Below, one piece after another: positions 1 through 64,000 of a stretch of 64,000 bases of DNA. A model generated the notes under the pieces. That model searched no databases. It saw nothing but the letters and a program-made list of their open reading frames with translations, and was not told where the DNA came from. This DNA is from Verrucomicrobiota bacterium. GTDB taxonomy: Bacteria; Verrucomicrobiota; Verrucomicrobiia; Limisphaerales; JAFGQR01. A program made the position numbers and the translations under genes. Location of the stretch: the NCBI GenBank assembly GCA_016935555.1, contig JAFGQR010000050.1:1-64000 (forward strand). Direction: 5' to 3'. Numbering within the stretch: position 1 is the stretch's first letter; each line of letters starts with the position of its first letter.

Positions 1-118
1 AGCGTTGAACGTTGAGCGTTGAGCGTTGGACGTTGGACGTTCGCCCCCCCATCTCCGATCTCCCATCTCCGATCTCCGACATTCGGCGTTCGGTGTTCGG
101 TGTTCGGTGTTGAACACT
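1..118. repeat. Degenerate short tandem repeats at window start
   Basis: Three low-complexity tracts follow each other: a 7-8 bp motif of the gcgttga/acgttgg type, then an alternation of atctcc/gatctcc, then gttcggt repeated about three times. No convincing coding frame runs through them; the two short plus-strand ORFs here simply translate the repeat. They lie just upstream of the DUF1080 gene, so the promoter of that gene is either between about 120 and 245 or inside the repeat. Confidence 0.6.
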
Positions 119-245
119 CGAAATTCCATGGCTCTGATCATCAGCCACTTAACCCTCGAGTTTCTGGAGAGGCATTCCCCCACGCCGCTCGAGAGCCAAA
201 AAAAATGGCTTAACAGGCTGCCTGCCGGCTGCTACACCGTATCCC

Positions 246-1034
246 ATGAAACGCGTTCTTGTCGCAGGAGTGGCCAGTGTGCTCATGGTGTTGCCTGCCG
301 CCGCCCAGACCCTGGAACCCACCGCACCCCCCGAGCCGCCCGGCATGAAGCCGCTGTGCAACGGCCGCGACCTGGCGGGTTGGGAGGGCGATCCGCGGTT
401 GTGGTCGGTGAAGGACGGTGCCATCCGCGGTGAAACCACCTTGGAAAACCCCACCTACGGCAACACCTTTCTTCTCTACGTCGGCGATCAGGGCAAACCG
501 GTTGTCTTCAAGGATTTTGAGTTGCGTCTCTCGTGCCGCATCGAGACCGGCAACGCCGGCGTGCAATATCGCTCCACCCACAAACCCTTCAAAGACACCG
601 ACAGGAATAAATGGGTCGTCGCCGGTTACCAGGCGGAAGTGGCAAACGCCCCGGGCACCGCCGGTTTCCTCTACCACGAGTCCGGCCGGGGCGGGCTGGT
701 GAATGTGGGCGACAAGGTGGAGATCGGCGAGGACGGCAAGCCGCGGGTGGTGGGCAAGCTTGGGGACCGGCAGGCGATTGCGAGCACGTATCGCAGATCC
801 GGCTGGAACGATTACGTCATCCGCTGCGAAGGCAACCACGTCCGGCATTGGCTCAACGGAATCCAGGTCATCGAGTTGATCGACAACGACACCGAGCCTG
901 CCGTGGGCCCGAACGGCCGGCCCCGACCCTATTCGAATCGCTGCATGGAAGGCATTCTCGCGCTCCAGATCCACGCCGGGCCTCCCATGTGGGTCGAATA
1001 CAAAAACACCCGGATCAAAGAACTCCACCCATAA
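246..1034 (+). CDS. Secreted DUF1080 (3-keto-disaccharide hydrolase-like) protein
   Basis: A 262-aa protein with a clean signal peptide (MKRVLVAGVASVLMVLPAAAQ) and then a single DUF1080 lectin/laminin-G-like beta-sandwich. Family hallmarks visible are the opening LCNGRDLAGWEGD, the FKDFELRLSCRIETGNAGVQYRS strand pair and the C-terminal MWVEYKNTRIKEL. Members of the family act on 3-keto-glycosides or bind sugars in the periplasm. The stop lies 4 bp before the next start, so it is cotranscribed with a Gfo/Idh/MocA oxidoreductase, a pairing that fits a keto-sugar pathway (oxidise a sugar at C3, then cleave the bond). The start at 246 is chosen because the signal peptide begins there. The family assignment is firm; the substrate is unknown. 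Confidence 0.9.
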   Translation: MKRVLVAGVASVLMVLPAAAQTLEPTAPPEPPGMKPLCNGRDLAGWEGDPRLWSVKDGAIRGETTLENPTYGNTFLLYVGDQGKPVVFKDFELRLSCRIETGNAGVQYRSTHKPFKDTDRNKWVVAGYQAEVANAPGTAGFLYHESGRGGLVNVGDKVEIGEDGKPRVVGKLGDRQAIASTYRRSGWNDYVIRCEGNHVRHWLNGIQVIELIDNDTEPAVGPNGRPRPYSNRCMEGILALQIHAGPPMWVEYKNTRIKELHP

Positions 1035-1038
1035 CACC

Positions 1039-2409
1039 ATGAACCCCCATCCATCCCTGACCCGCCGTCGTTTCCTCCAACATGCCGCCACCGTCGCCGG
1101 AGCCGCCGTCGGCGCCCGGTTTCTCAGCATGCCCGCGTTGTTGTCGGCCGCCGCGCCCAACACGAAGCTGGGTGTTGCGGTGATCGGCGTCGGCGGCATG
1201 GGCGGCTACAGTTTCGACGCGGGCATGCGGGAGCGGCTGGTGGCGATTTGCGACGTCGACGACAACATCCTGGCCGGCGCGCTGAAGAAATTTGGGGAGA
1301 AGAAGAAGGGCGAGCCGGCGCCGAAGGTGTATGTGGATTACCGGCGGATGCTGGACGAATGCCACAAAGACATCGATGCGGTGCTGATTGCGACGCCGGA
1401 TCATCATCATGCGCCTGCGGCGATCCGGGCGATCCACCTGGGCAAGGCGGCCTTTTGCCAGAAACCGCTCGCGCATAACATCCACGAGTGCCGCGCGCTG
1501 GCCACGGCCGCCCGCGAAAAGAACGTGCCCACCCAGATGGGCAACCAGGGCCATTGCAGCGAAACCATCCGCCGCGCCTGCGAATACCTCTGGGCCGGCG
1601 CCATCGGCAACGTCACCGAAACCCACTCAATCCTCGGACGCAACTTCGGCGGCACCGGCGGTCGGCCCGCCAGCAAACCCGTCCCGGCGCACCTTCACTG
1701 GGACGAATGGCTCGGCCCGGCGCCGTTCCGCGAATACCACGACGGCCTGCACACGTTCAGCTGGCGGTCCTGGCGGCATTTCGGCACCGGGACCATCGGC
1801 GACATGGCCTGCCACAACCTGGACATTTTGTTCTGGGCGCTCAGGATTGCCGACGCCAAAACGTTCACCGTCGAATGCCTCAACACCAACGGCGGCAGCG
1901 AGGAAATGTGGGCGCAGAACAACATCGTTCGGTACGACGTGCCCGCGCGCGGCAACCTCGGCCCCGTCAAGGTCCACGTCTACGACCACGGCGACCTCAA
2001 ATCCGAACTCATGAAGGAGACGGAAAAGAAATACGACATCAAGTTCGGCGAGTGCACCCTGTTCGTCGGCGACAAGGGCCTTTACCGCACCACGGGCACC
2101 TCCGGCTCCGGCGAGTTCCTCCCCAAGGAACGCAAAAACGAGGTCCCTTCGCCGTGGCGGACGCTGCCGCGCGCACACGGTGGCCCCATCGAAGACCTGT
2201 TCCACGCCATCAAGAACGGCGGCACCCCATGCTCGAACTTCCCGGATTCGGCGGGACCGCTGACGGCGTTTGCGCTGGCAGGGCATCTGGCGCAAGCGGC
2301 GGGTGTGGGCAAGAAGGTCGAGTGGGATGTCGAGAAGATGCAGTGCACCAACCTGCCCGAAATCAACCGGCTTGTGCGCCGCAGCTACCGGGTCGGCTGG
2401 GAGGTGTGA
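1039..2409 (+). CDS. Tat-exported Gfo/Idh/MocA family oxidoreductase
   Basis: A 456-aa protein that opens with a twin-arginine signal (TRRRFLQHAATVAGAA) and then a Rossmann fold with the dinucleotide motif GVAVIGVGGMGG near residue 50. The usual EKP catalytic motif reads CQKPLAHN (near residue 140): the lysine is kept, the glutamate is replaced by glutamine. The C-terminal half is the alpha/beta sugar-binding domain, with GDMACHNLDILFWAL, the typical metal- or substrate-facing stretch of this group. The reaction is expected to be NAD(P)-dependent oxidation or reduction of a sugar or cyclitol, carried out by an enzyme exported already folded with its cofactor. It follows the DUF1080 gene by 4 bp and probably uses the same substrate. 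Confidence 0.92.
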   Translation: MNPHPSLTRRRFLQHAATVAGAAVGARFLSMPALLSAAAPNTKLGVAVIGVGGMGGYSFDAGMRERLVAICDVDDNILAGALKKFGEKKKGEPAPKVYVDYRRMLDECHKDIDAVLIATPDHHHAPAAIRAIHLGKAAFCQKPLAHNIHECRALATAAREKNVPTQMGNQGHCSETIRRACEYLWAGAIGNVTETHSILGRNFGGTGGRPASKPVPAHLHWDEWLGPAPFREYHDGLHTFSWRSWRHFGTGTIGDMACHNLDILFWALRIADAKTFTVECLNTNGGSEEMWAQNNIVRYDVPARGNLGPVKVHVYDHGDLKSELMKETEKKYDIKFGECTLFVGDKGLYRTTGTSGSGEFLPKERKNEVPSPWRTLPRAHGGPIEDLFHAIKNGGTPCSNFPDSAGPLTAFALAGHLAQAAGVGKKVEWDVEKMQCTNLPEINRLVRRSYRVGWEV

Positions 2410-2477
2410 ACTGCGCCGCGCCGACCCCCAAGGCCTGATCGCGAGGCCGCCGCCTTGGGCCGCAGGTCAGCGATCCT

Positions 2478-2640
2478 GGTAGGGACGCGTTCCACCGCGT
2501 CCCTGACTTTTCCTGCAGGCATCGCCAGCCCAGGAGCGTGATCGCGGGCGGCCCGGAGGCGTCGGAGGTTTCCTTCGGATGGTCTCGAATCCGCGATTGC
2601 CCTGAGGATAAAATGGGACGCGCTGGAACGCGTCCCTACC
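2478..2640. repeat. Inverted pair of a dispersed palindromic element (copies A and B)
   Basis: Copy A (2478-2507) and copy B (2615-2640) are the same sequence in opposite orientation, 107 bp apart. Each copy is itself a hairpin: AGGGACGCG and CGCGTCCCT arms (one base shorter in B) around a 6-nt loop. Copy A is identical over 30 bp, as reverse complement, to copy D at 54191-54220. The pair fills the gap between the oxidoreductase and the minus-strand hypothetical gene, as a REP/BIME-type or MITE-like element would. Confidence 0.8.
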
Positions 2641-2644
2641 ATCG

Positions 2645-3091
2645 TCAGGCCGGCCCCGTGACGGGCGGCGCCGGCACCGGCGCCGGCGCGGGCATGGGTG
2701 TCGAGGGGGATTCCCACCAGTGCCAGAGACGGGCGGCGCACTGTTCGGCGGTGGAGGCGGCGGCTCGCGCGCCGTGCCGCAGGCCTTCCTTCATCGGCAC
2801 CGGGCAGAGTTCCTTCAGCAGGGTGTAGTGAAACACCCCCGCGAAGGAAATCCCGTACGCCACCTCGTACGCCGCTCGGGCGGCGGCCGACTTCAGCTTG
2901 GGCGCCGCTTCCTGCGCCGCCCGCCGGGCGTCGTCGGCACCCTGCCGGAACGCGCGGATGATGGGCGGGACCGCGGGGGAAGCGGCTGGGGTTGGCGGCG
3001 GTGTGCCGGGCTGGGGTTGAGTGTTCGGGGCGGGCTCAGCCGGACCCGGGATGGGATCGGCCGGCGGGGCGGGTGGGTTCGTGTCATTCAT
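2645..3091 (-). CDS. Small protein with proline-rich tails and helical core
   Basis: A 148-aa protein with no family I recognise. Residues 1-40 and the last 20 are low-complexity Pro/Ala; the middle (about 45-125) is an alanine-rich amphipathic helical segment containing FRQGADDARRAAQEAAPKL and YGISFAGVFHYTLLKELCP. I take the MNDTNPP start at 3091 because the longer frame (3115) has no extra recognisable content. There is no signal peptide. It is divergent from lpxK, with about 150 bp between the starts. The composition is typical of a genuine small cytoplasmic or membrane-associated protein in this group, but no function can be assigned. Confidence 0.6.
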   Translation of the reverse strand: MNDTNPPAPPADPIPGPAEPAPNTQPQPGTPPPTPAASPAVPPIIRAFRQGADDARRAAQEAAPKLKSAAARAAYEVAYGISFAGVFHYTLLKELCPVPMKEGLRHGARAAASTAEQCAARLWHWWESPSTPMPAPAPVPAPPVTGPA

Positions 3092-3244
3092 AAGCCATGT
3101 CATTGATGGTTGCACTTCGCGACGGAGTATCCGGCGCGGGCACGGGTCTGGCCACTACAACGTGTTCCCGAAAATGTAAATCCTGGTGAGCCATTCCTTG
3201 CCTTGCCGGAAGGGGACGGGATTGGCAGAATTCGGGGGCGACCG

Positions 3245-4420
3245 ATGCGCGAGACGATTCGAGCATGGACTGAGACGGTGGAAACGTTTGTCCTGGAAGT
3301 GATCCAGGGCGAGCGGCGGGGCAAGCTGGCGGCGGTGTCGCGTTTTGCGTTGTTGGCGCTCTCGAGAGGCTTTCAAGTGGCCGTCGAGATCCGCCGGCGG
3401 CTTTACGACTGGCGGATCATTCGCGATTACACGCTGGGCGTGCAGGTCATTGCCATCGGCAACCTCACCGTCGGCGGCACCGGCAAAACGCCCGTGGTGG
3501 AAAAGTTCGCCCGCGAACTCAAAAACGAGGGCCGCGAGGTCGCCATTCTGTCGCGCGGCTACCGGTCCAAGCCGGCGCCCTTGCATCGCCGTCTCTGGAA
3601 CAAAATCCTGCTCCGCGAGGATCGGACGCCGCCGCGGGTGGTGTCGGACGGCAAGTCGCTGCTGCTCGACTCCGAGACGGCCGGCGACGAGCCCTACATG
3701 CTGGCGTCGAACCTGAAAGATGTCATCGTGCTGGTCGACAAGGACCGCGTGAAGGCCGGGCGCTATGCGATCGAGAAGTTCGGCTGCGACACGTTGCTGC
3801 TCGACGACGGGTTCCAATACTGGCGGCTGGCGGGGCGGCGGCGCGACATTTTGTTGATCGACGGCCAGGAGCCCTTCGGCAACGAGCGGCTCCTGCCGCG
3901 CGGAATCCTGCGCGAGCCCCCCTCCCACATGGGGCGGGCGAGCACCATTTTCATCACCAAAAGCGACGGCAACTCCGCGGTGTTGCGCCGCCGCATCGCG
4001 CGCTACAACAGCCGCGCCGGCATCATCGAGTGCGTGCATGATCCGCTCTATTTCGAGGACGTCTTCACCGGGGAACGCCACAAGCTGAACCTGATTCAGG
4101 GGCTGAAGATCGCCTCGTTCAGCGGCATCGCCCAGCCCGAGAGCTTCGAGCGCAGCCTGATCGCCCTGGGCGCCGAGCTGGTTTACTCCAAACGCTTCGC
4201 CGACCACCACCGGTTCACCCAGCAGGAAGTCATCAACGCCGTCAACCGCAGCAAAAAACGCCAGGCCGTCGCCATCCTCACCACCCAAAAAGACGCCGTC
4301 CGCTTCCCAAAAATCGACCGGCGCGACCTCCCCATCTACTTCATGCGCGTCGAAATCAAAATCATCAGCGGCGCCAAAGACTTCCAGGACTGCGTGCGCC
4401 ACATCTGCTTCCGCTACTGA
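3245..4420 (+). CDS. lpxK: Tetraacyldisaccharide 4'-kinase LpxK
   Basis: Phosphorylates the 4' position of the tetraacyldisaccharide 1-phosphate to give lipid IVA, on the inner leaflet of the cytoplasmic membrane. The P-loop typical of LpxK, AIGNLTVGGTGKTPVVEKF, is at about residues 70-88, preceded by a basic amphipathic N-terminus that anchors the enzyme; the DDGFQYW motif follows about 120 residues later and TTQKDAVRFP marks the C-terminal lobe. At 391 aa it is somewhat longer than the usual 320-360. The start at 3245 is preferred over 3110 because the extra upstream 45 residues are not LpxK-like and cover intergenic DNA. It leads a run with an acyltransferase and waaF. Confidence 0.93.
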   Translation: MRETIRAWTETVETFVLEVIQGERRGKLAAVSRFALLALSRGFQVAVEIRRRLYDWRIIRDYTLGVQVIAIGNLTVGGTGKTPVVEKFARELKNEGREVAILSRGYRSKPAPLHRRLWNKILLREDRTPPRVVSDGKSLLLDSETAGDEPYMLASNLKDVIVLVDKDRVKAGRYAIEKFGCDTLLLDDGFQYWRLAGRRRDILLIDGQEPFGNERLLPRGILREPPSHMGRASTIFITKSDGNSAVLRRRIARYNSRAGIIECVHDPLYFEDVFTGERHKLNLIQGLKIASFSGIAQPESFERSLIALGAELVYSKRFADHHRFTQQEVINAVNRSKKRQAVAILTTQKDAVRFPKIDRRDLPIYFMRVEIKIISGAKDFQDCVRHICFRY

Positions 4421-4635
4421 ACCGCCCCGCACCCCGGTCCGCCGCAACTCCCCGCCCCAACGCCGCGTGCCGCGCCCCCTGAAACCCATTTCCCTTCCTT
4501 GCCGGGCGCGGCCCGGCCTGTCACACTGCCGCCGCAACCGATGGTCGGATGCGGGCGGGCACGCCCGGCGCCGCGCGCTGCCGTGCCCACAAGGGCTTGC
4601 CCGACGGCCCGCGCCTCGCCGGTTGCCGCCACACC

Positions 4636-5565
4636 ATGGAACGTCTGCTCTGCGGGATCGCGCGCGGCGTGCTTGGCCTCGTGCAACGCCTGCCGCTCGG
4701 CGTCGTCGCGCGCCTCGGGCGCGCCGCCGGCGGCTTGGCCTACCGGCTCGACGCCCGCCACCGCCGCGTCGCGCTCGAGAATCTCACGCGCTGGCTCGGG
4801 GCCGAACGGTCGCCCCCGGAAATCGCCGCGCTGGCTCGGGAGAACTTCCGTCGAATCGGCGAGAACTTCGCGTGCGGGGTGCGGACGTCCGGGATGAGCG
4901 CGGCCGAGGTGCGGGAGGTTCTGGAGGTGCGCGGCGTGGAGAAGCTGCGCGGCGACGGCGCGGGGGGGTCCTGCGTGGTGGCGATTGGGCATTTTGGGAA
5001 CTTCGAATTGTATGCGCACGGGCGTCATTTTGTGACGGGTTACCAATTTGCCACCACCTACCGGGCCCTGCGTCAGCCGGCGCTCAATCGCCTGCTCCAG
5101 GACATCCGCCGGCAATCCGGCTGCCTTTACTTCGAGCGCCGCACCGAGGCGGCCGCCCTGCGGGCGGCCCTCCAGAAAGAACGGCTGATGCTCGGCTTCC
5201 TGGCCGACCAGCATGCCGGCGACCGGGGTCTGCGCCTGCCGTTTCTCGGGCGCGACTGCTCCACCAGCGCCGCCCCCGCCCTCTTCGCCCTGCGCTACGC
5301 CCTGCCGCTCCACACCGCCATCGTCTACCGCACCGGCCCGGGCCGCTGGCGCATCGAAGTCGGCGACGCCATCCCCACCCGGGAACACGGACGCCCCCGC
5401 CGCGCCGAAGCCATCGCCCTGGACATGAACCGCGCGTTCGAAGCCGCCGTCCGCCGCGACCCCGCCAACTGGTTCTGGGTCCACCGGCGCTGGAAGCCGG
5501 GCAAATACCGCGGCGCCCGCCAACCCGCGGCAGGGGCGGAAGCCCGGGAAGCGCGCGTCCCGTGA
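4636..5565 (+). CDS. Lipid A biosynthesis late acyltransferase, LpxL/HtrB family
   Basis: A 309-aa membrane-associated acyltransferase that would add a secondary acyl chain to lipid A (or a Kdo-lipid A intermediate). The catalytic HX4(D/E) motif is GHFGNFELYA near residue 118, and the downstream block LGFLADQHAGDRGLRLPFLGR corresponds to the Q-H/D stretch conserved in the family. The C-terminus carries PANWFWVHRRWK, the classic WxHxRWK signature. The longer frame from 4549 adds 29 residues without homology, so the MERLLCGIARG start is used; this leaves about 215 bp after lpxK. The next gene, waaF, starts 20 bp after its stop. Which LpxL/M/P position it acylates cannot be told from the sequence. 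Confidence 0.88.
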   Translation: MERLLCGIARGVLGLVQRLPLGVVARLGRAAGGLAYRLDARHRRVALENLTRWLGAERSPPEIAALARENFRRIGENFACGVRTSGMSAAEVREVLEVRGVEKLRGDGAGGSCVVAIGHFGNFELYAHGRHFVTGYQFATTYRALRQPALNRLLQDIRRQSGCLYFERRTEAAALRAALQKERLMLGFLADQHAGDRGLRLPFLGRDCSTSAAPALFALRYALPLHTAIVYRTGPGRWRIEVGDAIPTREHGRPRRAEAIALDMNRAFEAAVRRDPANWFWVHRRWKPGKYRGARQPAAGAEAREARVP

Positions 5566-5585
5566 CTGCCCCGCCGCCACCCGCC

Positions 5586-6737
5586 ATGTCTGACTCAAGC
5601 GTCATGGGCTCGCTGGCGGCCAGCCCGGCGCCCCGCCTCGTGGTGCGGAGCGTCAACTGGCTCGGCGACGCGGTCATGACCATCCCGGCCCTCCTGCGCC
5701 TGCGCGAGGCGTTTCCCAAGGCCCATGTCGTCCTGGTCGCCCCAGGCAACCTGGAAACCCTCTGGCGGCACCACGGCGCGGTGGACGCCGTCCTGGGCAT
5801 TCCGCCGCGCGCCGGCGTGTGGCGCGTCGCCCGCATGATCCGGCGCGGCGCGTTCGACCTGGCGCTGGTCCTGCCCAACTCGCCCCGCGCCGCGCTGGAA
5901 GTGTTCCTCGCCGGTGTTCCCCGGCGCGTCGGCTACGCCCGCCCCTGGCGCACCTGGCTGCTCACCCATCCGGTCCCGCCGCGCCCGGGCGAGAGGATCA
6001 TGCGGAAGCGGACCGCTGCGGAAGTGCGGCGCCGGGTGCGGATGGTCTCTGTGGAGTCGGCGCTGATGCCGGCCACGGCGCATCACATGCACCAATACCT
6101 GCATCTGGCAGGAGCACTTGGCGCCAGCGCGGAACCCCTCGTGCCGCAGCTCGCGCTCACCGACGCGGAACGAACCTCGGCGCTCGAAGCGCTCGCGGCG
6201 GCCGGCGGCATGCCGCCCTTCTGGCTCGGACTGAACGCCGGAGCCCAATACGGCCCGGCCAAGCGCTGGCCGGCAGACCGGTTCGCCGCCGCCGCGATCG
6301 CGGTGCACCGTCGCACGCGGTGCGGCTGGCTCCTGGTGGGGGGCGAGCGGGACGTGGCCACCGCCACGCACATCGCCCGGCAGCTTCACGAGGCCGGAGT
6401 GCAGCCCGTTGCCAACCTGGCCGGCCGGACCTCGCTGCGCGAACTCTGCGCCCTCCTCGCGGCGTGTCGCGTGGTCCTGACCAACGACTCCGGCCCCATG
6501 CACGTGGCCGCGGCGGTCGGCACGCCGGTGGTCGTCCCCTTCGGCAGCACCTCGCCCGAACTGACCGGCCCCGGCCTGCCGGGCAGCCCGGGCCACGTGT
6601 TGGTGTCGGCGCACGTTTGCTGCGCACCCTGCTTCCGCTCCGAGTGCCCCGTCGACTTGCGCTGCATGCAACGCATTTCCGCCCCCCAAATCGCCGACGC
6701 CGTGGTGCATCTGCTCGCGAGAATGCCGGATTCCTGA
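5586..6737 (+). CDS. waaF: ADP-heptose:LPS heptosyltransferase II (GT9)
   Basis: A 383-aa GT9 glycosyltransferase. The N-terminal acceptor-domain motif VRSVNWLGDAVMTIPALLRL is diagnostic of WaaF, as is the donor-site motif NDSGPMHVAAAVGTP near residue 300. The cysteine-rich tail (CCAPCFRSECPVDLRCM) is the usual end of the WaaF subgroup. It adds the second L-glycero-D-manno-heptose to the inner core in the cytoplasm. The ORF track joins it to a meaningless upstream extension; the real start is the ATG at 5586, right after the acyltransferase. GmhA, which makes the heptose precursor, is encoded at 17.9 kb in the same window. Confidence 0.93.
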   Translation: MSDSSVMGSLAASPAPRLVVRSVNWLGDAVMTIPALLRLREAFPKAHVVLVAPGNLETLWRHHGAVDAVLGIPPRAGVWRVARMIRRGAFDLALVLPNSPRAALEVFLAGVPRRVGYARPWRTWLLTHPVPPRPGERIMRKRTAAEVRRRVRMVSVESALMPATAHHMHQYLHLAGALGASAEPLVPQLALTDAERTSALEALAAAGGMPPFWLGLNAGAQYGPAKRWPADRFAAAAIAVHRRTRCGWLLVGGERDVATATHIARQLHEAGVQPVANLAGRTSLRELCALLAACRVVLTNDSGPMHVAAAVGTPVVVPFGSTSPELTGPGLPGSPGHVLVSAHVCCAPCFRSECPVDLRCMQRISAPQIADAVVHLLARMPDS

Positions 6738-6899
6738 AACCGGTTGCGGGGCGGCCGGCCCCGCGCGGCGGGATGCTGCGGCGCGGGAGGGCAGGGGGGG
6801 CTGGGGGGCCGGGGGGTGCACGATGTGGCAGCCTGGGCCGCCCTGGCGCGGCGAGGGCCATGCTTCGGGGGCGGGAAGGCCGCCCCGCAGCGGGGGCAA

Positions 6900-6986
6900 A
6901 GAGTTCTTGACGACCGCCCCGCACCTTGCGCGTTGCAGCGCACAAACTTGATCTGCGAGCAACGTCTTTTACGGGTCAAGAACTCT
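6900..6986. repeat. 87-bp element bounded by perfect 12-bp inverted repeats
   Basis: AGAGTTCTTGAC at 6900-6911 is matched by its exact reverse complement at 6975-6986, the last bases of which overlap the stop codon of the outer-membrane protein gene. A short inner hairpin (TGCGC/GCGCA) lies between. It sits between the convergent ends of waaF and the minus-strand barrel gene, so it may act as a terminator-like structure or be a tiny mobile remnant. The 161 bp before it are G-rich and hold no gene. Confidence 0.5.
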
Positions 6987-8043
6987 AGAAGCGGATGACG
7001 GCGCCGACGCTGGCGGCGAAGAGCGTGTCCAAGTCGAGGGTGACTTCGCGGCCGGCATCGCGGTAGCGGTGGGAGTTGTGCGTTTCGAAGTCGCCGGCCG
7101 CGTAGACGCCCAGCCATGACTTCAGATCATAGCTGAACCGCGCCTGCGCGTAGGCGCCCGCCTTCCATTTCCGGTCCCCGATGGTTCGGGGCCCGGTCTG
7201 GAGCGGCAGGATGCCGGGGTTGGCGAAGGTGATGTTTTCGGTGAAGGCGAGCTGGCTGTCGACGAACATGGAAGCGTAGCCAACGCTCAGGCCGGCCCGG
7301 AGTTGGCGGGCGAGGGGATATTCGAGCCAGAGGCCGAGCTTGAACGTGTGCAGGGTGTTGTCCAGTTCTCCGCGGAACGTGGCGGTGCTTGGGCTGGACA
7401 GCGTGCCGGAGAGGGAGGGCTCCAGGTCGATTTCCGGTCCCGGTCCCGCATAGGAGCCGGCATAGGGCGCCGGCGGGGCGAAGGTGGTGCCGAGGTTGTA
7501 GGCGGCGAGGTCGAGGGTGGAGTGGGCCTGGGCCGTTGAGTGCTCATCGGCGCTGAAGGCATGGTAGGCGTAGCCGATCTCGAATCCGAGACGCGCCTCG
7601 CGGCGTCCGATGAAGAACCGCGCCAGTTCGGCACCGGTGAAGATCTCGCCGCCGAAGATTGCGTCTTCGCCGCGGTTGTCGTAGAGGCCGGCCATGGGGA
7701 GGTCGGTGAAGCGCTGGAGGTTGAGCTGGTTGCCGGCCACCTGCGCCGCGTCGGTGTATCCCCAGTTCCACGTGCGACCCGTTCCCGTGCCGCGGATGTC
7801 GGGCAGGACATAACCGTTGTCGAACATGCCGCGCGAGGGGGCGCTGGCGGGCAGGCGCCGGACGCTGGATTTCACGCCGAACAGGGCGCGTCCGCCGGCC
7901 CGGACGAACCAGCCGTAGCCTTCGGTGGGGGCGTCTTCGAAAGTGGCGGGGGCGGCGATGGCGCACGGGGCCAGGGCCAGGAGGATGCCGGCGCAGCCCC
8001 GGAGGATTCGGCGGCGGCGGGTGGGCGAGGGGGAACTTTTCAT
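6985..8043 (-). CDS. Predicted outer-membrane beta-barrel protein
   Basis: A 352-aa protein with a basic N-terminus and signal peptide (RRILRGCAGILLALAPCAIAA). The mature part alternates short polar and aromatic segments: RLGFEIGYAYHAF, FKLGLWLEYPLARQLRAGLSVGYASMF and WKAGAYAQARFSYDLKSWLGVYAAGDFETH read as barrel strands. The chain ends in GAVIRF, the terminal phenylalanine recognised by the BAM machinery. I do not recognise a named family. It begins 26 bp after the stop of the large Ig-domain gene on the same strand and is probably cotranscribed with it, suggesting a surface protein with a dedicated outer-membrane partner. That functional link is inference. Confidence 0.75.
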   Translation of the reverse strand: MKSSPSPTRRRRILRGCAGILLALAPCAIAAPATFEDAPTEGYGWFVRAGGRALFGVKSSVRRLPASAPSRGMFDNGYVLPDIRGTGTGRTWNWGYTDAAQVAGNQLNLQRFTDLPMAGLYDNRGEDAIFGGEIFTGAELARFFIGRREARLGFEIGYAYHAFSADEHSTAQAHSTLDLAAYNLGTTFAPPAPYAGSYAGPGPEIDLEPSLSGTLSSPSTATFRGELDNTLHTFKLGLWLEYPLARQLRAGLSVGYASMFVDSQLAFTENITFANPGILPLQTGPRTIGDRKWKAGAYAQARFSYDLKSWLGVYAAGDFETHNSHRYRDAGREVTLDLDTLFAASVGAVIRF

Positions 8044-8069
8044 GGTGAATGCGCTCGACGGGGGCGGGC

Positions 8070-11000
8070 TCAGGGAATCTGGATGACCTGGTAGAACCGC
8101 ATGCCGGGCGCCGCCGGCGGCGGCTCGGTTTTGGGCAGTCCGTAATCGACCCAGCGGACCCAGCCGCCGGTGCCCGGCAGGGCGGGTTTGGCGGTTTTGA
8201 CGGCTGCCGGGTTGAGCAGGTCTTCGAGTTGGTCGGCGTAACGCACGCAGTAGTTGAACCCGGTCTGGGTGAGAAAATCGAAGGCAAATCGCCCGTAGCG
8301 CGGCGGGAGGTGCACTTCGCTGATGGCGACCGGGGTGCCGGTCGAGGGGGGGGTCCAGTCCAGCGAGGTGTCGAGGACGAAGAAGTAATCCGGCTGGGGG
8401 GCCTCGAGCGGGTGGGGGATGTAGAACTCGAACGTGACGAGCGTGCCGGCGCCGGGCCCCAGCCCATCGATCTGGACATAGGCGGCGTCGGTGTCGCCCA
8501 CGCCGTCGCTGTCGGTGTCGGCGATGCCCGTCTGCTGGGCGTACCAGAGGACGGCCCGGTTGGTCGGGTCCACGCCGGCCGGGCTCGAGACGCCGACGAG
8601 GAAATGGGTGAGCGTTTCGGTTCCGGGATTGCGGAGTTGGAACTGGTCGAGCGCGAGGCCGGACTGGGGATCCGTGCAGAGACCGCAGGCGGTGGGCACG
8701 AGGCTTGGGTACACCCGGGTATGGAGGGACAGCATGTCTCCGCAGTCGCTGGTCGCGGCGATGGCGACCGGGTCGTTGGTGAACGCCAGCCCGCCGCGGA
8801 ACGGATCGCCTGTCACCGTCTCCAGGGTGAGCCAGCCCAGCAGCTGGCGGGCCGGCGGCAGGGGCCTCTCGAACACCTGCTGGGGGGGCATCTGCACCGT
8901 CACCCCCACGCGGCCGGGGTCGCTGAGGCGGACTTCGGTGATGAACCGGGGGTCGGCGCCGATGAAGTCCGGGGTGTCGAGCACGGCGGTGTCATAGGCC
9001 ATGGAGAACGCCACGGTGTTTTCGGTGCCGTTGCCCTCGAGCAGCAGCGGAATGATCATCGAGTTTTGGTCCACGCGCGCGTTGCCGGTGTGGAGCAGGC
9101 GCGGGGTGTTGGTGGTGACCATGAGCGTGGCGTTGCTGCTGGTCAGCGTGCCCGCCGCGTTGCGCACGCGGACCGCGTAGGTGCCGGCGGCGGACGCGAG
9201 CAGCGTGGGCCGGACTTCGCCGGCCAGGGCCGAGCCGTTGTAATACCACTGGTAGACGATGGGTTCAGTGCCGGCCGCCGTCACCTCGAACGGGAAGCGC
9301 TCGTTCTCCGCGCACACCCCCCCGCGCGGCTGCCGGCGAATCACCGGGTCGCCCACCGTCAGCACGGCGGCATCGCTTCGGTTTGTGGCGGTGGCATGGG
9401 ACACCTGGACGTCGTACGTGCCGCGGTTGGTCTGCGTCACGGCGGGCAGCGTCAGGCCATGGACGGACTGGGTGGTGGTTTCCGGGGGGCCGAGGCTGCG
9501 GCCGTTGACACGCCACTGATAGGTGAATGGCGGCGTGCCGTCCACGACCACCCTGAACGTCACGGTCTCGCCGGCCGCCGCGTCGGTGCTCTGCGGGTGG
9601 GTGAGGATGACGAGGTCGCGCGCGGTCAGTTGGGCGGTGGCGCTCATGATGGTGCCTGCCGGGTTGCTTACCTGGACGGAGTAGCCCCCGTTGTGGGCGC
9701 TGGTCACGTTGGTCAGTTCGAGCGTGTCGGCCGTGGCGTCCCCAATCGGACGCCGGACGGCGTCGGCGCCCGTGAAGTGCCACTGGTAGGCGAGCGGCGG
9801 CGTGCCGCCCGCGAGCACGCTGAACACGACGTTGGTTCCCGAAACAACCTCGGCACTGCGCGGTTGCGCGCGAATCACGGGATCGGCCACGATCAGGGCT
9901 GCGGGACTGCTGGTGAGGCTGTTGAACCCGCTGGTCACCCGGACCGTGTAGGCGCCCATGTTTGCGCTCGCGACGTTGTCCAGCCGCAGCGTGGGGCCGG
10001 TCTGCCCCGCCAGCGGGGTGTCCCCGAGCGCGTTGCGGAAATGCCACTGGTAAGTGATCGGCTGCGAACCAACCGCCTCGACGGCGAACTCGGCGCTTCC
10101 TCCGGATTCCTGCCAGACGCTCTGCGGCTGCCTGAGGATGGCCAGGTCATGCACGGTCAGCACGGCCTGGGCGTTGGATGCGCTGCCCAAGGCATTGATC
10201 ACGGCCACGGAATAACTGCCGCTGTGGGCCGGGGTCACGTCGGCGAGGCTCAGGTCCCGGTTGGTCTGGCCGGCCAGGGCGCGTCCGTCGCGGAACCACT
10301 GGTAGCTCAGCGGTTCCGTGCCGGCCGCCACGACGGAAAAGGTGTGGCTGTCCCCCGTGCCCACCGTGGCGTTCTCGGGCACGGTTGTGATGACCGGGTC
10401 CAGCACGGTGAGGGTCACCGCGAGGCTTTTCACCGTGCCGGCCGCGTTGGAGACCGTGACGTCGTAGGTTCCGGAGTCGGGACCTGCGAGCGGGGACAGA
10501 TCGATGCGGTTGCTGGATTCGGAGGTGTGGGTGGCCTGGATCTGGGTCCTGTTGAAATACCAACGGTAGGTGAACGGCCGAACGCCCGCCACCGCCACCT
10601 CGAGCGCATGCGTGTCGTTCCACCGGAAACCGCCCCCCGCGGGCTGCCGGAGAATGCGCGGGTCGTGGTTGACCTTGAGCGTTGCCGGCGCGCTCATCAC
10701 CTCCGCGCCGGCGCCGTTGCGGACCGCCACCCGGTAGTTGCCGCGGTCCGCGCTGGTGACGGAGGCCAGCGTGAGCACGTGGCTGGTGGCGCCGGGGATG
10801 GGGTGGGGGACGCCGCTCGGATCTTCGAGGTGCCACTGGTAGGTCAACGGTTGCCACCCATACGCCTCAACGGCGAACACCACGTCCGCCCCGGCTTCGG
10901 CCGTCTGGCCTGCCGGCTGTTTGAGAATGGCCAGCTCGTGGACCGTGATGGAAGCCTGGCTGCTCGTCCGCGTCCCGAAGGCGTTGCTCACGGCAACGTG

Positions 11001-11696
11001 GTAGGTGGCGCTCTCGGGGGCGTTGGTCACGGCAAGCTCGTGGAATTTGGCGCTCGTGGTCACGGGCTCCTGGAACTTCACGCCGTTCCGATACCACTGG
11101 TAGGTGAACGGCGGCGTGCCCCTCACCGCCACCCCAAGCCGGGTGCTCCCCGCATCCCAAACCCCTCCCGCCGGGTGCGCGGCAATCGCCGGGTCCGTGA
11201 CCGTGATCTTCGTTTCCGCGCGGTTTGTGCCGGCCGCGTTGGTGACCACCACCCGGTAAGTGCCGGAATGGGCGCCCAGGAGGTTCGTCAGCGTCTGAAC
11301 CAGGTCGGTCCCCAGCGGAGTCGCCACCCCCGCCGCGCTGATGAACGACCACTGGTATCCGAACGGCGGCGTGCCCCCCGCCAGCACGTCGAGCCCAAAG
11401 TCGTCTTCGGCATTCACGGTGCCCCCGCGGGGCGGCGCCAGGATTGTGGGCGGCTGGCTGGCCGCCCCCGCCAGGGGAACCGCACCGGCCAGCGCCAGCA
11501 GCACCGCCAACCCCCACCCCAGCCCCGCCCCGTCTCCGCGCCCGGCCGGCGCGGAGGGTGGCGTCTGTGGGCCCGCCCCGGCGCGTGTTGCGAGGGCGGC
11601 GTGCAGCCGGCCTGCTGCCGCGGGGATCGGGCGGTGCCAGCCTGGAATCTCACGCTGCAAAGCGTTCCCGCACAGCCAAGTGTCCGTAGTCTTCAC
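8070..11696 (-). CDS. Large exported protein with nine Ig-like domains and a cohesin-like domain
   Basis: A 1208-aa protein. After a hydrophobic export segment (LGWGLAVLLALAGAVPLAGA, residues about 60-80) there are nine Ig-like repeats of about 90 residues, each with a core of the type GTPPFTYQWYRNG and a closing YRVAVSNAAG-like strand. From about residue 900 the fold changes to a cohesin/dockerin-type beta-sandwich (RVDQNSMIIPLLLEGNG, FSMAYDTAVLD), followed by a C-terminal module ending GMRFYQVIQIP, a typical end of large secreted verrucomicrobial proteins. The role is likely cell-surface adhesion or matrix. The first 55 residues are not signal-like, so the true start may lie downstream of the listed one. 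The 26-bp gap to the barrel gene suggests one transcript. Confidence 0.82.
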   Translation of the reverse strand: MKTTDTWLCGNALQREIPGWHRPIPAAAGRLHAALATRAGAGPQTPPSAPAGRGDGAGLGWGLAVLLALAGAVPLAGAASQPPTILAPPRGGTVNAEDDFGLDVLAGGTPPFGYQWSFISAAGVATPLGTDLVQTLTNLLGAHSGTYRVVVTNAAGTNRAETKITVTDPAIAAHPAGGVWDAGSTRLGVAVRGTPPFTYQWYRNGVKFQEPVTTSAKFHELAVTNAPESATYHVAVSNAFGTRTSSQASITVHELAILKQPAGQTAEAGADVVFAVEAYGWQPLTYQWHLEDPSGVPHPIPGATSHVLTLASVTSADRGNYRVAVRNGAGAEVMSAPATLKVNHDPRILRQPAGGGFRWNDTHALEVAVAGVRPFTYRWYFNRTQIQATHTSESSNRIDLSPLAGPDSGTYDVTVSNAAGTVKSLAVTLTVLDPVITTVPENATVGTGDSHTFSVVAAGTEPLSYQWFRDGRALAGQTNRDLSLADVTPAHSGSYSVAVINALGSASNAQAVLTVHDLAILRQPQSVWQESGGSAEFAVEAVGSQPITYQWHFRNALGDTPLAGQTGPTLRLDNVASANMGAYTVRVTSGFNSLTSSPAALIVADPVIRAQPRSAEVVSGTNVVFSVLAGGTPPLAYQWHFTGADAVRRPIGDATADTLELTNVTSAHNGGYSVQVSNPAGTIMSATAQLTARDLVILTHPQSTDAAAGETVTFRVVVDGTPPFTYQWRVNGRSLGPPETTTQSVHGLTLPAVTQTNRGTYDVQVSHATATNRSDAAVLTVGDPVIRRQPRGGVCAENERFPFEVTAAGTEPIVYQWYYNGSALAGEVRPTLLASAAGTYAVRVRNAAGTLTSSNATLMVTTNTPRLLHTGNARVDQNSMIIPLLLEGNGTENTVAFSMAYDTAVLDTPDFIGADPRFITEVRLSDPGRVGVTVQMPPQQVFERPLPPARQLLGWLTLETVTGDPFRGGLAFTNDPVAIAATSDCGDMLSLHTRVYPSLVPTACGLCTDPQSGLALDQFQLRNPGTETLTHFLVGVSSPAGVDPTNRAVLWYAQQTGIADTDSDGVGDTDAAYVQIDGLGPGAGTLVTFEFYIPHPLEAPQPDYFFVLDTSLDWTPPSTGTPVAISEVHLPPRYGRFAFDFLTQTGFNYCVRYADQLEDLLNPAAVKTAKPALPGTGGWVRWVDYGLPKTEPPPAAPGMRFYQVIQIP

Positions 11697-12062
11697 GCGG
11701 GGTCATGATTGGTTTCGGGCGAAGTCGAACACAAGGAAAAACAGCTTCCCGCTTTGCGGCGCGTCTCCGGGTCTGTCGGGCCCGGCGCGCGCTCCTGCAG
11801 TGGGGCGGGACCGATTCGCGACCCGGGCGGCGCAGCCGCGCTGCTTGCCCTTCTTCGTGCGGAAATTCGTTGTTGTCTTTCGGGGTGTGATCTGCTATGA
11901 GCGTGCCCAAGTCAGAATCAGAAAGCCGTGGCCGCAGGGGGCCAGGGCGGACCATGGCGTGCGTCCGGTTCCGCCGGGCGGCGCGGCGGGTCATCAAAGG
12001 GGGCCTGGTGTGCTGGCGAGCGCGGCTCGGCGTTCCCGGCGTAAAATCAAACAGGATAGACT
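11697..12062. other. Divergent intergenic region between two giant surface-protein genes
   Basis: 366 bp separating the minus-strand Ig gene from the plus-strand HYR gene. Several short ORFs cross it in both directions but none has coding character. It must hold the promoters of both genes; one weak plus-strand candidate is listed separately. Just before 12063, AGGATAG ends three bases before the ATG, a reasonable ribosome-binding site. Confidence 0.55.
11873..11901 (+). promoter_or_regulatory. Weak candidate sigma70-type promoter for the HYR gene
   Basis: TTGTCT and TATGAG are separated by 17 bp. The first matches four of six bases of the -35 consensus and the second four of six of the -10. 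It would give a leader of about 155 nt before the start at 12063. In DNA this GC-rich such a match is suggestive only. Confidence 0.25.
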
Positions 12063-15000
12063 ATGAAACCGACGAATCAAACATGGAGTATTTGCTGGGT
12101 TGTGGCGTGGCTGAGCGCGGCGGCCCTTGCCTGGGGCCAGGACAGGGCAGATGGGGCGACGACGGACGAGGGCAGCCTGCCCGAGAGCGCCCACGCGGCT
12201 GCCCTGGGCTCCGGACATGGGCAGGACAAGGTGCCGCCCGTGCTGGAGTGCGCGGCCGACCGGACGGTGGAATGCGGTGAGGCTTGGTCGTTCGATGCGC
12301 CGACGGCCACCGACAACAGTGGCGATGAGAACGTCGTCGTGACCATTCTCAACACCGTGACCAACGCCGGGTGCGGGGACAGCCTGGTGGCCCAGCGCAC
12401 CTGGCAGGCCGAGGACCGTGCCGGCAACGTCTCCGACCCTTGCACTCAAACGGTGACTGTCAGCGACACCACACCCCCCGTGCTGACGTGCGCCCCGGCC
12501 AAGACCGTCGAGTGCGGCCAGCCATGGGCATTCGATGTGCCGGTGGCGAGCGACGCGTGCGTGTTCAATTCCATGATTTACAACAACGCGACCAACGACC
12601 TGAACAACCGCTTCGAACCGGGCCCGACGGAGGTCGGCGACGAAATCGTCCTCGAGGGCACCGCGCGGCACCTCACCCAGTTCGTCTTCGAATACTGGGG
12701 CGTCAACAACACCCAGCCGGAATTCGCCGGCGCCGTCCAGGCCCGCGTCCGGTTCTATGCCAACGACGGCCCCCCGTTCAACGGGTATCCGACCCCGGGC
12801 ACGCTGCTCTACGACAGCGGCGCCTTTGCGGTCAGCGCCACGGCGCGCGCGACGCTGATCATTGAGGATTTCGTGTTGGAGGCGGCGGTGCCGCTGACCG
12901 GGCCGGTGCCGGACACGTTCACGTGGACGGTGCAATTTGGCGGGCTGGAGGCCGGCGACGCGGCGGGGCTGGATCTTTTCTCGCCGCCGGTGGTGGGGAC
13001 GAGCTATCCGGACTACTGGGAGCGCGCGGGCGAGGACTGGATGCTGAAGACCAACGCGGCGGTGACGGTGAATTTTGCGGCGCTGGCGCTGGCGTCCGAG
13101 GAACCGCTGCTTCTCACGGTTCTCAACACGGTCACCAACGCCGCCTGCGGCGCGACCTTTGAGGCCATTCGCACATGGGAGGCCACCGATCCCTGCGGCC
13201 GCACCGCCACCTGCAGCCAGACCGTCACGGTCGTCGACACCACGCCGCCAACCCTCGCCTGCGCCCCGGACAAAACCGTCGAGTGCGGCCAGCCGTGGGC
13301 CTTTGATGTGCCGGTGGCGGGCGACGCGTGCGTGTTCAATTCCCTGATCTACGACAACGCGACCAACGATCTGAGCTACTGCTTCAATCCCGGCACGACG
13401 GAAGTCGGCGACGAAATCGTCCTCGAGGGCGCCGCGCGGCATCTCACCCAGTTCGTGTTCGAATATTGGGGCGTCAACACCACCCAGCCCGAATTCGCCG
13501 GCGCCGTCCAGGCCCGCGTCCGGTTCTATGCCAACGACGGCCCCCCGTTCAACGGGTACCCGACCCCGGGCACGGTGCTCTACGACAGCGGCGCCTTCGG
13601 CCTCGGCGCCACGCCGCGCGCGACGCTGATCATTGAGGATTTCGTGTTCGAGGCGGCGGTGCCGCTAACCGGGCCGGTGCCGGACGCGTTCACGTGGACG
13701 GTGCAATTCAGCGGGCTGGAGGTCGGCGACGCGGCCGGGCTGGATATCTATTCGCCGCCGGTGGTGGGGGGGAGTTATCCCGATTACTGGGAGCGCGCCG
13801 GCGGCGGCTGGCTGCTGAAGACCAATGCGGCGGCGGCGGTGGATTTCGCCGCGCTGGCGCTGGCGTCCGAGGAACCGCTGCTGCTGAGGGTGGCCAACAC
13901 GGTCACCAACGCCGCCTGCGGCGCCACCCTCGAAGCCACCCGCACGTGGGAGGTCACCGATCCCTGCAACCACACCGCCACCTGCAGCCAGACCGTCACG
14001 GTGGTGGACACCACACCCCCCGCGCTGGTCTGCGCCCTGGACAAGACCGTCGAGTGCGGTCAGCCGTGGGCGTTCGACGCGCCGGCGGCCAGCGACGCGT
14101 GCGGGCCCGAGGTGCTGGTCGGCGTGCTGGACATCGTGACCAACGCCTCACCCGCCGGCACGCTGGTGGCAGCGTGCACCTGGGTGGCGACCGATTCGTG
14201 CGGCCTGACGGCGACCTGCAGCCAGGAGGTCACAGTCAGCGACACCACCCCTCCGACCCTGGTCTGCCCTGCCAACCTGACGGTAAATTGCGACGTGGCA
14301 CTGCCACCCGCCGATCCCGAAAGCGTCGTCGCGGCCGACAACTGCGTTGTTCCGCCAGTGGTGACGCATGGGGGCGATGTCGAGTCCGGCACCCTGCCGC
14401 GTGTGGTTACGCGCACGTATCGCGCAACCGACGGGAGCGGCAACGCGGCCACGTGCGACCAGACCATCACCTTCCGCGATGTCGCGTCGGCGCCGCCGGC
14501 CATCACCGAGCAGCCCCGCAGCCGCACCAACAACGTCGGCACCCTGGCCACGTTCACCCTGGGCGCCGCCTCCTGCGAGGCGCCGACGTTCCAATGGTAC
14601 TTCAATGACGCGCTTCTTGCCGGCGAGACCGGGGCCACGCTGGCGCTGGACAGCGTCACGCTGGCCCAGGCCGGCGATTATTATGCCGTCGCGCTGAACA
14701 CCGCCGGCGCCTCCACCAGCCAGCTCGCGCGCCTGACGGTCAACCGCCCGCCGGTCGCGGCAGCCGATGCTTTCAGCGCGACGACCGACGCGGCGCTGGT
14801 CATTCCCGGCGCCGCCCTGCTTGCCAACGACACCGATGCCGACGGCGATCTCCTGCGGGTTCTGGCGGTCAGCAGCCCCAGCGACCAGGGCGGCACGGTG
14901 GTCCTCAACGGCACCGACCTCACCTACACGCCCCCACGGCTCTACGCCGGGCCGGACTTTTTCTTCTACACCGTCGCCGACGGCCGCGGCGGATTCGACA

Positions 15001-15266
15001 CCACCCAGGTCGATGTCTCCGTGGCCAGTCCCCGCGTGCTGGAGCCGGGTCAGCTGGAAATCCTCAACACGGTCGACGGCCAATACCTGTTGCGGTTCAA
15101 GGGCGATCCGTCGCGCGACTACGAAGTCCGCATGACCCGCCACCTGAACGACCCCATTCCCTGGGAGACCGTCGGCACCGTCACCACGGACGCCAACGGC
15201 GACGCCCAGTTCGTGGTTGCCGACCCGCCCTGGCCCATGGCGTTCTTCCGATGCCGCGCGCCGTAG
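12063..15266 (+). CDS. Secreted HYR/Ig/cadherin-like multidomain protein
   Basis: A 1067-aa protein with signal peptide (WSICWVVAWLSAAALAWGQ). It has a series of HYR-like domains, each opening with TPPVLTCAPDKTVECGQPW and closing with an ATCSQTVTVVDTTPP strand. Two of them contain a long inserted module (about residues 165-345 and 422-603) starting CVFNS and ending YPDYWERAG..LKTN. Then come an Ig-like domain (PAITEQPRSRTNN, about 811), a Big_9/cadherin-like domain (RPPVAAADAFS..LLANDTDADGD, about 895) and a C-terminal verrucomicrobial end domain (DYEVRMTRHLND..FFRCRAP). The second HYR plus insert is a 771-bp duplication of the first. It is probably an extracellular adhesin or matrix protein with no obvious enzymatic part. 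AGGATAG precedes the ATG. Confidence 0.85.
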   Translation: MKPTNQTWSICWVVAWLSAAALAWGQDRADGATTDEGSLPESAHAAALGSGHGQDKVPPVLECAADRTVECGEAWSFDAPTATDNSGDENVVVTILNTVTNAGCGDSLVAQRTWQAEDRAGNVSDPCTQTVTVSDTTPPVLTCAPAKTVECGQPWAFDVPVASDACVFNSMIYNNATNDLNNRFEPGPTEVGDEIVLEGTARHLTQFVFEYWGVNNTQPEFAGAVQARVRFYANDGPPFNGYPTPGTLLYDSGAFAVSATARATLIIEDFVLEAAVPLTGPVPDTFTWTVQFGGLEAGDAAGLDLFSPPVVGTSYPDYWERAGEDWMLKTNAAVTVNFAALALASEEPLLLTVLNTVTNAACGATFEAIRTWEATDPCGRTATCSQTVTVVDTTPPTLACAPDKTVECGQPWAFDVPVAGDACVFNSLIYDNATNDLSYCFNPGTTEVGDEIVLEGAARHLTQFVFEYWGVNTTQPEFAGAVQARVRFYANDGPPFNGYPTPGTVLYDSGAFGLGATPRATLIIEDFVFEAAVPLTGPVPDAFTWTVQFSGLEVGDAAGLDIYSPPVVGGSYPDYWERAGGGWLLKTNAAAAVDFAALALASEEPLLLRVANTVTNAACGATLEATRTWEVTDPCNHTATCSQTVTVVDTTPPALVCALDKTVECGQPWAFDAPAASDACGPEVLVGVLDIVTNASPAGTLVAACTWVATDSCGLTATCSQEVTVSDTTPPTLVCPANLTVNCDVALPPADPESVVAADNCVVPPVVTHGGDVESGTLPRVVTRTYRATDGSGNAATCDQTITFRDVASAPPAITEQPRSRTNNVGTLATFTLGAASCEAPTFQWYFNDALLAGETGATLALDSVTLAQAGDYYAVALNTAGASTSQLARLTVNRPPVAAADAFSATTDAALVIPGAALLANDTDADGDLLRVLAVSSPSDQGGTVVLNGTDLTYTPPRLYAGPDFFFYTVADGRGGFDTTQVDVSVASPRVLEPGQLEILNTVDGQYLLRFKGDPSRDYEVRMTRHLNDPIPWETVGTVTTDANGDAQFVVADPPWPMAFFRCRAP

Positions 15267-15338
15267 CGGGGCGCCCAAGATTTGGCTTTTCAACGCGGGG
15301 GGCAGTGCGTAGCGTGCCGTGCGGAACACAGCAACGTT

Positions 15339-16379
15339 ATGGCACTCAAACACCACTACAAATTCTGTTTCGGCCCCTGGAACCTCAGCGAGGGTCAGGA
15401 TCCATACGGGCCCCCGGTGCGCCCGCCGCAGGCCTTCGACTGGAAGCTGGAGCAGCTCAAAAAGCATGGCTTCGACGCGATGATGTTTCACGACGACGAC
15501 GCCGTGCCGGAGCTGGACACCAAGACCGAGCCGCAGATTCGGAAGGAGGCCAAGGCCCTCAAACGGCGGCTTGACGACGCGGGCATCTGGCCCGAGATCG
15601 TCGCGCCGCGCCTGTGGTTCAGCCCGATGACGATTGACGGCGCCTACACGAGCAACGATCCGAAGTGCCGCAAGTATGCAATCGAGCGCAGCTTCAAGTG
15701 CATCGACATCGCCCGCCACCTCGGCACCGATCTCATTGTGCTCTGGCTGGCCCGGGAAGGCACCTACCTCCGCGAAGCCAAGAGCGGACGCCGCAGCACC
15801 GAACTCCTCGTCGAGGCCCTCGACCGAATGCTTGCCTACGACAAGACGGTCCGCTTCGCCATCGAACCCAAACCCAACGAGCCGATGGATCACGCCTACG
15901 TCCCCACCATCGGCCACGCGCTGGCGCTCGCCCAGTTGACCTCCCAACCCCGGCGCGTCGGGTGCCTCATCGAATCCGCACACGCCATCCTGGCGGGGCT
16001 GGATCCTGCCGACGAAATCGATTTCGCGTGTGCGTTTGGGAAGCTGTGGTCGATCCACCTCAACGACCAGAACGGCCTGAAATTCGACCAGGACAAGCCC
16101 TTCGGCAGCAACAACCTCCGGGTCGCCTTCAACCAGGTCTGCGCCCTCGAGCGCAACGGCTACGGCAAACAAGGCGAATACGTCGCGCTCGACGTCCATC
16201 CCTTCCGCACCACCAGGGTCGAGCATTGGATGGCCCACCTCGTCAACAGCCGGCGCACCTTCCTGCGCCTCGTCGAAAAGGCGCGCGCGTTCGACAAGGC
16301 CAAGGCCCGCCAGCTCGTTGCCAACCGCGATTACCAGGCGCTCGATCAGCTCGTGCTCGAACACCTCATGGGCCGGTAA
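15339..16379 (+). CDS. Xylose isomerase-like sugar isomerase (TIM barrel)
   Basis: A 346-aa enzyme carrying the active-site blocks of XylA in order: MFHDDD near residue 50 (catalytic histidine), LWLAREGTY near 138 (compare WGGREGY), IEPKPNEP near 174 (metal glutamate and catalytic lysine), LIESAHAILAG near 210, and WSIHLNDQNG near 235 (metal histidine and aspartates). It would interconvert an aldose and ketose using two divalent metals in the cytoplasm. Classical XylA is 390-440 aa, so this belongs to a shorter, diverged clade and the natural sugar may not be xylose. The MALKHHYKF start at 15339 is chosen because the longer frame begins with an unrelated cysteine-rich stretch. It stands alone, 72 bp after the HYR gene. 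Confidence 0.85.
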   Translation: MALKHHYKFCFGPWNLSEGQDPYGPPVRPPQAFDWKLEQLKKHGFDAMMFHDDDAVPELDTKTEPQIRKEAKALKRRLDDAGIWPEIVAPRLWFSPMTIDGAYTSNDPKCRKYAIERSFKCIDIARHLGTDLIVLWLAREGTYLREAKSGRRSTELLVEALDRMLAYDKTVRFAIEPKPNEPMDHAYVPTIGHALALAQLTSQPRRVGCLIESAHAILAGLDPADEIDFACAFGKLWSIHLNDQNGLKFDQDKPFGSNNLRVAFNQVCALERNGYGKQGEYVALDVHPFRTTRVEHWMAHLVNSRRTFLRLVEKARAFDKAKARQLVANRDYQALDQLVLEHLMGR

Positions 16380-16457
16380 GCCCCAGCCCCCGACCCGCCC
16401 TCGGCCCCGCAGCCCCACCGCCCGCAACCCCCTCCCCGGGCGCGGCTGCGTTGCGTC

Positions 16458-17786
16458 TCACGACGCCGACCCGCGGCCGCCGGGGCGTGCGGGCATCACG
16501 AACACCTTGTCGACGCGGTAGCGGTCCATGTCGAGAACCTCGAACACGTAGCCTTGCGCCTCGAAGGTCTCACCCTCCTTCGGCACATGGCCCAGCTGTT
16601 TCACGACAAAACCCGCGATTGTCTGATACTCCTGGTTGCCGGGGTCGGGCGAACGGAACCCGGGCAGGGCGGCTTCGAGCTTGTCGATCTCGAACATCCC
16701 GTCGATCAGCCAGGAGCCGTCGTCGCGACGTTTCGCGGCGGGCTGGAGGCGTTCGTGTTGGGTGGGGAAATCGCCCACGATGGCCTCCATGACGTCGTTG
16801 AGCGTGACGAGGCCCACGATGCTGCCGAACTCGTCGGCGGCCAGCGCGACGTGGGTGCGCGAATGTTTGAAGGTCTCGAGCAGCTGGGTGACCGTCTGCA
16901 CCGCCGGCACGATCAGCGGTGGCGTCATCAGGTCGGCCACGCGCACCCCGACGCCCGCGGCGAGGTTGGCGTAAACAGCTTTCACCGACACCAGCCCGAT
17001 CACGTTGTCCCGGTGCCCCGTGTAGACCGGGTAATGCGAATGGCCGCTCACCACGATCTTGTGCCAGATCGCGTCGTGCGAATCGTCGCGGTTGATCCAG
17101 ATGATTTTCGGCCTCGGCGTCATGATCTCCCGCACCGGCAGGCGGTCCAGCGCCAGGACGCTCTCCACCATCTCGGATTCGGTCTTCAGGAACACGCCCG
17201 ATTCCAGCCCCTCCTGGAGCAGCACCTTGAGTTCCTCCTCCGATACCAGCGGGCGGGATGCGGGATTCACGCCCAGCCCCCGCAGCACCCAGTCCGTGGA
17301 AACGCTGAGTAATTTGACCGCCGGGCTGGCCAGCCTGGACAGCCGGTTCATGATGCCCGCCATGGCGCGCGCGATGCCTTCGGGATTGCCCAGCGCGAGC
17401 CGCTTGGGCACCAGCTCGCCGATCACCAGCGAGCCATAGGTGATTCCCAGCACCACCACGGCAATGCCCAGCCCGTGCGCGTAAGGCGCCACCACCGGAA
17501 ACTGGGTCAGCCACTGGCGGAGCTGATCGGCAACGGTCGCCCCCCCGAAGGCCCCCGCCATCACCCCCACCAGCGTGATCCCAATCTGCACCGTCGACAA
17601 AAAACGGTTCGGCGATTCCACCAGCTCCAGCGCCATCCGCGCCCGCGTGTCTCCGGCCTTCGCCAGCCGCCGTAGCCGCGCCTTCCGGGAGGCGATCACG
17701 GCCATCTCGGTCATGGCGAAGACGCCGTTGGCCACCAGCAGCAGCCCGATGATGACAATCTCGGTGATCGCGTGGCTCATGAACAC
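16458..17786 (-). CDS. CorC/HlyC-type (CNNM/DUF21-CBS) membrane protein
   Basis: A 442-aa protein with three parts: an N-terminal DUF21/CNNM transmembrane domain (ITEIVIIGLLLVANGVFAMTEMA and two further hydrophobic stretches to about residue 180), a CBS pair (VREIMTPRPKIIWINRDD and ADLMTPPLIVPAVQTVTQLLE, about 215-335), and a CorC_HlyC transporter-associated domain (GSWLIDGMFEIDKLE..GFVVKQLGHVPKEGE). Often annotated as hemolysin, the family is better linked to magnesium or cobalt homeostasis and membrane integrity. It is the last gene of a probable minus-strand run after the TPR protein and gmhA, 66 bp after gmhA, and converges on the isomerase gene. Confidence 0.9.
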   Translation of the reverse strand: MFMSHAITEIVIIGLLLVANGVFAMTEMAVIASRKARLRRLAKAGDTRARMALELVESPNRFLSTVQIGITLVGVMAGAFGGATVADQLRQWLTQFPVVAPYAHGLGIAVVVLGITYGSLVIGELVPKRLALGNPEGIARAMAGIMNRLSRLASPAVKLLSVSTDWVLRGLGVNPASRPLVSEEELKVLLQEGLESGVFLKTESEMVESVLALDRLPVREIMTPRPKIIWINRDDSHDAIWHKIVVSGHSHYPVYTGHRDNVIGLVSVKAVYANLAAGVGVRVADLMTPPLIVPAVQTVTQLLETFKHSRTHVALAADEFGSIVGLVTLNDVMEAIVGDFPTQHERLQPAAKRRDDGSWLIDGMFEIDKLEAALPGFRSPDPGNQEYQTIAGFVVKQLGHVPKEGETFEAQGYVFEVLDMDRYRVDKVFVMPARPGGRGSAS

Positions 17787-17852
17787 AAAGCGGAACGTTG
17801 CCGCATCGGAATTCTCCGCGGGGCGGGAATCCTGCGACGCGCCGGGCGCGTC

Positions 17853-18428
17853 CTAGTGGATTTCGCCCAGGGCGGGATTCTCCATGAACGCGTAGCAGAG
17901 CATGTGGCAGATTCCCATCTGGGCGTCCTCGACGCGGCCGTAGTGGGTGGCGTTGATGACGAGGACCTCGCGGGCCAGTTCGGCCACCCTGCCGCGCTTG
18001 CCGCCCACCAGCGCGATCGTGTGCAGCCCGTGCGCGTTGGCCCATTCCACCGCGCGCACTAGGTTCGGCGAACTCCCGCTCACGCTGAGCGTCAGCAGCA
18101 GGTCCCCCCCCCGGCCGTAGTTCATCAGCTGCCGCACATACACCTCCTCGTAGCTGTAATCGTTGCCCAGCGCCGTGATCCAGCTCACGTTGTCGTTCAA
18201 CGACAACACCCGAAACCGCGCGCCCGCCTTGTCCGACGATCCCTTGCCGAGGTCGGTGGCGAAGTGCGACGCGTTGGCGGCGCTGCCCCCATTGCCCGCG
18301 ACGAAAACCTGGCGGTCCTCTTTCAACGCGGCGCGCAGGGTCTCGATCAAGCGCGCCACCAGCGCGATCGGGATCGAGTCGAGCGCGGCTTTCTGCGCCT
18401 CGATGTAGTCCGTGATCCATGCGTTCAT
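17853..18428 (-). CDS. gmhA: Phosphoheptose isomerase-like SIS protein
   Basis: A 191-aa single SIS-domain protein. The phosphosugar-binding loop FVAGNGGSAANASHFATDL lies near residues 40-58 and a second one, LTLSVSGSSPNLVRAVEWA, near 108; both match GmhA. It converts sedoheptulose 7-phosphate to D-glycero-D-manno-heptose 7-phosphate, the first step towards the ADP-heptose that WaaF uses. The ORF track gives a 484-aa frame, but the upstream 290 residues are antisense-like and the protein clearly starts at MNAWITDYIEAQK. It lies between the TPR gene (68 bp upstream) and the CorC-type gene. A DiaA-like SIS protein is an alternative, less likely given the LPS genes nearby. Confidence 0.85.
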   Translation of the reverse strand: MNAWITDYIEAQKAALDSIPIALVARLIETLRAALKEDRQVFVAGNGGSAANASHFATDLGKGSSDKAGARFRVLSLNDNVSWITALGNDYSYEEVYVRQLMNYGRGGDLLLTLSVSGSSPNLVRAVEWANAHGLHTIALVGGKRGRVAELAREVLVINATHYGRVEDAQMGICHMLCYAFMENPALGEIH

Positions 18429-18496
18429 GCCACCACTATGCCACCGCGCGGATGCCAGGGACAGCTTGAAATGAGCGGACGCGGCTCGGACTGCCG

Positions 18497-20773
18497 CTAC
18501 GGTTGGAGGGCTTGCTCGACCAGGGCCAGTTCCTCGGGCAGCAGCTTGCCCTTTCGGGCGAGCTCCAGGTATTTCCTGGCCTTGTCGGCCTGGCCGTTGG
18601 CGGCGAGCAGCACGCCGTAATAGGCGGCCACTGCGGGGACGTCGAGCATTTCGGGTTTGAGGGTTTCCAGGGCTTGAATGCCCTCGGCGGTGTTGCCCTG
18701 GAGATGAACCGAATAGGCGTAGGTGGCGGCAAACGCCGCGTTGTCGGGCTTGACCTGATACACGTCCCGGGCCAGTTCGTGCGCGCGCGGCAGCTGCTGC
18801 TTGAGCAGCAGCAGGGTCGACGCAAGATTGTTTTTGGCGACGACGAATTTGAGGCTTTCGCTGACTTCCTTGAGGCTGGAGGAGACGAGGTGGGCATAGA
18901 GCCGGTTCAAGCCGCGGGTGTTGCCCCGCTGTGCATACCAGTCCTCGAGGGCCTGGAGCGCGCGCCCTTCGCTGGGAAACCGCTCCGCAATGAGCCACAG
19001 CAGGTCTTCGCGTTCCTGGTGCCACCGCCACGCCTGCGCCATCCGCACCAGCGTCTGCAGCGCCCGCAGGCTCTCGGTGGCCTCGGCCACCGCGGATTGC
19101 CACAGGCTCTTGGCCTGGGCCGCGTCGTTTTGTTTCGCGGCGGCGCCGGCCAGCACCGCCAGGCGCAGGAACTCCTGGTATTCCCAGTCCTTCCCCTTGA
19201 GGTATTCCTCCAGCTTCGCCCAATCCTGCAGGCCGATGTAACAGTCGCTGATCGCCATCGTCACCGGCTGTTGCTGGCGCCTTTCTTCCGGCAGCGCCAG
19301 CAGCCATTCCAACGCGCCGCCGGCGCGCTCGTGCCGGATCATCCAGTTGGCCAACGCGTGAATCCGCTCCGGACGCTCTTCCGCCTCCCGGCGGAGCGTC
19401 TCCAGGGATTGCTCCAGCGTGGCGGCCTTGGCCTCGTGAAGAATGGACAGGCGCAGCATCCGGTCCTCGAACGTGGTCTGCGGGTCGGCGACCAGCTCGT
19501 CGGAGAGCTGCAGGGCGCGCGCGAGGTCCTTTTTCTGGACGGCAAACTGGATGAGGTGTTGCAGGGCGCTGCGGCGGGTTTTGGGCTCCTTGGCCAGGGC
19601 GGCCAGCTTGGCCTGGGCGTCATCGACCACCGCGGCGTCCTCGGATTGCAGGTGCAACACCGCCAGGTTCAGCTGCAGCAGCGGATTGTCCGGGTCGATT
19701 CGGGACGCTTCGGCCAGATGATGTTCCGCTTGCGCGAGCCTGCCTTTGGTCATTTCGAGCATGGCGGCCACCTGGTGGTACTCCGAGGTGTTCCGGTCCG
19801 CCTCGGGAATGTTCTGGAGGGACATCTGGGCCACAAACGGGTTCTGCAGCATCAGCGCGGTGCGCGCCAAGTCCAGTTTGTTGCTGGCGGCCGCCGGCTC
19901 CAAATCCACCAGCCGCTGGCGCCACTTGATCGCGTCGGGCAGCCCGGACAGTTCGGCCAGACGCGCCATGATGCGGGTTGCCTCGACGCGGGTGGGGCGC
20001 ATCGAGAGGGCTTTGCGCGCCGCCAAGCTGGCCTTGCGATAATCGCCGGCCGCCATGAACGCCGTTGCCTGAGCCTCGGAACGTTTTGCACCCCATGTCT
20101 TGTAGGCCCGATACGCGGGCCGGGCGACGGCCAGACCGCACGCGAGCACCAGGAGCACCGCAGCCACGCGCACCAGGACTTTGCCCAGCGGCATTGTGCG
20201 CTTGCCGCCGGATCCGGCCAGGGGTCTGGTGGCGCGGTAGGCGGTCTGCCGCAGGTCCACCTTGCGGGCCACGCTCCGGAGTTCCGCCGGAAACGCGTCC
20301 CCGAGGAGCAGCCGGTTCAAACGCGCCAACCGCTCCCCGCGGGGCCGCTGCGTGAGCAGGATGCGGGTGTCCTTGCAGAAGGTGACGGCGGCAAACCGCT
20401 GCCGCTCGTAGATCAGATCGCCCTGGGCGATCGCGTTGAGTTCGTCCAGCAGCCGTTGCTCAACGGCGCGCGCGTCTCCGCCCGACGGCTTGAAACTCGC
20501 CAGCGCTTGCCGCATGGGTTCGGAGAACCGGCTCTGGAGAAATTCCGCGACCGGCTCGGTCGGCGTGGCGAGTTTCGCCACCAGGGACGGCAGGTCCAGA
20601 ATGTCATGGGGCCCAAACGGCGGCGCCCCGCGGCGGGCGGCCTGCCGCTCCCGTGTCGCCGCGCGCGACACCGCCGTCCCCTGGGGACGCCCGGGGCGGC
20701 GCGGGGGACGGTTTCTGTCGAATCGCCGGGGAGGCCGCTGTCCGTCTCGTCTTTGCACGACCCATCCTCGCAT
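18497..20773 (-). CDS. Membrane-anchored TPR protein
   Basis: A 758-aa protein. Residues 1-50 are Arg/Pro-rich and probably disordered, or the real start is internal. Residues about 52-165 form a distinct N-terminal cytoplasmic region (FGPHDILDLPSLVAKLATP..GDAFPAEL) that I cannot name. One transmembrane helix (VLVRVAAVLLVLACGLAV, near residue 205) follows, and the rest is a long alpha-helical solenoid with TPR features (AFMAAGDYRKASLAARKALSMRP; PLLQLNLAVLHLQSEDAA; the closing ARKYLELARKGKLL). It is likely an inner-membrane scaffold facing the periplasm. It is the first gene of the run leading to gmhA, which may tie it to envelope work. Confidence 0.72.
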   Translation of the reverse strand: MRGWVVQRRDGQRPPRRFDRNRPPRRPGRPQGTAVSRAATRERQAARRGAPPFGPHDILDLPSLVAKLATPTEPVAEFLQSRFSEPMRQALASFKPSGGDARAVEQRLLDELNAIAQGDLIYERQRFAAVTFCKDTRILLTQRPRGERLARLNRLLLGDAFPAELRSVARKVDLRQTAYRATRPLAGSGGKRTMPLGKVLVRVAAVLLVLACGLAVARPAYRAYKTWGAKRSEAQATAFMAAGDYRKASLAARKALSMRPTRVEATRIMARLAELSGLPDAIKWRQRLVDLEPAAASNKLDLARTALMLQNPFVAQMSLQNIPEADRNTSEYHQVAAMLEMTKGRLAQAEHHLAEASRIDPDNPLLQLNLAVLHLQSEDAAVVDDAQAKLAALAKEPKTRRSALQHLIQFAVQKKDLARALQLSDELVADPQTTFEDRMLRLSILHEAKAATLEQSLETLRREAEERPERIHALANWMIRHERAGGALEWLLALPEERRQQQPVTMAISDCYIGLQDWAKLEEYLKGKDWEYQEFLRLAVLAGAAAKQNDAAQAKSLWQSAVAEATESLRALQTLVRMAQAWRWHQEREDLLWLIAERFPSEGRALQALEDWYAQRGNTRGLNRLYAHLVSSSLKEVSESLKFVVAKNNLASTLLLLKQQLPRAHELARDVYQVKPDNAAFAATYAYSVHLQGNTAEGIQALETLKPEMLDVPAVAAYYGVLLAANGQADKARKYLELARKGKLLPEELALVEQALQP

Positions 20774-21001
20774 GTCCCACCGGCGCGGGTCAATCGCCGT
20801 CCTGCGGCGCTGCGGGGGGCAAGGCCGCGTCTGCCTGGAGTTTCCCCTTGATTTAGGGGTATATTGCTGTTACTTGTTTAATCACTCGAACACACCCAAC
20901 CATGTCCTGCTGTTAAGGATGGCAGCCTGCCGCTTTCGAGATGGTGCCAGGGACGAGCCGTTTTCGCGCGGGTTCTGCTTGAGGACGCGGGGAGGGGGCG
21001 A

Positions 21002-24000
21002 ATGGTGTTGTTTAACCATGGTGTCGCGTCTATGAATAACGTGTTGTGTCCCGCGAAAGCTCGGCGTTCGCCGAAGAAGGCGGCTGCGTGCGTCTCGTGG
21101 CGGCTTTTCCCGGTTTTCCTGGCGGCCTGGGCTCTCCCGGAGCTGCTTCTGGCGGTTCCTCCCTGTTCGCCCGACCTTCAGCCTCCCGCAATCGTCTTTT
21201 GCCCGCCCGATGGGGGGGTCGAATGCGGCACGCCGCTGACCCCTCCGAACACGGGCGGCACGGCGCTGGCGGTGGATGCGTGCGATCCGGCGCCGCTGGT
21301 CACCTACGCCGACCGCGGGCCGCTGACCGTGATGCCGGCGGATCTTGACGGGTGGGTTTTTGCCGTGCAGGGGCTTCCGTTGACGGCCGTGGCGGAAATG
21401 ACCGCGGGGCCGGGCACGCCACCGCTGGGTTCGGGCAGCTTCCATGTCTCCATCGGCGCCAACGGCGAGAACCTCACCGAACTGCGCAACTTCGGCTTCG
21501 ACCAGGTGCCGCTGGCGAAAGTCACCGAACTGTCCTACCGGACCTATCGCACGATGGACGGCGCCGGGCTCAACCGGAGCATTTACCTGATGCTGAATGT
21601 GGACACTGACGGAAACGGGGCCGGCGACGACGTGATTTATTTCGAGCCGCGCTTCCAGAGCGGCAGCAACCCCGCCCTGCCCGACCAGGGGCCGACCGTC
21701 ACGGGCGTCTGGCAGAAGTGGGATGCGCATCATGGCGGCTGGTGGTCCATCAACCATCCCGAGGTCATGACCCCGGGCCCCGGCGTCCAATCCCTGGCCA
21801 CCTACCTCGCCGCCTTCCCGGGCGCGCGCATCGTCAACAGCGTCAGCGGCGGCGGCGTCCGGTTGTCCGCCGGCGGGGGCGCGGGCGCGTGGGATTTCTT
21901 TGACGGCCACGCCGATTACCTGGTGCTGGGCACCAACGGCGTCTCGCAAGCCTACGACTTCGACGTCGCCCCTGCCACCGTTTGCCCGACCGTCATCATC
22001 CGCACCTGGACGGCCGCCGACCAGAGCGGCAACGCTGTGTCATGTTCCCAGAAACTGACCGTCGCCGACACGACGGCTCCCGTGCTGAGCTGCGGCTCGG
22101 ACCGCACGGTGGCATGTCACGAGGCCTGGGATTTTGACGAGCCGACGGCAACCGACGCGTGCGGCGCGGTCACGCTCACCCTCGTGAGCGCCGTCACCAA
22201 CACCACCTGCCCCTTCAGCTTCGTCGCCACCCGCACCTGGCGCGCCATCGACCCGTGCGGCAATGTCGCCGAATGCACCCAGACGGTCAGTTCGGCGGAC
22301 ACGCAGCCCCCGGTGGTGGCGGGTCCGGCGGACGTGACCGTGGAGTGCACCGAGAGCGTCGCGCCGGCCGCCACCGGCACTGCCACGGCCTCCGACAACT
22401 GCGATCCCCAGCCCACCGTCACCTGGAGCGACACCGAGACGCCCGGCGCCTGCCCGCAAGAGCGCGTCATCACGCGGACATGGACCGCCACCGACGCGTG
22501 CGGCAACGCCGCGAGCGTCGACCAAACCATCACCGTGGCCGACCGCACGCCTCCGGTGGTTACTTGCCCGCCGTCCGAGACCGTCGAGTGCGGCACGCCG
22601 TGGAGTTTCGACCTGCCCGCCGGCACGGATGCCTGCGGCCCCGTGACCGTCACCGAGGTGAGCACCGTCACCAACTCGGCCTGCGGCGACACCATGACCG
22701 TGTCCCGGACCTGGCTGGTGGCGGATGCCTGCGGCCTCGGGGTGCCCTGCGTCCAGACCATCACCGTGCAGGACACCCTTGCCCCGATCGTGACGTGCGT
22801 TCCCGACAAGACCGTCGAGTGCGGCCTGCCGTGGGCGTTCGACGTGCCGAGCTACAGCGACGAATGCGTCTTCGAGTCGCTCGTGTTCGACAATTCCGTC
22901 AACGACGCCCAGTGGCGGTTCAGCAGCGGCACCACCGAGGTCGGCGATGAAATCGTGCTCGCCGGCGCCGCGCGTCAGATCACTCGGTTCGCCTTCGAAT
23001 ACTTCGGCGTCAACCGGAACACCCAGGCCGAGGAGTTCGAGGGCAGCGTCACCGCCCGCGTCCGGTTCTATGCCAACGACGGCCCGGGCGAATACCCCTC
23101 CCCCCAGACGGTGCTGTACGACAGCGGCGAGTTCGCGGTGCCGGCCACGGTGCGATCGGTGGTGACCATCGAGGATTTCCAGCTCGAAGCCGTGGTCCCC
23201 CTGGCGGGCAACGTGCCAGACTCGTTCACGTGGACCGTCCAATTCGGCGGGCTCGGCCCGAATGACGACGTCGGCCTGGACATTTACAACCCGATCGTCC
23301 TGGGGCTCAGCTACCCGGATTACTGGGAACGCACCCCGCAGGGCTGGCAATTGAAAGCCCATCCCGACGTCAAGATCGACTTTGCCGCGCGGATCGAGGC
23401 GGCCCGGGAGAACGTGCAGGCCAGGGTGCTCAGCACCGTCACCAACACCCTCGACGGCCAGACCATCGTCGCGACGCGCACCTGGGAGGTCGTGGACCCG
23501 TGCGACAACCGCAGCGAGTGCTCCCAAAATGTCACCGTTCTCGACTCCATACCCCCGGTTGTGACATGCCCCGGCATCATCACCACCAACATCGTCTACG
23601 GCCCCTGCGAACAGGTGGTCGCATTCACCACAACGGCCACCGACGCCGGCATCCCCGTCCCGGTGGTGTGCGTTCCGTCGAGCGGATCCGCGTTTCCGAA
23701 AGGCACCACCACGGTCACCTGCACCGCCACTGACGCCCGCGGCAACCAGGGATCGTGCAGTTTCCCCGTCGTCGTGGTCCCGCCGACCTTCACCCAGACC
23801 GTCAACCGCCTGATTCCCGACGGCGACCCCGGCGGATTGACCAACCGTCTCACGGTGACCACGCCGATCACGTTCCTGACCGACGTCGAGGTCACCCTCA
23901 ACCTCGCCCACAGCTGGAACGGCGACCTCCATGCCTTCCTCGTCCACAACACCGGCCGGGCCGTTCTCCTCAACCGGGTCGGCCGCCGCGCCGGGGACTT

Positions 24001-26038
24001 GCTCGGCTACAGCGACGACGGCTTCAGCGTCACCCTGGACGACGAAGCCGCCGGCGGAGACATCCACGTCTACCGGATGCAGTTGTTCGGCAACCCCACC
24101 ACGCCTCTCGTCGGACCGCTCACCGGCCTCTGGGCGCCCGACGGACGCGACACGCCCCCGGCCCAGGCCCTCGAGTCCGACCCGCGCACCGCCCTGCTGA
24201 GCGCCTTCCGGGGCATGGACCCGAACGGCGTCTGGACGCTGGTGGTGGCGGACCTGCAGCCGGGCGATGCCGGCTTGCTGCAGAGCTGGGGCGTGCAGTT
24301 CTGCGGCGAACTGGGCGTCCCCCCGACCATCACCGCGCCGCCGGTGTCCGTCACCGTCGAATGCGGCACCGACGCGACCTTCAGCGTCACCGCCATCGGC
24401 TCGCCGCCGCTGTCGTATCAGTGGTATTTCGGATCCGCTCCCATCGCCGGAGCGACGGCGGCCACCTTGACCGTGCCGGGTGTGCGCTACGAGGATTTGG
24501 GGGATTACTCGGTGGTGGTCCGCAACGACCACGGCCAGGCCACCAGCACCGCGGCCACCTTGAGCCTCGTGGATACCCGGCTCCCGGAAATCACCTGCCC
24601 GCCCGCGATCACCGTGCCCATCCCGCCCGGCCAATGCTCCGTCGTCGTCCCCAATTACGGGGTTTCCGCCAGCGACGCCTGCGGACCCGTCACGGTTGTG
24701 TGCGTGCCGCCCGCAGGCCAGCCTCTGAGCGCGGGAACCACCCCGGTCCATTGCATTGCCACCGATGCGGCTCTCAACACGGCCGAGTGCAGCTTCGTCG
24801 TCACGGCGCAGGACACGGAAGCCCCCATGCTGGCGGCCTGCCCCGCCGACATCACCGTCGGCACGCAGCAGGGCCAGTGCGCCGCCGCGGTTCCGTTCAC
24901 GCCTCCGGCGCCCACCGACAACTGCCCCGGCACGGCGGTGACCTGCGTCCCGCCCCCGGGAGCAATCTTTCCCGCCGGCGTCACCACCGTGGTCTGCACC
25001 GCTGTCGACGTCGGCGGCAACCAGGCCGCCTGCACCTTCACCGTCACCGTCCTCGACACCGAAGCGCCCGAAGTCTGCATGGACCCGCCCGTCCTCCGCT
25101 CCGCCGGGAGCGAGGACGATTTTGCCGGGCCGGAGCCGGCTTTGGCCAGCGCCACGTTGCAGGAGTACGTTGCCGCGCAGGCGCTGGCGCTGCGCCATTT
25201 CGATTCGCCGGACCCGGATCGCTGGCTGGCGCACTCCTTCGGCGGCCTGCCGGCAAACCTGTCCAGCGCGCGCTTGCGCATTCACGTCCGGGCGCTCGGC
25301 ACCGCGTCGGCCGAAGACACCCTCCAACTCGCCTTCAGCCAGCCGGGCGGATCCCTGCGCGCCGAACAATGGACCCGCCGCTTCGGGTTGTTCGAGGCGG
25401 TGCCGGGACTGCTCCCGGCCACCTGGAGCTCGGGAACCGAAGCCGAATTCGAGCTGGATCTCGCCCGCCTGCCCAACGCCGACGGCACCTTTGCGAATCT
25501 GATGGGTGCGGCGCGGGACGCGGGGGCGTTGGACGTGCTGGCCGGCAACGACACGGATGTCGACTATGTCGTTCTCGAGGTGGAGACCTGCCTTTGCAGC
25601 ACGGACCTCGTCGTGGACAGCGACCCCGCCTTGTGCGGCGCCCGTGTCCCGTTCCCGCCGCCACTCTTCTTTGACAACTGCGATCCGAATCCGGGGGTGG
25701 TCTGCACGCCGCCGTCGGGGAGCGTGTTTGCGCCGGGCGTCACCCGGGTGGATTGCCACGCCATCGACGCCGGCGGCAACATCGGGCGATGCAGTTTCAA
25801 CGTGATCGTGAACGACATCGGCCCCAAGCTGAGCTTCTTCCGGTCGGGGGCGGACCTGGTGCTGAGCTGGCCCGTGGGGTGCGGCGCCTGGCAGCTCGTC
25901 GAAGCCGCCGACCTGGCCAACCCCGTGTCCTGGGTCCCCTCCTCAGCCCCCGTCTCCATCGTGGGATCCGTCTATCGCGCAACCGTTCCCGTCAGCACGC
26001 CGCTCAAGTTCTTTGCCCTCCGCAGCCCTGTGCCTTAG
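21002..26038 (+). CDS. Giant secreted HYR / P-domain / Ig protein
   Basis: A 1678-aa protein with an extended signal peptide (basic region to about residue 33, then LFPVFLAAWALPELLLAV). The order is: a HYR-like domain interrupted by a module of about 220 residues (VMPADLDGWVFAV..YLVLGTNG); four HYR-like domains; a HYR with the same CVFES..YPDYWERTPQGWQLK insert as the 12-kb protein (about 620-790); a HYR; a proprotein-convertase P-domain (TQTVNRLIPDGDPGG..LQSWGVQFCGEL, about 930-1105); an Ig-like domain (about 1107-1190); HYRs, one followed by an insert (FAGPEPALASATLQEYV..); and a C-terminal end domain. It is presumably a surface adhesin. GGGGAGGGGGCG lies just before the ATG at 21002. The gene is divergent from the TPR gene. 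Confidence 0.85.
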   Translation: MVLFNHGVASMNNVLCPAKARRSPKKAAACVSWRLFPVFLAAWALPELLLAVPPCSPDLQPPAIVFCPPDGGVECGTPLTPPNTGGTALAVDACDPAPLVTYADRGPLTVMPADLDGWVFAVQGLPLTAVAEMTAGPGTPPLGSGSFHVSIGANGENLTELRNFGFDQVPLAKVTELSYRTYRTMDGAGLNRSIYLMLNVDTDGNGAGDDVIYFEPRFQSGSNPALPDQGPTVTGVWQKWDAHHGGWWSINHPEVMTPGPGVQSLATYLAAFPGARIVNSVSGGGVRLSAGGGAGAWDFFDGHADYLVLGTNGVSQAYDFDVAPATVCPTVIIRTWTAADQSGNAVSCSQKLTVADTTAPVLSCGSDRTVACHEAWDFDEPTATDACGAVTLTLVSAVTNTTCPFSFVATRTWRAIDPCGNVAECTQTVSSADTQPPVVAGPADVTVECTESVAPAATGTATASDNCDPQPTVTWSDTETPGACPQERVITRTWTATDACGNAASVDQTITVADRTPPVVTCPPSETVECGTPWSFDLPAGTDACGPVTVTEVSTVTNSACGDTMTVSRTWLVADACGLGVPCVQTITVQDTLAPIVTCVPDKTVECGLPWAFDVPSYSDECVFESLVFDNSVNDAQWRFSSGTTEVGDEIVLAGAARQITRFAFEYFGVNRNTQAEEFEGSVTARVRFYANDGPGEYPSPQTVLYDSGEFAVPATVRSVVTIEDFQLEAVVPLAGNVPDSFTWTVQFGGLGPNDDVGLDIYNPIVLGLSYPDYWERTPQGWQLKAHPDVKIDFAARIEAARENVQARVLSTVTNTLDGQTIVATRTWEVVDPCDNRSECSQNVTVLDSIPPVVTCPGIITTNIVYGPCEQVVAFTTTATDAGIPVPVVCVPSSGSAFPKGTTTVTCTATDARGNQGSCSFPVVVVPPTFTQTVNRLIPDGDPGGLTNRLTVTTPITFLTDVEVTLNLAHSWNGDLHAFLVHNTGRAVLLNRVGRRAGDLLGYSDDGFSVTLDDEAAGGDIHVYRMQLFGNPTTPLVGPLTGLWAPDGRDTPPAQALESDPRTALLSAFRGMDPNGVWTLVVADLQPGDAGLLQSWGVQFCGELGVPPTITAPPVSVTVECGTDATFSVTAIGSPPLSYQWYFGSAPIAGATAATLTVPGVRYEDLGDYSVVVRNDHGQATSTAATLSLVDTRLPEITCPPAITVPIPPGQCSVVVPNYGVSASDACGPVTVVCVPPAGQPLSAGTTPVHCIATDAALNTAECSFVVTAQDTEAPMLAACPADITVGTQQGQCAAAVPFTPPAPTDNCPGTAVTCVPPPGAIFPAGVTTVVCTAVDVGGNQAACTFTVTVLDTEAPEVCMDPPVLRSAGSEDDFAGPEPALASATLQEYVAAQALALRHFDSPDPDRWLAHSFGGLPANLSSARLRIHVRALGTASAEDTLQLAFSQPGGSLRAEQWTRRFGLFEAVPGLLPATWSSGTEAEFELDLARLPNADGTFANLMGAARDAGALDVLAGNDTDVDYVVLEVETCLCSTDLVVDSDPALCGARVPFPPPLFFDNCDPNPGVVCTPPSGSVFAPGVTRVDCHAIDAGGNIGRCSFNVIVNDIGPKLSFFRSGADLVLSWPVGCGAWQLVEAADLANPVSWVPSSAPVSIVGSVYRATVPVSTPLKFFALRSPVP

Positions 26039-26042
26039 CCCC

Positions 26043-26068
26043 CCTTTCCCGCCGCCCGGTGGGAAAGG
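26043..26068. terminator. Hairpin between convergent genes
   Basis: CCTTTCCC and GGGAAAGG pair perfectly (8 bp) around a 10-nt loop, five bases after the stop of the giant HYR gene and about 58 bp before the end of the convergent superoxide dismutase gene. There is no U-tract, so it may be a bidirectional pause or termination hairpin rather than a textbook intrinsic terminator. Confidence 0.5.
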
Positions 26069-26125
26069 CACGAGACCGCCGCTCCGCGGGCGCCCCTCCG
26101 GGCGGCACCTTGCCCAACGGCGCGC

Positions 26126-26857
26126 CTATCGGCCCGCGGCGCGATGGCGCTCGGCCACAAAGTCCCAGTCGACCACATGGAACCATGCGGCGACGTAGTC
26201 GGCGCGTCTATTCTGGTATTTGAGGTAATAGGCGTGCTCCCACACGTCCACGCCCAGCAACGGCACCCGGCCTTCGGACAGGGGCGAGTCCTGGTTTGGG
26301 GTGGCTTCGATGGCGAGTTTGCCGCGGGCGAAGGTCAGCCAGGCCCAGCCGCTGCCGAACTGGCCCAGGGCGGCCCGGGTGAATGCGGCTTGAAAGGCTT
26401 CAAACGCGCCAAATGCGCGGTCCATTGCCGCCGCAAGCTCGCCCCGGGGGCGGCCGCCGCCGCCGCGCTTCATCATTTGCCAGAAAAGCATGTGATTGAG
26501 GTGGCCGCCGCCGTTGTTGCGGACGGCGGTGCGGATCTCCTGGGGAACAGTTGCGAGGTGGCGCAGGAGGTCTTCAATGGATTTGCCGGCCAGAGCGGGC
26601 TGGGAGGCGAGGGCTTTGTTCAGGTTGGCAACGTATGCGGCGTGATGCCGGCCGTGGTGGATCTCCATCGTGCGCGCGTCCACGTGCGGCTCCAGCGCGT
26701 CGAACGCGTAAGGCAGCGGCGGCAGCACAAACGGCGCCCCGGCGCTGCCGGCGGGCTGCGCGCCGGCGCAAGGCAGACGGGGTGCGGCCACGACGACGGC
26801 GGCGGCGGCCAGGGCGGTTTTTTTGAGGGCGTCTCGGCGGGGGATGCGGGCGGTCAT
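26126..26857 (-). CDS. Tat-exported Fe/Mn superoxide dismutase
   Basis: A 243-aa protein. It begins with a twin-arginine-like leader (MTARIPRRDALKKTALAAAA), then a standard Fe/Mn-SOD: PPLPYAFDALEPHVDARTMEIHHGRHHAAYV with two metal histidines, the GGGHLNHMLFW helix, GSGWAWL, and the metal-binding block LLGVDVWEHAYYLKYQNRRADYV with the D and H ligands. It dismutates superoxide, here outside the cytoplasm. The ORF track extends it upstream by 132 spurious residues; the leader marks the start at 26857. The gene is divergent from the metallophosphoesterase. Whether iron or manganese is the cofactor cannot be decided from these motifs alone. Confidence 0.93.
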   Translation of the reverse strand: MTARIPRRDALKKTALAAAAVVVAAPRLPCAGAQPAGSAGAPFVLPPLPYAFDALEPHVDARTMEIHHGRHHAAYVANLNKALASQPALAGKSIEDLLRHLATVPQEIRTAVRNNGGGHLNHMLFWQMMKRGGGGRPRGELAAAMDRAFGAFEAFQAAFTRAALGQFGSGWAWLTFARGKLAIEATPNQDSPLSEGRVPLLGVDVWEHAYYLKYQNRRADYVAAWFHVVDWDFVAERHRAAGR

Positions 26858-27006
26858 AGGTTCTCTCGATATCGCGGTTTGTTTGCGGATAAACTGAACA
26901 ATCCCCTCCCCCAATTCAACCGCAAAATGACGCGCTCCGTCCCACGCGCGCGGTCGTGTCGGGACGCCCGTTGACAATCGCGTGGGGGGGGGCATGATCC
27001 TGTCCC

Positions 27007-28236
27007 ATGACAATCCCCCTGGGAAAAGCGGGCATAAGTGGCGCGTTGTGGTTGGCAGCGGCGATGGCGGGCTGGCCATCGGGCCGTGAGGCCCCATCCC
27101 CAGCCGGCGCCACGAACACGGTGTCCGCCCCGGCGCCGCTGGCGATTGTGCACGGGCCGCTGCTGCAGGCGCCTTCGGAGACGGGGATGACGGTATCGTG
27201 GGCGACCAGCCGGCGGTGCGTGTCGTGGGTGGAGTATCGGGCGGAGGGGGCATCGTCCTGGCGGACGCATCGGCCGGCGCACCACGGGCTGGTGGATGCG
27301 GATGTGACGCATCACAACGTGGTGTTGACGGGGTTGAAGGCGGGCGAGGGTTACGTTTACCGTGCGGTCTCGCGGGAGATCGTCGAGTTCAAGCCTTACC
27401 AGGTGACGTTTGGGGAGACCGTGACGAGCGCGGAGCACCGGTTTAGGACGCTGGATCCGGCCAAGGCGACTTTGAGGTTCGTGGTGCTCAACGACCGCCA
27501 CGAGAAGGTCGAGGCGCTGGCGGCGTCGCTGGCCTCGGTGGCATGGAGCCGTGTGGACGTGGTGTTCTTGAACGGCGACATGGTCAACGACGCGAAGGAC
27601 GAGCATCAGCTCTACCGCTGCGTGGTCGATCCGTGCGTCGACCATTTCGCCGCGCAGATCCCGCTGGTGTATGTCCGCGGCAACCACGACGCCCGGGGCA
27701 GCTTTGCGCGCCGTCTGCTGGACTATTTTCCCACCGAATCCGGCCGTTATTATTACACCCTCCGTCACGGGCCCGTGGCGTTTCTGGTGCTGGACAGCGG
27801 GGAGGACAAGACGGACCAGTCCGCCGAGTATAGCGGGCTGGTGGCGTTTGAGCCGTATTTGGAGGCCCAGGTTCGGTGGCTGGCCCGCCAGGTTGAAGCG
27901 ACCGACTTCCAACGCGCCCCGTTCCGCGTGTGCTTCCTGCATATCCCCCCCCTCCCGCGTCCGGACCCCAAATTCGTGCGTCCGCAATGGCTGGTGGACC
28001 ATGTCGTGCCGCTGTTGAACCGGGGGCGGGTGGACCTGTTGATTTGCGCCCACACCCACCGCTACGCCGTCCAGCAGGCCGGCCGGAACGGCCTCAACTT
28101 CCCGATGATCATCGGCGGGACCGAGACGGTGCTGGAGTGCGACGCGACGGCCGGCGAGTTGCGCGTGCGCGCGGTCGATTTGTCGGGCAAACCCCTGCGA
28201 CAGCTCGAGCCGATCCGGCGGCGGACCGGGGGGTGA
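27007..28236 (+). CDS. Exported metallophosphoesterase with PAP-like N-terminal domain
   Basis: A 409-aa protein. After a hydrophobic leader comes a fibronectin-III-like domain of the purple-acid-phosphatase type (GPLLQAPSETGMTVSWATSR..VLTGLKAGEGYVYRA, about 48-145), then a calcineurin-like phosphoesterase: LNDRHE (first metal motif), FLNGDMVND, VRGNHDARG, CFLHIPP and CAHTHRY. These supply the binuclear metal site, although the last motif has Ala for the usual Gly of GHTH and the first lacks the usual serine. The substrate is unknown; a phosphomonoester or phosphodiester in the periplasm is likely. The stop is followed after 58 bp by the truncated PHP gene start. Confidence 0.88.
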   Translation: MTIPLGKAGISGALWLAAAMAGWPSGREAPSPAGATNTVSAPAPLAIVHGPLLQAPSETGMTVSWATSRRCVSWVEYRAEGASSWRTHRPAHHGLVDADVTHHNVVLTGLKAGEGYVYRAVSREIVEFKPYQVTFGETVTSAEHRFRTLDPAKATLRFVVLNDRHEKVEALAASLASVAWSRVDVVFLNGDMVNDAKDEHQLYRCVVDPCVDHFAAQIPLVYVRGNHDARGSFARRLLDYFPTESGRYYYTLRHGPVAFLVLDSGEDKTDQSAEYSGLVAFEPYLEAQVRWLARQVEATDFQRAPFRVCFLHIPPLPRPDPKFVRPQWLVDHVVPLLNRGRVDLLICAHTHRYAVQQAGRNGLNFPMIIGGTETVLECDATAGELRVRAVDLSGKPLRQLEPIRRRTGG

Positions 28237-28294
28237 CGTTTCCCCAAGCCAAAATGGCTTCTCCAACCGGCGGGCGCCGCATAGTCTGCCGGGC

Positions 28295-28432
28295 ATGAAA
28301 ACCGTTTGCTGCGTTGCCGCATTGTTGCTGCCGGCCCTCCTGGCGCTGCCAGCCCGAGCCCACGAACCCGTCACCCGCGCGCGCGCGCCGATCCGGCTTC
28401 CGGACGTGCCGGGGTATGTGACCTTGAAATGT
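28295..28432 (+). pseudogene. 5' remnant of an exported PHP-domain phosphoesterase gene
   Basis: The first 46 codons give a good signal peptide (VAALLLPALLALPARA) and then LPDVPGYVTLKC. In exported PHP-domain proteins of related bacteria this segment is normally followed directly by DFHxHTVFSDG, the first metal-binding motif. Here the homology stops after the TGT cysteine codon, and the reading frame then runs antisense through dps, whose stop codon begins five bases later. The rest of the gene appears to have been deleted or replaced. The continuing ORF (to 28606) is not PHP-like. The identification of the parent family is from memory of that motif. Confidence 0.6.
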
Positions 28433-28437
28433 GGAAA

Positions 28438-28908
28438 TCAGCTTTTGAGGAAGCTCTTGAGCATCCAAACGGTTTTTTGGTGCAGCGTGATGCGTCCGAT
28501 CATCAGGTCCTGGCTCTCGGGATCGTTGGCGTCCCCGGCAAGGTCGCGCGCGCGGGCGGCGTCGGCGATCAACTTGTCGTTGGCGGTGATGAGGGCGCGC
28601 ACATAGCCTTCCTGGGAAATCGGCGCGGCGAATTCCTTCATTTGGGCGATTTGGGCGAACCGGGTGAGACCGCCGATGGCGTAGGCGCCGAGGGCGCGGA
28701 CGCGCTCGGCGATTTCGTCGATGGCGGTGAAGAGCTCTTCGTATTGCGTTTGGAAGGCGGTATGGAGGGCGAAGAAGCCCTGGCCTTCAACGTTCCAGTG
28801 CGCCAGGTGGGTTAACGCCATCAGGGCGTAGGAATCGGCGAGCACTTGGTTGAGGCTTTGGCTCAGGCTGGATCGGGGTTCGGCGGAGGCGGTTTTTGCG
28901 GTTTTCAT
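28438..28908 (-). CDS. dps: Dps family ferritin-like DNA-protection protein
   Basis: A 156-aa protein. The Dps signature HWNVEGQGFFALHTAFQTQYEELFTAIDEIAERVRALG is intact, with the ferroxidase His (HWN), the second His and the D/E residues of the dimer-interface iron site. It would form a dodecamer that oxidises ferrous iron with peroxide and shields DNA. A lysine-containing N-terminal tail (MKTAKTASA) is present, as in DNA-binding members. The start at 28908 is preferred to 28926. The gene is 56 bp downstream of the ECF sigma factor on the same strand, so it may be in that regulon or transcript. Its 3' end touches the truncated PHP gene. Confidence 0.93.
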   Translation of the reverse strand: MKTAKTASAEPRSSLSQSLNQVLADSYALMALTHLAHWNVEGQGFFALHTAFQTQYEELFTAIDEIAERVRALGAYAIGGLTRFAQIAQMKEFAAPISQEGYVRALITANDKLIADAARARDLAGDANDPESQDLMIGRITLHQKTVWMLKSFLKS

Positions 28909-28964
28909 GATCAATGGTCTCGTCACGTTTTGGAGGCGTATCTAAGCGGAGCGGAGGCGGCGCG

Positions 28965-29519
28965 TCAATGCTGTCGGATGTCGCGTTTCAACCAGGCGCG
29001 GGCGTAGGTCCAGAGGCTTTCGGCGGTGCGTTTGGCCAGTCCCAGGGCGGAGGCGGCTTCGTCCATGGTCATGCCGACGAAGTAGCGCAGTTTGACCAGT
29101 TCGGCGGCGGAGGGATCGTGATGGGCGAGGCGGTCGAGGGCTTCATGCACGGCAAGCAGTTCGTCGGGCGGCGCGGTGAGCACAATGGCGCATTCATCAA
29201 GCGGATGGTGGGAAGTGCCGCCGCCGCGTTTGAGGCTTTGTTTGCGGCGGGCGTGTTCGACGAGGATGCGCCGCATCGCTTCGGCGGCGGCCCCGAAGAA
29301 ATGGGCGCGGCTGGTCCAGTTTGGCTGGTTGGGGGCTGCGAGGCGCAGCCAGGCCTCGTGGACGAGCGCGGTCGGCTGGAGGGTGTGGCCGGCGGCTTCG
29401 CCGGCCATCTTGTGCATCGCCAGACGGCGCAGCTCATCGTAGAGCACCGGCAACAATTCGTCGGCGGCTCCGGCGTCCCCGTGCTGGATCGCATTCAGAA
29501 TGCGCGTCACGTCGGTCAT
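28965..29519 (-). CDS. ECF-type sigma factor of the TIGR02999 (ECF43-like) group
   Basis: A 184-aa sigma factor. Region 2 is YDELRRLAMHKMAGEAAGHTLQPTALVHEAWLRLA..RAHFFGAAAEAMRRILVEHARRK, the distinctive block of the group common in Planctomycetes, Verrucomicrobia and Acidobacteria. Region 4 is LVKLRYFVGMTMDEAASALGLAKRTAESLWTYARAWLKRDI, a helix-turn-helix. Its ATG overlaps the TGA of the preceding 59-aa gene (ATGA), which means translational coupling. No classical anti-sigma factor is adjacent; the neighbours are that small protein and a CPBP membrane protease, which raises the question of whether they control it. Dps lies immediately downstream. Confidence 0.92.
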   Translation of the reverse strand: MTDVTRILNAIQHGDAGAADELLPVLYDELRRLAMHKMAGEAAGHTLQPTALVHEAWLRLAAPNQPNWTSRAHFFGAAAEAMRRILVEHARRKQSLKRGGGTSHHPLDECAIVLTAPPDELLAVHEALDRLAHHDPSAAELVKLRYFVGMTMDEAASALGLAKRTAESLWTYARAWLKRDIRQH

Positions 29520-29695
29520 TGCGGGCAGGTGAAGACCAGTTCACGGTCCGAGTGCCGGCCCATGAAAAAGCGCGCGGTCCGGCCGGCGAGCTCGTATTGT
29601 CCAAGGTGATACCAACCATGCAGGGTGCCGTCCTCGGTGCGCCAAGCGGCTTCGATCCAGCGGCCGCCATTGACTTTGCGCGTGATATCGTACAC
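29516..29695 (-). CDS. 59-aa protein coupled to the ECF sigma factor (not in ORF track)
   Basis: Below the ORF-track length and with a GTG start (MYDITRKVNGGRW when initiated). The frame has strong coding character: aromatic and charged residues in IEAAWRTEDG, LHGWYHLGQYELAGR, ARFFMGRHSDRELVF and a final TCPQ. Its start lies 11 bp after the CPBP protease stop and its TGA overlaps the sigma factor ATG. No signal, membrane segment or cysteine pair is present, and I recognise no family. It could be a small beta-rich ligand- or sigma-binding protein. An upstream in-frame start is not available because the CPBP gene occupies the preceding DNA in another frame. Confidence 0.65.
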   Translation of the reverse strand: MYDITRKVNGGRWIEAAWRTEDGTLHGWYHLGQYELAGRTARFFMGRHSDRELVFTCPQ

Positions 29696-29706
29696 AGGAG
29701 GGCAGT

Positions 29707-30324
29707 CTACTCGCTGGACACCCGCGTGTCTCGCACGGAATCTGGAGTCCGACGGAGAAAGACCACCAGGGCCACAACATCATACAGCGCATGGCTCACG
29801 ATCGGCGCCAGCAGGTTCCCCGTCAGCCCATACACGATCCCGAGATACCCGCCCATCAGCGCCGCCATCGCCGCGTAGGTCCGGGTGACCGCGTGGCACA
29901 ACCCAAACAGCAGACTCGCCGCCAGCCACGCGCCCATCGCCGTCAAGCGGGGGCCGAGTCCATCCTGCAGCACCGCGCGAAACAGGCTTTCCTCGGCCAC
30001 GCCCGCGATGCATGAAATCGCCAGCAACTGCCCGACGGACCATGACCCCATGAAAGGGCGGACGTGCGTTTCCAGAAATTCGCGCAAGGCCGCCAGGGGC
30101 CGCCATCGGGAGCGCAGCATCCATCCGAACGCGGCGAGCATGGGAACCGCGGCCGCCGCTCCGTATGCAGCGTCCCGCGCCTCCCAGCGCAGCGTGCCCC
30201 AAACGGGCTGGCCGAGGCACCAGCCCAGCGCGACGGCGACGGCGAGCAGCGACAATTCCACCAGGCAACCGAGCAGGAACCCGCGCGGGCCTGGGGCGCG
30301 TGGTCGGGTTAGAGCGTCTCGCAA
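29707..30324 (-). CDS. CPBP family intramembrane metalloprotease
   Basis: A 205-aa polytopic membrane protein with hydrophobic segments near 15-40, 55-70, 95-115, 128-150 and 165-190. The Abi/CAAX-type motifs are in place: EESLFRAVLQ (EExxxR), CHAVTRTYAA (second histidine motif) and SHALYDVVALV (third). Members are glutamic-type membrane proteases (CAAX processing, bacteriocin self-immunity or signalling). It lies 70 bp after a Gfo/Idh gene and 11 bp before the 59-aa gene, in the same direction as the sigma factor, so a role in membrane-based sigma control is possible but unproven. Confidence 0.88.
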   Translation of the reverse strand: MRDALTRPRAPGPRGFLLGCLVELSLLAVAVALGWCLGQPVWGTLRWEARDAAYGAAAAVPMLAAFGWMLRSRWRPLAALREFLETHVRPFMGSWSVGQLLAISCIAGVAEESLFRAVLQDGLGPRLTAMGAWLAASLLFGLCHAVTRTYAAMAALMGGYLGIVYGLTGNLLAPIVSHALYDVVALVVFLRRTPDSVRDTRVSSE

Positions 30325-30394
30325 AGGGTTTCGAGCCGGCGGCGGGCGCGGCGCGAAGGCCGCGCGGGGCCGCTGGATTCAACCGTGATCGATC

Positions 30395-31693
30395 CTATCC
30401 TTGCCATGGCGCCCGCCCTTCGCGCGTGAGCCACGTGTTGGCTTCGTCGTCGCCAACAAACCTTTCCCGGGCCGGGTCCCATTTCAGGGCGCGCTTGTTC
30501 CAATAGGCGAGGTTGCCCAAGTGGCACACCGTCACCGACCGGGCGCCGATTTCGACGTCGCAGATGGGGCGCTGGCGGCTGCGGACGCACTGGAGAAAGT
30601 CCTGGAGGTGGCTGGTGCTGGAGTAGAGCTTGACCCGACCCGAGTTCGGCTTGTAATCCGCCGCCAGTTCCTCAGGCTCGGCTTTGAACCGGCCCCGGTC
30701 GACGCAGATTTTGCCATGCTCGCCCACGAACACGACGCCGAAGCCGTAGCCTTGGAGGCCGCCGTGATGCATGATGACGCCATTGGCGTATTTGTAAGTC
30801 AGCCGTTTGATCTCCTTGCCGTCCGGCGGCGTGATTTCCACGGGGCCGCTCTCGTCCATGCCCAGCCCCCACTGGGCGATGTCGAAATGGTGCGCGCCCC
30901 AGTCGGTCATGCCGCCACCCGAATACTCGCGGTAGTTGCGCCAGTTCGGAAAGTGGTTGTGCACGCCCCGGGGGCTGAGCACGGAGTTGTAAGGGCGCAT
31001 CGGCGCGGGGCCCAGCCAGAAATTCCAGTCCAGCCCGGGCTCGGCGGGTTCCTCGGGCAGGTCGCACCATTTGCTGGGGCCGCCCACGGATACATAGACG
31101 TCGCGGACCTTGCCGATGCGTCCGTTGCGGACCAGTTCGCAGGCCTTGAGAAACTCGCGGGAGGACCGCTGCATGCTGCCGGTTTGGAACACCCGCTCAT
31201 GGCGCCGCACGGCGTTGACCATCGCGCGCGCTTCGCCGATGGTGAGCGAAAGCGGTTTTTCGCAATAAATGTCCTTTTTGGCGGCGCAGGCTTGGATGAC
31301 CGGGATGGCGTGCCAGTGGTCGGGAGTGGCGATGCAGACGGCGTCGATGTCCTTGCGGGCCAGCAAGTCGCGGAAATCGTCGTAGGCGGAGCATGCCCCG
31401 GACCCGGACGCATTCCGTTTGGCGTAATGGTCATCAATGCGTTTCTTGCTCGCGTTGCGGCGGTTGGTGTCAACGTCGCAGACCGCGAGCACCTGCACCT
31501 GCTGGTTGCCCAGGAAGCCGCCCAGCAGACCGCGCCCCTGGGTGCCCACGCCGATAAACCCCATCGCGATCCGGTCGTTAACCGCGGTCTCGGCCCCCCA
31601 GACTGCGGAGGGGAGGATCAGGGGGGCGGCGGCGCCGAGGGCGCCTGTGGTTTTCAGGAAGGAGCGGCGGGTGGTGTGGATGGAGTAGTTCAT
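30395..31693 (-). CDS. Tat-exported Gfo/Idh/MocA family oxidoreductase
   Basis: A 432-aa protein starting MNYSIHTTRRSFLKTTGALGA, a twin-arginine signal. The Rossmann motif GFIGVGTQGRGLLGGF is near residue 46, and YCEKPLSLTIGEARAM carries the intact EKP catalytic motif. The C-terminal domain includes SGGGMTDWGAHHFDIAQWGLGMD, the conserved histidine-containing segment of the large verrucomicrobial and planctomycetal subgroup. The substrate is likely a sugar or inositol-type polyol. It is the first gene of the minus-strand run that continues with the CPBP protease and sigma factor, and diverges from the beta-propeller gene. Confidence 0.93.
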   Translation of the reverse strand: MNYSIHTTRRSFLKTTGALGAAAPLILPSAVWGAETAVNDRIAMGFIGVGTQGRGLLGGFLGNQQVQVLAVCDVDTNRRNASKKRIDDHYAKRNASGSGACSAYDDFRDLLARKDIDAVCIATPDHWHAIPVIQACAAKKDIYCEKPLSLTIGEARAMVNAVRRHERVFQTGSMQRSSREFLKACELVRNGRIGKVRDVYVSVGGPSKWCDLPEEPAEPGLDWNFWLGPAPMRPYNSVLSPRGVHNHFPNWRNYREYSGGGMTDWGAHHFDIAQWGLGMDESGPVEITPPDGKEIKRLTYKYANGVIMHHGGLQGYGFGVVFVGEHGKICVDRGRFKAEPEELAADYKPNSGRVKLYSSTSHLQDFLQCVRSRQRPICDVEIGARSVTVCHLGNLAYWNKRALKWDPARERFVGDDEANTWLTREGRAPWQG

Positions 31694-31903
31694 AGTGGGA
31701 TTGGTTCGGTTCGGCACAATTCAAGTTTTAGATGGATTCGGAACGGAATTATTCAGCGGACACGGGACGTCGCCCGCCCGCCGCGTTGAGGGGCGGTTTG
31801 GACTGGGGTAGGGCTGGCGTTGGCCTTCGCAGCCGCCCATACTCCGGGCGTGAACCTAACCTTTCAGAACCTGCCATGTCACCTCGGCGTCCTGCGGGCG
31901 CGG

Positions 31904-34195
31904 ATGCTGAATCCGATGCGTGCTCTGTTCGCCGTCGTCACCCTCGCCTTGACCGCTGCGAGCTCCGCCGCCAACCAGCCCCTGGTCCCGCGCTTGGTCG
32001 GCCCGTGGTGGACGATCGCCGGCGATCCCGATCTCGGCGTGTTGACCACGCCCCAACAGCAGCCGGTGGATTTTGGCATCTGGCAGGCCGCCGACGGCAC
32101 GTGGCAACTGTGGTCCTGCATTCGCGGCACGAAAGAACCAGGCAACACCCGGCTGTTCCACCGCTGGGAGGGCGCCCGGCTCACGGACCGGGACTGGACA
32201 CCGCGAGGCATTGCGCTCCAGGCCGATCCGGCCCTTGGGGAAACCCGAGGCGGTTTGCAGGCGCCGTATGTGCTCCGGCACGACGGGACGTTTTGGATGT
32301 TCTACGGCGACTGGGTGAACATCTGCCTTGCCACCAGCGCCGACGGAAAGACCTTCACCCGCCACCGCAATTCGGAAGGCAAGCCCCAGCTCGATTTCCC
32401 CGGCCCGGTGGACCGAACCCGCAACGGGCGCGATCCCATGGTGCTGCGCGCCGGCGGCCGATGGCACCTCTACCACACCGCTCACCCGGACAACCACGGC
32501 GCCGACTATGCCCGCACCTCGGACGACCTCCTTCACTGGAGCCATGAACGCCTCGTCGCCGCCGGCGGACGCGCCGGCACCGGCCCGTATTCCGCCGAGT
32601 GCCCCTTCGTCGCCGAGCCTCAGCCGGGGCATTTCTACCTGTTCCGCACCCAGCGTTACGGGAAGGCCGCGCAGACCAGGGTCTATCACTCCCGCGACCC
32701 GCTCGATTTCGGGGTTGGCCACGACGCCGGGCATTACGTGACGACGCTGCCGGTGGCGGCGCCGGAGGTGTTCCAGCACGAGGGCGCGTGGTATCTGGCG
32801 GCGCTCCTCCCGACCCTCAAAGGGATCCAGCTCACCCGCCTCGAATGGACGCACGCCCCGTCACAGGCTGCGGAGCCGTGCCGCATCGACGTGGTCGAGC
32901 AGGACAGCGGCTGGCCGGTGCCGCTGGTGGAACTGCGCACCACCCATCTGGCGCGCCTTGTGACCGACAACGCCGGCGTGATCGCCCTGGATCTGCCGGA
33001 AGTCATGGGACGCGACACGTGGTTCGACGTCGTCGGCCACGGCTATGAGGTGCCCAAGGATGGTTTTGGATTTCGCGGCGTGCGCTTGAAGCCCCAGCCG
33101 GGCCAAACCCTGCGCGTCACCGTGCGCCGCACCATCATCGCCAAGCGCCTCGGGCGCCTCACCGGCGCCGGCCTTTTTGCCGAAAGCCAAAAGCTCGGCC
33201 AGGACCTGGACTGGACCGAATCGGGCGTGTTCGGATGCGACAGCGTGCAGAACGCGGTGCATCGGGGGAAGCTGTATTGGGCGTGGGGCGACACCACGCT
33301 GCCGCACTATCCGCTGGGCATCTTCGACATGAGCAGCGCCACCACCGCCCCGCAGCCCCTCGAGTCGTTCAAACCCCCCGTGCGCCTGGTGTTCCATTAC
33401 TTCACCCTCCCCGGCGGCCGCCCGCGCGGCGTCGCCAAAATGCCCGGGACGGGTCCGACGTGGCTGAGCGGCTACGTGAGCCTGCCCACCGGCACCGGCG
33501 CGCCGCGGCTGGTCGCCACCTATGCGAAAATCAAGCCGCCCCTCGACGCCTATGAAACCGGCTTGTGCGCCTGGAATGACGACACCTCGCAGTTCGAGCC
33601 CCTCCGCGTGCTTTGGACCAAGTCCGACTCCGCCCCCAAGCCGCCGCCCGCTCCCGACGGGCATCCCTGCGTGGTGAAAGATCCGCAGGGCAAGACGTGG
33701 GTGTATTTCGGCAATCCGCTGCCGACGCTGCGCTGCCCCGCCACGTTCGAAGCCTGGCAGGACGCGTCGACCTGGGAAATCCTGCAGCCGCCCTCAGCGC
33801 TGGTTTCGGCGGCCGATGGCCAGGCGGTCAAACCCCACAGCGGTTCGCTGGCCTGGAATGCGTTCCGGCGGCGTTATGTGACGGTGTTTATGGAGGCGTT
33901 TGGCAAGCCCTCAACGTTTGGCGAACTGTGGTATGCCGAAGCCCCCGCACCCACCGGCCCGTGGGGCAGGGCGGTGAAAATCCTCAGCCACGACAACTAC
34001 ACGTTCTACAATCCGCGGCTGCACCCCGAGTTCACTCCGCCCGAGTCCCCCATGCTGCTGTTCGAGGGCACGTTCACGCAGCAGTTTGCCAACCGGCCGC
34101 CGCCGACCTCGCGCTACGACTATAACCAGGTGCTCTACCGCCTGGACCTGGACGATCCGGCGCTCGCGCCGGCGCAACGGCCGGCGGGCGGTTGA
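31904..34195 (+). CDS. Secreted two-module beta-propeller protein (GH43/GH32-like)
   Basis: A 763-aa protein with a signal peptide (MRALFAVVTLALTAASSAANQ, from 31916; the MLNPM start at 31904 adds four residues). The first module (about 25-330) reads as a five-bladed propeller of the GH43/GH32/GH62 type: WWTIAGDPDLG, YVLRHDGTFWMFYGDW, TRNGRDPMVLRAGGRWHLYHTA and GPYSAECPFVAE..YLFRTQRYG, with acidic residues where such enzymes place theirs. A short linker domain follows, then a second propeller-like module (WTESGVFGCDSVQNAVHRGKLYWAWGDTT to the end). It is probably a glycosidase or glycan-binding protein acting outside the cell. Catalytic residues cannot be assigned with confidence. Confidence 0.68.
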   Translation: MLNPMRALFAVVTLALTAASSAANQPLVPRLVGPWWTIAGDPDLGVLTTPQQQPVDFGIWQAADGTWQLWSCIRGTKEPGNTRLFHRWEGARLTDRDWTPRGIALQADPALGETRGGLQAPYVLRHDGTFWMFYGDWVNICLATSADGKTFTRHRNSEGKPQLDFPGPVDRTRNGRDPMVLRAGGRWHLYHTAHPDNHGADYARTSDDLLHWSHERLVAAGGRAGTGPYSAECPFVAEPQPGHFYLFRTQRYGKAAQTRVYHSRDPLDFGVGHDAGHYVTTLPVAAPEVFQHEGAWYLAALLPTLKGIQLTRLEWTHAPSQAAEPCRIDVVEQDSGWPVPLVELRTTHLARLVTDNAGVIALDLPEVMGRDTWFDVVGHGYEVPKDGFGFRGVRLKPQPGQTLRVTVRRTIIAKRLGRLTGAGLFAESQKLGQDLDWTESGVFGCDSVQNAVHRGKLYWAWGDTTLPHYPLGIFDMSSATTAPQPLESFKPPVRLVFHYFTLPGGRPRGVAKMPGTGPTWLSGYVSLPTGTGAPRLVATYAKIKPPLDAYETGLCAWNDDTSQFEPLRVLWTKSDSAPKPPPAPDGHPCVVKDPQGKTWVYFGNPLPTLRCPATFEAWQDASTWEILQPPSALVSAADGQAVKPHSGSLAWNAFRRRYVTVFMEAFGKPSTFGELWYAEAPAPTGPWGRAVKILSHDNYTFYNPRLHPEFTPPESPMLLFEGTFTQQFANRPPPTSRYDYNQVLYRLDLDDPALAPAQRPAGG

Positions 34196-34283
34196 AGTCG
34201 AGGCTCAAGGGACCGAAAGGACCCAAAGTGATCAGGCCAAACTTCCTCTTCACTCGCCGCCCCGATCGTGGCACGCTCAACCC

Positions 34284-36491
34284 ATGATCTTGAGCTTCCG
34301 CCCTTCGATGCTCTGTCTCCCACTCGCGCTGTCCCTTCTCACGGCCGTGTCCGCAGGCGCCTCGGGGCCGCGCGTGCTGCCCGAGGGCAAACTGCCCGAC
34401 GACGCGCGCCTCCAGCCCCTCAAGGATCTCGATGGCTATTTCCCCTTCACCCCCCCGAAAACCAGGGCCGACTGGGAACGCCGCGCCGGGCGCGTGCGCC
34501 GGCAGATTCTGGCATCGCAAGGGCTGTGGCCCATGCCGACGCGGACTCCTTTGAACGCGGTGATCCACGGCCGGGTGGACCGGGGCGATTACACCGTGGA
34601 AAAGGTCTATTTCGAGAGCCTCCCCGGGTTTTTCGTGACGGGCAATCTGTATCGCCCCGGGAAGGTGGCGGGTCGGGTTCCGGGCGTGCTGTTTGCCCAC
34701 GGCCACTGGAGCGACGCGCGTCTCTCGGAATCCAGCCCGGCGGAGCTGCGGCGTGAGATTGCCGACGGGGCGGAGCGGTTTGAGCAGGGGGGGCGGAGCA
34801 AGTTCCAGTCGATGTGCGTGCAGCTGGCGCGGATGGGGTGCGTGGTATGGCAATGGGACATGCTGGGCAATTCGGACGCGCTCCAACTGTCCGCAAAGCT
34901 CGTGCACGGTTTTGCCAAGCAACGCCCCGAGATGAACACCCTCGAACACTGGGGATTCTTCAGCCCCCAGGCCGAGGCCCATCTCCAAAGCGTCATGGGC
35001 CTGCAGACGTGGAACTCGATCCGCTCGCTGGATTTCCTGCTCAGCCTGCCCGAAGTCGACCCGGCCCGGGTGGCGATGACGGGCGCCAGCGGCGGCGGGA
35101 CGCAGACCATGTTGCTGGCGGCGGTGGACCCGCGGTTGGCGCTGTCGTTCCCGGCGGTGATGGTGAGCACCGCGATGCAGGGCGGTTGCACGTGCGAAAA
35201 CGCCTGCCTGCTGCGCGTCGATACCGGCAACATCGAGTTCGCCGCCCTCTTCGCGCCCAAGCCGCAGGGCATGACCACCGCGAACGACTGGACAAAGGAA
35301 ATGTCGACCAAGGGTTTCCCGGAACTGAAGCAGCTCTACACCCTGCTCGGCGCGCCGAACCACGTGATGCTCAAACGCGGCGAACACTTCCCGCATAACT
35401 ACAACGCCGTGTCGCGCTCGGCCTTTTACACCTGGCTCAACCAGCACTTCCGCCTGGGCCAGCCCGCCCCCGTCATCGAACGTGATTACGAACCGCTGCC
35501 GCGCGCGCAGTTGACCGTCTGGAACGACCAGCACCCGGCCCCCGAAGCCGCCGACCCGGATTTCGAGCGGCAGCTGTGCCGCTGGCTGCACGAGGATGCC
35601 CAAAAACAGCTTGCGGCTGCGCAGGCAACGCCCCAGCGCTTCCGCGAAGCCTGCGGCGGCGCCCTTGAAATCGTCTTCGGCGCCCGGCATCTCGAAGCGA
35701 GCGATGTGCGGTGGGAGGCGACGCACCGGACTGATGCGGGCACTTGGACCCAAACCCTCGGCCTGATCCGCAATGCGCGTCACCACGAGGCGTTGCCAGC
35801 CGTCGTGTGCGCGCCCAAACAGGGCCGCAGCCACGCCGTCCTCTGGCTGAGCGGCGCCGGGAAATCCGCGTTATTTGCGCATGACGGTTCCCTGGTGGCC
35901 GAGGCGCAAGCGCTGGTGGACGCGGGGATGACCGTGGTGGGTGTGGACCTGCTTTACCAGGGCGAGTTTCTGCCGGACGGGCGCCCGCTGACGCATACGC
36001 CGCGCGTGAAGAACCCCCGCGAAGCGGCCGCCTACACGTTTGGCTACAACTACGCGGTGTTTGTCCAGCGGGTGCGGGACGTGCTGACCGCCGTGCATGC
36101 GGTGCGTCGCATGGAACCGTCGCCGCGGCGGGTGACCGTGGCGGGTCTGGAGGGCGCGGGCCCATGGGTGGCGGCGGCGCGCGCGGTGGCGGGCGTGGCC
36201 ATCGACCAGGCGGTCATTGACACCGGCGGATTTCGATTTGGTGCGGTGCGGGATCTGCACGATCCGGGCTTTGTGCCGGGCGGCGCCAAGTATGGCGACC
36301 TGCCCGCACTGCTGGCCCTGGGTGCCCCGGGCCGCCTCTGGGTGGCCGGCGAAACCGATGCCTCGCTCGCCCTGGCCCACGCACACTACCACGCCCTCAA
36401 CGCCGCCACCCGCCTCACCCGCTTTGCCGGCGACCCGCACCGCGTCCGCGCCGCCGCGGCAGAGTGGTTGCGGACGGAAGGCCAGCCGTGA
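34284..36491 (+). CDS. Secreted double alpha/beta hydrolase (acetyl-xylan-esterase-like)
   Basis: A 735-aa protein with signal peptide (MILSFRPSMLCLPLALSLLTAVSA). The N-terminal hydrolase (to about residue 400) has the oxyanion region GVLFAHGHW, the nucleophile elbow MTGASGGGTQT and a distal GEHFPHNYN, consistent with a serine esterase of the Abhydrolase_7/COG1506 type. The C-terminal half (from about 480) repeats the fold (AVLWLSGAGKSALF, MTVVGVDLLYQGEF), but its elbow reads VAGLEGAGPWVAA, with Glu where the serine should be, so this half looks non-catalytic. It may remove acetyl or methyl groups from glycans in the periplasm. The ORF-track start at 34086 overlaps the previous gene; 34284 is the signal-peptide start. 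Confidence 0.8.
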   Translation: MILSFRPSMLCLPLALSLLTAVSAGASGPRVLPEGKLPDDARLQPLKDLDGYFPFTPPKTRADWERRAGRVRRQILASQGLWPMPTRTPLNAVIHGRVDRGDYTVEKVYFESLPGFFVTGNLYRPGKVAGRVPGVLFAHGHWSDARLSESSPAELRREIADGAERFEQGGRSKFQSMCVQLARMGCVVWQWDMLGNSDALQLSAKLVHGFAKQRPEMNTLEHWGFFSPQAEAHLQSVMGLQTWNSIRSLDFLLSLPEVDPARVAMTGASGGGTQTMLLAAVDPRLALSFPAVMVSTAMQGGCTCENACLLRVDTGNIEFAALFAPKPQGMTTANDWTKEMSTKGFPELKQLYTLLGAPNHVMLKRGEHFPHNYNAVSRSAFYTWLNQHFRLGQPAPVIERDYEPLPRAQLTVWNDQHPAPEAADPDFERQLCRWLHEDAQKQLAAAQATPQRFREACGGALEIVFGARHLEASDVRWEATHRTDAGTWTQTLGLIRNARHHEALPAVVCAPKQGRSHAVLWLSGAGKSALFAHDGSLVAEAQALVDAGMTVVGVDLLYQGEFLPDGRPLTHTPRVKNPREAAAYTFGYNYAVFVQRVRDVLTAVHAVRRMEPSPRRVTVAGLEGAGPWVAAARAVAGVAIDQAVIDTGGFRFGAVRDLHDPGFVPGGAKYGDLPALLALGAPGRLWVAGETDASLALAHAHYHALNAATRLTRFAGDPHRVRAAAAEWLRTEGQP

Positions 36492-36525
36492 CCGGGATCG
36501 CAGGGTCGCCCGGAAAGCCGTCTCC

Positions 36526-37458
36526 TCAGACGTATTCGACTGTGCCGGGCGGTTTGGGGGTGAGGTCGTAGAGACAGCGGTTGACGCCGGGGATGGCAGT
36601 GATGCGTTTGGAAAGCCGGTGGAGCGTTTTCCACGGCAGTTCGCGCACGGTCGCCACCCGGGCATCGGCACTGTCGATGCAGCGCACCACGACAATCTGT
36701 CCGAACTCGCGCCGCCCCGCCCGGATGCCGGTGGCGCGGTCGTTCATGAGGACGGCCAGGTATTGGAAGGCCCCGGTGCGTTGGAGTTCCTCTTCCACGA
36801 TACCCGTGGCCGCGCGCACGGTGTCCAGGCGGGCTTCGGTAACTTCGCCAATGATGCGGGCGGCCAGGGCGGGTCCAGGAAAAGGGATGCGGTGGGTGAT
36901 GCTCCGGGGCAGCCCGAGCGCGCCTGCAATGGCGCGGACGCCGTCTTTGCGCAGGGTTTTGAGCGGTTCGAGGACGCGGTATCCGTAGGCCTTCTGGGGG
37001 TTGATGCCGAGTTGTTCGAGGATGTTGTGCTGGCGCTTGATCCCAGCGACGGTTTCCTCGATGTCGGTCAGGATGGTGCCGTGCAGAAGAAAGGTGGCCT
37101 TCGAGCGTCGGACTGTCTTGGCGAACACGTCCTTGTAAAACGTGTCGGTGATGGCCTGCCGCTTCTCCTCGGGGTCCGTGAGCCCGCGCAGGGCCTTCAG
37201 AAACAGGGAACGGGCGTCGATCAGCTCGACCGGAATGCCCAGCTGCGCAAACGCCTTCACGACGCGGGTCGGCTCGCCCTCGCGCATGAGGGCGTTATCG
37301 ACGAAGATGGTCTTCAACTGGCTGCCCAGCGCGCGGTGCGCCAGGACCGTGACGGCCGAGCTGTCGACCCCCCCGCTCAGCGCATTGATGGCGATGCCGT
37401 CGCCCACGGTCCGCTGGAGTTCCGCCACTTGTTTTCGAATGAAGGCTTGACAGTTCAT
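36526..37458 (-). CDS. Free-standing GMP synthetase ATP-pyrophosphatase (GuaA C-terminal type)
   Basis: A 310-aa protein with only the synthetase half of GuaA. The PP-loop INALSGGVDSSAVTVLAHRAL starts near residue 24; IKRQHNILEQLG, HRIPFPGPALAARIIGEV and the dimerisation tail NRCLYDLTPKPPGTVEYV follow. It would adenylate XMP and transfer ammonia to give GMP. The class I glutamine amidotransferase domain (about 200 residues) that normally precedes is absent; the start has a good upstream promoter and no in-frame extension. It resembles the archaeal two-subunit arrangement, or a diverged paralogue: GTILTDIEET replaces the usual GTIYPDVIES. No amidotransferase gene is in the window. Confidence 0.82.
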   Translation of the reverse strand: MNCQAFIRKQVAELQRTVGDGIAINALSGGVDSSAVTVLAHRALGSQLKTIFVDNALMREGEPTRVVKAFAQLGIPVELIDARSLFLKALRGLTDPEEKRQAITDTFYKDVFAKTVRRSKATFLLHGTILTDIEETVAGIKRQHNILEQLGINPQKAYGYRVLEPLKTLRKDGVRAIAGALGLPRSITHRIPFPGPALAARIIGEVTEARLDTVRAATGIVEEELQRTGAFQYLAVLMNDRATGIRAGRREFGQIVVVRCIDSADARVATVRELPWKTLHRLSKRITAIPGVNRCLYDLTPKPPGTVEYV

Positions 37459-37507
37459 GATGCGTTAATCGTTTCCTTCCGCTGAAAAAAAACAGTGTTG
37501 CGCGCGC

Positions 37508-37536
37508 GGTATAGTGAACCCGCGCGGCCTTGGCAA
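37508..37536 (-). promoter_or_regulatory. Sigma70-type promoter for the GuaA-like gene
   Basis: Read on the minus strand, TTGCCA and TATACC are separated by exactly 17 bp. The -35 box matches five of six consensus bases and the -10 four of six. It gives a leader of about 45 nt before the start at 37458 and lies just after the stop of the pseudopilin-like gene, so the GuaA-like gene probably has its own transcript. Confidence 0.55.
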
Positions 37537-37543
37537 GTGCGAT

Positions 37544-37972
37544 TCAGAGGCGGTTCACGCGCCGGGGGGGGAGCGCGTGCGGCGGGTTGGTGATGCTGCA
37601 CGTGGGGTTCTCATTCACGGCGCCCAGCCGGTAGACGCCGCCCGCGGGGCAGACCGGCTTCGTCGCAATGTACTTACCCGGCCCGAACAGGTCGGTGTCC
37701 TGCGGAATATCGGTAGGCGCCTTGTTCAGCGCGGCTGCCCAGGCCTGTTTGGCGCCTTGGATTTGCGCCAGGTTGGCCCGGCAAACGCCCGCCGCAGTAT
37801 GGCGCCCCCCCCAGTCCACGTCCGGAAGGACCGTGCCCGCGACAAACAGTGCGGCCAGCAGCAGGCAGAAGCCGCCTGCGACCTTGTGGCGGCGGCCCAG
37901 GAGCAGGCCGCCGACACCGACCAGCAGGCCGACGATCACACACCAGGCAACATCGGGAACAAACGCCAGCAT
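37544..37972 (-). CDS. Small membrane protein with pseudopilin-like C-terminal motif
   Basis: A 142-aa protein. Two hydrophobic segments at the N-terminus (VIVGLLVGVGGLLLG and GGFCLLLAALFVAGTVL) are followed by a soluble part, CRANLAQIQGAKQAWAAALNKAPTDIPQDTDLFG..YIATKPVCPAGGVYRLGAVNENPTCS. This C-x2-NL-x2-I-x-GAKQ-W pattern, ending in CPAGG-x-Y and CS, is the C-terminal signature of many verrucomicrobial type IV pilin-like or secretion pseudopilin proteins. Here, however, the N-terminal prepilin cleavage motif is missing. It starts 5 bp after the Gfo/Idh stop and is certainly cotranscribed with it. The frame in the track (to 38116) includes 48 residues antisense to the oxidoreductase. Confidence 0.7.
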   Translation of the reverse strand: MLAFVPDVAWCVIVGLLVGVGGLLLGRRHKVAGGFCLLLAALFVAGTVLPDVDWGGRHTAAGVCRANLAQIQGAKQAWAAALNKAPTDIPQDTDLFGPGKYIATKPVCPAGGVYRLGAVNENPTCSITNPPHALPPRRVNRL

Positions 37973-37977
37973 GCGGT

Positions 37978-39387
37978 TCAAATCTCGGTCCAGTTTCCCG
38001 GCACGGGGACGGGGTAGCGTCCCTGGGCGTCGGCCTGGAGCGGGGGTGCGCTGGAGGCGGTGAGTTGATCGATGCCGGGGCAGAACTGGAAGTTCGAGGC
38101 CATGGCTTCGTCCCACGTGATGACGCGTCCCATATGCACGGCGGCACGGCCCATGATGTCGGCCAGGTTCGACAAGGCGGCGCGTTTGGCTTCGTTGTGC
38201 GGCCGGTCATGGCGGATCGCGGCGAGGAGCGCCTCCCACTCGGCCTGCCAGGGGGTGAGAACTTCCTTGGGGGCGCGCCAGCGGATGTTGTCGCGCTCGC
38301 AGCGCTGGTCGTTGTAGAGATGAACGGTGCCTTGGTGAATGGGGCCGGAGAATTGCGCGGCGCACTTGGTGCCGTGGACGTACGTGGCAAAGTCGGTGTG
38401 GCACCGCGGCAGCCAGCGCGCCACGTCGGTCGCCTTGGTGCCGTCGGCGAACGTCCATTCGATCGAGAGCGAGTCGAGGTTCTGGCCGCAATCGGTGTTA
38501 TGGACGGCGCGTCCGCCGATGCCGTGGGCGGTGACAGGCCAGGCGTCCTTGAGCCAGCAGATCTCGTCGATCTGGTGGATGTGCATCTCCGCAAACAGCC
38601 CGCCCGACACCCACAGGAAATGGGTGAAGTGCCGGATCTGCCAGGCCAGCTCCGGCTCGGACATAGGGCGAACCCCCAGCCAGCCGCACGGTTCCATCCG
38701 GCAGGCGCGGATGAGCTGGATCTGGCCCATCTCACCATCCCGAATCCGCTGGATCAGCTGCTGCCGGTTCGGCGAGTGGCGACACTGCAGACCCGCTGCG
38801 ATCTTCAGGTTCTTGCGCTCAGCCGCCTCACCCGCGCGCAGGATGCGGCGCACGCCCGGCGGATCCGTGGCGAAGGATTTCTCCATGAACACGTTGACGC
38901 CGCGTTCGACGGCGTATTCCAACTGGCCGGGGCGGAAGCCGGCATAACCGCACAGCATGGCCACGTCGCCCGAACCCGGTCGCAGGGAATCGATCGCCCG
39001 ACGCCAGGCGTCGAACCCCACAAACCGGCGGTCCGGCGGCACGTCCACGCGGCCGGCGAATTTTTGCGAGAGCGCCTGGTGGGAACCGGCCAGCCGGTTG
39101 CCAAACAAGTCCGCCATGGCCGTCAGCTTCACCGGGCCGTAGGACGACGCAAACGCGTCCGCCACCGCGCCGCTGCCGCGTCCGCCGCAGCCGATCAGCG
39201 CCAGGCGCAGCGTGTTGTCCTCGGCGGCGTGCACGGGCGGCAGCGCGACGCCGGCGAGGGCGGAGGCGGCGACGAGTCGGCCGCTACGTTCGAGGAAGCC
39301 GCGGCGCGAGGTGCGGGCGGGGGGAAGCGGGTGGGAGGAGGCAGCGGGGTTCAGGGTTGTGGGATGCAACGATTGGCGGCTTTTCAT
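37978..39387 (-). CDS. Tat-exported Gfo/Idh/MocA family oxidoreductase
   Basis: A 469-aa protein with a long leader carrying a twin-arginine motif (TSRRGFLERSGRLVAAS). The dinucleotide motif is LALIGCGGRGSGAV near residue 64. The EKP motif reads FMEKSFATD: the lysine is kept and the proline is replaced by serine. The C-terminal sugar-binding domain contains GGLFAEMHIHQIDEICWL. It is the third such enzyme in the window. These proteins are thought to act on specific sugar or polyol substrates outside the cytoplasm. The small pseudopilin-like gene follows after 5 bp. An internal start at the second or third Met is possible but none would keep the leader. Confidence 0.92.
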   Translation of the reverse strand: MKSRQSLHPTTLNPAASSHPLPPARTSRRGFLERSGRLVAASALAGVALPPVHAAEDNTLRLALIGCGGRGSGAVADAFASSYGPVKLTAMADLFGNRLAGSHQALSQKFAGRVDVPPDRRFVGFDAWRRAIDSLRPGSGDVAMLCGYAGFRPGQLEYAVERGVNVFMEKSFATDPPGVRRILRAGEAAERKNLKIAAGLQCRHSPNRQQLIQRIRDGEMGQIQLIRACRMEPCGWLGVRPMSEPELAWQIRHFTHFLWVSGGLFAEMHIHQIDEICWLKDAWPVTAHGIGGRAVHNTDCGQNLDSLSIEWTFADGTKATDVARWLPRCHTDFATYVHGTKCAAQFSGPIHQGTVHLYNDQRCERDNIRWRAPKEVLTPWQAEWEALLAAIRHDRPHNEAKRAALSNLADIMGRAAVHMGRVITWDEAMASNFQFCPGIDQLTASSAPPLQADAQGRYPVPVPGNWTEI

Positions 39388-39585
39388 AATCTGTGGTTCA
39401 GCAGACGCCGATGGCGCGGCAATTGCAATCGTTAAAGGTCCGGCATGCCTTCGCCCGATGCTTTTGCCCCTATCATGCCGAGCTGAGACGGCGGCTCAAA
39501 GTTCCACGGCCAGTTCGCCGACCAGCGCTTCGCGCGGGTCTGAGGCGCGCCTTGCTGGCGAACATGTGAACAAGTTGTCTCTCAG

Positions 39586-39619
39586 AAATTGAGAATTAAG
39601 AATTGAGAATTCAAAATTT
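39586..39619. repeat. AT-rich aattgagaatt repeat
   Basis: Two tandem units of the form aattgagaatt followed by aaaattt, in strong contrast to the surrounding high-GC sequence. A related tract occurs at 51322-51362. Confidence 0.5.
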
Positions 39620-39677
39620 CAACGATCTTTGGCCAGGTCTGTACACATCCGCCCTTGACTCAGGGGTCCACTGCAGA

Positions 39678-39745
39678 GGGGTCACGTCTGGACAATGGAC
39701 AAATGGCGGTCCCCAAAATAATGTCTATTGTCCAGACGTGACCCC
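39678..39745. repeat. REP-like hairpin with perfect 19-bp arms
   Basis: GGGGTCACGTCTGGACAAT (39678-39696) and its exact reverse complement (39727-39745) enclose 30 nt. The arms and the spacer text (atgtctattg, ggtccccaaaata) look like the non-coding ends associated with REP-associated tyrosine transposases (IS200/IS605-like). No transposase gene is present here. Confidence 0.65.
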
Positions 39746-39791
39746 AAATCCCGGGGCGGAGCGCGTGACCCCAAATCCCGGGGCGGAGCGC
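39738..39791. repeat. Exact 27-bp tandem duplication
   Basis: The 27-bp unit beginning GTGACCCCAAATCCCGGGG and ending GGAGCGC is present twice head to tail (39738-39764 and 39765-39791). The first copy begins inside the right arm of the 19-bp hairpin, so the duplication arose after or with that element. Confidence 0.85.
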
Positions 39792-39809
39792 GGGCTTCAG
39801 CCCGCTTCA
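39788..39809. repeat. Dispersed 22-bp hairpin (copy 1)
   Basis: gcgcgggcttcagcccgctt (then ca), with a GCGGGC-ttca-GCCCGC hairpin. An identical 22-bp copy is at 49134-49155, after the GH127 gene. Confidence 0.6.
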
Positions 39810-40013
39810 CGCCACGAATGGTCGTCGGTCTGGCGAGGAATTGCGGCAGCCCCATACCCACCCGGAGCGTGAAGCGACATGAATGCCACGCTCCGCACCG
39901 GCAACCGCGCTGCCATTCCGGCCGTTCGCCAAACCCGCGCCCGTAAGGCGAGGATCCGGGGCGCACATCTGCCCTTGACTCTGAGTGATGGGGTCGCACT
40001 CTGTGCGCCGACC

Positions 40014-42110
40014 ATGAATGAGACAACGCATTGCACTGCCCGGTGGACGGCGTCACGCCTTCAAGAACCTCCCCAAATCCAACGCCCGGTCCCGCCGGGC
40101 CGGCCGGCGCGCCGATTGCCGCGGATGGCGAGCGTCCTGGCGCCGGTCCTGGCCGCGCTGGCGATCGCCCCGGGCAACACCGCCTCCGCCGCCAGCCCCG
40201 TCGTCACCACCGCCACCCTGATGCGGGAGATGACCCACCTGGCCGGCATGGCCGAGTTCCCGGACCCGGCTTACACCTGCAAACAGTTCTCATCCTATGA
40301 TCGAAAGGCCAAGTCGCCGACCGAAGACTGGTTCGCCAACGGCGACCGCGGCCATTACCTGCGGGTCGAGGAGCGGGCGGGCCGCAAGGAGTGGGTGATG
40401 ATGGACGCGGCGGGACCGGGGGCGATCGTTCGGATCTGGTCGGCGAACCCCGAGGGGACGCTGCGGATTTACCTGGACGGAGCGGAGACGCCGGTGCTGG
40501 AAGCGCCGATGACGGATGTGCTGGGGGGGAAGTTTCCCGGGTGGCCGCGGCCCATTGCGGGCGAATACAGCAAGGGCTGGAACCTCTATTTTCCGATCCC
40601 GTATGCGAGACACTGCAAGGTCACCAGTGACAAGGGGAATTTTTATTACCATGTGAATTATCGCACCTACGCCAGCGATGCGCGCGTCGAATCGTTCCGG
40701 CTGGAGCAGCTCCGGACGCTGGCGGCACCCATCGCCGCGCTGGGCGCGCTGCTGGCCGAGCCGCGGCGGGTCCAAACCTCGCTGGGCGGATACGCGGAGC
40801 CGTTTGACATCGAACTTCCGCCGGGGCAGACCATTTCCCAGGATTTCTACGGCCCGATGGCCATCACCCGCGCCATGGTCCGACTCGGCGCCCGGGACCG
40901 GGAGGCGGCCCTGCGCGGGGTGACGGTGAAGATGCGGTTCGACGGCGAGCTGACGGTTGAGGCGCCCCTGGGCGACTGCTTCGGCAGCGCGCCGGGGCTC
41001 AATCCCTTTGCGGCGCTTCCGCTGGGAATGACGGCGGGCGGGGAGATGTATTGCCACTGGTTCATGCCCTTCAAGGAGTCCGCCGTGATCGAATTGGTCA
41101 ACCACACCGACGACACCGTCACGCTCGCGGGCGAGCTGGCGACGCAGGATTACGCCTGGACCGACCGCTCGATGCACTTCCACGCCCGATGGCGCGCCGC
41201 GTTCGACGTGCCCACCCGCCCCATGATCGACTGGAATTACCTCGCCGCCCGCGGCCGCGGCGTCTTCGCCGGCGTCGCGTTCGCCATCGACAACCCCGTC
41301 AAGGATTGGTGGGGCGAAGGCGACGAGAAGATCTACGTGGACGGCGAGACGTTCCCGAGCCATTTCGGGACGGGCACCGAAGACTACTACGGCTATGCCT
41401 GGTGCTGGCCCGGGCTCTTCACCCACGCCTACCACGCCCAGCCGCGCTGCGACGGCCCCGGCAATTACGGCCGCACCAGCGTCAACCGCTTCCATATCCT
41501 CGACCGCATCCCGTTCACCCGGGATTTCAAGTTCGACATGGAACTCTGGCACTGGCACGCCACCTGCAAAGTCAACATGGCCGTCACCGCTTTTTGGTAC
41601 GCCCGCCCGGGCGCCACCGACGCCTTCCGCCCCATCCGCCCCCAAGACCTCGTCCTCCGCCCCATGCCCGAGTGGGTCGTGCCGCGCGTCCAGGGGGCGC
41701 TCGAGGGCGAAAAACTCCGCATCGTCAAGGTCACCGGCACCGCCGACCCGCAGGATTGGAATGGCGTGAGCGCCGGCAGGCATCTCTGGTGGCATGAAGG
41801 CATGAAACCCGGCGACACCTTGACCGTCGCCTTCCCCGCACCCAAGGCGGGCCGCTACCAGGTCCTCGGCCGTTTCCTCACCGCGCGCGATTACGGCATC
41901 CACCAGCTCGCCATCAACGGACAACCTACCGGCGCCCCCATCGACTTCTACCACCCCGACGTCCGCCCCACGAAGGAAACCGACCTGGGCGCCTGGGAAC
42001 TGAACGCGGGCGACAACGAGCTGCGCGTCACCGTGACCGGCGCCAACCCCAAGGCGATCCGAAGCTACATGTTCGGCCTCGATTACGTGCGACTCAAACC
42101 CGTCGAGTAA
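40014..42110 (+). CDS. GH172 (DUF2961) glycoside hydrolase
   Basis: A 698-aa protein. DUF2961 blocks are clear: KQFSSYDRKAKSPTEDWFANGDRG, DAAGPGAIVRIWSANPEGTLRIYLDG, HFGTGTEDYYGYAWCWP and the aromatic DMELWHWHATCKVN stretch. Family members have been shown to be D-arabinofuranosidases or to act on difructose anhydrides, and assemble as phage-coat-like trimers or hexamers. The C-terminal 150 residues are a beta-sandwich (AGRYQVLGRFLTARDYGIHQL) that may bind sugar. The leader MASVLAPVLAALAIAPGNTASA begins at 40125; 40014 (MNETTHC) is used because it supplies a basic n-region, but either is possible. The GH2 fusion starts 9 bp later. Confidence 0.87.
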   Translation: MNETTHCTARWTASRLQEPPQIQRPVPPGRPARRLPRMASVLAPVLAALAIAPGNTASAASPVVTTATLMREMTHLAGMAEFPDPAYTCKQFSSYDRKAKSPTEDWFANGDRGHYLRVEERAGRKEWVMMDAAGPGAIVRIWSANPEGTLRIYLDGAETPVLEAPMTDVLGGKFPGWPRPIAGEYSKGWNLYFPIPYARHCKVTSDKGNFYYHVNYRTYASDARVESFRLEQLRTLAAPIAALGALLAEPRRVQTSLGGYAEPFDIELPPGQTISQDFYGPMAITRAMVRLGARDREAALRGVTVKMRFDGELTVEAPLGDCFGSAPGLNPFAALPLGMTAGGEMYCHWFMPFKESAVIELVNHTDDTVTLAGELATQDYAWTDRSMHFHARWRAAFDVPTRPMIDWNYLAARGRGVFAGVAFAIDNPVKDWWGEGDEKIYVDGETFPSHFGTGTEDYYGYAWCWPGLFTHAYHAQPRCDGPGNYGRTSVNRFHILDRIPFTRDFKFDMELWHWHATCKVNMAVTAFWYARPGATDAFRPIRPQDLVLRPMPEWVVPRVQGALEGEKLRIVKVTGTADPQDWNGVSAGRHLWWHEGMKPGDTLTVAFPAPKAGRYQVLGRFLTARDYGIHQLAINGQPTGAPIDFYHPDVRPTKETDLGAWELNAGDNELRVTVTGANPKAIRSYMFGLDYVRLKPVE

Positions 42111-42119
42111 TCCGCCCCC

Positions 42120-45100
42120 ATGACCTTGACCCCTCCCACCCCGCAGACCTCGAGACTCGTGTCCGCGCTGGCAGCACTGGCCATCGCCAGCCTCCTCACC
42201 GCCCCCGATGCCCGCGCCGCCTGGCAGCCCGCCCAAGGCCCCCTCGCCACCCGCTGGGCCAAGGACGTCCGGCCGGACCGCGCCCTCCCCGAATACCCGC
42301 GCCCCCAGATGGTGCGCGCGCGGTGGCAGAACCTCAACGGCCTGTGGGAGTACGCCATCGCCGCGAAAGATGCGCCACGCCCGGCCCAGTGGGATGGCCA
42401 GATCCTGGTGCCGTTCCCGGTCGAGTCGGCGCTTTCCGGGGTGATGAAGCGCGTCAGCGAGACTCAGCGCCTCTGGTACCGCCGCACCTTCGACGTGCCC
42501 GCCGCATGGAATGGCCAGCGCCTGCTGCTCCACTTCGGCGCCGTGGACTGGGAGGCCACCGTCTGGGTTAACGGCCGCGAGATCGGCGCGCATCGCGGCG
42601 GCTACGACGCCTTCAGCTTCGACATCACCGACGCCTTGCGATCCGCCGGCGAGCAGGAGCTCGTCGTGGCCGCGTTCGATCCCACCGACGCCGGCTACCA
42701 GCCGCGCGGCAAACAGGTCCGCAACCCGCACGGCATCTGGTACACCCCGGCCAGCGGCATCTGGCAAACCGTCTGGCTCGAGCCGGTCCCGCCGTCGCAC
42801 CTGCGCGCGATCCGCATCACGCCGGACGTGGATGAGGGCTCGGTGCTGGTGCAGGCCAGCGCTCTGAACACAGGCGGCACCCCGGCGTTCAAGATGGAAG
42901 TGCTCGACGGCACCCGCGTCGTCCAGGAGGGCAGCCTTGACAGAATGATCGCCACCCGCTCCATCCCGCCCCAGGTCGCCCCCGCCCTCAAACTCGCCGT
43001 CCCCAACGCCAAGCTGTGGTCGCCCGACTCGCCCTTCCTCTACGGGCTGCGGCTGACCCTGCTCGAAGACGGCAAGCCGGTCGACACCGTCCAGTCCTAC
43101 TTCGGCATGCGCAAGATCTCCATGGCCAAGGACGCCGACGGCATCCTGCGGCTCATGCTGAACAACCAGCCGCTGTTCCAATACGGCCCGCTGGACCAGG
43201 GGTTCTGGCCCGACGGCATCTACACGGCGCCCACCGACGAGGCACTGCGCTACGACATCGAGATGACCAAGGCGTTCGGCATGAACATGGCCCGCAAACA
43301 CGTCAAGATCGAGCCCGACCGCTGGTACTACTGGTGCGACACGCTCGGCCTGCTCGTCTGGCAGGACATGCCCAGCGGCAACTTCGGCGCCAAGAACGAC
43401 CAGCGCCGCTCCGACGAAGCCTCCGCCAACTACGAGCGCGAACTCAAGGCGCTCATCGACGGCCGCTATAACCACCCCTGCATCGTCATGTGGGTCCCCT
43501 TCAACGAAGGCTGGGGCCAGCACGAAACCCCCCGCTACGCCGCCCTCGTCAAACAGCTCGACCCCACCCGCCTCGTCAACGAAGCCAGCGGCTGGACCGA
43601 CCGCGGCTCCGGCGACGTCAAGGACATCCACAGCTACCCCGGCCCCGCCGCGCCCAAGCTCGAAGCCAAACGCGCCGCGGTGCTCGGCGAGTTTGGCGGC
43701 CTGGGCCTGCCCGTCAAGGGACACACCTGGCAGGACGAAAAGAACTGGGGCTACCGCAGTTTCACCAGCGCCTCCGAACTCACCGACGCCTGCGTCAACC
43801 TCCTCAAACGCCTCCACCCCATGACCGCCGACGGCGGCCTCTGCGCGGCGGTCTATACCCAGACCACCGACGTCGAAATCGAAGTCAACGGCCTGATGAC
43901 CTACGACCGCGCCCTGGCCAAGATGGACCAGGCCGCCATCGCCGCCGCCGCCAGAAAACTCTACACGCCGCCGCCCAAACGCGTGTCGCAGGGCACCCGA
44001 CTGGTCCCGCCCGCGACGCCCCTCGTCGCGTGCGACCCCTATTTCAGCATTTGGTCCCAGGCCGATCACCTGGCCGACGCGGACACGACCCATTGGACTG
44101 GCAAACCGCATCGGCTCACCAGCATGGTGCGCCTTGACGGCAAAGTGTATCGCGTCATGGGCTCCAGCCCGGCCAGCGTGCCGGCGCTGCCCCAGACAAG
44201 CGTCACCGTGCTGCCAACGCGGACGATCTGCACTTTTGAAGGCGGTGGCGTGGCGCTGACACTCACCTTCATGACGCCCGCGTTGCCCGAGGATATCGAC
44301 CTGCTATCCCGGCCCGTGACATACGTGACTTACGAGTTCCGCGCGCTGGACGGCAAGGACCACCGGGCGGAGATCCACTTCGACGCCAGCGGCGAAATCG
44401 CCGTCAACACCCCAAACCAGCAGGTCACGGGCGCCCAAGTGCCGGACGCCGACGGCATGCAGGTCGTGCGCCTGGGTTCGAAAGACCAGCCGGTGCTGGC
44501 CAAGAAAGGCGACGACCTGCGGATCGACTGGGGTTACCTCTATGTCGCCGCGCCGTCCTCGGAGGCCTTCATGGCGAGCCCCGTGGCGCACACCCAACTG
44601 CGACATGCGTTCCGGGACACCGCGCCCCCGCCAAGCACCACCCAGGTCGATCAGTATCCCGTCGGCATCCCGGACCCGGTCGCCGCCGAGTCGGCCCTGG
44701 CCACGCTGCGCCTCCATGCCGTCCGGTTTTCCAGCCAGCCGGCGTCGCGCTGGCTGATGCTGGCCTACGACGATCTCTACTCGATCCAATACATGCGCAA
44801 GAACCTGCGCCCCTACTGGCGCCGCAACGGCTGGGAAGCCGCCGACCTGCTCCGGGCCGCCGCGCGCGATTACGCATCGCTCCAGCAACGCTGCGCCGCC
44901 TTCGACGCCGAACTCATGGCCGACCTCACCCGCGCCGGGGGTGAGAAGTACGCCAAGCTGTGCGCGTTGGCCTATCGCCAGTGCTTCGCCGCGGGCAAGT
45001 TTGTCGCCGACGCCAACGGCCAGCCGCTGCAGTTCAGCAAAGAGAACCACTCCAATGGCTGCATCGGCACCTCGGACGTCTTCTATCCCATGGCCCCGCA

Positions 45101-46520
45101 GTTCCTGCTGTTCGGGCCGTCCCTGGCCAAGTCCTTCCTGGTGCCCTTCATGAACTACGCCGCCAGCGACCGCTGGAAGTTCCCCTTCGCCCCGCACGAC
45201 CTCGGCACCTACCCGAAAGCCAACGGCCAGGTCTACGGCGGTGGCGAACGCACCGAGGCCAACCAGATGCCCGTCGAGGAATCGGGCAACCTGCTGCTGC
45301 TCTTCGGCGCGGTCGCCCAGATGGAAGGCCACGCGGACTTTGCCGGCCTTTACTGGAAACAGCTCGAACAGTGGGCCGCCTATCTGAAGGACAAGGGCTT
45401 CGACCCCGAAAACCAACTCTGCACCGACGACTTCGCCGGCCACCTCGCCCATAACGTCAACCTCAGCGCCAAAGCCATCTGCGGCCTCGGCGCCTTCGCC
45501 AAACTCTGCGCCCTCCGAGGCGACCAGGCCCGGTCCGGCGAGTATTTCAAGCTGGCGCGCGAGTTCGCCGCCAAATGGGTGAAGGAAGCCGACGACGGCG
45601 AGAAGTTCCGGCTCGCCTTCGACCGCCCCGACACCTGGAGCCAGAAATACAACCTCATGTGGGACCGCATCCTGGGGTTGAACCTGTTCCCGGCGTCGGT
45701 GCTGCGGAAGGAAATGGACTTTTACAGGAAAATCCAAAACAAATACGGCCTGCCCCTGGACAACCGCAAGGACTACACCAAGCTCGACTGGATCACCTGG
45801 ACCGCCACCCTCACCCAAAACCGCGCCGACTTCGAAGCCCTCATCGATCCCGTCTTCCGCTTCATGAACGAAACCCCCGACCGCTCCCCCCTGACCGACT
45901 GGTACCAGACCAAGACCGCCCGCAAAGTCGGCTTCACCGCGCGCCCCGTCATCGGGGGCGTGTTCGCCCAGATGCTCTACGACCAGGCCGCGTGGAAGAA
46001 ATACGCCGGCCGCGACCGGACCAAGGCCGCCCATTGGGCGCCGATGCCCAAGCCGCCCGTGCTGATGAACGTGCTTGCGACCGCCGAGGACGACCGCCGT
46101 GCCCAGTGGCGCTACACGACGCAAAAACCCGCCGGCCACTGGTTCAAGCCGGGCTTCGACGCCGGCGCCTGGAAGCAGGGCAATGCCGGGTTCGGCACCC
46201 GCGGCACGCCGGGCGCCATCGTGCGCACCGAGTGGGCCACGCCGGCCATCTGGCTGCGACGCGAGTTCACCATGCCCGAAGGCAAGTGGACCGACCTGCA
46301 CCTGCGCATTCACCACGACGAGGACGTCGAGGTCTACCTCAACGGCGTCCTGGCCGCCACCGCCTCGGGTTACACAACCCAATACGAGGAACTCCCCATC
46401 CACCCCGACGCCAAAGCCGCGCTCAAGCCCGGCCCCAACCTCCTGGCCGTCCACTGCCGCCAAACCGGTGGCGGACAATACATCGACGTCGGCTTCGCGG
46501 ACGTCAGCGAAGCGAAGTGA
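42120..46520 (+). CDS. GH2 glycosidase fused to a glutaminase-A-like (DUF4964/5127/4965/1793) enzyme
   Basis: A 1466-aa exported protein. Residues about 40-630 are a GH2 enzyme: sugar-binding jelly roll (WQNLNGLWEYAI, WYRRTFDVPAAWNGQRLLLHFGAVDWEA), immunoglobulin-like domain and TIM barrel with acid/base VPFNEGWGQ and nucleophile LGEFGGLG. From about residue 640 a second enzyme begins (PPATPLVACDPYFSIWSQADHLADADTTHW), with the DUF5127/DUF4965 core (RWLMLAYDDLYSIQYM, KENHSNGCIGTSDVFYPMAP) and the DUF1793 helical part (WSQKYNLMWDRILGLNLFP, DWITWTATLTQNRADF) to about 1305. A jelly-roll end domain (WLRREFTMPEGKWTDLHLRIHHDEDVEVYLNG) closes it. It lies 9 bp after the GH172 gene. The fusion is unusual. 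The second enzyme's bond, glycosidic or amide, is unknown. Confidence 0.85.
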   Translation: MTLTPPTPQTSRLVSALAALAIASLLTAPDARAAWQPAQGPLATRWAKDVRPDRALPEYPRPQMVRARWQNLNGLWEYAIAAKDAPRPAQWDGQILVPFPVESALSGVMKRVSETQRLWYRRTFDVPAAWNGQRLLLHFGAVDWEATVWVNGREIGAHRGGYDAFSFDITDALRSAGEQELVVAAFDPTDAGYQPRGKQVRNPHGIWYTPASGIWQTVWLEPVPPSHLRAIRITPDVDEGSVLVQASALNTGGTPAFKMEVLDGTRVVQEGSLDRMIATRSIPPQVAPALKLAVPNAKLWSPDSPFLYGLRLTLLEDGKPVDTVQSYFGMRKISMAKDADGILRLMLNNQPLFQYGPLDQGFWPDGIYTAPTDEALRYDIEMTKAFGMNMARKHVKIEPDRWYYWCDTLGLLVWQDMPSGNFGAKNDQRRSDEASANYERELKALIDGRYNHPCIVMWVPFNEGWGQHETPRYAALVKQLDPTRLVNEASGWTDRGSGDVKDIHSYPGPAAPKLEAKRAAVLGEFGGLGLPVKGHTWQDEKNWGYRSFTSASELTDACVNLLKRLHPMTADGGLCAAVYTQTTDVEIEVNGLMTYDRALAKMDQAAIAAAARKLYTPPPKRVSQGTRLVPPATPLVACDPYFSIWSQADHLADADTTHWTGKPHRLTSMVRLDGKVYRVMGSSPASVPALPQTSVTVLPTRTICTFEGGGVALTLTFMTPALPEDIDLLSRPVTYVTYEFRALDGKDHRAEIHFDASGEIAVNTPNQQVTGAQVPDADGMQVVRLGSKDQPVLAKKGDDLRIDWGYLYVAAPSSEAFMASPVAHTQLRHAFRDTAPPPSTTQVDQYPVGIPDPVAAESALATLRLHAVRFSSQPASRWLMLAYDDLYSIQYMRKNLRPYWRRNGWEAADLLRAAARDYASLQQRCAAFDAELMADLTRAGGEKYAKLCALAYRQCFAAGKFVADANGQPLQFSKENHSNGCIGTSDVFYPMAPQFLLFGPSLAKSFLVPFMNYAASDRWKFPFAPHDLGTYPKANGQVYGGGERTEANQMPVEESGNLLLLFGAVAQMEGHADFAGLYWKQLEQWAAYLKDKGFDPENQLCTDDFAGHLAHNVNLSAKAICGLGAFAKLCALRGDQARSGEYFKLAREFAAKWVKEADDGEKFRLAFDRPDTWSQKYNLMWDRILGLNLFPASVLRKEMDFYRKIQNKYGLPLDNRKDYTKLDWITWTATLTQNRADFEALIDPVFRFMNETPDRSPLTDWYQTKTARKVGFTARPVIGGVFAQMLYDQAAWKKYAGRDRTKAAHWAPMPKPPVLMNVLATAEDDRRAQWRYTTQKPAGHWFKPGFDAGAWKQGNAGFGTRGTPGAIVRTEWATPAIWLRREFTMPEGKWTDLHLRIHHDEDVEVYLNGVLAATASGYTTQYEELPIHPDAKAALKPGPNLLAVHCRQTGGGQYIDVGFADVSEAK

Positions 46521-46666
46521 ACAGTAGTCCGTAAACTCAAGAGCGGCCGGCTGAAGGGCCTTGACGACGTCCGCCGGCTCAGGTGATGGATGCCGACGCA
46601 ACCGGTGTGGCGTCAGCGCTCATTTTCCGGCTGGCTTTGGCCAAGGCCCGGATTACCCTGGTTCGC

Positions 46667-49057
46667 ATGAAAACCACCCCGGCTCTGCCCGCAGTGCTTC
46701 TGGCCGGCGCACTGTGTTGCCCGTTCGCAGCCCCGGCCACCGCACCTTTGGACCGTGTGCAGCCCGTGATTGTCCTCAAGGCAGTCCCCTTCTCCCTGAC
46801 TGAGGTTCGGCTCTTGGAGGGCCCGTTTCGGGACGCGATGCAGCGGGACCGGGACTACCTGCTGAGCGTGGATCCGGACCGCCTGTTGCACACGTTCCGC
46901 GTCAATGCGGGGCTGCCTTCGACGGCGGAGCCGCTCGGCGGCTGGGAAGCGCCGAAGGTCGAGCTGCGCGGGCACAGCCTCGGGCATTATCTTTCGGCGT
47001 GCGCGCTGATGTATGCCAGCACTGGCGAGCCGAAACTCAAGGCCAGGACGGACTCTCTGGTTGCCGAGCTGGCCAAGTGCCAGGCCGCGTTGGCGGCGGG
47101 CGGCAGCCACGCGGGCTATCTTTCGGCGTTCCCGGAAACGTTTTTGGACCGGGTGGATGCGCGCCAGCCGGTGTGGGCGCCCTGGTACACGCTGCACAAG
47201 ATTCTGGCGGGGCTGCTCGACGTCCACCGCCATGGCGCCAACCCGCAGGCCCTCGACGTCCTCGTCAAGATGACCGATTGGGTCAAAACCCGCGTCGACC
47301 GCCTCACCCCGGAGCAGATGCAGCGCTCGCTCGAAACCGAGTTTGGCGGCATGAACGAGGTGCTCGCCAACATCTACGCCGTCACCGGCAACCCCGAGCA
47401 CCTGCGCATCGCCCGCGCGTTCGACCACAAGGCCGTGTTCGATCCCCTGGCCCGCCATGAAGACCGGCTCAACGGCCTGCACGCCAACACCCAAATCCCG
47501 AAATTCATCGGCGCCGCCCGCGAGTACGAGCTGACCGGCGAACCGGCGTATCGCGAGATCGCGCGGTTTGCCTGGGAACGCGTGGCCCTGGCGCGCTCCT
47601 ACGTGATCGGGGGCCACAGCGATCACGAGCATTTCTTTCCCGTCGAACGGTTCTCGAAGCAGCTGAGCCCCGCCACCTGCGAAACCTGCAACACCTACAA
47701 CATGCTCAAGCTGACCCGCCACCTCTTCGCCTGGGAGCCGTCCGCGACGCTGATGGACTTCTACGAACGCGCCCTGTACAACCACATCCTGGCCTCCCAG
47801 GATCCCAGGACGGGGATGTTCATGTATTTCGCCTCGTTGAAACCGGGCCACTTCAAGACCTACTCGAAGCCATTCGACTCGTTCTGGTGCTGCGTCGGCA
47901 CCGGCATGGAAAACCACGCCAAATACGCCGACTCCATCTATCACCACGACGCCGACTCCCTCTACGTGAACCTGTTCATCCCGTCCGAACTGACCTGGAA
48001 GGACAAGGGCCTGGCGCTGCGCCTGGAAACCCGGTTCCCGGAGGAGGACATCGTCCGGCTGCGGGTGCTGACGCCGCCCGCCTCGCGGCTGGGCGCCATC
48101 CGGGTCCGTTGTCCGGCGTGGGCTGGGGACGGCGTCCGTTTCCGTGTGAACGGCGCGTCCCTTCCGCTCGCCACCACCGCCGGCCAGTACGCCGCGCTCG
48201 ATCGCGCGTGGAAGCGGGGCGACACCGTTGAAATCCGCCTGCCGATGCGCTTGCGGGTGGTGTCGATGCCGGATGATCCCGATGTGGTGGCGTTGGCTTA
48301 CGGGCCCATCGTGCTGGCGGGCGAACTGGGCCGGGAGGGACTCGACCGCATCGAGCCTTATGCCAGGAGCCAGCTCGACCTGGCCCACGTGCCCGCCGTC
48401 ACCGTTCCCGCCTTCGTCGGCGACCGGGCCACCCTCCTCGACCGCGTGCACCCCGTCCCCGGCCAGCCCCTGACCTTCCAAACCCGCGGCCTCGGGCGCC
48501 CGGGCGATGTCACCCTGATCCCCTATTACCGGCTCCATCACCAACGCTTTTCCGTGTACTGGAATGTCATGTCCGAAGACGCCTGGAGAAAGCGCCAGGC
48601 GGGCCTCGCCGTTCAGGAAGCCGAGCGCCGCGCCCTGGACCGCCGCACCGTCGATGCGGTCAGCCCTGGGGAGCCGCAACCCGAGACTGACCACCAGTTC
48701 CAAGGTGAAAACACGCAGGCCGGCACCCACATGAACCGCCGCTGGCGGCATGCGGCGGACGGCGGCTGGTTCAGCTACGAGATCAAGGTGGCGCCGGACC
48801 AGGCGATGACCCTGCGCTGCACCTATTGGGGCGAGGACGCCGGCGCCCGCACCTTCGAGGTGCTGGTCGACGGCCGCAGGATCGCCACCCAAACCCTGGA
48901 CCGCAACCGCCCCGGCGAATTCTACGACGAGGAATACCCCGTCCCCACCGCGCTCACGCGCGGGAAGTCGCGCGTCTCCGTCAGGTTCCAGGCGCACCCG
49001 GGCAACATTGCCGGCGGTTTGTTCGGCCTGCGCATGCTGCGCCCGGCGACGCCCTGA
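46667..49057 (+). CDS. GH127 beta-L-arabinofuranosidase-like enzyme (DUF1680)
   Basis: A 796-aa secreted protein (MKTTPALPAVLLAGALCCPFAAPATA). The (alpha/alpha)6 barrel is obvious from GHSLGHYLSACALMYA, TETEFGGMNEVLANIY and LNGLHANTQIPKFIG. The zinc and cysteine-nucleophile site of GH127 is intact: SPATCETCNTYNMLKLTRHLF and FWCCVGTGMENHAKYAD supply the Glu and three Cys. A beta-sandwich and a C-terminal domain of the DUF6805 kind (GENTQAGTHMNRRWRHAADGGWFSYEI..GGLFGLRML) follow. It would release beta-L-arabinofuranose or a related sugar from glycans or glycoproteins. The track start at 46583 lies upstream of the signal peptide. The gene belongs with the GH172 and GH2 genes just before it. Confidence 0.93.
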   Translation: MKTTPALPAVLLAGALCCPFAAPATAPLDRVQPVIVLKAVPFSLTEVRLLEGPFRDAMQRDRDYLLSVDPDRLLHTFRVNAGLPSTAEPLGGWEAPKVELRGHSLGHYLSACALMYASTGEPKLKARTDSLVAELAKCQAALAAGGSHAGYLSAFPETFLDRVDARQPVWAPWYTLHKILAGLLDVHRHGANPQALDVLVKMTDWVKTRVDRLTPEQMQRSLETEFGGMNEVLANIYAVTGNPEHLRIARAFDHKAVFDPLARHEDRLNGLHANTQIPKFIGAAREYELTGEPAYREIARFAWERVALARSYVIGGHSDHEHFFPVERFSKQLSPATCETCNTYNMLKLTRHLFAWEPSATLMDFYERALYNHILASQDPRTGMFMYFASLKPGHFKTYSKPFDSFWCCVGTGMENHAKYADSIYHHDADSLYVNLFIPSELTWKDKGLALRLETRFPEEDIVRLRVLTPPASRLGAIRVRCPAWAGDGVRFRVNGASLPLATTAGQYAALDRAWKRGDTVEIRLPMRLRVVSMPDDPDVVALAYGPIVLAGELGREGLDRIEPYARSQLDLAHVPAVTVPAFVGDRATLLDRVHPVPGQPLTFQTRGLGRPGDVTLIPYYRLHHQRFSVYWNVMSEDAWRKRQAGLAVQEAERRALDRRTVDAVSPGEPQPETDHQFQGENTQAGTHMNRRWRHAADGGWFSYEIKVAPDQAMTLRCTYWGEDAGARTFEVLVDGRRIATQTLDRNRPGEFYDEEYPVPTALTRGKSRVSVRFQAHPGNIAGGLFGLRMLRPATP

Positions 49058-49590
49058 GGCATCGGTCCTCCTCCTGAACCGCAAGACCCTTCCGGCCTGC
49101 GCGCGTCGACGGGGCGTGAAACGGTCCCGCATCGCGCGGGCTTCAGCCCGCTTCAAGCCGGCAAGGTTCACAGCCGCGCGGGTGGAGACGCCGAATGCAG
49201 AACGCCGGAGACTGGAGATCGGGGGAGGCGTCCCCGGCTTCAGGGAACGCTTCGTAAGAATGGGTGCAAAATTATCTTCTCGACATGGGCGGGGATTTTA
49301 GTAAAACACACCCACTATCACTCGGTTGGGTTGCAGCGGGCCGTTCGGCTGTCAACGGCAGGCGGCTCTGTGACAAGCCGGTCGGGCTGAAGAAGAACGC
49401 GCCGGGTGCCGGCCGTTGGAGCGGCATGCGGGCGGGTTCTCTTGTGCGAACAACAATGGCAAGCATGGGTGACAAGCGGGAGTTCGACGGGGACAGGCCT
49501 GAGGAAGGCGCCTGCCGGATCTCTCCTCCCCGTGCGAGGTGATTGCAGCAACACAACGATCGTCTTGACTTCCAAGCGAACTTCCCACGT
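49058..49590. other. Intergenic region before the porin gene
   Basis: 533 bp without a convincing gene. It contains the second copy of the 22-bp hairpin (49134-49155). Beyond that only weak ORFs occur, none with coding character. The promoter of the porin gene should be in the last 200 bp but I see no clear match to a consensus. Confidence 0.5.
49134..49155. repeat. Dispersed 22-bp hairpin (copy 2)
   Basis: Identical over 22 bp to the sequence at 39788-39809, with the GCGGGC-ttca-GCCCGC stem-loop. It lies about 80 bp after the GH127 stop, and could serve as a transcript end. Confidence 0.6.
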
Positions 49591-51072
49591 ATGAAACGAA
49601 CATCTGTCCTTCTCCGTCTGCTGGCGCTGAGCACCGCGTCGGCTGTGGTCCTCAGCCAGGGCGCGGTCATGGCCGCCCAAGCCGCCAGCGCCCCGGCGCC
49701 GGCGCCTTCCGGCATCGAGGAGTTCATCAAGAAATCCAAACAACCCTTGCCGTGGCTCAGCTGGGGAGGCGACCTGCGGATTCGCACCGAGTATTTTGAC
49801 ACCACCGTCAGCCTTAATGAGCACGATCCCAACTCCGAGTTCAACGTGATCCGCACACGCGGCCGCATCTGGACCTCGATCACGCCCATCACCAACCTCA
49901 GCTTCAATGCCCGCATGGCGGCGGAGCCGCGGACTTTCACCGCGGACGGCGGTTTTGGCATTTACAAGGGGAAGCAGGGCACCGAGTGGCGCTATGGCAT
50001 CCTGGACAATGCCAACGTGAAATGGAACAACATCCTCGACCAGCCTCTCTCGCTGACGGCGGGCCGGCAGGACATCGTGTTTGGCGATTTCTGGAACTGG
50101 TGGCTGGTGGCGGACGGCACGCCGGGCGACGGTTCGTGGACCTACTTCCTGGACAGCATTCGCCTGACCTATGACGTGGCGCCGCTCAAGACCAAGTTGG
50201 ACCTGATCTACATCTACCAGAACGCCAGGGCGGACGATTGGATCCCCACGATCCACCGGCCGACCTACAGGGGCACGGACTATCCTCTCACCGAACAGAA
50301 CGAGCAGGGCGTCATTGCCTACGCCTCGAACAAGTCCATCAAAAACACCACCCTCGACGGCTACTTCATCTACAAACGCGACACCCAGGAGACCTTCGCC
50401 CGCGCTTATGCCCCGTATCGCTCCGGCGACAATGCCAACATCTACACGTTCGGCGCCCGATTCATCGGCACCTACGCCGACCATTGGCAGCCCTACCTCG
50501 AAGGCGCCTACCAGTTCGGCAACAAGGAAGACAGGATCATGGGGGTGTTCGACAACCGCGACCTGCGCGCCTGGGGCGTCAACGCCAGACTCATCTACCT
50601 GTTCAAGGACCGCTACAATAACCAGCTCCAGCTCATCGCCGAACACCTCAGCGGCGACGACGACGACACCTCATGCAAGGACGAAATGTTCGACGTCCTG
50701 TGGGGCCGCTGGCCCCGGTGGAGCGAACTCTACATCTATTCCTACGGCGGCGAGACCAGCGGCAAAATCGCCCAGCTCAACAACATCACCCGCGTCGGCG
50801 CCGGCTGGAGCATGAGCCCCGTCAAGGGCATGACCGTCAGTGCCATCTACAACGCCTTGTTCGCCCCGCAAAAAGTCGCCACCCGGGCGGTTGCCCCGAC
50901 TTTTAGCAGTGACGGCAACTTCCGCGGCCATTACATGCAGGCCTACCTGAAGCACACGTTCAACAAACACATCAACGGTCATCTCTGGGCGGAAGCGGTC
51001 TGGCAAGGGGATTACTACAAAGAGCGCGACCTCATGCTGTTCCTGCGCCCGGAAATCATGTTCGTCTACTGA
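49591..51072 (+). CDS. Alginate-export-family outer-membrane porin
   Basis: A 493-aa protein with a signal peptide (MKRTSVLLRLLALSTASAVVLSQGAVMAAQA) and a short proline-rich linker, then a beta-barrel of the AlgE/alginate_exp type: WLSWGGDLRIRTEYFDTTVSLN, FNVIRTRGRIWTSITPITNLSFNARMAAE, LSLTAGRQDIVFGD and later strands GHLWAEAVWQGDYYKERDLMLFLRPEIMFVY with a terminal aromatic. It forms an 18-strand channel that lets sugars or small solutes through the outer membrane. It follows the glycosidases and is the obvious exit or entry route for their products. The GNKEDRIMGVFDNRDLRAWGVNARLIY block supports the family assignment. Confidence 0.87.
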   Translation: MKRTSVLLRLLALSTASAVVLSQGAVMAAQAASAPAPAPSGIEEFIKKSKQPLPWLSWGGDLRIRTEYFDTTVSLNEHDPNSEFNVIRTRGRIWTSITPITNLSFNARMAAEPRTFTADGGFGIYKGKQGTEWRYGILDNANVKWNNILDQPLSLTAGRQDIVFGDFWNWWLVADGTPGDGSWTYFLDSIRLTYDVAPLKTKLDLIYIYQNARADDWIPTIHRPTYRGTDYPLTEQNEQGVIAYASNKSIKNTTLDGYFIYKRDTQETFARAYAPYRSGDNANIYTFGARFIGTYADHWQPYLEGAYQFGNKEDRIMGVFDNRDLRAWGVNARLIYLFKDRYNNQLQLIAEHLSGDDDDTSCKDEMFDVLWGRWPRWSELYIYSYGGETSGKIAQLNNITRVGAGWSMSPVKGMTVSAIYNALFAPQKVATRAVAPTFSSDGNFRGHYMQAYLKHTFNKHINGHLWAEAVWQGDYYKERDLMLFLRPEIMFVY

Positions 51073-51329
51073 TGCCGTTTTCTGTGTGCGGCTGTTTGCG
51101 GGCGGCATGGAGTGAGCCCTGCGCAAGGGAGCGTCGCGCCAGGATGAACGGGTCTTGGGCTCGCATGGCAGTGGGTGCTGACCCACCAGCCGGGAGGACC
51201 ACCCCCGTGGCCTTCCGCGGCCGCCCCCCTTCACCCGGCACGACAATGTCCAGTTCCTGGGAAGGGAACACCTCCAACATTCGGACGTGAATCGAGGCCA
51301 TGAAGCGCCGCCGATATGGCGCAATTGAT

Positions 51330-51361
51330 AATTGAAAATTAGGAATTGAGAATTTTCAATT
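51330..51361. repeat. AT-rich hairpin downstream of the porin gene
   Basis: AATTGAAAATT (51330-51340) and AATTTTCAATT (51351-51361) are perfectly complementary around 10 nt. The sequence resembles the aattgagaatt repeat at 39586-39619 and is markedly AT-rich for this genome. Confidence 0.55.
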
Positions 51362-51444
51362 GGGTCTTTCGGCAGCCCATGCGCGGTTCATGGGAAGGCG
51401 CGGACCCGCCTTCATGGCAGGCGCCACTGCGGTGTGGCAAGCCC

Positions 51445-51576
51445 GGTAGGGCGAGACTCCGTCGAGCCCTGGCTTCCCCTCGTGGCATGCCGGCTCGCCA
51501 CGGCGCCGCACCGAGGCGGCCAACGATGGGCGGTGCGGACGCGGGGGAGTTTGGGCTCGACGGAGTGTCGCCCTGC
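51445..51576. repeat. Inverted pair of a 25-bp element
   Basis: GGTAGGGCGAGACTCCGTCG.. at 51445-51470 recurs in inverted orientation at 51552-51576 with a few mismatches, 81 bp apart. Layout and the GGTAGGG start resemble the element pairs at 2478-2640 and 54053-54220 although the core differs. A 13-bp direct repeat lies outside both ends. Confidence 0.6.
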
Positions 51577-51622
51577 CATCGGCGTGTGGAAGCGCGGTTC
51601 ATGGCAGGAATGAAGTTCTTTT

Positions 51623-52915
51623 ATGTATTGGAATCGTGAGATCGAAACGATGGAGCGCGCCGCCCTGGAGACGCTCCAGCTGCAGCGCCTGCAGGACACC
51701 GTCCTCCGGGTGGCGCAGCGGGTGCCGTTTTACCAGGAGCGCTTCGCCGCCGCCGGCTTCACCCCCGACGACCTGCGATCGCTGGCCGACGTGCGGCGCC
51801 TGCCGTTCACGACGGGGGCGGACCTGCGGGCGACGTATCCGGCCGGGCTGCTGGCAGTGCCGCTGGACGACGCGGTGCGGCTGCACACGTCGAGCGGGAC
51901 GACCGGCAAACCCAAGGCGCTGTATTTCTCGCGGCAGGACGTCGACCACGCCGCCGAACTCATCGCGCGCTGCCTGGTCATGTCCGGCATGCACGCCGGG
52001 GACGTCCTCCAGAACATCATGACCTACGGGCTGTTCACCGGCGCGCTGGTCATGCATTACGGCGCCGAAAAAGTCGGCTGCCTCGTCATCCCCGCCGGCC
52101 CGGGCAACTCCGAACGGCAGCTCATGCTGATGCAGGATTTCCGGACGACGGCGATTCACGCGACGCCGAGCTATGCGCTTTACTTTGCGGATTTTCTGGA
52201 GAAGAAGGGCGTGGACCCGCGCAAGGAGCTGAGCCTGCGCCGGGCGTTTGTGGGCGCCGAGCCCTACACGGAGGAGACCCGCCGCAAGATCGAGGCGGCG
52301 CTGGGCCTGCAGGTGTTCAACTCCTATGGCCTGTCCGAAATGAACGGCCCCGGCGTGGCGTTCGAATGCCCCCAGCAGCACGGCATGCACCTCTGGGAAG
52401 ACCATTTCCTCTTGGAAATCATCCATCCCGAGACGGGTGACCCGGTGCCGGACGGCGAGCAGGGGGAGCTGGTGCTGACCACCCTGTGCCGCGAGGCCAT
52501 GCCGCTGCTGCGATACCGCACCCGGGACATCACGACGGTCCTCCCGGAGCCGTGCGCGTGCGGGCGCACCCACCGCCGGATCCAGCGCATCGCGGGACGC
52601 TCGGACGACATGCTGATCGCGCGGGGCGTCAACTTCTATCCGCAGCAGATCGAGAGCATTCTCATGGGCATGCCCGCCCTGGGCCGCAATTACCTGATCG
52701 TGCTCGAAGGCCTCGACGAGCTGACCGTCAAGGTCGAACTGGCCGAGGCCGGCTTCGACGGCCAGGTCGAGCACCTGGCCCGGCTCCAGTCCCGCATCGC
52801 CGACAGCATCCGCGCCGAACTGCTGGTCAAACCCAAGGTGGACCTCGTGCCGCCAGGCACCCTGCCCGTCAGCGAGGGCAAGGCCAAGCGTGTTCTCGAC
52901 AAACGTTCGCTGTGA
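51623..52915 (+). CDS. paaK: Phenylacetate-CoA ligase family adenylating enzyme
   Basis: A 430-aa ANL-superfamily enzyme. It opens MYWNREIETMERAALETLQLQRLQ, as PaaK proteins do, and has the phosphate-binding loop HTSSGTTGKPKALYFS near residue 90, FNSYGLSEMNGPGVAFEC (adenylate motif) near 233 and RTHRRIQRIAGRSDDMLIARGVNFYPQQIES (hinge and C-terminal domain). It activates an aromatic acid, probably phenylacetate or indoleacetate, as a CoA thioester. The ACT-domain gene follows after 20 bp, a pairing seen in many anaerobes that ferment aromatic amino acids and seen with indolepyruvate oxidoreductase elsewhere. The latter is not in the window. Confidence 0.92.
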   Translation: MYWNREIETMERAALETLQLQRLQDTVLRVAQRVPFYQERFAAAGFTPDDLRSLADVRRLPFTTGADLRATYPAGLLAVPLDDAVRLHTSSGTTGKPKALYFSRQDVDHAAELIARCLVMSGMHAGDVLQNIMTYGLFTGALVMHYGAEKVGCLVIPAGPGNSERQLMLMQDFRTTAIHATPSYALYFADFLEKKGVDPRKELSLRRAFVGAEPYTEETRRKIEAALGLQVFNSYGLSEMNGPGVAFECPQQHGMHLWEDHFLLEIIHPETGDPVPDGEQGELVLTTLCREAMPLLRYRTRDITTVLPEPCACGRTHRRIQRIAGRSDDMLIARGVNFYPQQIESILMGMPALGRNYLIVLEGLDELTVKVELAEAGFDGQVEHLARLQSRIADSIRAELLVKPKVDLVPPGTLPVSEGKAKRVLDKRSL

Positions 52916-52935
52916 ACCCTTCCGCCCCATCCCCC

Positions 52936-53367
52936 ATGAACGCCGTCCGTCTGATCGCCGTTTTCGCCGAAAACAAGCCCGGCCAAACCGCCCGCATCAC
53001 CCGCCTGCTCGCCGAGGCGAACATCAATATCCGATGGGCAACCATCGCCAATAACGGCGCGTTCGGCGTCTTGAAATTCCTCGTGGACAAGCCGGACGCG
53101 GCCTTTCACCAGCTGAAGCAGAACGGGGTGATGGTGACGTTTCTCGAAGCCCTGGCGGTCGAAGTCCAGGACCGCCCCGGCGCCCTGCACACCGTCGCCG
53201 AAGCGCTGGCGCATCACCAGATCAACCTCGACAACACCTCCGGCTACGTCGCCGACCGCAACCGCGCCATCCTGATCGTCGAAGTGCAGGACGTCGCCCG
53301 CGCCGCCACCGTGCTCGAGCAGCACAAGCTTCACCTGTTGTCCCAGGCCGAAATGCTCCAGGCGTGA
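52936..53367 (+). CDS. Tandem ACT-domain amino-acid-binding protein
   Basis: A 143-aa protein made of two ACT domains: MNAVRLIAVFAENKPGQTARITRLLAEANINI and FLEALAVEVQDRPGALHTVAEALAHHQINLDN, each with the G-x-x-x-x-I/L ligand-binding turn. No enzyme domain is present, so it is a free-standing regulatory protein that senses an amino acid or aryl acid. It is 20 bp after paaK and surely in the same transcript. The track frame (52486) has 150 extra residues antisense-like to paaK; the ACT start at 52936 is clear. Confidence 0.9.
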   Translation: MNAVRLIAVFAENKPGQTARITRLLAEANINIRWATIANNGAFGVLKFLVDKPDAAFHQLKQNGVMVTFLEALAVEVQDRPGALHTVAEALAHHQINLDNTSGYVADRNRAILIVEVQDVARAATVLEQHKLHLLSQAEMLQA

Positions 53368-53376
53368 CCGCGGCCT

Positions 53377-53976
53377 TTACGCCGCCGCACCGGTCCCGGG
53401 CCGTTCCCCGCCGGTCAGCGGAACGCATGCCAGCACCGCATGCTCCGCCCCGCCGGGACGCAGCGTGCTCCGCATCAACGCCACCTCCTCCACCCGCCAA
53501 CAGGCCGACGGCCGGGCCGCGTCCAATCCCAACGATTCGACCAGCCGACTCGCGCGCCGGGCTTCGTCGAGTTTGACGCGGCCCACGGTCAGGTGCGGCG
53601 TGAACCGGCGATCCTCAAGCTTTCCCCACGGGCGCGTTCGGTCCGCCACCGCCGCCTGCAGGCGCCCGAGCACCTCCAAGGCCCCTTCGAGGCCAATCCA
53701 ATAAACGCACGGCCGGCCGGTGCCCGGAAAACAGCCCCACCCCGCCAGGCGCAACTCGAACGGCGCCACCCCGGCAACGGCCTTCCGCAGCGCCGCCTCG
53801 ATTTCCGGCGTGGCCTCGCACGGCACGTCGCCCAGGAAACGAAGCGTCAGATGGGCCTGGGCGTCGCCGATCCACCGCACCGCCTGGCCGCCAGGCGCCG
53901 CCGCCAGCACCCGCTGCCGCCGCGCAATCTCCGCCTTCACCCGCTCGGGCAGGTTGATCGCGACAAACGTTCGCAT
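53377..53976 (-). CDS. thpR: RNA 2',3'-cyclic phosphodiesterase (LigT/ThpR)
   Basis: A 199-aa 2H phosphoesterase. The start MRTFVAINLPERVK is typical, and the two HxTx motifs, AHLTLRFLGDV near residue 40 and PHLTVGRVKL near 128, provide the catalytic histidines. It hydrolyses 2',3'-cyclic phosphate ends of RNA, in vitro also ligating tRNA halves. The frame in the track continues upstream to 54258 through the palindromic element; the ATG at 53976 is the natural start. The stop converges on the ACT-domain gene nine bases away. Confidence 0.92.
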   Translation of the reverse strand: MRTFVAINLPERVKAEIARRQRVLAAAPGGQAVRWIGDAQAHLTLRFLGDVPCEATPEIEAALRKAVAGVAPFELRLAGWGCFPGTGRPCVYWIGLEGALEVLGRLQAAVADRTRPWGKLEDRRFTPHLTVGRVKLDEARRASRLVESLGLDAARPSACWRVEEVALMRSTLRPGGAEHAVLACVPLTGGERPGTGAAA

Positions 53977-54052
53977 GCTCGCGTTCACGGCGCCGATGCT
54001 GAAACGAAGCCAGCGCGCCGTCAATGGGGCGCCGTCCCCGCGCGACGCGCCC

Positions 54053-54220
54053 GGTAGGGACGCGTTCCACCGCGTCCCTCTTGTCTCTTTGGCGGCGGCG
54101 AGCGTCGGGAACTGACTCGGAGGGACACCATCAGGCGGCTGGGCCCCCCGGGGTCCAGCCGCCTGGGCCAACGCACGCCTCCAAGGAGACGTCAGGGACG
54201 CGGTGGAACGCGTCCCTACC
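54053..54220. repeat. Inverted pair of the dispersed palindromic element (copies C and D) with internal hairpin
   Basis: Copy C (54053-54080) and copy D (54191-54220) are in opposite orientation; D is the 30-bp perfect reverse complement of copy A at 2478-2507. Between them is an independent perfect 11-bp hairpin, CAGGCGGCTGG (54132-54142) with CCAGCCGCCTG (54155-54165). The pair fills most of the 330-bp gap between thpR and the PurF-like gene. No ORF inside it is credible. Confidence 0.8.
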
Positions 54221-54306
54221 TCCCGGCCTCGCTTCGCGCTTGAGTTGGCGGGGGACAACCGCTAGGCTGTGTGCGTTTCAATGGCGGCAGAAACCGAAAC
54301 GGAGTT

Positions 54307-55707
54307 ATGGGCGGCTATTTTGGTGTGGTTTCAAGAGACGACTGCGTGGCGGACCTGTTTTACGGGACCGACTACCACTCCCATCTCGGGACGCATCGCG
54401 GCGGCCTGGCGGTGCACAACGGCGCGGGCTGCGAGCGTTACATTCACGACATCACCAACGCGCAGTTCCGCACGAAGTTCGAGCAGGACGTTCTGAAGCT
54501 CAAGGGCCGGATGGGCATCGGCGTGATCAGCGACACGGACGACCAGCCGCTGACCATCGGATCGCACCTGGGCCATTATGCGATCGTCACCGTCGGGCGC
54601 ATTGGGAACATGAGCGAGCTGGTCAGGCAGGCCTACGGCTTGCGCTCGGCGCATTTCTCGGAAATGAGCGGCGGCGGGATCAACCCCACCGAGTTGGTGG
54701 CGCTCTTCATCAACCAGGGGGCCACCTTCGCCGAGGGGATCGAGATCGCGCAGAACGCCATCTCCGGATCCTGCTCCCTGCTGCTGCTGTCCGACAAGGG
54801 CGTCTACGCCGCCCGCGACAAGCTCGGCCGCACCCCGATTGTTCTCGGCCGGAAAGACGGCGCCTACGCGGCGACGATGGAGAGCGCCGCGTTTCCGAAC
54901 CTCGGGTATGAGACGCTGCGCGAGCTGGGCCCGGGCGAGGTGGTGCGGCTGACGCCCGAAGGGGTGGAAACGCTGGCATTGCCGCAGTCGCGCTGCCAGA
55001 TGTGCGCGTTTTTCTGGGTGTATTACGGCTACCCGGCTTCCACCTACGAGGGCGTTAACACCGAGGAAAGCCGCTACCGCAGCGGTGCCGCCCTGGCCCG
55101 GCGGGACACCACGCCCGTGGATGTGGTCGCCGGCATTCCCGATTCGGGCACCGGCCACGCGATGGGCTACGCGAGGCAGAGAGGAGTTCCCTTCGAGCGG
55201 CCTTTCGTGAAATACACGCCCACCTGGTCGCGCAGTTTCATGCCCCAGGACCAGCCCACCCGCGACCTGATCGCCCGCATGAAAATCATCCCCATCAAGG
55301 AACTCATCCAGGGCCGCCGCCTCCTGTTCTGCGAGGACTCCATCGTCCGCGGCACCCAGCTCCGCGACACGGTCCGCCGGCTGTTCGATTACGGCGCAAA
55401 GGAGGTCCACATGCGGCCGGCCTGCCCGCCGCTCATCCATGGCTGCAAGTTCCTCAACTTCTCGCGCTCGAAATCCGAGCTCGACCTCGCCGGGCGGCGG
55501 GCGATCAGGGAAATGGAAGGCCAGGACGGCCCGCCGCCGCCGGAATACGCGGAGCCGGGCTCGGAGCAGCACCGGGCCATGGTGGAGCGGATTCGGCACC
55601 GGCTGGGCCTGACGACGCTGTTGTATCAGCGGCTCGACGACCTGGTCCGGGCGATCGGCCTGCCCAAGGAACGGCTCTGCACCTACTGCTGGGACGGCCA
55701 AGAATAA
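54307..55707 (+). CDS. PurF-like protein lacking the catalytic N-terminal cysteine
   Basis: A 466-aa protein with the two-domain plan of amidophosphoribosyltransferase: an Ntn-type glutaminase-like domain (GTDYHSHLGTHRGGLAVHNG, FSEMSGGGINPTELVALFINQG) and a phosphoribosyltransferase domain with IPDSGTGHAMGYARQRG and the PRPP-loop LLFCEDSIVRGTQL. Canonical PurF has Cys as residue 1 after processing; here the mature start is MGGYFGVVSRDDC, Gly-Gly where the Cys belongs. A known PurF paralogue beginning MGGFFG in Bacteroidetes and others has the same feature. It may use free ammonia or bind an unknown ligand. The start at 54307 follows GGAG. hisF begins 3 bp after the stop. Confidence 0.85.
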   Translation: MGGYFGVVSRDDCVADLFYGTDYHSHLGTHRGGLAVHNGAGCERYIHDITNAQFRTKFEQDVLKLKGRMGIGVISDTDDQPLTIGSHLGHYAIVTVGRIGNMSELVRQAYGLRSAHFSEMSGGGINPTELVALFINQGATFAEGIEIAQNAISGSCSLLLLSDKGVYAARDKLGRTPIVLGRKDGAYAATMESAAFPNLGYETLRELGPGEVVRLTPEGVETLALPQSRCQMCAFFWVYYGYPASTYEGVNTEESRYRSGAALARRDTTPVDVVAGIPDSGTGHAMGYARQRGVPFERPFVKYTPTWSRSFMPQDQPTRDLIARMKIIPIKELIQGRRLLFCEDSIVRGTQLRDTVRRLFDYGAKEVHMRPACPPLIHGCKFLNFSRSKSELDLAGRRAIREMEGQDGPPPPEYAEPGSEQHRAMVERIRHRLGLTTLLYQRLDDLVRAIGLPKERLCTYCWDGQE

Positions 55708-55710
55708 TCC

Positions 55711-56478
55711 ATGACCACCCCATCCCCCCTTCGAATCATGCCCTGCCTCGACATGCGCCAGGGGCGCGTCGTCAAAGGCGTGCACTTTGTCGACATCCAG
55801 GATGCCGGCGACCCCGTGGCCTGCGCCCGGGCTTACTGCGAGGCCGGCGCCGACGAACTGGCCATGCTGGACATCACCGCCACCGTCGAACACCGCGCCA
55901 CCCTGCTCGACGTCGTCCGCCGCGTCGCCGCCGTGACCACCATCCCCTTCACCGTGGGCGGCGGCATCCAGGATGTGGCGTCGGCACAGGCGGTCCTCGC
56001 CGCCGGCGCCAACAAGGTGTCCACCAGCAGCGCCGCGTTTCGCCAACCCCAAGTCATCGCCAACATGATCCGCGACCTCGGCCCGGACAAGGTCACCGTC
56101 GCCATCGATGTCGACCGCAACCCCGCCCTGCCCTCGGGGTACGAAGTCTTCATCGACGGCGGCCGCACCGCCACCGGTGCTGACGCCCTCGAATGGGCGC
56201 GGCAAGTGGCCGGGTATGGTGTGCGCTGCATTCTGCCCACCAGCAAGGCTACCGACGGCGCCCGCACCGGGTTCGATCTGCCGCTGATCCGCATGATCGC
56301 CGCCGCCACCCGCGCCGAAATCGTCGCGTCCGGCGGCGCCGGCACCCTCGAGCACTTTCGCCAGGCTGCCGAGGCGGGCGCAACCGTCCTGCTGGCGGCG
56401 TCCGTGTTCCACTTCGGGCTCATCGCCATCCCCGACCTCAAACAGTATCTCCGGGCCAACGGCTTCCGCGTCCATTGA
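55711..56478 (+). CDS. hisF: Imidazole glycerol phosphate synthase subunit HisF
   Basis: A 255-aa (beta/alpha)8 barrel. The half-barrel repeats are visible: IMPCLDMRQGRVVKGVHFVDIQDAGDPV with the first catalytic Asp (CLD), FTVGGGIQDVASAQAVLAAGANKVS, VTVAIDVDR with the second catalytic Asp, and IVASGGAGTLEHFRQAAEAGATVLLAASVFHFG. It makes IGP and AICAR from PRFAR with ammonia delivered by HisH. The loop usually LTSxDRDGT reads PTSKATDGARTG, so the second Asp of that loop is kept but its neighbours differ. No hisH is in the window; the gene is 3 bp after the PurF-like gene. Confidence 0.9.
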   Translation: MTTPSPLRIMPCLDMRQGRVVKGVHFVDIQDAGDPVACARAYCEAGADELAMLDITATVEHRATLLDVVRRVAAVTTIPFTVGGGIQDVASAQAVLAAGANKVSTSSAAFRQPQVIANMIRDLGPDKVTVAIDVDRNPALPSGYEVFIDGGRTATGADALEWARQVAGYGVRCILPTSKATDGARTGFDLPLIRMIAAATRAEIVASGGAGTLEHFRQAAEAGATVLLAASVFHFGLIAIPDLKQYLRANGFRVH

Positions 56479-56534
56479 CCCCCGCCCGACGGGCCGGAAC
56501 GCCCCGGCACGCAGCGTCGCCTGCGCCGGCAAGC

Positions 56535-59258
56535 TCAATTTCTGTTGGCGGCGAGATTGCGTTGGAGGGCCTCGAGGAACTGGCCGGTGGTGAAGGGCTT
56601 GGCCAGGAACTCGACGTTGGGGAATTGGGCTTTGACCTTCTCGGCCTGTTGCAGGCCGCTGATGGCCAGGCACCGGATATGGGCGTGCTGGCGGCGAATC
56701 AGCTTGAGGGCCGTCATCCCGCTCATCACAGGCATCATCATGTCCATGACCACCAACGCAACCGGCTCGCGCCCGTCGGCGCAGACATCCAGCGCCTCGG
56801 CGCCGTTCGCGGCGGTCAGCGGCCGATACCCGTTTTGCGCCAGCGCGCTCTTCAGGAGGTCGCGGATGGCGGGTTCGTCATCGACGGCCAGGATGACCTC
56901 GCCGTGGCCCTGGAGCTTGGCGCGATCGGGGGGGGGCGCGGCGGTGACGTTGACGTTGCGGTCGGCGGGGAGGTGGATCTTGAAGGTGGTGCCCTGGCCG
57001 GGGACGCTGGCGACGTCCAGCACGCCGCCATGGTGTTTGACGATGGTCAGCGTGGTCGACAGGCCCAGGCCGGTGCCCTTGCCAACCTCCTTCGTGGTGA
57101 AAAAAGGCTCGAAAATCTTCTCCAGCACCTCGGGCGGCATCCCGGTGCCGGTGTCGGTCACCGAAACCAGAATGTAATCGCCCGGGGTGGCGCCGTGGAG
57201 CTGGCGGGCGGCGCCGGCGTCGAGGGTGGTGTTTTGGGCGTCGATGTGGATTTCGCCGCCCTCGGGCATGGCGTCGCGCGCGTTGACGCACAGGTTGAGG
57301 AGGACTTGGTGGAGCTGGGTGGCGTCGGCGAAGATCGGCCACAAGCCGGGGTCGAGGGTGACGCGGGTTCGAACGGTCTTGGGAAAAGTCTCGCGCATGA
57401 TCTTCTCCATCTCCTTGACGAGGTGGCTGAGCTGCAGGACGGACTTTTCCCCGGCCTGGCCGCGGGCGAACGTGAGCACCTGCTTGACCATGTCGCGGCC
57501 GCGCAGGGCGCTGGACTCGATCGTGCCGAGGAGCTTGCCGGCGAGCGGATCCAGCGGTTTGGCGCGAAGCAGCTCGGCACCCATCAGGATCGGCGCCAGA
57601 ACGTTGTTCAGATCGTGCGCAATGCCGCCCGCCAGCGTCCCAATGCATTCCATGCGCTGCGAACGCAGGAATTGCGCCTCGATCTTCTTCTGCTCGGTCA
57701 CGTCCGTGTTGATGCACAGAATGTCGCGCGTCACCCCGTCCTCCGCGTTCACGAGCGTCCAGCGGCTGTCCACGATGATCTCCTTGCCCGCCTTGGTCTT
57801 CTGCGTCAGTTCGCCGATCCACTCCCCCTTTTTCAGGACGGCCTCGCGGGCTTTGGCGACGGCGGAGTCCTTGGGCGGGAAGAGGCGGGCGGCGAGGCCG
57901 GGGCTGGCCATTTCGGCGGCTGTCCAGCCGTAGAGGCGATTGGCGCTTTGGTTCCAATAGACGATGCGGCCGTCGGGGCTCTGAAGCAGAATGGCGTCCT
58001 GCGCCATGTCGAGCAGCGCCGCCTGGTGCCGGATCTTCTGTTCGGCTTTGCGGCGGTCGCATTCCATGTGGCGCTTTTGGACCCACCACTCGACGGATCT
58101 GAAAATCACCGACCAGGACAGCGCCGCCGGGATCTGAACGGCCGCAACCACCATCCACGGAAACCAAAGCCGACAGGCGCTGAACAGCGCCAGCGCCGCC
58201 AACGTCACCGTCCCCACCCCCGCCAGCGACAACAGCAGCGCGTAGGGCGGACGCAACCGCGTCAGCCCGGCGCCGAACCCAAGGGCGACGAGCAGGGAGA
58301 TGCCCCATTCCACAATGGGCGGCGTGCGGCGCAGCCAGTCCTGTCGCAACAGATTGAGCAGCATCGTCGCGTGAATCTCCACCGCCGGCATGAACACAAA
58401 CCGATCGCTCCAGGTCGAATACGAACTGCGCAACTCGTCGCGCCGCTCGATGAAGCTGCCGCTGATCGGCCGCGCCCCCACCAGCACATGCTTGCCCCGA
58501 AAAAAGCCCGGAGGCACCCCGTCGGGATACAGCACCTGGCTGTAGCTGACGCTCGGCACGGCCTCCGGACCGCCGTAATAGTTGATCCAACGCTCCCGCA
58601 GGCGCGCCGCCCGAGGCCGCGTCACGGGCAGACCGGCCACGCACGCCGCCTGCCACGTCAGGCTGGGATAATCCTCCAGAGGCGGCCCGTGGTAATGCTG
58701 GCGGACGATGAAATCCGGGTCCGGCTGCAATTGGGCCAGCCCCCAGCCGGCGGCGACCCGCCGGAAGGGTTCCCGGGGAAGGGAAAGGGTGGTCAGCTCG
58801 GTCAGTTGTCCTCCCGTGAACGACTGGCCCGCCGGCGCGTAATCCGCGGCGAGCACCACGCTGCCGTGATCGCGAATCGCGTCGGCCAACGCGCGGTCGG
58901 CGGCGGGATCGGGGCCGGGATCCGTGAAGAGGATGTCGAACAGCACCAGCCTGGCGCCCTCCTGCTTGAGACGCTGCAGGAGGCGGGCATGGATGCGGCG
59001 GTCCCAGGGGCGGTTGAAGGGCTGATCGAGATCCTTGTGGGACTTCTCGTCGACGTAGACAATCACCACGCCGCTGGTCTGGATGTTGGGGCGGGAAAAC
59101 AGGGCAAGGTCAAAACACCAGTCGTAGCTGGCGCGCGTGATGGTTTTGCCAAGGTGGAAGTTGAGATGCGGCACAAAAAGCCCCAGCGCCAGCACGAGGA
59201 CAAAACCCAGGCTGCCGGCAATCCAGGACGCAGTGCGTATGCGCTTGGCGATCGCCAC
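56535..59258 (-). CDS. CHASE2 hybrid histidine kinase with receiver domain
   Basis: About 907 aa. An N-terminal TM helix (ASWIAGSLGFVLVLALGLFV) is followed by a periplasmic CHASE2 sensor (TRASYDWCFDLALFSRP, VVIVYVDEKSHKDLDQ) and then three TM helices. A PAS domain (MAQDAILLQSPDGRIVYWNQSANRLYGW), a HisKA domain with GGIAHDLNNVLAPI, an HATPase_c (NLCVNARDAMPEGG, VTDTGTGMPPEVLEKIFEPFF, GKGTGLGLSTTLTIVKHHGG) and a C-terminal receiver (VILAVDDEPAI, VVMDMMMPVMSG) complete it. The receiver Asp is within MDMMMP. There is no in-frame ATG upstream of the first TM; the GTG at 59258 (VAIAKRIRTAS) is preferred. The TTG at 59399 in the track overlaps thrC. A target gene is not evident. Confidence 0.85.
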   Translation of the reverse strand: MAIAKRIRTASWIAGSLGFVLVLALGLFVPHLNFHLGKTITRASYDWCFDLALFSRPNIQTSGVVIVYVDEKSHKDLDQPFNRPWDRRIHARLLQRLKQEGARLVLFDILFTDPGPDPAADRALADAIRDHGSVVLAADYAPAGQSFTGGQLTELTTLSLPREPFRRVAAGWGLAQLQPDPDFIVRQHYHGPPLEDYPSLTWQAACVAGLPVTRPRAARLRERWINYYGGPEAVPSVSYSQVLYPDGVPPGFFRGKHVLVGARPISGSFIERRDELRSSYSTWSDRFVFMPAVEIHATMLLNLLRQDWLRRTPPIVEWGISLLVALGFGAGLTRLRPPYALLLSLAGVGTVTLAALALFSACRLWFPWMVVAAVQIPAALSWSVIFRSVEWWVQKRHMECDRRKAEQKIRHQAALLDMAQDAILLQSPDGRIVYWNQSANRLYGWTAAEMASPGLAARLFPPKDSAVAKAREAVLKKGEWIGELTQKTKAGKEIIVDSRWTLVNAEDGVTRDILCINTDVTEQKKIEAQFLRSQRMECIGTLAGGIAHDLNNVLAPILMGAELLRAKPLDPLAGKLLGTIESSALRGRDMVKQVLTFARGQAGEKSVLQLSHLVKEMEKIMRETFPKTVRTRVTLDPGLWPIFADATQLHQVLLNLCVNARDAMPEGGEIHIDAQNTTLDAGAARQLHGATPGDYILVSVTDTGTGMPPEVLEKIFEPFFTTKEVGKGTGLGLSTTLTIVKHHGGVLDVASVPGQGTTFKIHLPADRNVNVTAAPPPDRAKLQGHGEVILAVDDEPAIRDLLKSALAQNGYRPLTAANGAEALDVCADGREPVALVVMDMMMPVMSGMTALKLIRRQHAHIRCLAISGLQQAEKVKAQFPNVEFLAKPFTTGQFLEALQRNLAANRN

Positions 59259-59377
59259 TGGATTGTTTATCGAACCAAACGGCGCCAGACTGGAGGGCGT
59301 GGCGCAACCAAACCGCCCCCCGGCGCGGGGCAGGAGCGGGAACAAACCTTTGGGGTCACGGACCTTCCGACACAAAG

Positions 59378-60739
59378 CTACGCGGCCTCGTGCCGGCAAA
59401 GCAGGTAGGTCCGGAAGGCCGCGTAGTCCATGGGCAGACGATCGTAATCCTCGGCCAGGTGATCCAGCTCCGCCAGCGCAGGCGGCGCTTCCGGGGCGAG
59501 CCCCAAAATGCGCTCGATCTCCTCGGGAAACTTGGCCGGATGGGCGGTTTCAAGCACAACCGCCGGAGAACCGTCGAGCGGTTCCGCCGCCAGGTAATCG
59601 AGAAAACCGCGCCAGGCCACGGCGCCGTGCGGTTCGAGCAGCAGCTTGTGGCCCGTCCACGCCTCCCGGATGGTCGTCCGGGTCTGCGCGTCCGAAACGG
59701 ACGACGAGAAAAGGTCGCGGCGCAGGGCGTCGAGGTCGGGAGCGCATTGGAGCGCGCCGTGTTCATCCATTTGTCCGCCATAGACGGCGACAAGGCGCGC
59801 CAGGTTGCTGGGGTGGCCGACGTTCATGGCGTTCGAAAGACAGTTGCGCGAGGGCTCGATCTTGGCATAGCGGCCGGTCTGCAGAAAACGCGGGAACTCG
59901 TCGTTGCCGTTGACGGGCACGACGAGGCGCTTGAGGGGCAGCCCCATCCGGCCGGCGATCACGGCGCCCATCATGTTGCCGAAATTGCCGGAAGGCACGC
60001 TGATCACCATCGGTTCGCCGGGGCGCGCGAGCCGGGAGGCGGCGTAGAAGTAATACACGGTTTGGGGCAGCAGCCGGCCGATGTTGATGGAGTTGGCGGA
60101 CGAAAGGGGAAGGAAGCGCAGGTCGGGATCGGCAAACGCGCGCTTCACGAGCGCCTGGCAATCGTCGAACTTCCCCTCCAGCGCGATCGTGCGAATGTTG
60201 TCGCGGAGCGTGGTCATTTGTTTGCGCTGGCGGTCGCTGACCTCCCCGATGGGAAACAGCACCCACACCCGAATGCCCTCCACGCCGTGAAACGCGCTGG
60301 CCACCGCCGACCCCGTGTCGCCGCTGGTGGCGGTGAGAATGGTCAGCGACTGCCGCCGTTCCCGCAGAAAGTGTCCAATCCAGCGCGCCATCATCCGGGC
60401 GGCGAAATCCTTGAACGAGGCGGTCGGCCCCCGGTCAAGCCGCAGGACGTGAACGCGGCCGTGGACGGGCTGGATCGGCACGTCGAAGGTGTAGGCATCG
60501 CGGCACAACTGGGCCAGCATCGCCGGCTCGAGCACGCCCTCGGCATAGGGGCGCAGCACGCGGAACGCGACTTCGGGGTAGGGGAGGCGCGCGAAGGCGG
60601 CGAGTTCGGAGGGCGCCAGGCGCGGAAACGCTTCGGGCAGATATAAGCCGCAATCAGGCGCCTGGCCGGTCAGCAGCGCCTCGCGCAGGTCGACGGCCCG
60701 GGCTCGTCGGTTGGTGCTGTGGAAACGCAGCGGGACCAT
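59378..60739 (-). CDS. thrC: Threonine synthase
   Basis: A 453-aa PLP enzyme of fold type II. The start MVPLRFHSTNRRARAVDLREALLTGQAPDCGLYLPE is the usual N-terminal domain, GPTASFKDFAARMMARW carries the PLP lysine, SGDTGSAVASAFHGVEGIRV the phosphate-binding loop, and SANSINIGRLLPQTVYYFYA the conserved Ser/Asn block. It converts O-phosphohomoserine to threonine in the cytoplasm. It lies 8 bp after hom, so both steps are on one transcript. Homoserine kinase, the step between, is not in the window. Confidence 0.95.
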   Translation of the reverse strand: MVPLRFHSTNRRARAVDLREALLTGQAPDCGLYLPEAFPRLAPSELAAFARLPYPEVAFRVLRPYAEGVLEPAMLAQLCRDAYTFDVPIQPVHGRVHVLRLDRGPTASFKDFAARMMARWIGHFLRERRQSLTILTATSGDTGSAVASAFHGVEGIRVWVLFPIGEVSDRQRKQMTTLRDNIRTIALEGKFDDCQALVKRAFADPDLRFLPLSSANSINIGRLLPQTVYYFYAASRLARPGEPMVISVPSGNFGNMMGAVIAGRMGLPLKRLVVPVNGNDEFPRFLQTGRYAKIEPSRNCLSNAMNVGHPSNLARLVAVYGGQMDEHGALQCAPDLDALRRDLFSSSVSDAQTRTTIREAWTGHKLLLEPHGAVAWRGFLDYLAAEPLDGSPAVVLETAHPAKFPEEIERILGLAPEAPPALAELDHLAEDYDRLPMDYAAFRTYLLCRHEAA

Positions 60740-60747
60740 GCGGACCG

Positions 60748-62070
60748 TCAGTTGAAATTCTCCACCCGCACCATGACCGGCGACGCCTTGACCGCCGCAA
60801 GACGCCCGATCCGCGCCAGCGCGCGCCGCATGGCGTCGTCGGTGGCGTCGTGGGTCATCAGAATCAGCGGCACGCTCCGGCCCTCATGCCCCTCCGGCTG
60901 GATGACGGAGGAGATGCCGATGCGGGTCCGGCCGAGGATGGCGGCGATCTGGGCCAGCACCCCGGGGCGGTCGATCACATCCAGACGCAGATAGTAGGGC
61001 GAAACCGCCTCGCCGATCGGCAGCACCGCGCCGCCCGGAGCATGACACACAAACGGCGGCACGCGCCTCTGGCTCTGGTGCGCCAAATCCAGCGCCGCAT
61101 CCGCCATGTCGCTCAACACCGCGCTGGCCGTCGCGTCCTTCCCCGCCCCGCGCCCGTAAAACAGGGTGTCGCCCACCACGTCGCCCCGGGCGAACACGGC
61201 GTTGAAGACGCCATGGACGTTTGCCAGCACATGGGTGTTGGGAATCAACGCCGGATACACCGACACCTGGATGCGTGCAGCCGGCCGCGCGGCTCTGGGG
61301 GGAGGCGCCTGTTTGACGATGCCGAGGAGTTTGATGGTGTAGCCCAGCTGCCCCGCATACTGCATGTCCAGCCGGGTGATGGCGCGAATGCCCTCGACAT
61401 GGATGTGTTTCGGGTTCACCCAGAACCCGTGCGCCAGCGACGCGAGGATGCCCGTCTTGTGCTGGCTGTCGCAGCCGTCGATGTCCAGCGACGGCTCGGC
61501 TTCGGCATAACCCAGGCGCTGCGCCTCCGCCAGGACCTCGCCGAACTCGGCCCCCTCGAGTTTCATCCGGCTCAGGATGTAGTTGCAGGTGCCGTTGACG
61601 ATGCCGTAAAGATGCGTGATCCGGTTGCCCACAAAGCCTTCGCGCAGCGACTTGATGATCGGAATGCCCCCCGCCACGCTCGCCTCGTAATACAGGTTCG
61701 CCCCATGCCGGCCCGCCGCGGCAAACAACTCCTCGCCATGCGCCGACAGCAACGCCTTGTTCGCCGTCACCACCGGTTTGCCCAGCCTCAGCGCCGCCAG
61801 CACCATGGAGCGCGCCACGGTCGTGCCCCCCACCAGCTCGATCACCATCTCCACCTTCGAATCCTCAACAACCGAACGCCAGTCCGTCGTCAGCAGCGAC
61901 CGATCGATGGCGTAGGGCCGAGGCTCGTCATACGCCTTGACCGCAATGCTCCGAAACCGCAGACGCAGCCCCAGCCGCGAGGCCATCAGCGCGCCGTTGC
62001 GCCGCCAGGCGTGAAATACCCCGCTGCCCACCGTGCCCCCGCCTATCATCCCAACATTGATCTGCCGCAT
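60748..62070 (-). CDS. hom: Homoserine dehydrogenase
   Basis: A 440-aa enzyme. The Rossmann motif NVGMIGGGTVGSGVFHAW opens the protein, VIELVGGTTVARSMVLAALRLGKPVVTANKALL and GIVNGTCNYILSRM are the catalytic-domain blocks, and YAEAEPSLDIDGCDSQHK carries the substrate-binding Asp and Lys region. A C-terminal ACT domain (YYLRLDVIDRPGVLAQIAAILGRTRIGISSVIQ) gives the likely feedback site for threonine. It reduces aspartate semialdehyde to homoserine. The start at 62070 is MRQINVGMIGG, matching the family start; the track adds 15 residues. The next gene, thrC, follows by 8 bp. Confidence 0.96.
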   Translation of the reverse strand: MRQINVGMIGGGTVGSGVFHAWRRNGALMASRLGLRLRFRSIAVKAYDEPRPYAIDRSLLTTDWRSVVEDSKVEMVIELVGGTTVARSMVLAALRLGKPVVTANKALLSAHGEELFAAAGRHGANLYYEASVAGGIPIIKSLREGFVGNRITHLYGIVNGTCNYILSRMKLEGAEFGEVLAEAQRLGYAEAEPSLDIDGCDSQHKTGILASLAHGFWVNPKHIHVEGIRAITRLDMQYAGQLGYTIKLLGIVKQAPPPRAARPAARIQVSVYPALIPNTHVLANVHGVFNAVFARGDVVGDTLFYGRGAGKDATASAVLSDMADAALDLAHQSQRRVPPFVCHAPGGAVLPIGEAVSPYYLRLDVIDRPGVLAQIAAILGRTRIGISSVIQPEGHEGRSVPLILMTHDATDDAMRRALARIGRLAAVKASPVMVRVENFN

Positions 62071-62260
62071 AGAATGGCGAAAGCTTGTCTCATGCCGCCT
62101 GCCGCGACAAATCAAATCAACCCGGGGCCGCCCCCGCCCGGATCACCGAAACCGCCTGCGCCCCAGCGGGCCCTTCCGCCCGAAACCGTCCTCCGCAACC
62201 CACGCACGCCCGGCACCGCTCCTGGTCCCCCGCCGCCTCCCCTTCCCGGCAATGCCCGCC

Positions 62261-63619
62261 TTATTCCAGACGCTCGATTTCCCTCAGCTCGCTCAACGGC
62301 AGCCGCCAGGGGCCCAGGGCGGGCTCGTCCAGCTCCACTTCGTTCCAGCCCAGCGACACCCCGCGGCCGAGCAGGACGGAGCCCCCCACGGTGCGGACCC
62401 GGTATTGCGGGCGCATGGGGCGGACCTTGCGCAGCACGACCGTAATGATCTCCTGGTTCACATCGTAGGAACGCAGCCCGTACAGCACGGAACTGATCGT
62501 CACCCGATCGTTCCGAAGGCCGCGGAACTCCCCGTCGACAAGATCGCCGGAAGTCAGCAACACCCCCGCCCGACCCGTGGCGACCTTCGACGCCAGGGCC
62601 GGCGGCAACCAGCGGAACAGGAGAAACGCCACCTTCGACATGCCAATCACCGGATGACGCAGCGTGCCCGCCATCGTCAGGCGCGCTTCGTCGGCGCTGT
62701 GAATGCGCCCCACCACCGTCGAACCGCTCGCCAGCCCGATGCGGGGTTCAAAGGCGCTCAGCCGCACCGACGGCGCCTCCCGGATGTGCCCGAACACGGC
62801 CACCCCGGCACGGCCCGGCACGTCGCCCGCTGCCGCCACCCCCACCTGGAGCGTGTCACTCATGGCCAGCGTCACCTCTCCCTCCGAATGCCATTGAATC
62901 CCGCCGCGCGAGTGCAGCGCCGTGAACGTGTTCCCCAGCCGCTTCAACTTGAACCACCCCGGCACACGCGCCTTCGCCGGATCCACCCGCGACGTGCCCC
63001 CACCCCGCACCCGACGCGCCTGAAACACACCGCCCGGCCGGCTCACCCCCCAATACACATTCGGCGCGCCCGCATCCAAACCGTCCCGCATCATCACCCC
63101 CGCCTGCGCCGCCCCCGTCCGCCGCCCCGTCGCATGAAGCCGCGCCACGATTTCACTGTCGCCACGGACCGTTTTATACAGGAAATGACACGCGTCCTCC
63201 CCGCCGCGCATTCCCCCACCCGAACTCCACAGCCGAAATCCGTGGCGCTCCCGGACCGCCCCGCCCGGTGGCGCGGTCTGGCCGACGTCCTGGCTGCGCC
63301 AGGGCCAAGGCAATGCCAGACCCGCCGGCTCCGCCCCGCCAGCCGCACCTGCGGAGGCCGGCGCGCTGTCGTGGAACTGCATGCCGCGCCAGTTCGTCGA
63401 AGCCACCTGAACAATCCGTCCCGCGTCCGCATCGATGATCCGGATCGCACCGGCGGCCAGCCGGACATGGCCCCGATGCACCCCTCCCTCGAGGGTGGTC
63501 ACCTCGCCCAGCCGGGCCGTCAACGCGGTCGCCCCCGCCAGACACAACCCGACTCCCAGCCACGCGCACCGCGTCGCGGGCAGCCCACGGGGTCCCCGTT
63601 GATGTCGCTGGCCAGTCAA
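62261..63619 (-). CDS. Secreted lectin-like (DUF1349-type) protein
   Basis: A 452-aa protein. A hydrophobic leader (RCAWLGVGLCLAGATALTA) is followed by a region with EGGVHRGHVRLAAGAIRIIDADAG that reads as a beta-rich domain also found at the C-terminus (FEPRIGLASGSTVVGRIHSADEARLTMAG, LLTSGDLVDGEFRGLRNDRVTISSVLYG). The centre (residues about 138-280) is a concanavalin-like DUF1349/LamG-type sandwich (CHFLYKTVRGDSEIVARLHATGRRTG, AQAGVMMRDGLDAGAPNVYWGVSRPGG). Proteins of this sort are surface or periplasmic glycan-binding factors. The gene lies alone upstream of hom, on the same strand, 190 bp away, and diverges from the partial gene at the window end. Confidence 0.68.
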   Translation of the reverse strand: MTGQRHQRGPRGLPATRCAWLGVGLCLAGATALTARLGEVTTLEGGVHRGHVRLAAGAIRIIDADAGRIVQVASTNWRGMQFHDSAPASAGAAGGAEPAGLALPWPWRSQDVGQTAPPGGAVRERHGFRLWSSGGGMRGGEDACHFLYKTVRGDSEIVARLHATGRRTGAAQAGVMMRDGLDAGAPNVYWGVSRPGGVFQARRVRGGGTSRVDPAKARVPGWFKLKRLGNTFTALHSRGGIQWHSEGEVTLAMSDTLQVGVAAAGDVPGRAGVAVFGHIREAPSVRLSAFEPRIGLASGSTVVGRIHSADEARLTMAGTLRHPVIGMSKVAFLLFRWLPPALASKVATGRAGVLLTSGDLVDGEFRGLRNDRVTISSVLYGLRSYDVNQEIITVVLRKVRPMRPQYRVRTVGGSVLLGRGVSLGWNEVELDEPALGPWRLPLSELREIERLE

Positions 63620-63724
63620 TGCCGGTGGTTAGACACGAGCAAACACCCGGGATCACGCCCGTTCACACGGCGCGACCGCCGAGTTTGACAGTCGCGGAGG
63701 CCCTTGCCTACCCTGCGCGGCGTC

Positions 63725-64000
63725 ATGCACCGGCCACAGCCGACTCACTCCCCGCCCCGGACACGGCCCAGCGCCCCGGGCGGTGCGCGGCCGTGGCACG
63801 GCGGGCGGCAGGGGCGCTGGGCCGGCGCTTTGGCGGCCGCGGCGTGCCTGCTGGCCGGCGCAAGCCTGCCGGCCGCCACACCTGCCGGCAAGTCGCGCAC
63901 GGTGGAGCAACTGCAGAATGCCGGGGTCTGGGCCGAACCGCGCGCGTTCGTGCGCGGCAACAATGTGCGGATCTATTACGCGCTGGACGGGCGGCCGACG
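63725..64000 (+). CDS. 5' end of a secreted protein (runs off the window)
   Basis: 92 codons from an ATG at 63725 to the last base, not in the ORF track because no stop is reached. A long Pro/Arg-rich leader with a hydrophobic stretch (GALAAAACLLAGASLPAA) precedes the mature start SRTVEQLQNAGVWAEPRAFVRGNNVRIYYALDGRPT. The last part reads as a beta-strand domain. I recognise no family from 90 residues. Coding character is good, and the region upstream (divergent from the lectin-like gene, about 105 bp) is short enough to hold a shared promoter. Confidence 0.6.
   Translation, partial: MHRPQPTHSPPRTRPSAPGGARPWHGGRQGRWAGALAAAACLLAGASLPAATPAGKSRTVEQLQNAGVWAEPRAFVRGNNVRIYYALDGRPT

Follow-up and report, generated by a model that had tools for sequence, protein, structure and literature searches.

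GTAG repeats, which are defined by a GTAG tag before a perfect palindrome, and their REPtrons have been described from genomes including that of Opitutus terrae of the Verrucomicrobia, where a short palindrome has the tag at its foot (PMC3733652). In these REPtrons, RAYT genes are flanked by the repeats, some of which overlap the 3′ end of the gene, and TIRtrons (GGGGWSAS) are found in the same genomes. REPINs of Pseudomonas fluorescens SBW25 are dispersed, intergenic doublets of inverted REPs around a spacer, which form a long hairpin as single-stranded DNA and are linked to a RAYT by matching REPs (Bertels and Rainey 2011, PMC3116915). Group 3 TnpAREP/REP systems, for example those of Stenotrophomonas and Marinomonas, have a short perfect palindrome after GTAG, and the loop sequence is a main determinant of recognition (PMC8266576).

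These features have counterparts in the repeats analyzed here, which we call family A (in the two window pairs as regards intergenic location, and in relatives as regards linkage to a RAYT), and their fixed TTCCAC loop and free stem match the group 3 mode of recognition. Compared with the SBW25 REPINs, family A has a longer spacer (∼110 bp; in SBW25 the first residues of the GI 16-mers lie 71 bp apart), a conserved directional interior, a different tag context and loop, and a cognate RAYT that is absent from its own draft assembly. In contrast to the GTAG repeats of PMC3733652, it also shows GGAG and GTAA tags; neither its REP sequence nor its RAYT clade was found named in the main text of that study. 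The comparison with group 3 is based on REP features, and the loop of A is 6 nt long as opposed to 3–4 nt in that group. On our best reading, this kind of REPIN is already known and what is new is this family of GTAG-class REPINs.

In the window, that is, the whole stretch of 64,000 nucleotides that was analyzed, we found four A hairpins arranged as two inverted pairs (Table 1), as the initial annotation had claimed. Only 0.01 were expected by chance, and no shuffled sequence reached four. The hairpin, GGTAGGGACGCG-TTCCAC-CGCGTCCC, consists of a GTAG tag, an 8-bp stem and a 6-nt loop, and tag and palindrome read GGTAG-GGACGCG-TTCCAC-CGCGTCC in the window copies and in the genome family; the right-hand hairpin of copy 1 carries a single change, located in the loop. 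The reported 30-bp identity was exact, positions 2478–2507 being the reverse complement of 54191–54220. Examination of the flanking genes placed both pairs between genes, again in agreement with the earlier claim: copy 1 is flanked by a GFO/IDH/MocA oxidoreductase gene, which ends at 2409, and by a convergent ORF, which ends at 2645 and had no Pfam match, and copy 2 is bordered by a LigT/2′-5′ RNA ligase-like gene on the minus strand with its start near 53978 and by a divergent glutamine-amidotransferase-domain gene with its start near 54271–54308. An Rfam search of the window returned zero matches.

Table 1. Repeat features of the window
Feature	Position	Strand	Remarks
REPIN copy 1, complete (163 bp)	2478–2640		two inverted REPs and spacer; aligned with seven other full copies; DNA fold z = −7.4
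REP hairpin, GTAG tag, TTCCAC loop	2478–2503	+	also terminator-like on + strand (stem 2480–2505, then ACTTTT)
Inverted REP hairpin, loop TTCCAG	2615–2640	−	also terminator-like on − strand
REPIN copy 2, complete (168 bp)	54053–54220		interior opposite in orientation to copy 1; DNA fold z = −10.8
REP hairpin, GTAG tag, TTCCAC loop	54053–54078	+
Inverted REP hairpin, GTAG tag, TTCCAC loop	54195–54220	−
REPIN of sister family B (GGTAGGGCGAGACTCCGTCGAGCCC ends), related to and distinct from A	51445–51577		102 copies genome-wide at ≤3 mismatches

Pattern searches of the window's own genome (a draft of 5.29 Mb in 200 contigs, 93.6% complete), on which all genome counts of the family rest, yielded 37 copies of the hairpin at ≤3 mismatches and none of a reversed control pattern. 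As far as copy number goes, the family is thus not confined to the four window copies, a situation that the initial annotation, in combination with the lack of an associated transposase, had named as speaking against a mobile repeat. Eight of the 37 copies are located ∼100 bp or less from where a contig stops, which means that the assembly is broken by the element, with contigs often ending within it, and that 37 is a minimum; by the same token, a RAYT located between copies could drop out in assembly. The resolvable copies were for the most part arranged in inverted pairs: nine pairs faced inward, eight with a spacing of 133–142 and one of 41. Eight complete doublets aligned end to end (82% mean column identity) with nearly invariant REP ends and a recognizable consensus in the interior, which matched far better in one orientation (mean score 38.3) than when reversed (6.5) or shuffled (−2.5). 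The copy at 2478 has the most diverged interior, with 55–59% identity to the others. Since the pairs enclose a directional, related interior, the dispersed unit is the 163–172-bp doublet and not the single hairpin; the initial annotation was right about the 26–30-bp hairpins and set the unit too narrow, each window pair being one element.

As in the definition of GTAG-class REPs, the tag lies directly 5′ of a short palindrome that is present in many dispersed copies, and, as in REPINs, the hairpins form inverted doublets at a preferred spacing; both window doublets fold into long hairpins as single-stranded DNA (z-scores in Table 1). The interior is non-coding in length and does not hold a tnpA of its own between the ends, as an IS200/IS605 element would.

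To place the family among its relatives, we used a 25-base REP core, which at ≤1 mismatch was present in 28 of 320 genomes of the same order, belonging to many families and with up to 83 copies. Genomes sharing the genus or family of the window's genome did not surface in the searches. Among RAYT loci fetched from copy-rich genomes, four genes were directly flanked by an A-type REP (L308, L303, L290 and L274, the last with an internal stop); the relatives with a REP-flanked RAYT include G209, G028, G051 and G089. In L308, L290 and L274, the tag of the neighboring REP supplies the TAG or TAA with which the RAYT reading frame ends. The four proteins form one subfamily, and their profile retrieved further members by protein search alone. 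Three of the closest new RAYTs (L337, L339 and L361) have TTCCAC- or TTTCAC-loop REPs alongside; beside another of them, L340, there was no recognized REP of either type. One exception was L312, a RAYT of another subfamily ∼60–150 bp from an A-type REP. Two further genes were not counted as linked: the L220 RAYT, which is ∼1 kb from a copy, and a RAYT of G051 (L207:3509–4204), whose own REP differs (AGCAGGCTTTCCAGCCTGCT) and of which only a duplicated gene fragment touches an A-like doublet. A broad GTDB pattern scan also returned GTAGGGACGCG palindromes from Bacteroidota, Chloroflexota and others, which were set aside as their loops differ.

The loop type of the REPs follows the RAYT tree. 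On the maximum-likelihood tree it changes 4 times, with a possible minimum of 3 and a mean of 12.6 after shuffling (0 of 200 shuffles were as low). The five RAYTs with GTAG- or GTAA-tagged TTCCAC REPs, which come from five different families, group together in one clade (98/92 support), and the two RAYTs with GGAG-tagged REPs are placed in another clade. More distant RAYTs have CTGC-, GTGTC- or CTCC-loop REPs, CTCC being the type of window family B. TTCCAC or TTTCAC loops accompany 7 of the 31 RAYTs of the wider clade and 0 of ∼34 other RAYTs detected by the profile (Fisher p about 0.005, computed with slightly lower numbers); four of the seven helped to define the clade, and the independent test consists of L337, L339 and L361, which were found later.

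The stems also covary. In 35 distinct hairpins, picked by tag and loop only, an average of 4.46 of the 5 inner stem pairs was kept, compared with 3.21 when the 3′ arms were shuffled (shuffle maximum 3.74). Stem variants changed on both sides (GACGCG/CGCGTC, GACGGA/TCCGTC, GACGAC/GTCGTC, GACAGG/CCTGTC and others), and these compensating changes occurred while the TTCCAC loop stayed constant. A fixed loop on a free stem fits RAYTs that read the loop, as group 3 RAYTs do (PMC8266576).

The window's own assembly contains three Y1 transposases (contigs C99, C159 and C183) and, in a search for them, no RAYT of the TTCCAC clade (best E 0.21), nor did we find a RAYT flanked by the same REP in this draft. 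The initial annotation had pointed to a transposase gene with the same hairpin beside it and to mobilization in trans: the first is present in relatives of the same order and was not found in this assembly, and the second is supported for the REP/REPIN family, through the RAYTs of relatives, rather than for this strain itself. The C99 transposase was rejected as a partner of A, its flanking repeats being a different tagged palindrome, GTAGCCGTGGGTTTAAACCCACGG. It is an IS200-like protein of 150 aa (L031, C99:22306–22650) with at least four GTAGCCGTGGGTTTAAACCCACGG copies around it, a third tagged palindrome family of this genome. The C183 and C159 transposases were rejected for their terminal repeats, which contain GGGGTC and are close to or match the TIRtron type of PMC3733652. 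The cognate RAYT of the family has either been lost, leaving an orphan family, or been missed at a break in the draft assembly.

That the TIRtron-type transposase on C159 drives family A in this genome is very unlikely. The gene (L033, 390 aa and RAYT-like, C159:66857–67222) adjoins a decayed half of the element, of which a 20-bp core (GGACGCGCTGGAACGCGTCC) and a portion of the interior lie ∼30–130 bp past the right terminal repeat of the gene, but its own terminal repeats, GGGGTCAGGTCTCAACATTCAACA, match the GGGGWSAS type (PMC3733652). The adjacent REP lacks the tag, and the arrangement is best read as a TIRtron inserted next to an old A copy, which is the simpler explanation.

Family A very probably consists of GTAG-class REPINs, non-autonomous and spread in trans by the TTCCAC clade of RAYTs. 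We infer that a RAYT encoded elsewhere (an HUH-type Y1 transposase related to IS200/IS605) would act on the REPIN by recognizing the hairpin in single-stranded DNA through the GTAG tag and TTCCAC loop, and would cut beside the hairpin, next to the tag; the doublet might then be moved or copied as a single-stranded unit. Such a model of movement was proposed for REPINs (PMC3116915), and cleavage by a RAYT has been shown in vitro (PMC8266576). A slightly smaller chance still than for the C159 transposase falls to a MITE that depends on a classical DDE transposase, in which the hairpins would be terminal inverted repeats and movement would be by cut-and-paste with target-site duplications. The inverted ends, constant length and intergenic sites would suit such an element; however, both ends are GTAG-tagged hairpins in their own right, their loop is conserved, RAYT genes of relatives are bordered by these same hairpins, and inspection by eye saw no target-site duplication beside the doublets. 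Least probable of all is a reading in which the hairpins persist chiefly for the host, as transcription terminators or mRNA stabilizers, and not as mobile DNA: copy 1 has convergent genes on its two sides and two terminator-like sites compared with 0.1 in shuffled sequences, T runs following both hairpins, but termination leaves the conserved directional interior, the fixed spacing, the divergent-gene site of copy 2 and the RAYT linkage unexplained. A function for the host could accompany mobility, and the hairpins of copy 1 may, as a secondary use, serve as transcription terminators for the two convergent genes.

As GTAG-class REPINs, the family extends the REPIN/RAYT systems in Verrucomicrobiota, and the clear correspondence of REP loop to RAYT clade over many families offers a natural data set for studying hairpin recognition by RAYTs. 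It also carries a warning, since A-type repeats break draft assemblies and may conceal the cognate RAYT.

The relative G051, with 230 copies of a broader REP pattern at ≤1 mismatch, contains REPINs of this family in two types (loci L365–L384): one of 83 bp with unlike ends and one of 161–163 bp with like ends. All 20 listed pairs that were 54–60 apart join a GC-stem end (mostly GTAA) to a GGA-stem end (mostly GTAG), and the ends were alike in 10 of 10 pairs 128–138 apart. Outside its REPs, the long type has another inverted repeat, which resembles TGTTTAGCGTG. Mixed pairs of REPs have a precedent in the BIMEs of E. coli. Should cutting be guided by the tag, as it is for IS200/IS605 and for one group 3 RAYT, the short type might be a REPIN whose left and right ends are distinct, a reading that we regard as rather doubtful; if true, the mixed ends of G051 would show how REPINs and elements of the IS200 type merge gradually.

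Sister family B has its own links to RAYTs: in relatives, B-like REPs flank the RAYTs L342, L346 and L351, which form a sister clade on the RAYT tree. A RAYT flanked by B-like REPs was not present in the window's own assembly. A further dispersed repeat occupies 51250–51397 and ends in GGTTCATGGGAAG at 51385–51397, a motif with 32 occurrences genome-wide (control 0). In several places two copies of GGTTCATGGGAAG in direct orientation, spaced 133 bp, enclose an AT-rich module (AATTGAAAATT...), the motif often stands at a fixed 58–60 bp before a B REPIN, and in G051 it appears as inverted halves on either side of mixed REPINs; perhaps it is a target or a mosaic module. Elsewhere in the window, the long ORFs at 12352–14254 and 21199–25068 contain internal repeats spaced 771 bp (77–85% alike), which look like domains repeated in tandem within large proteins.
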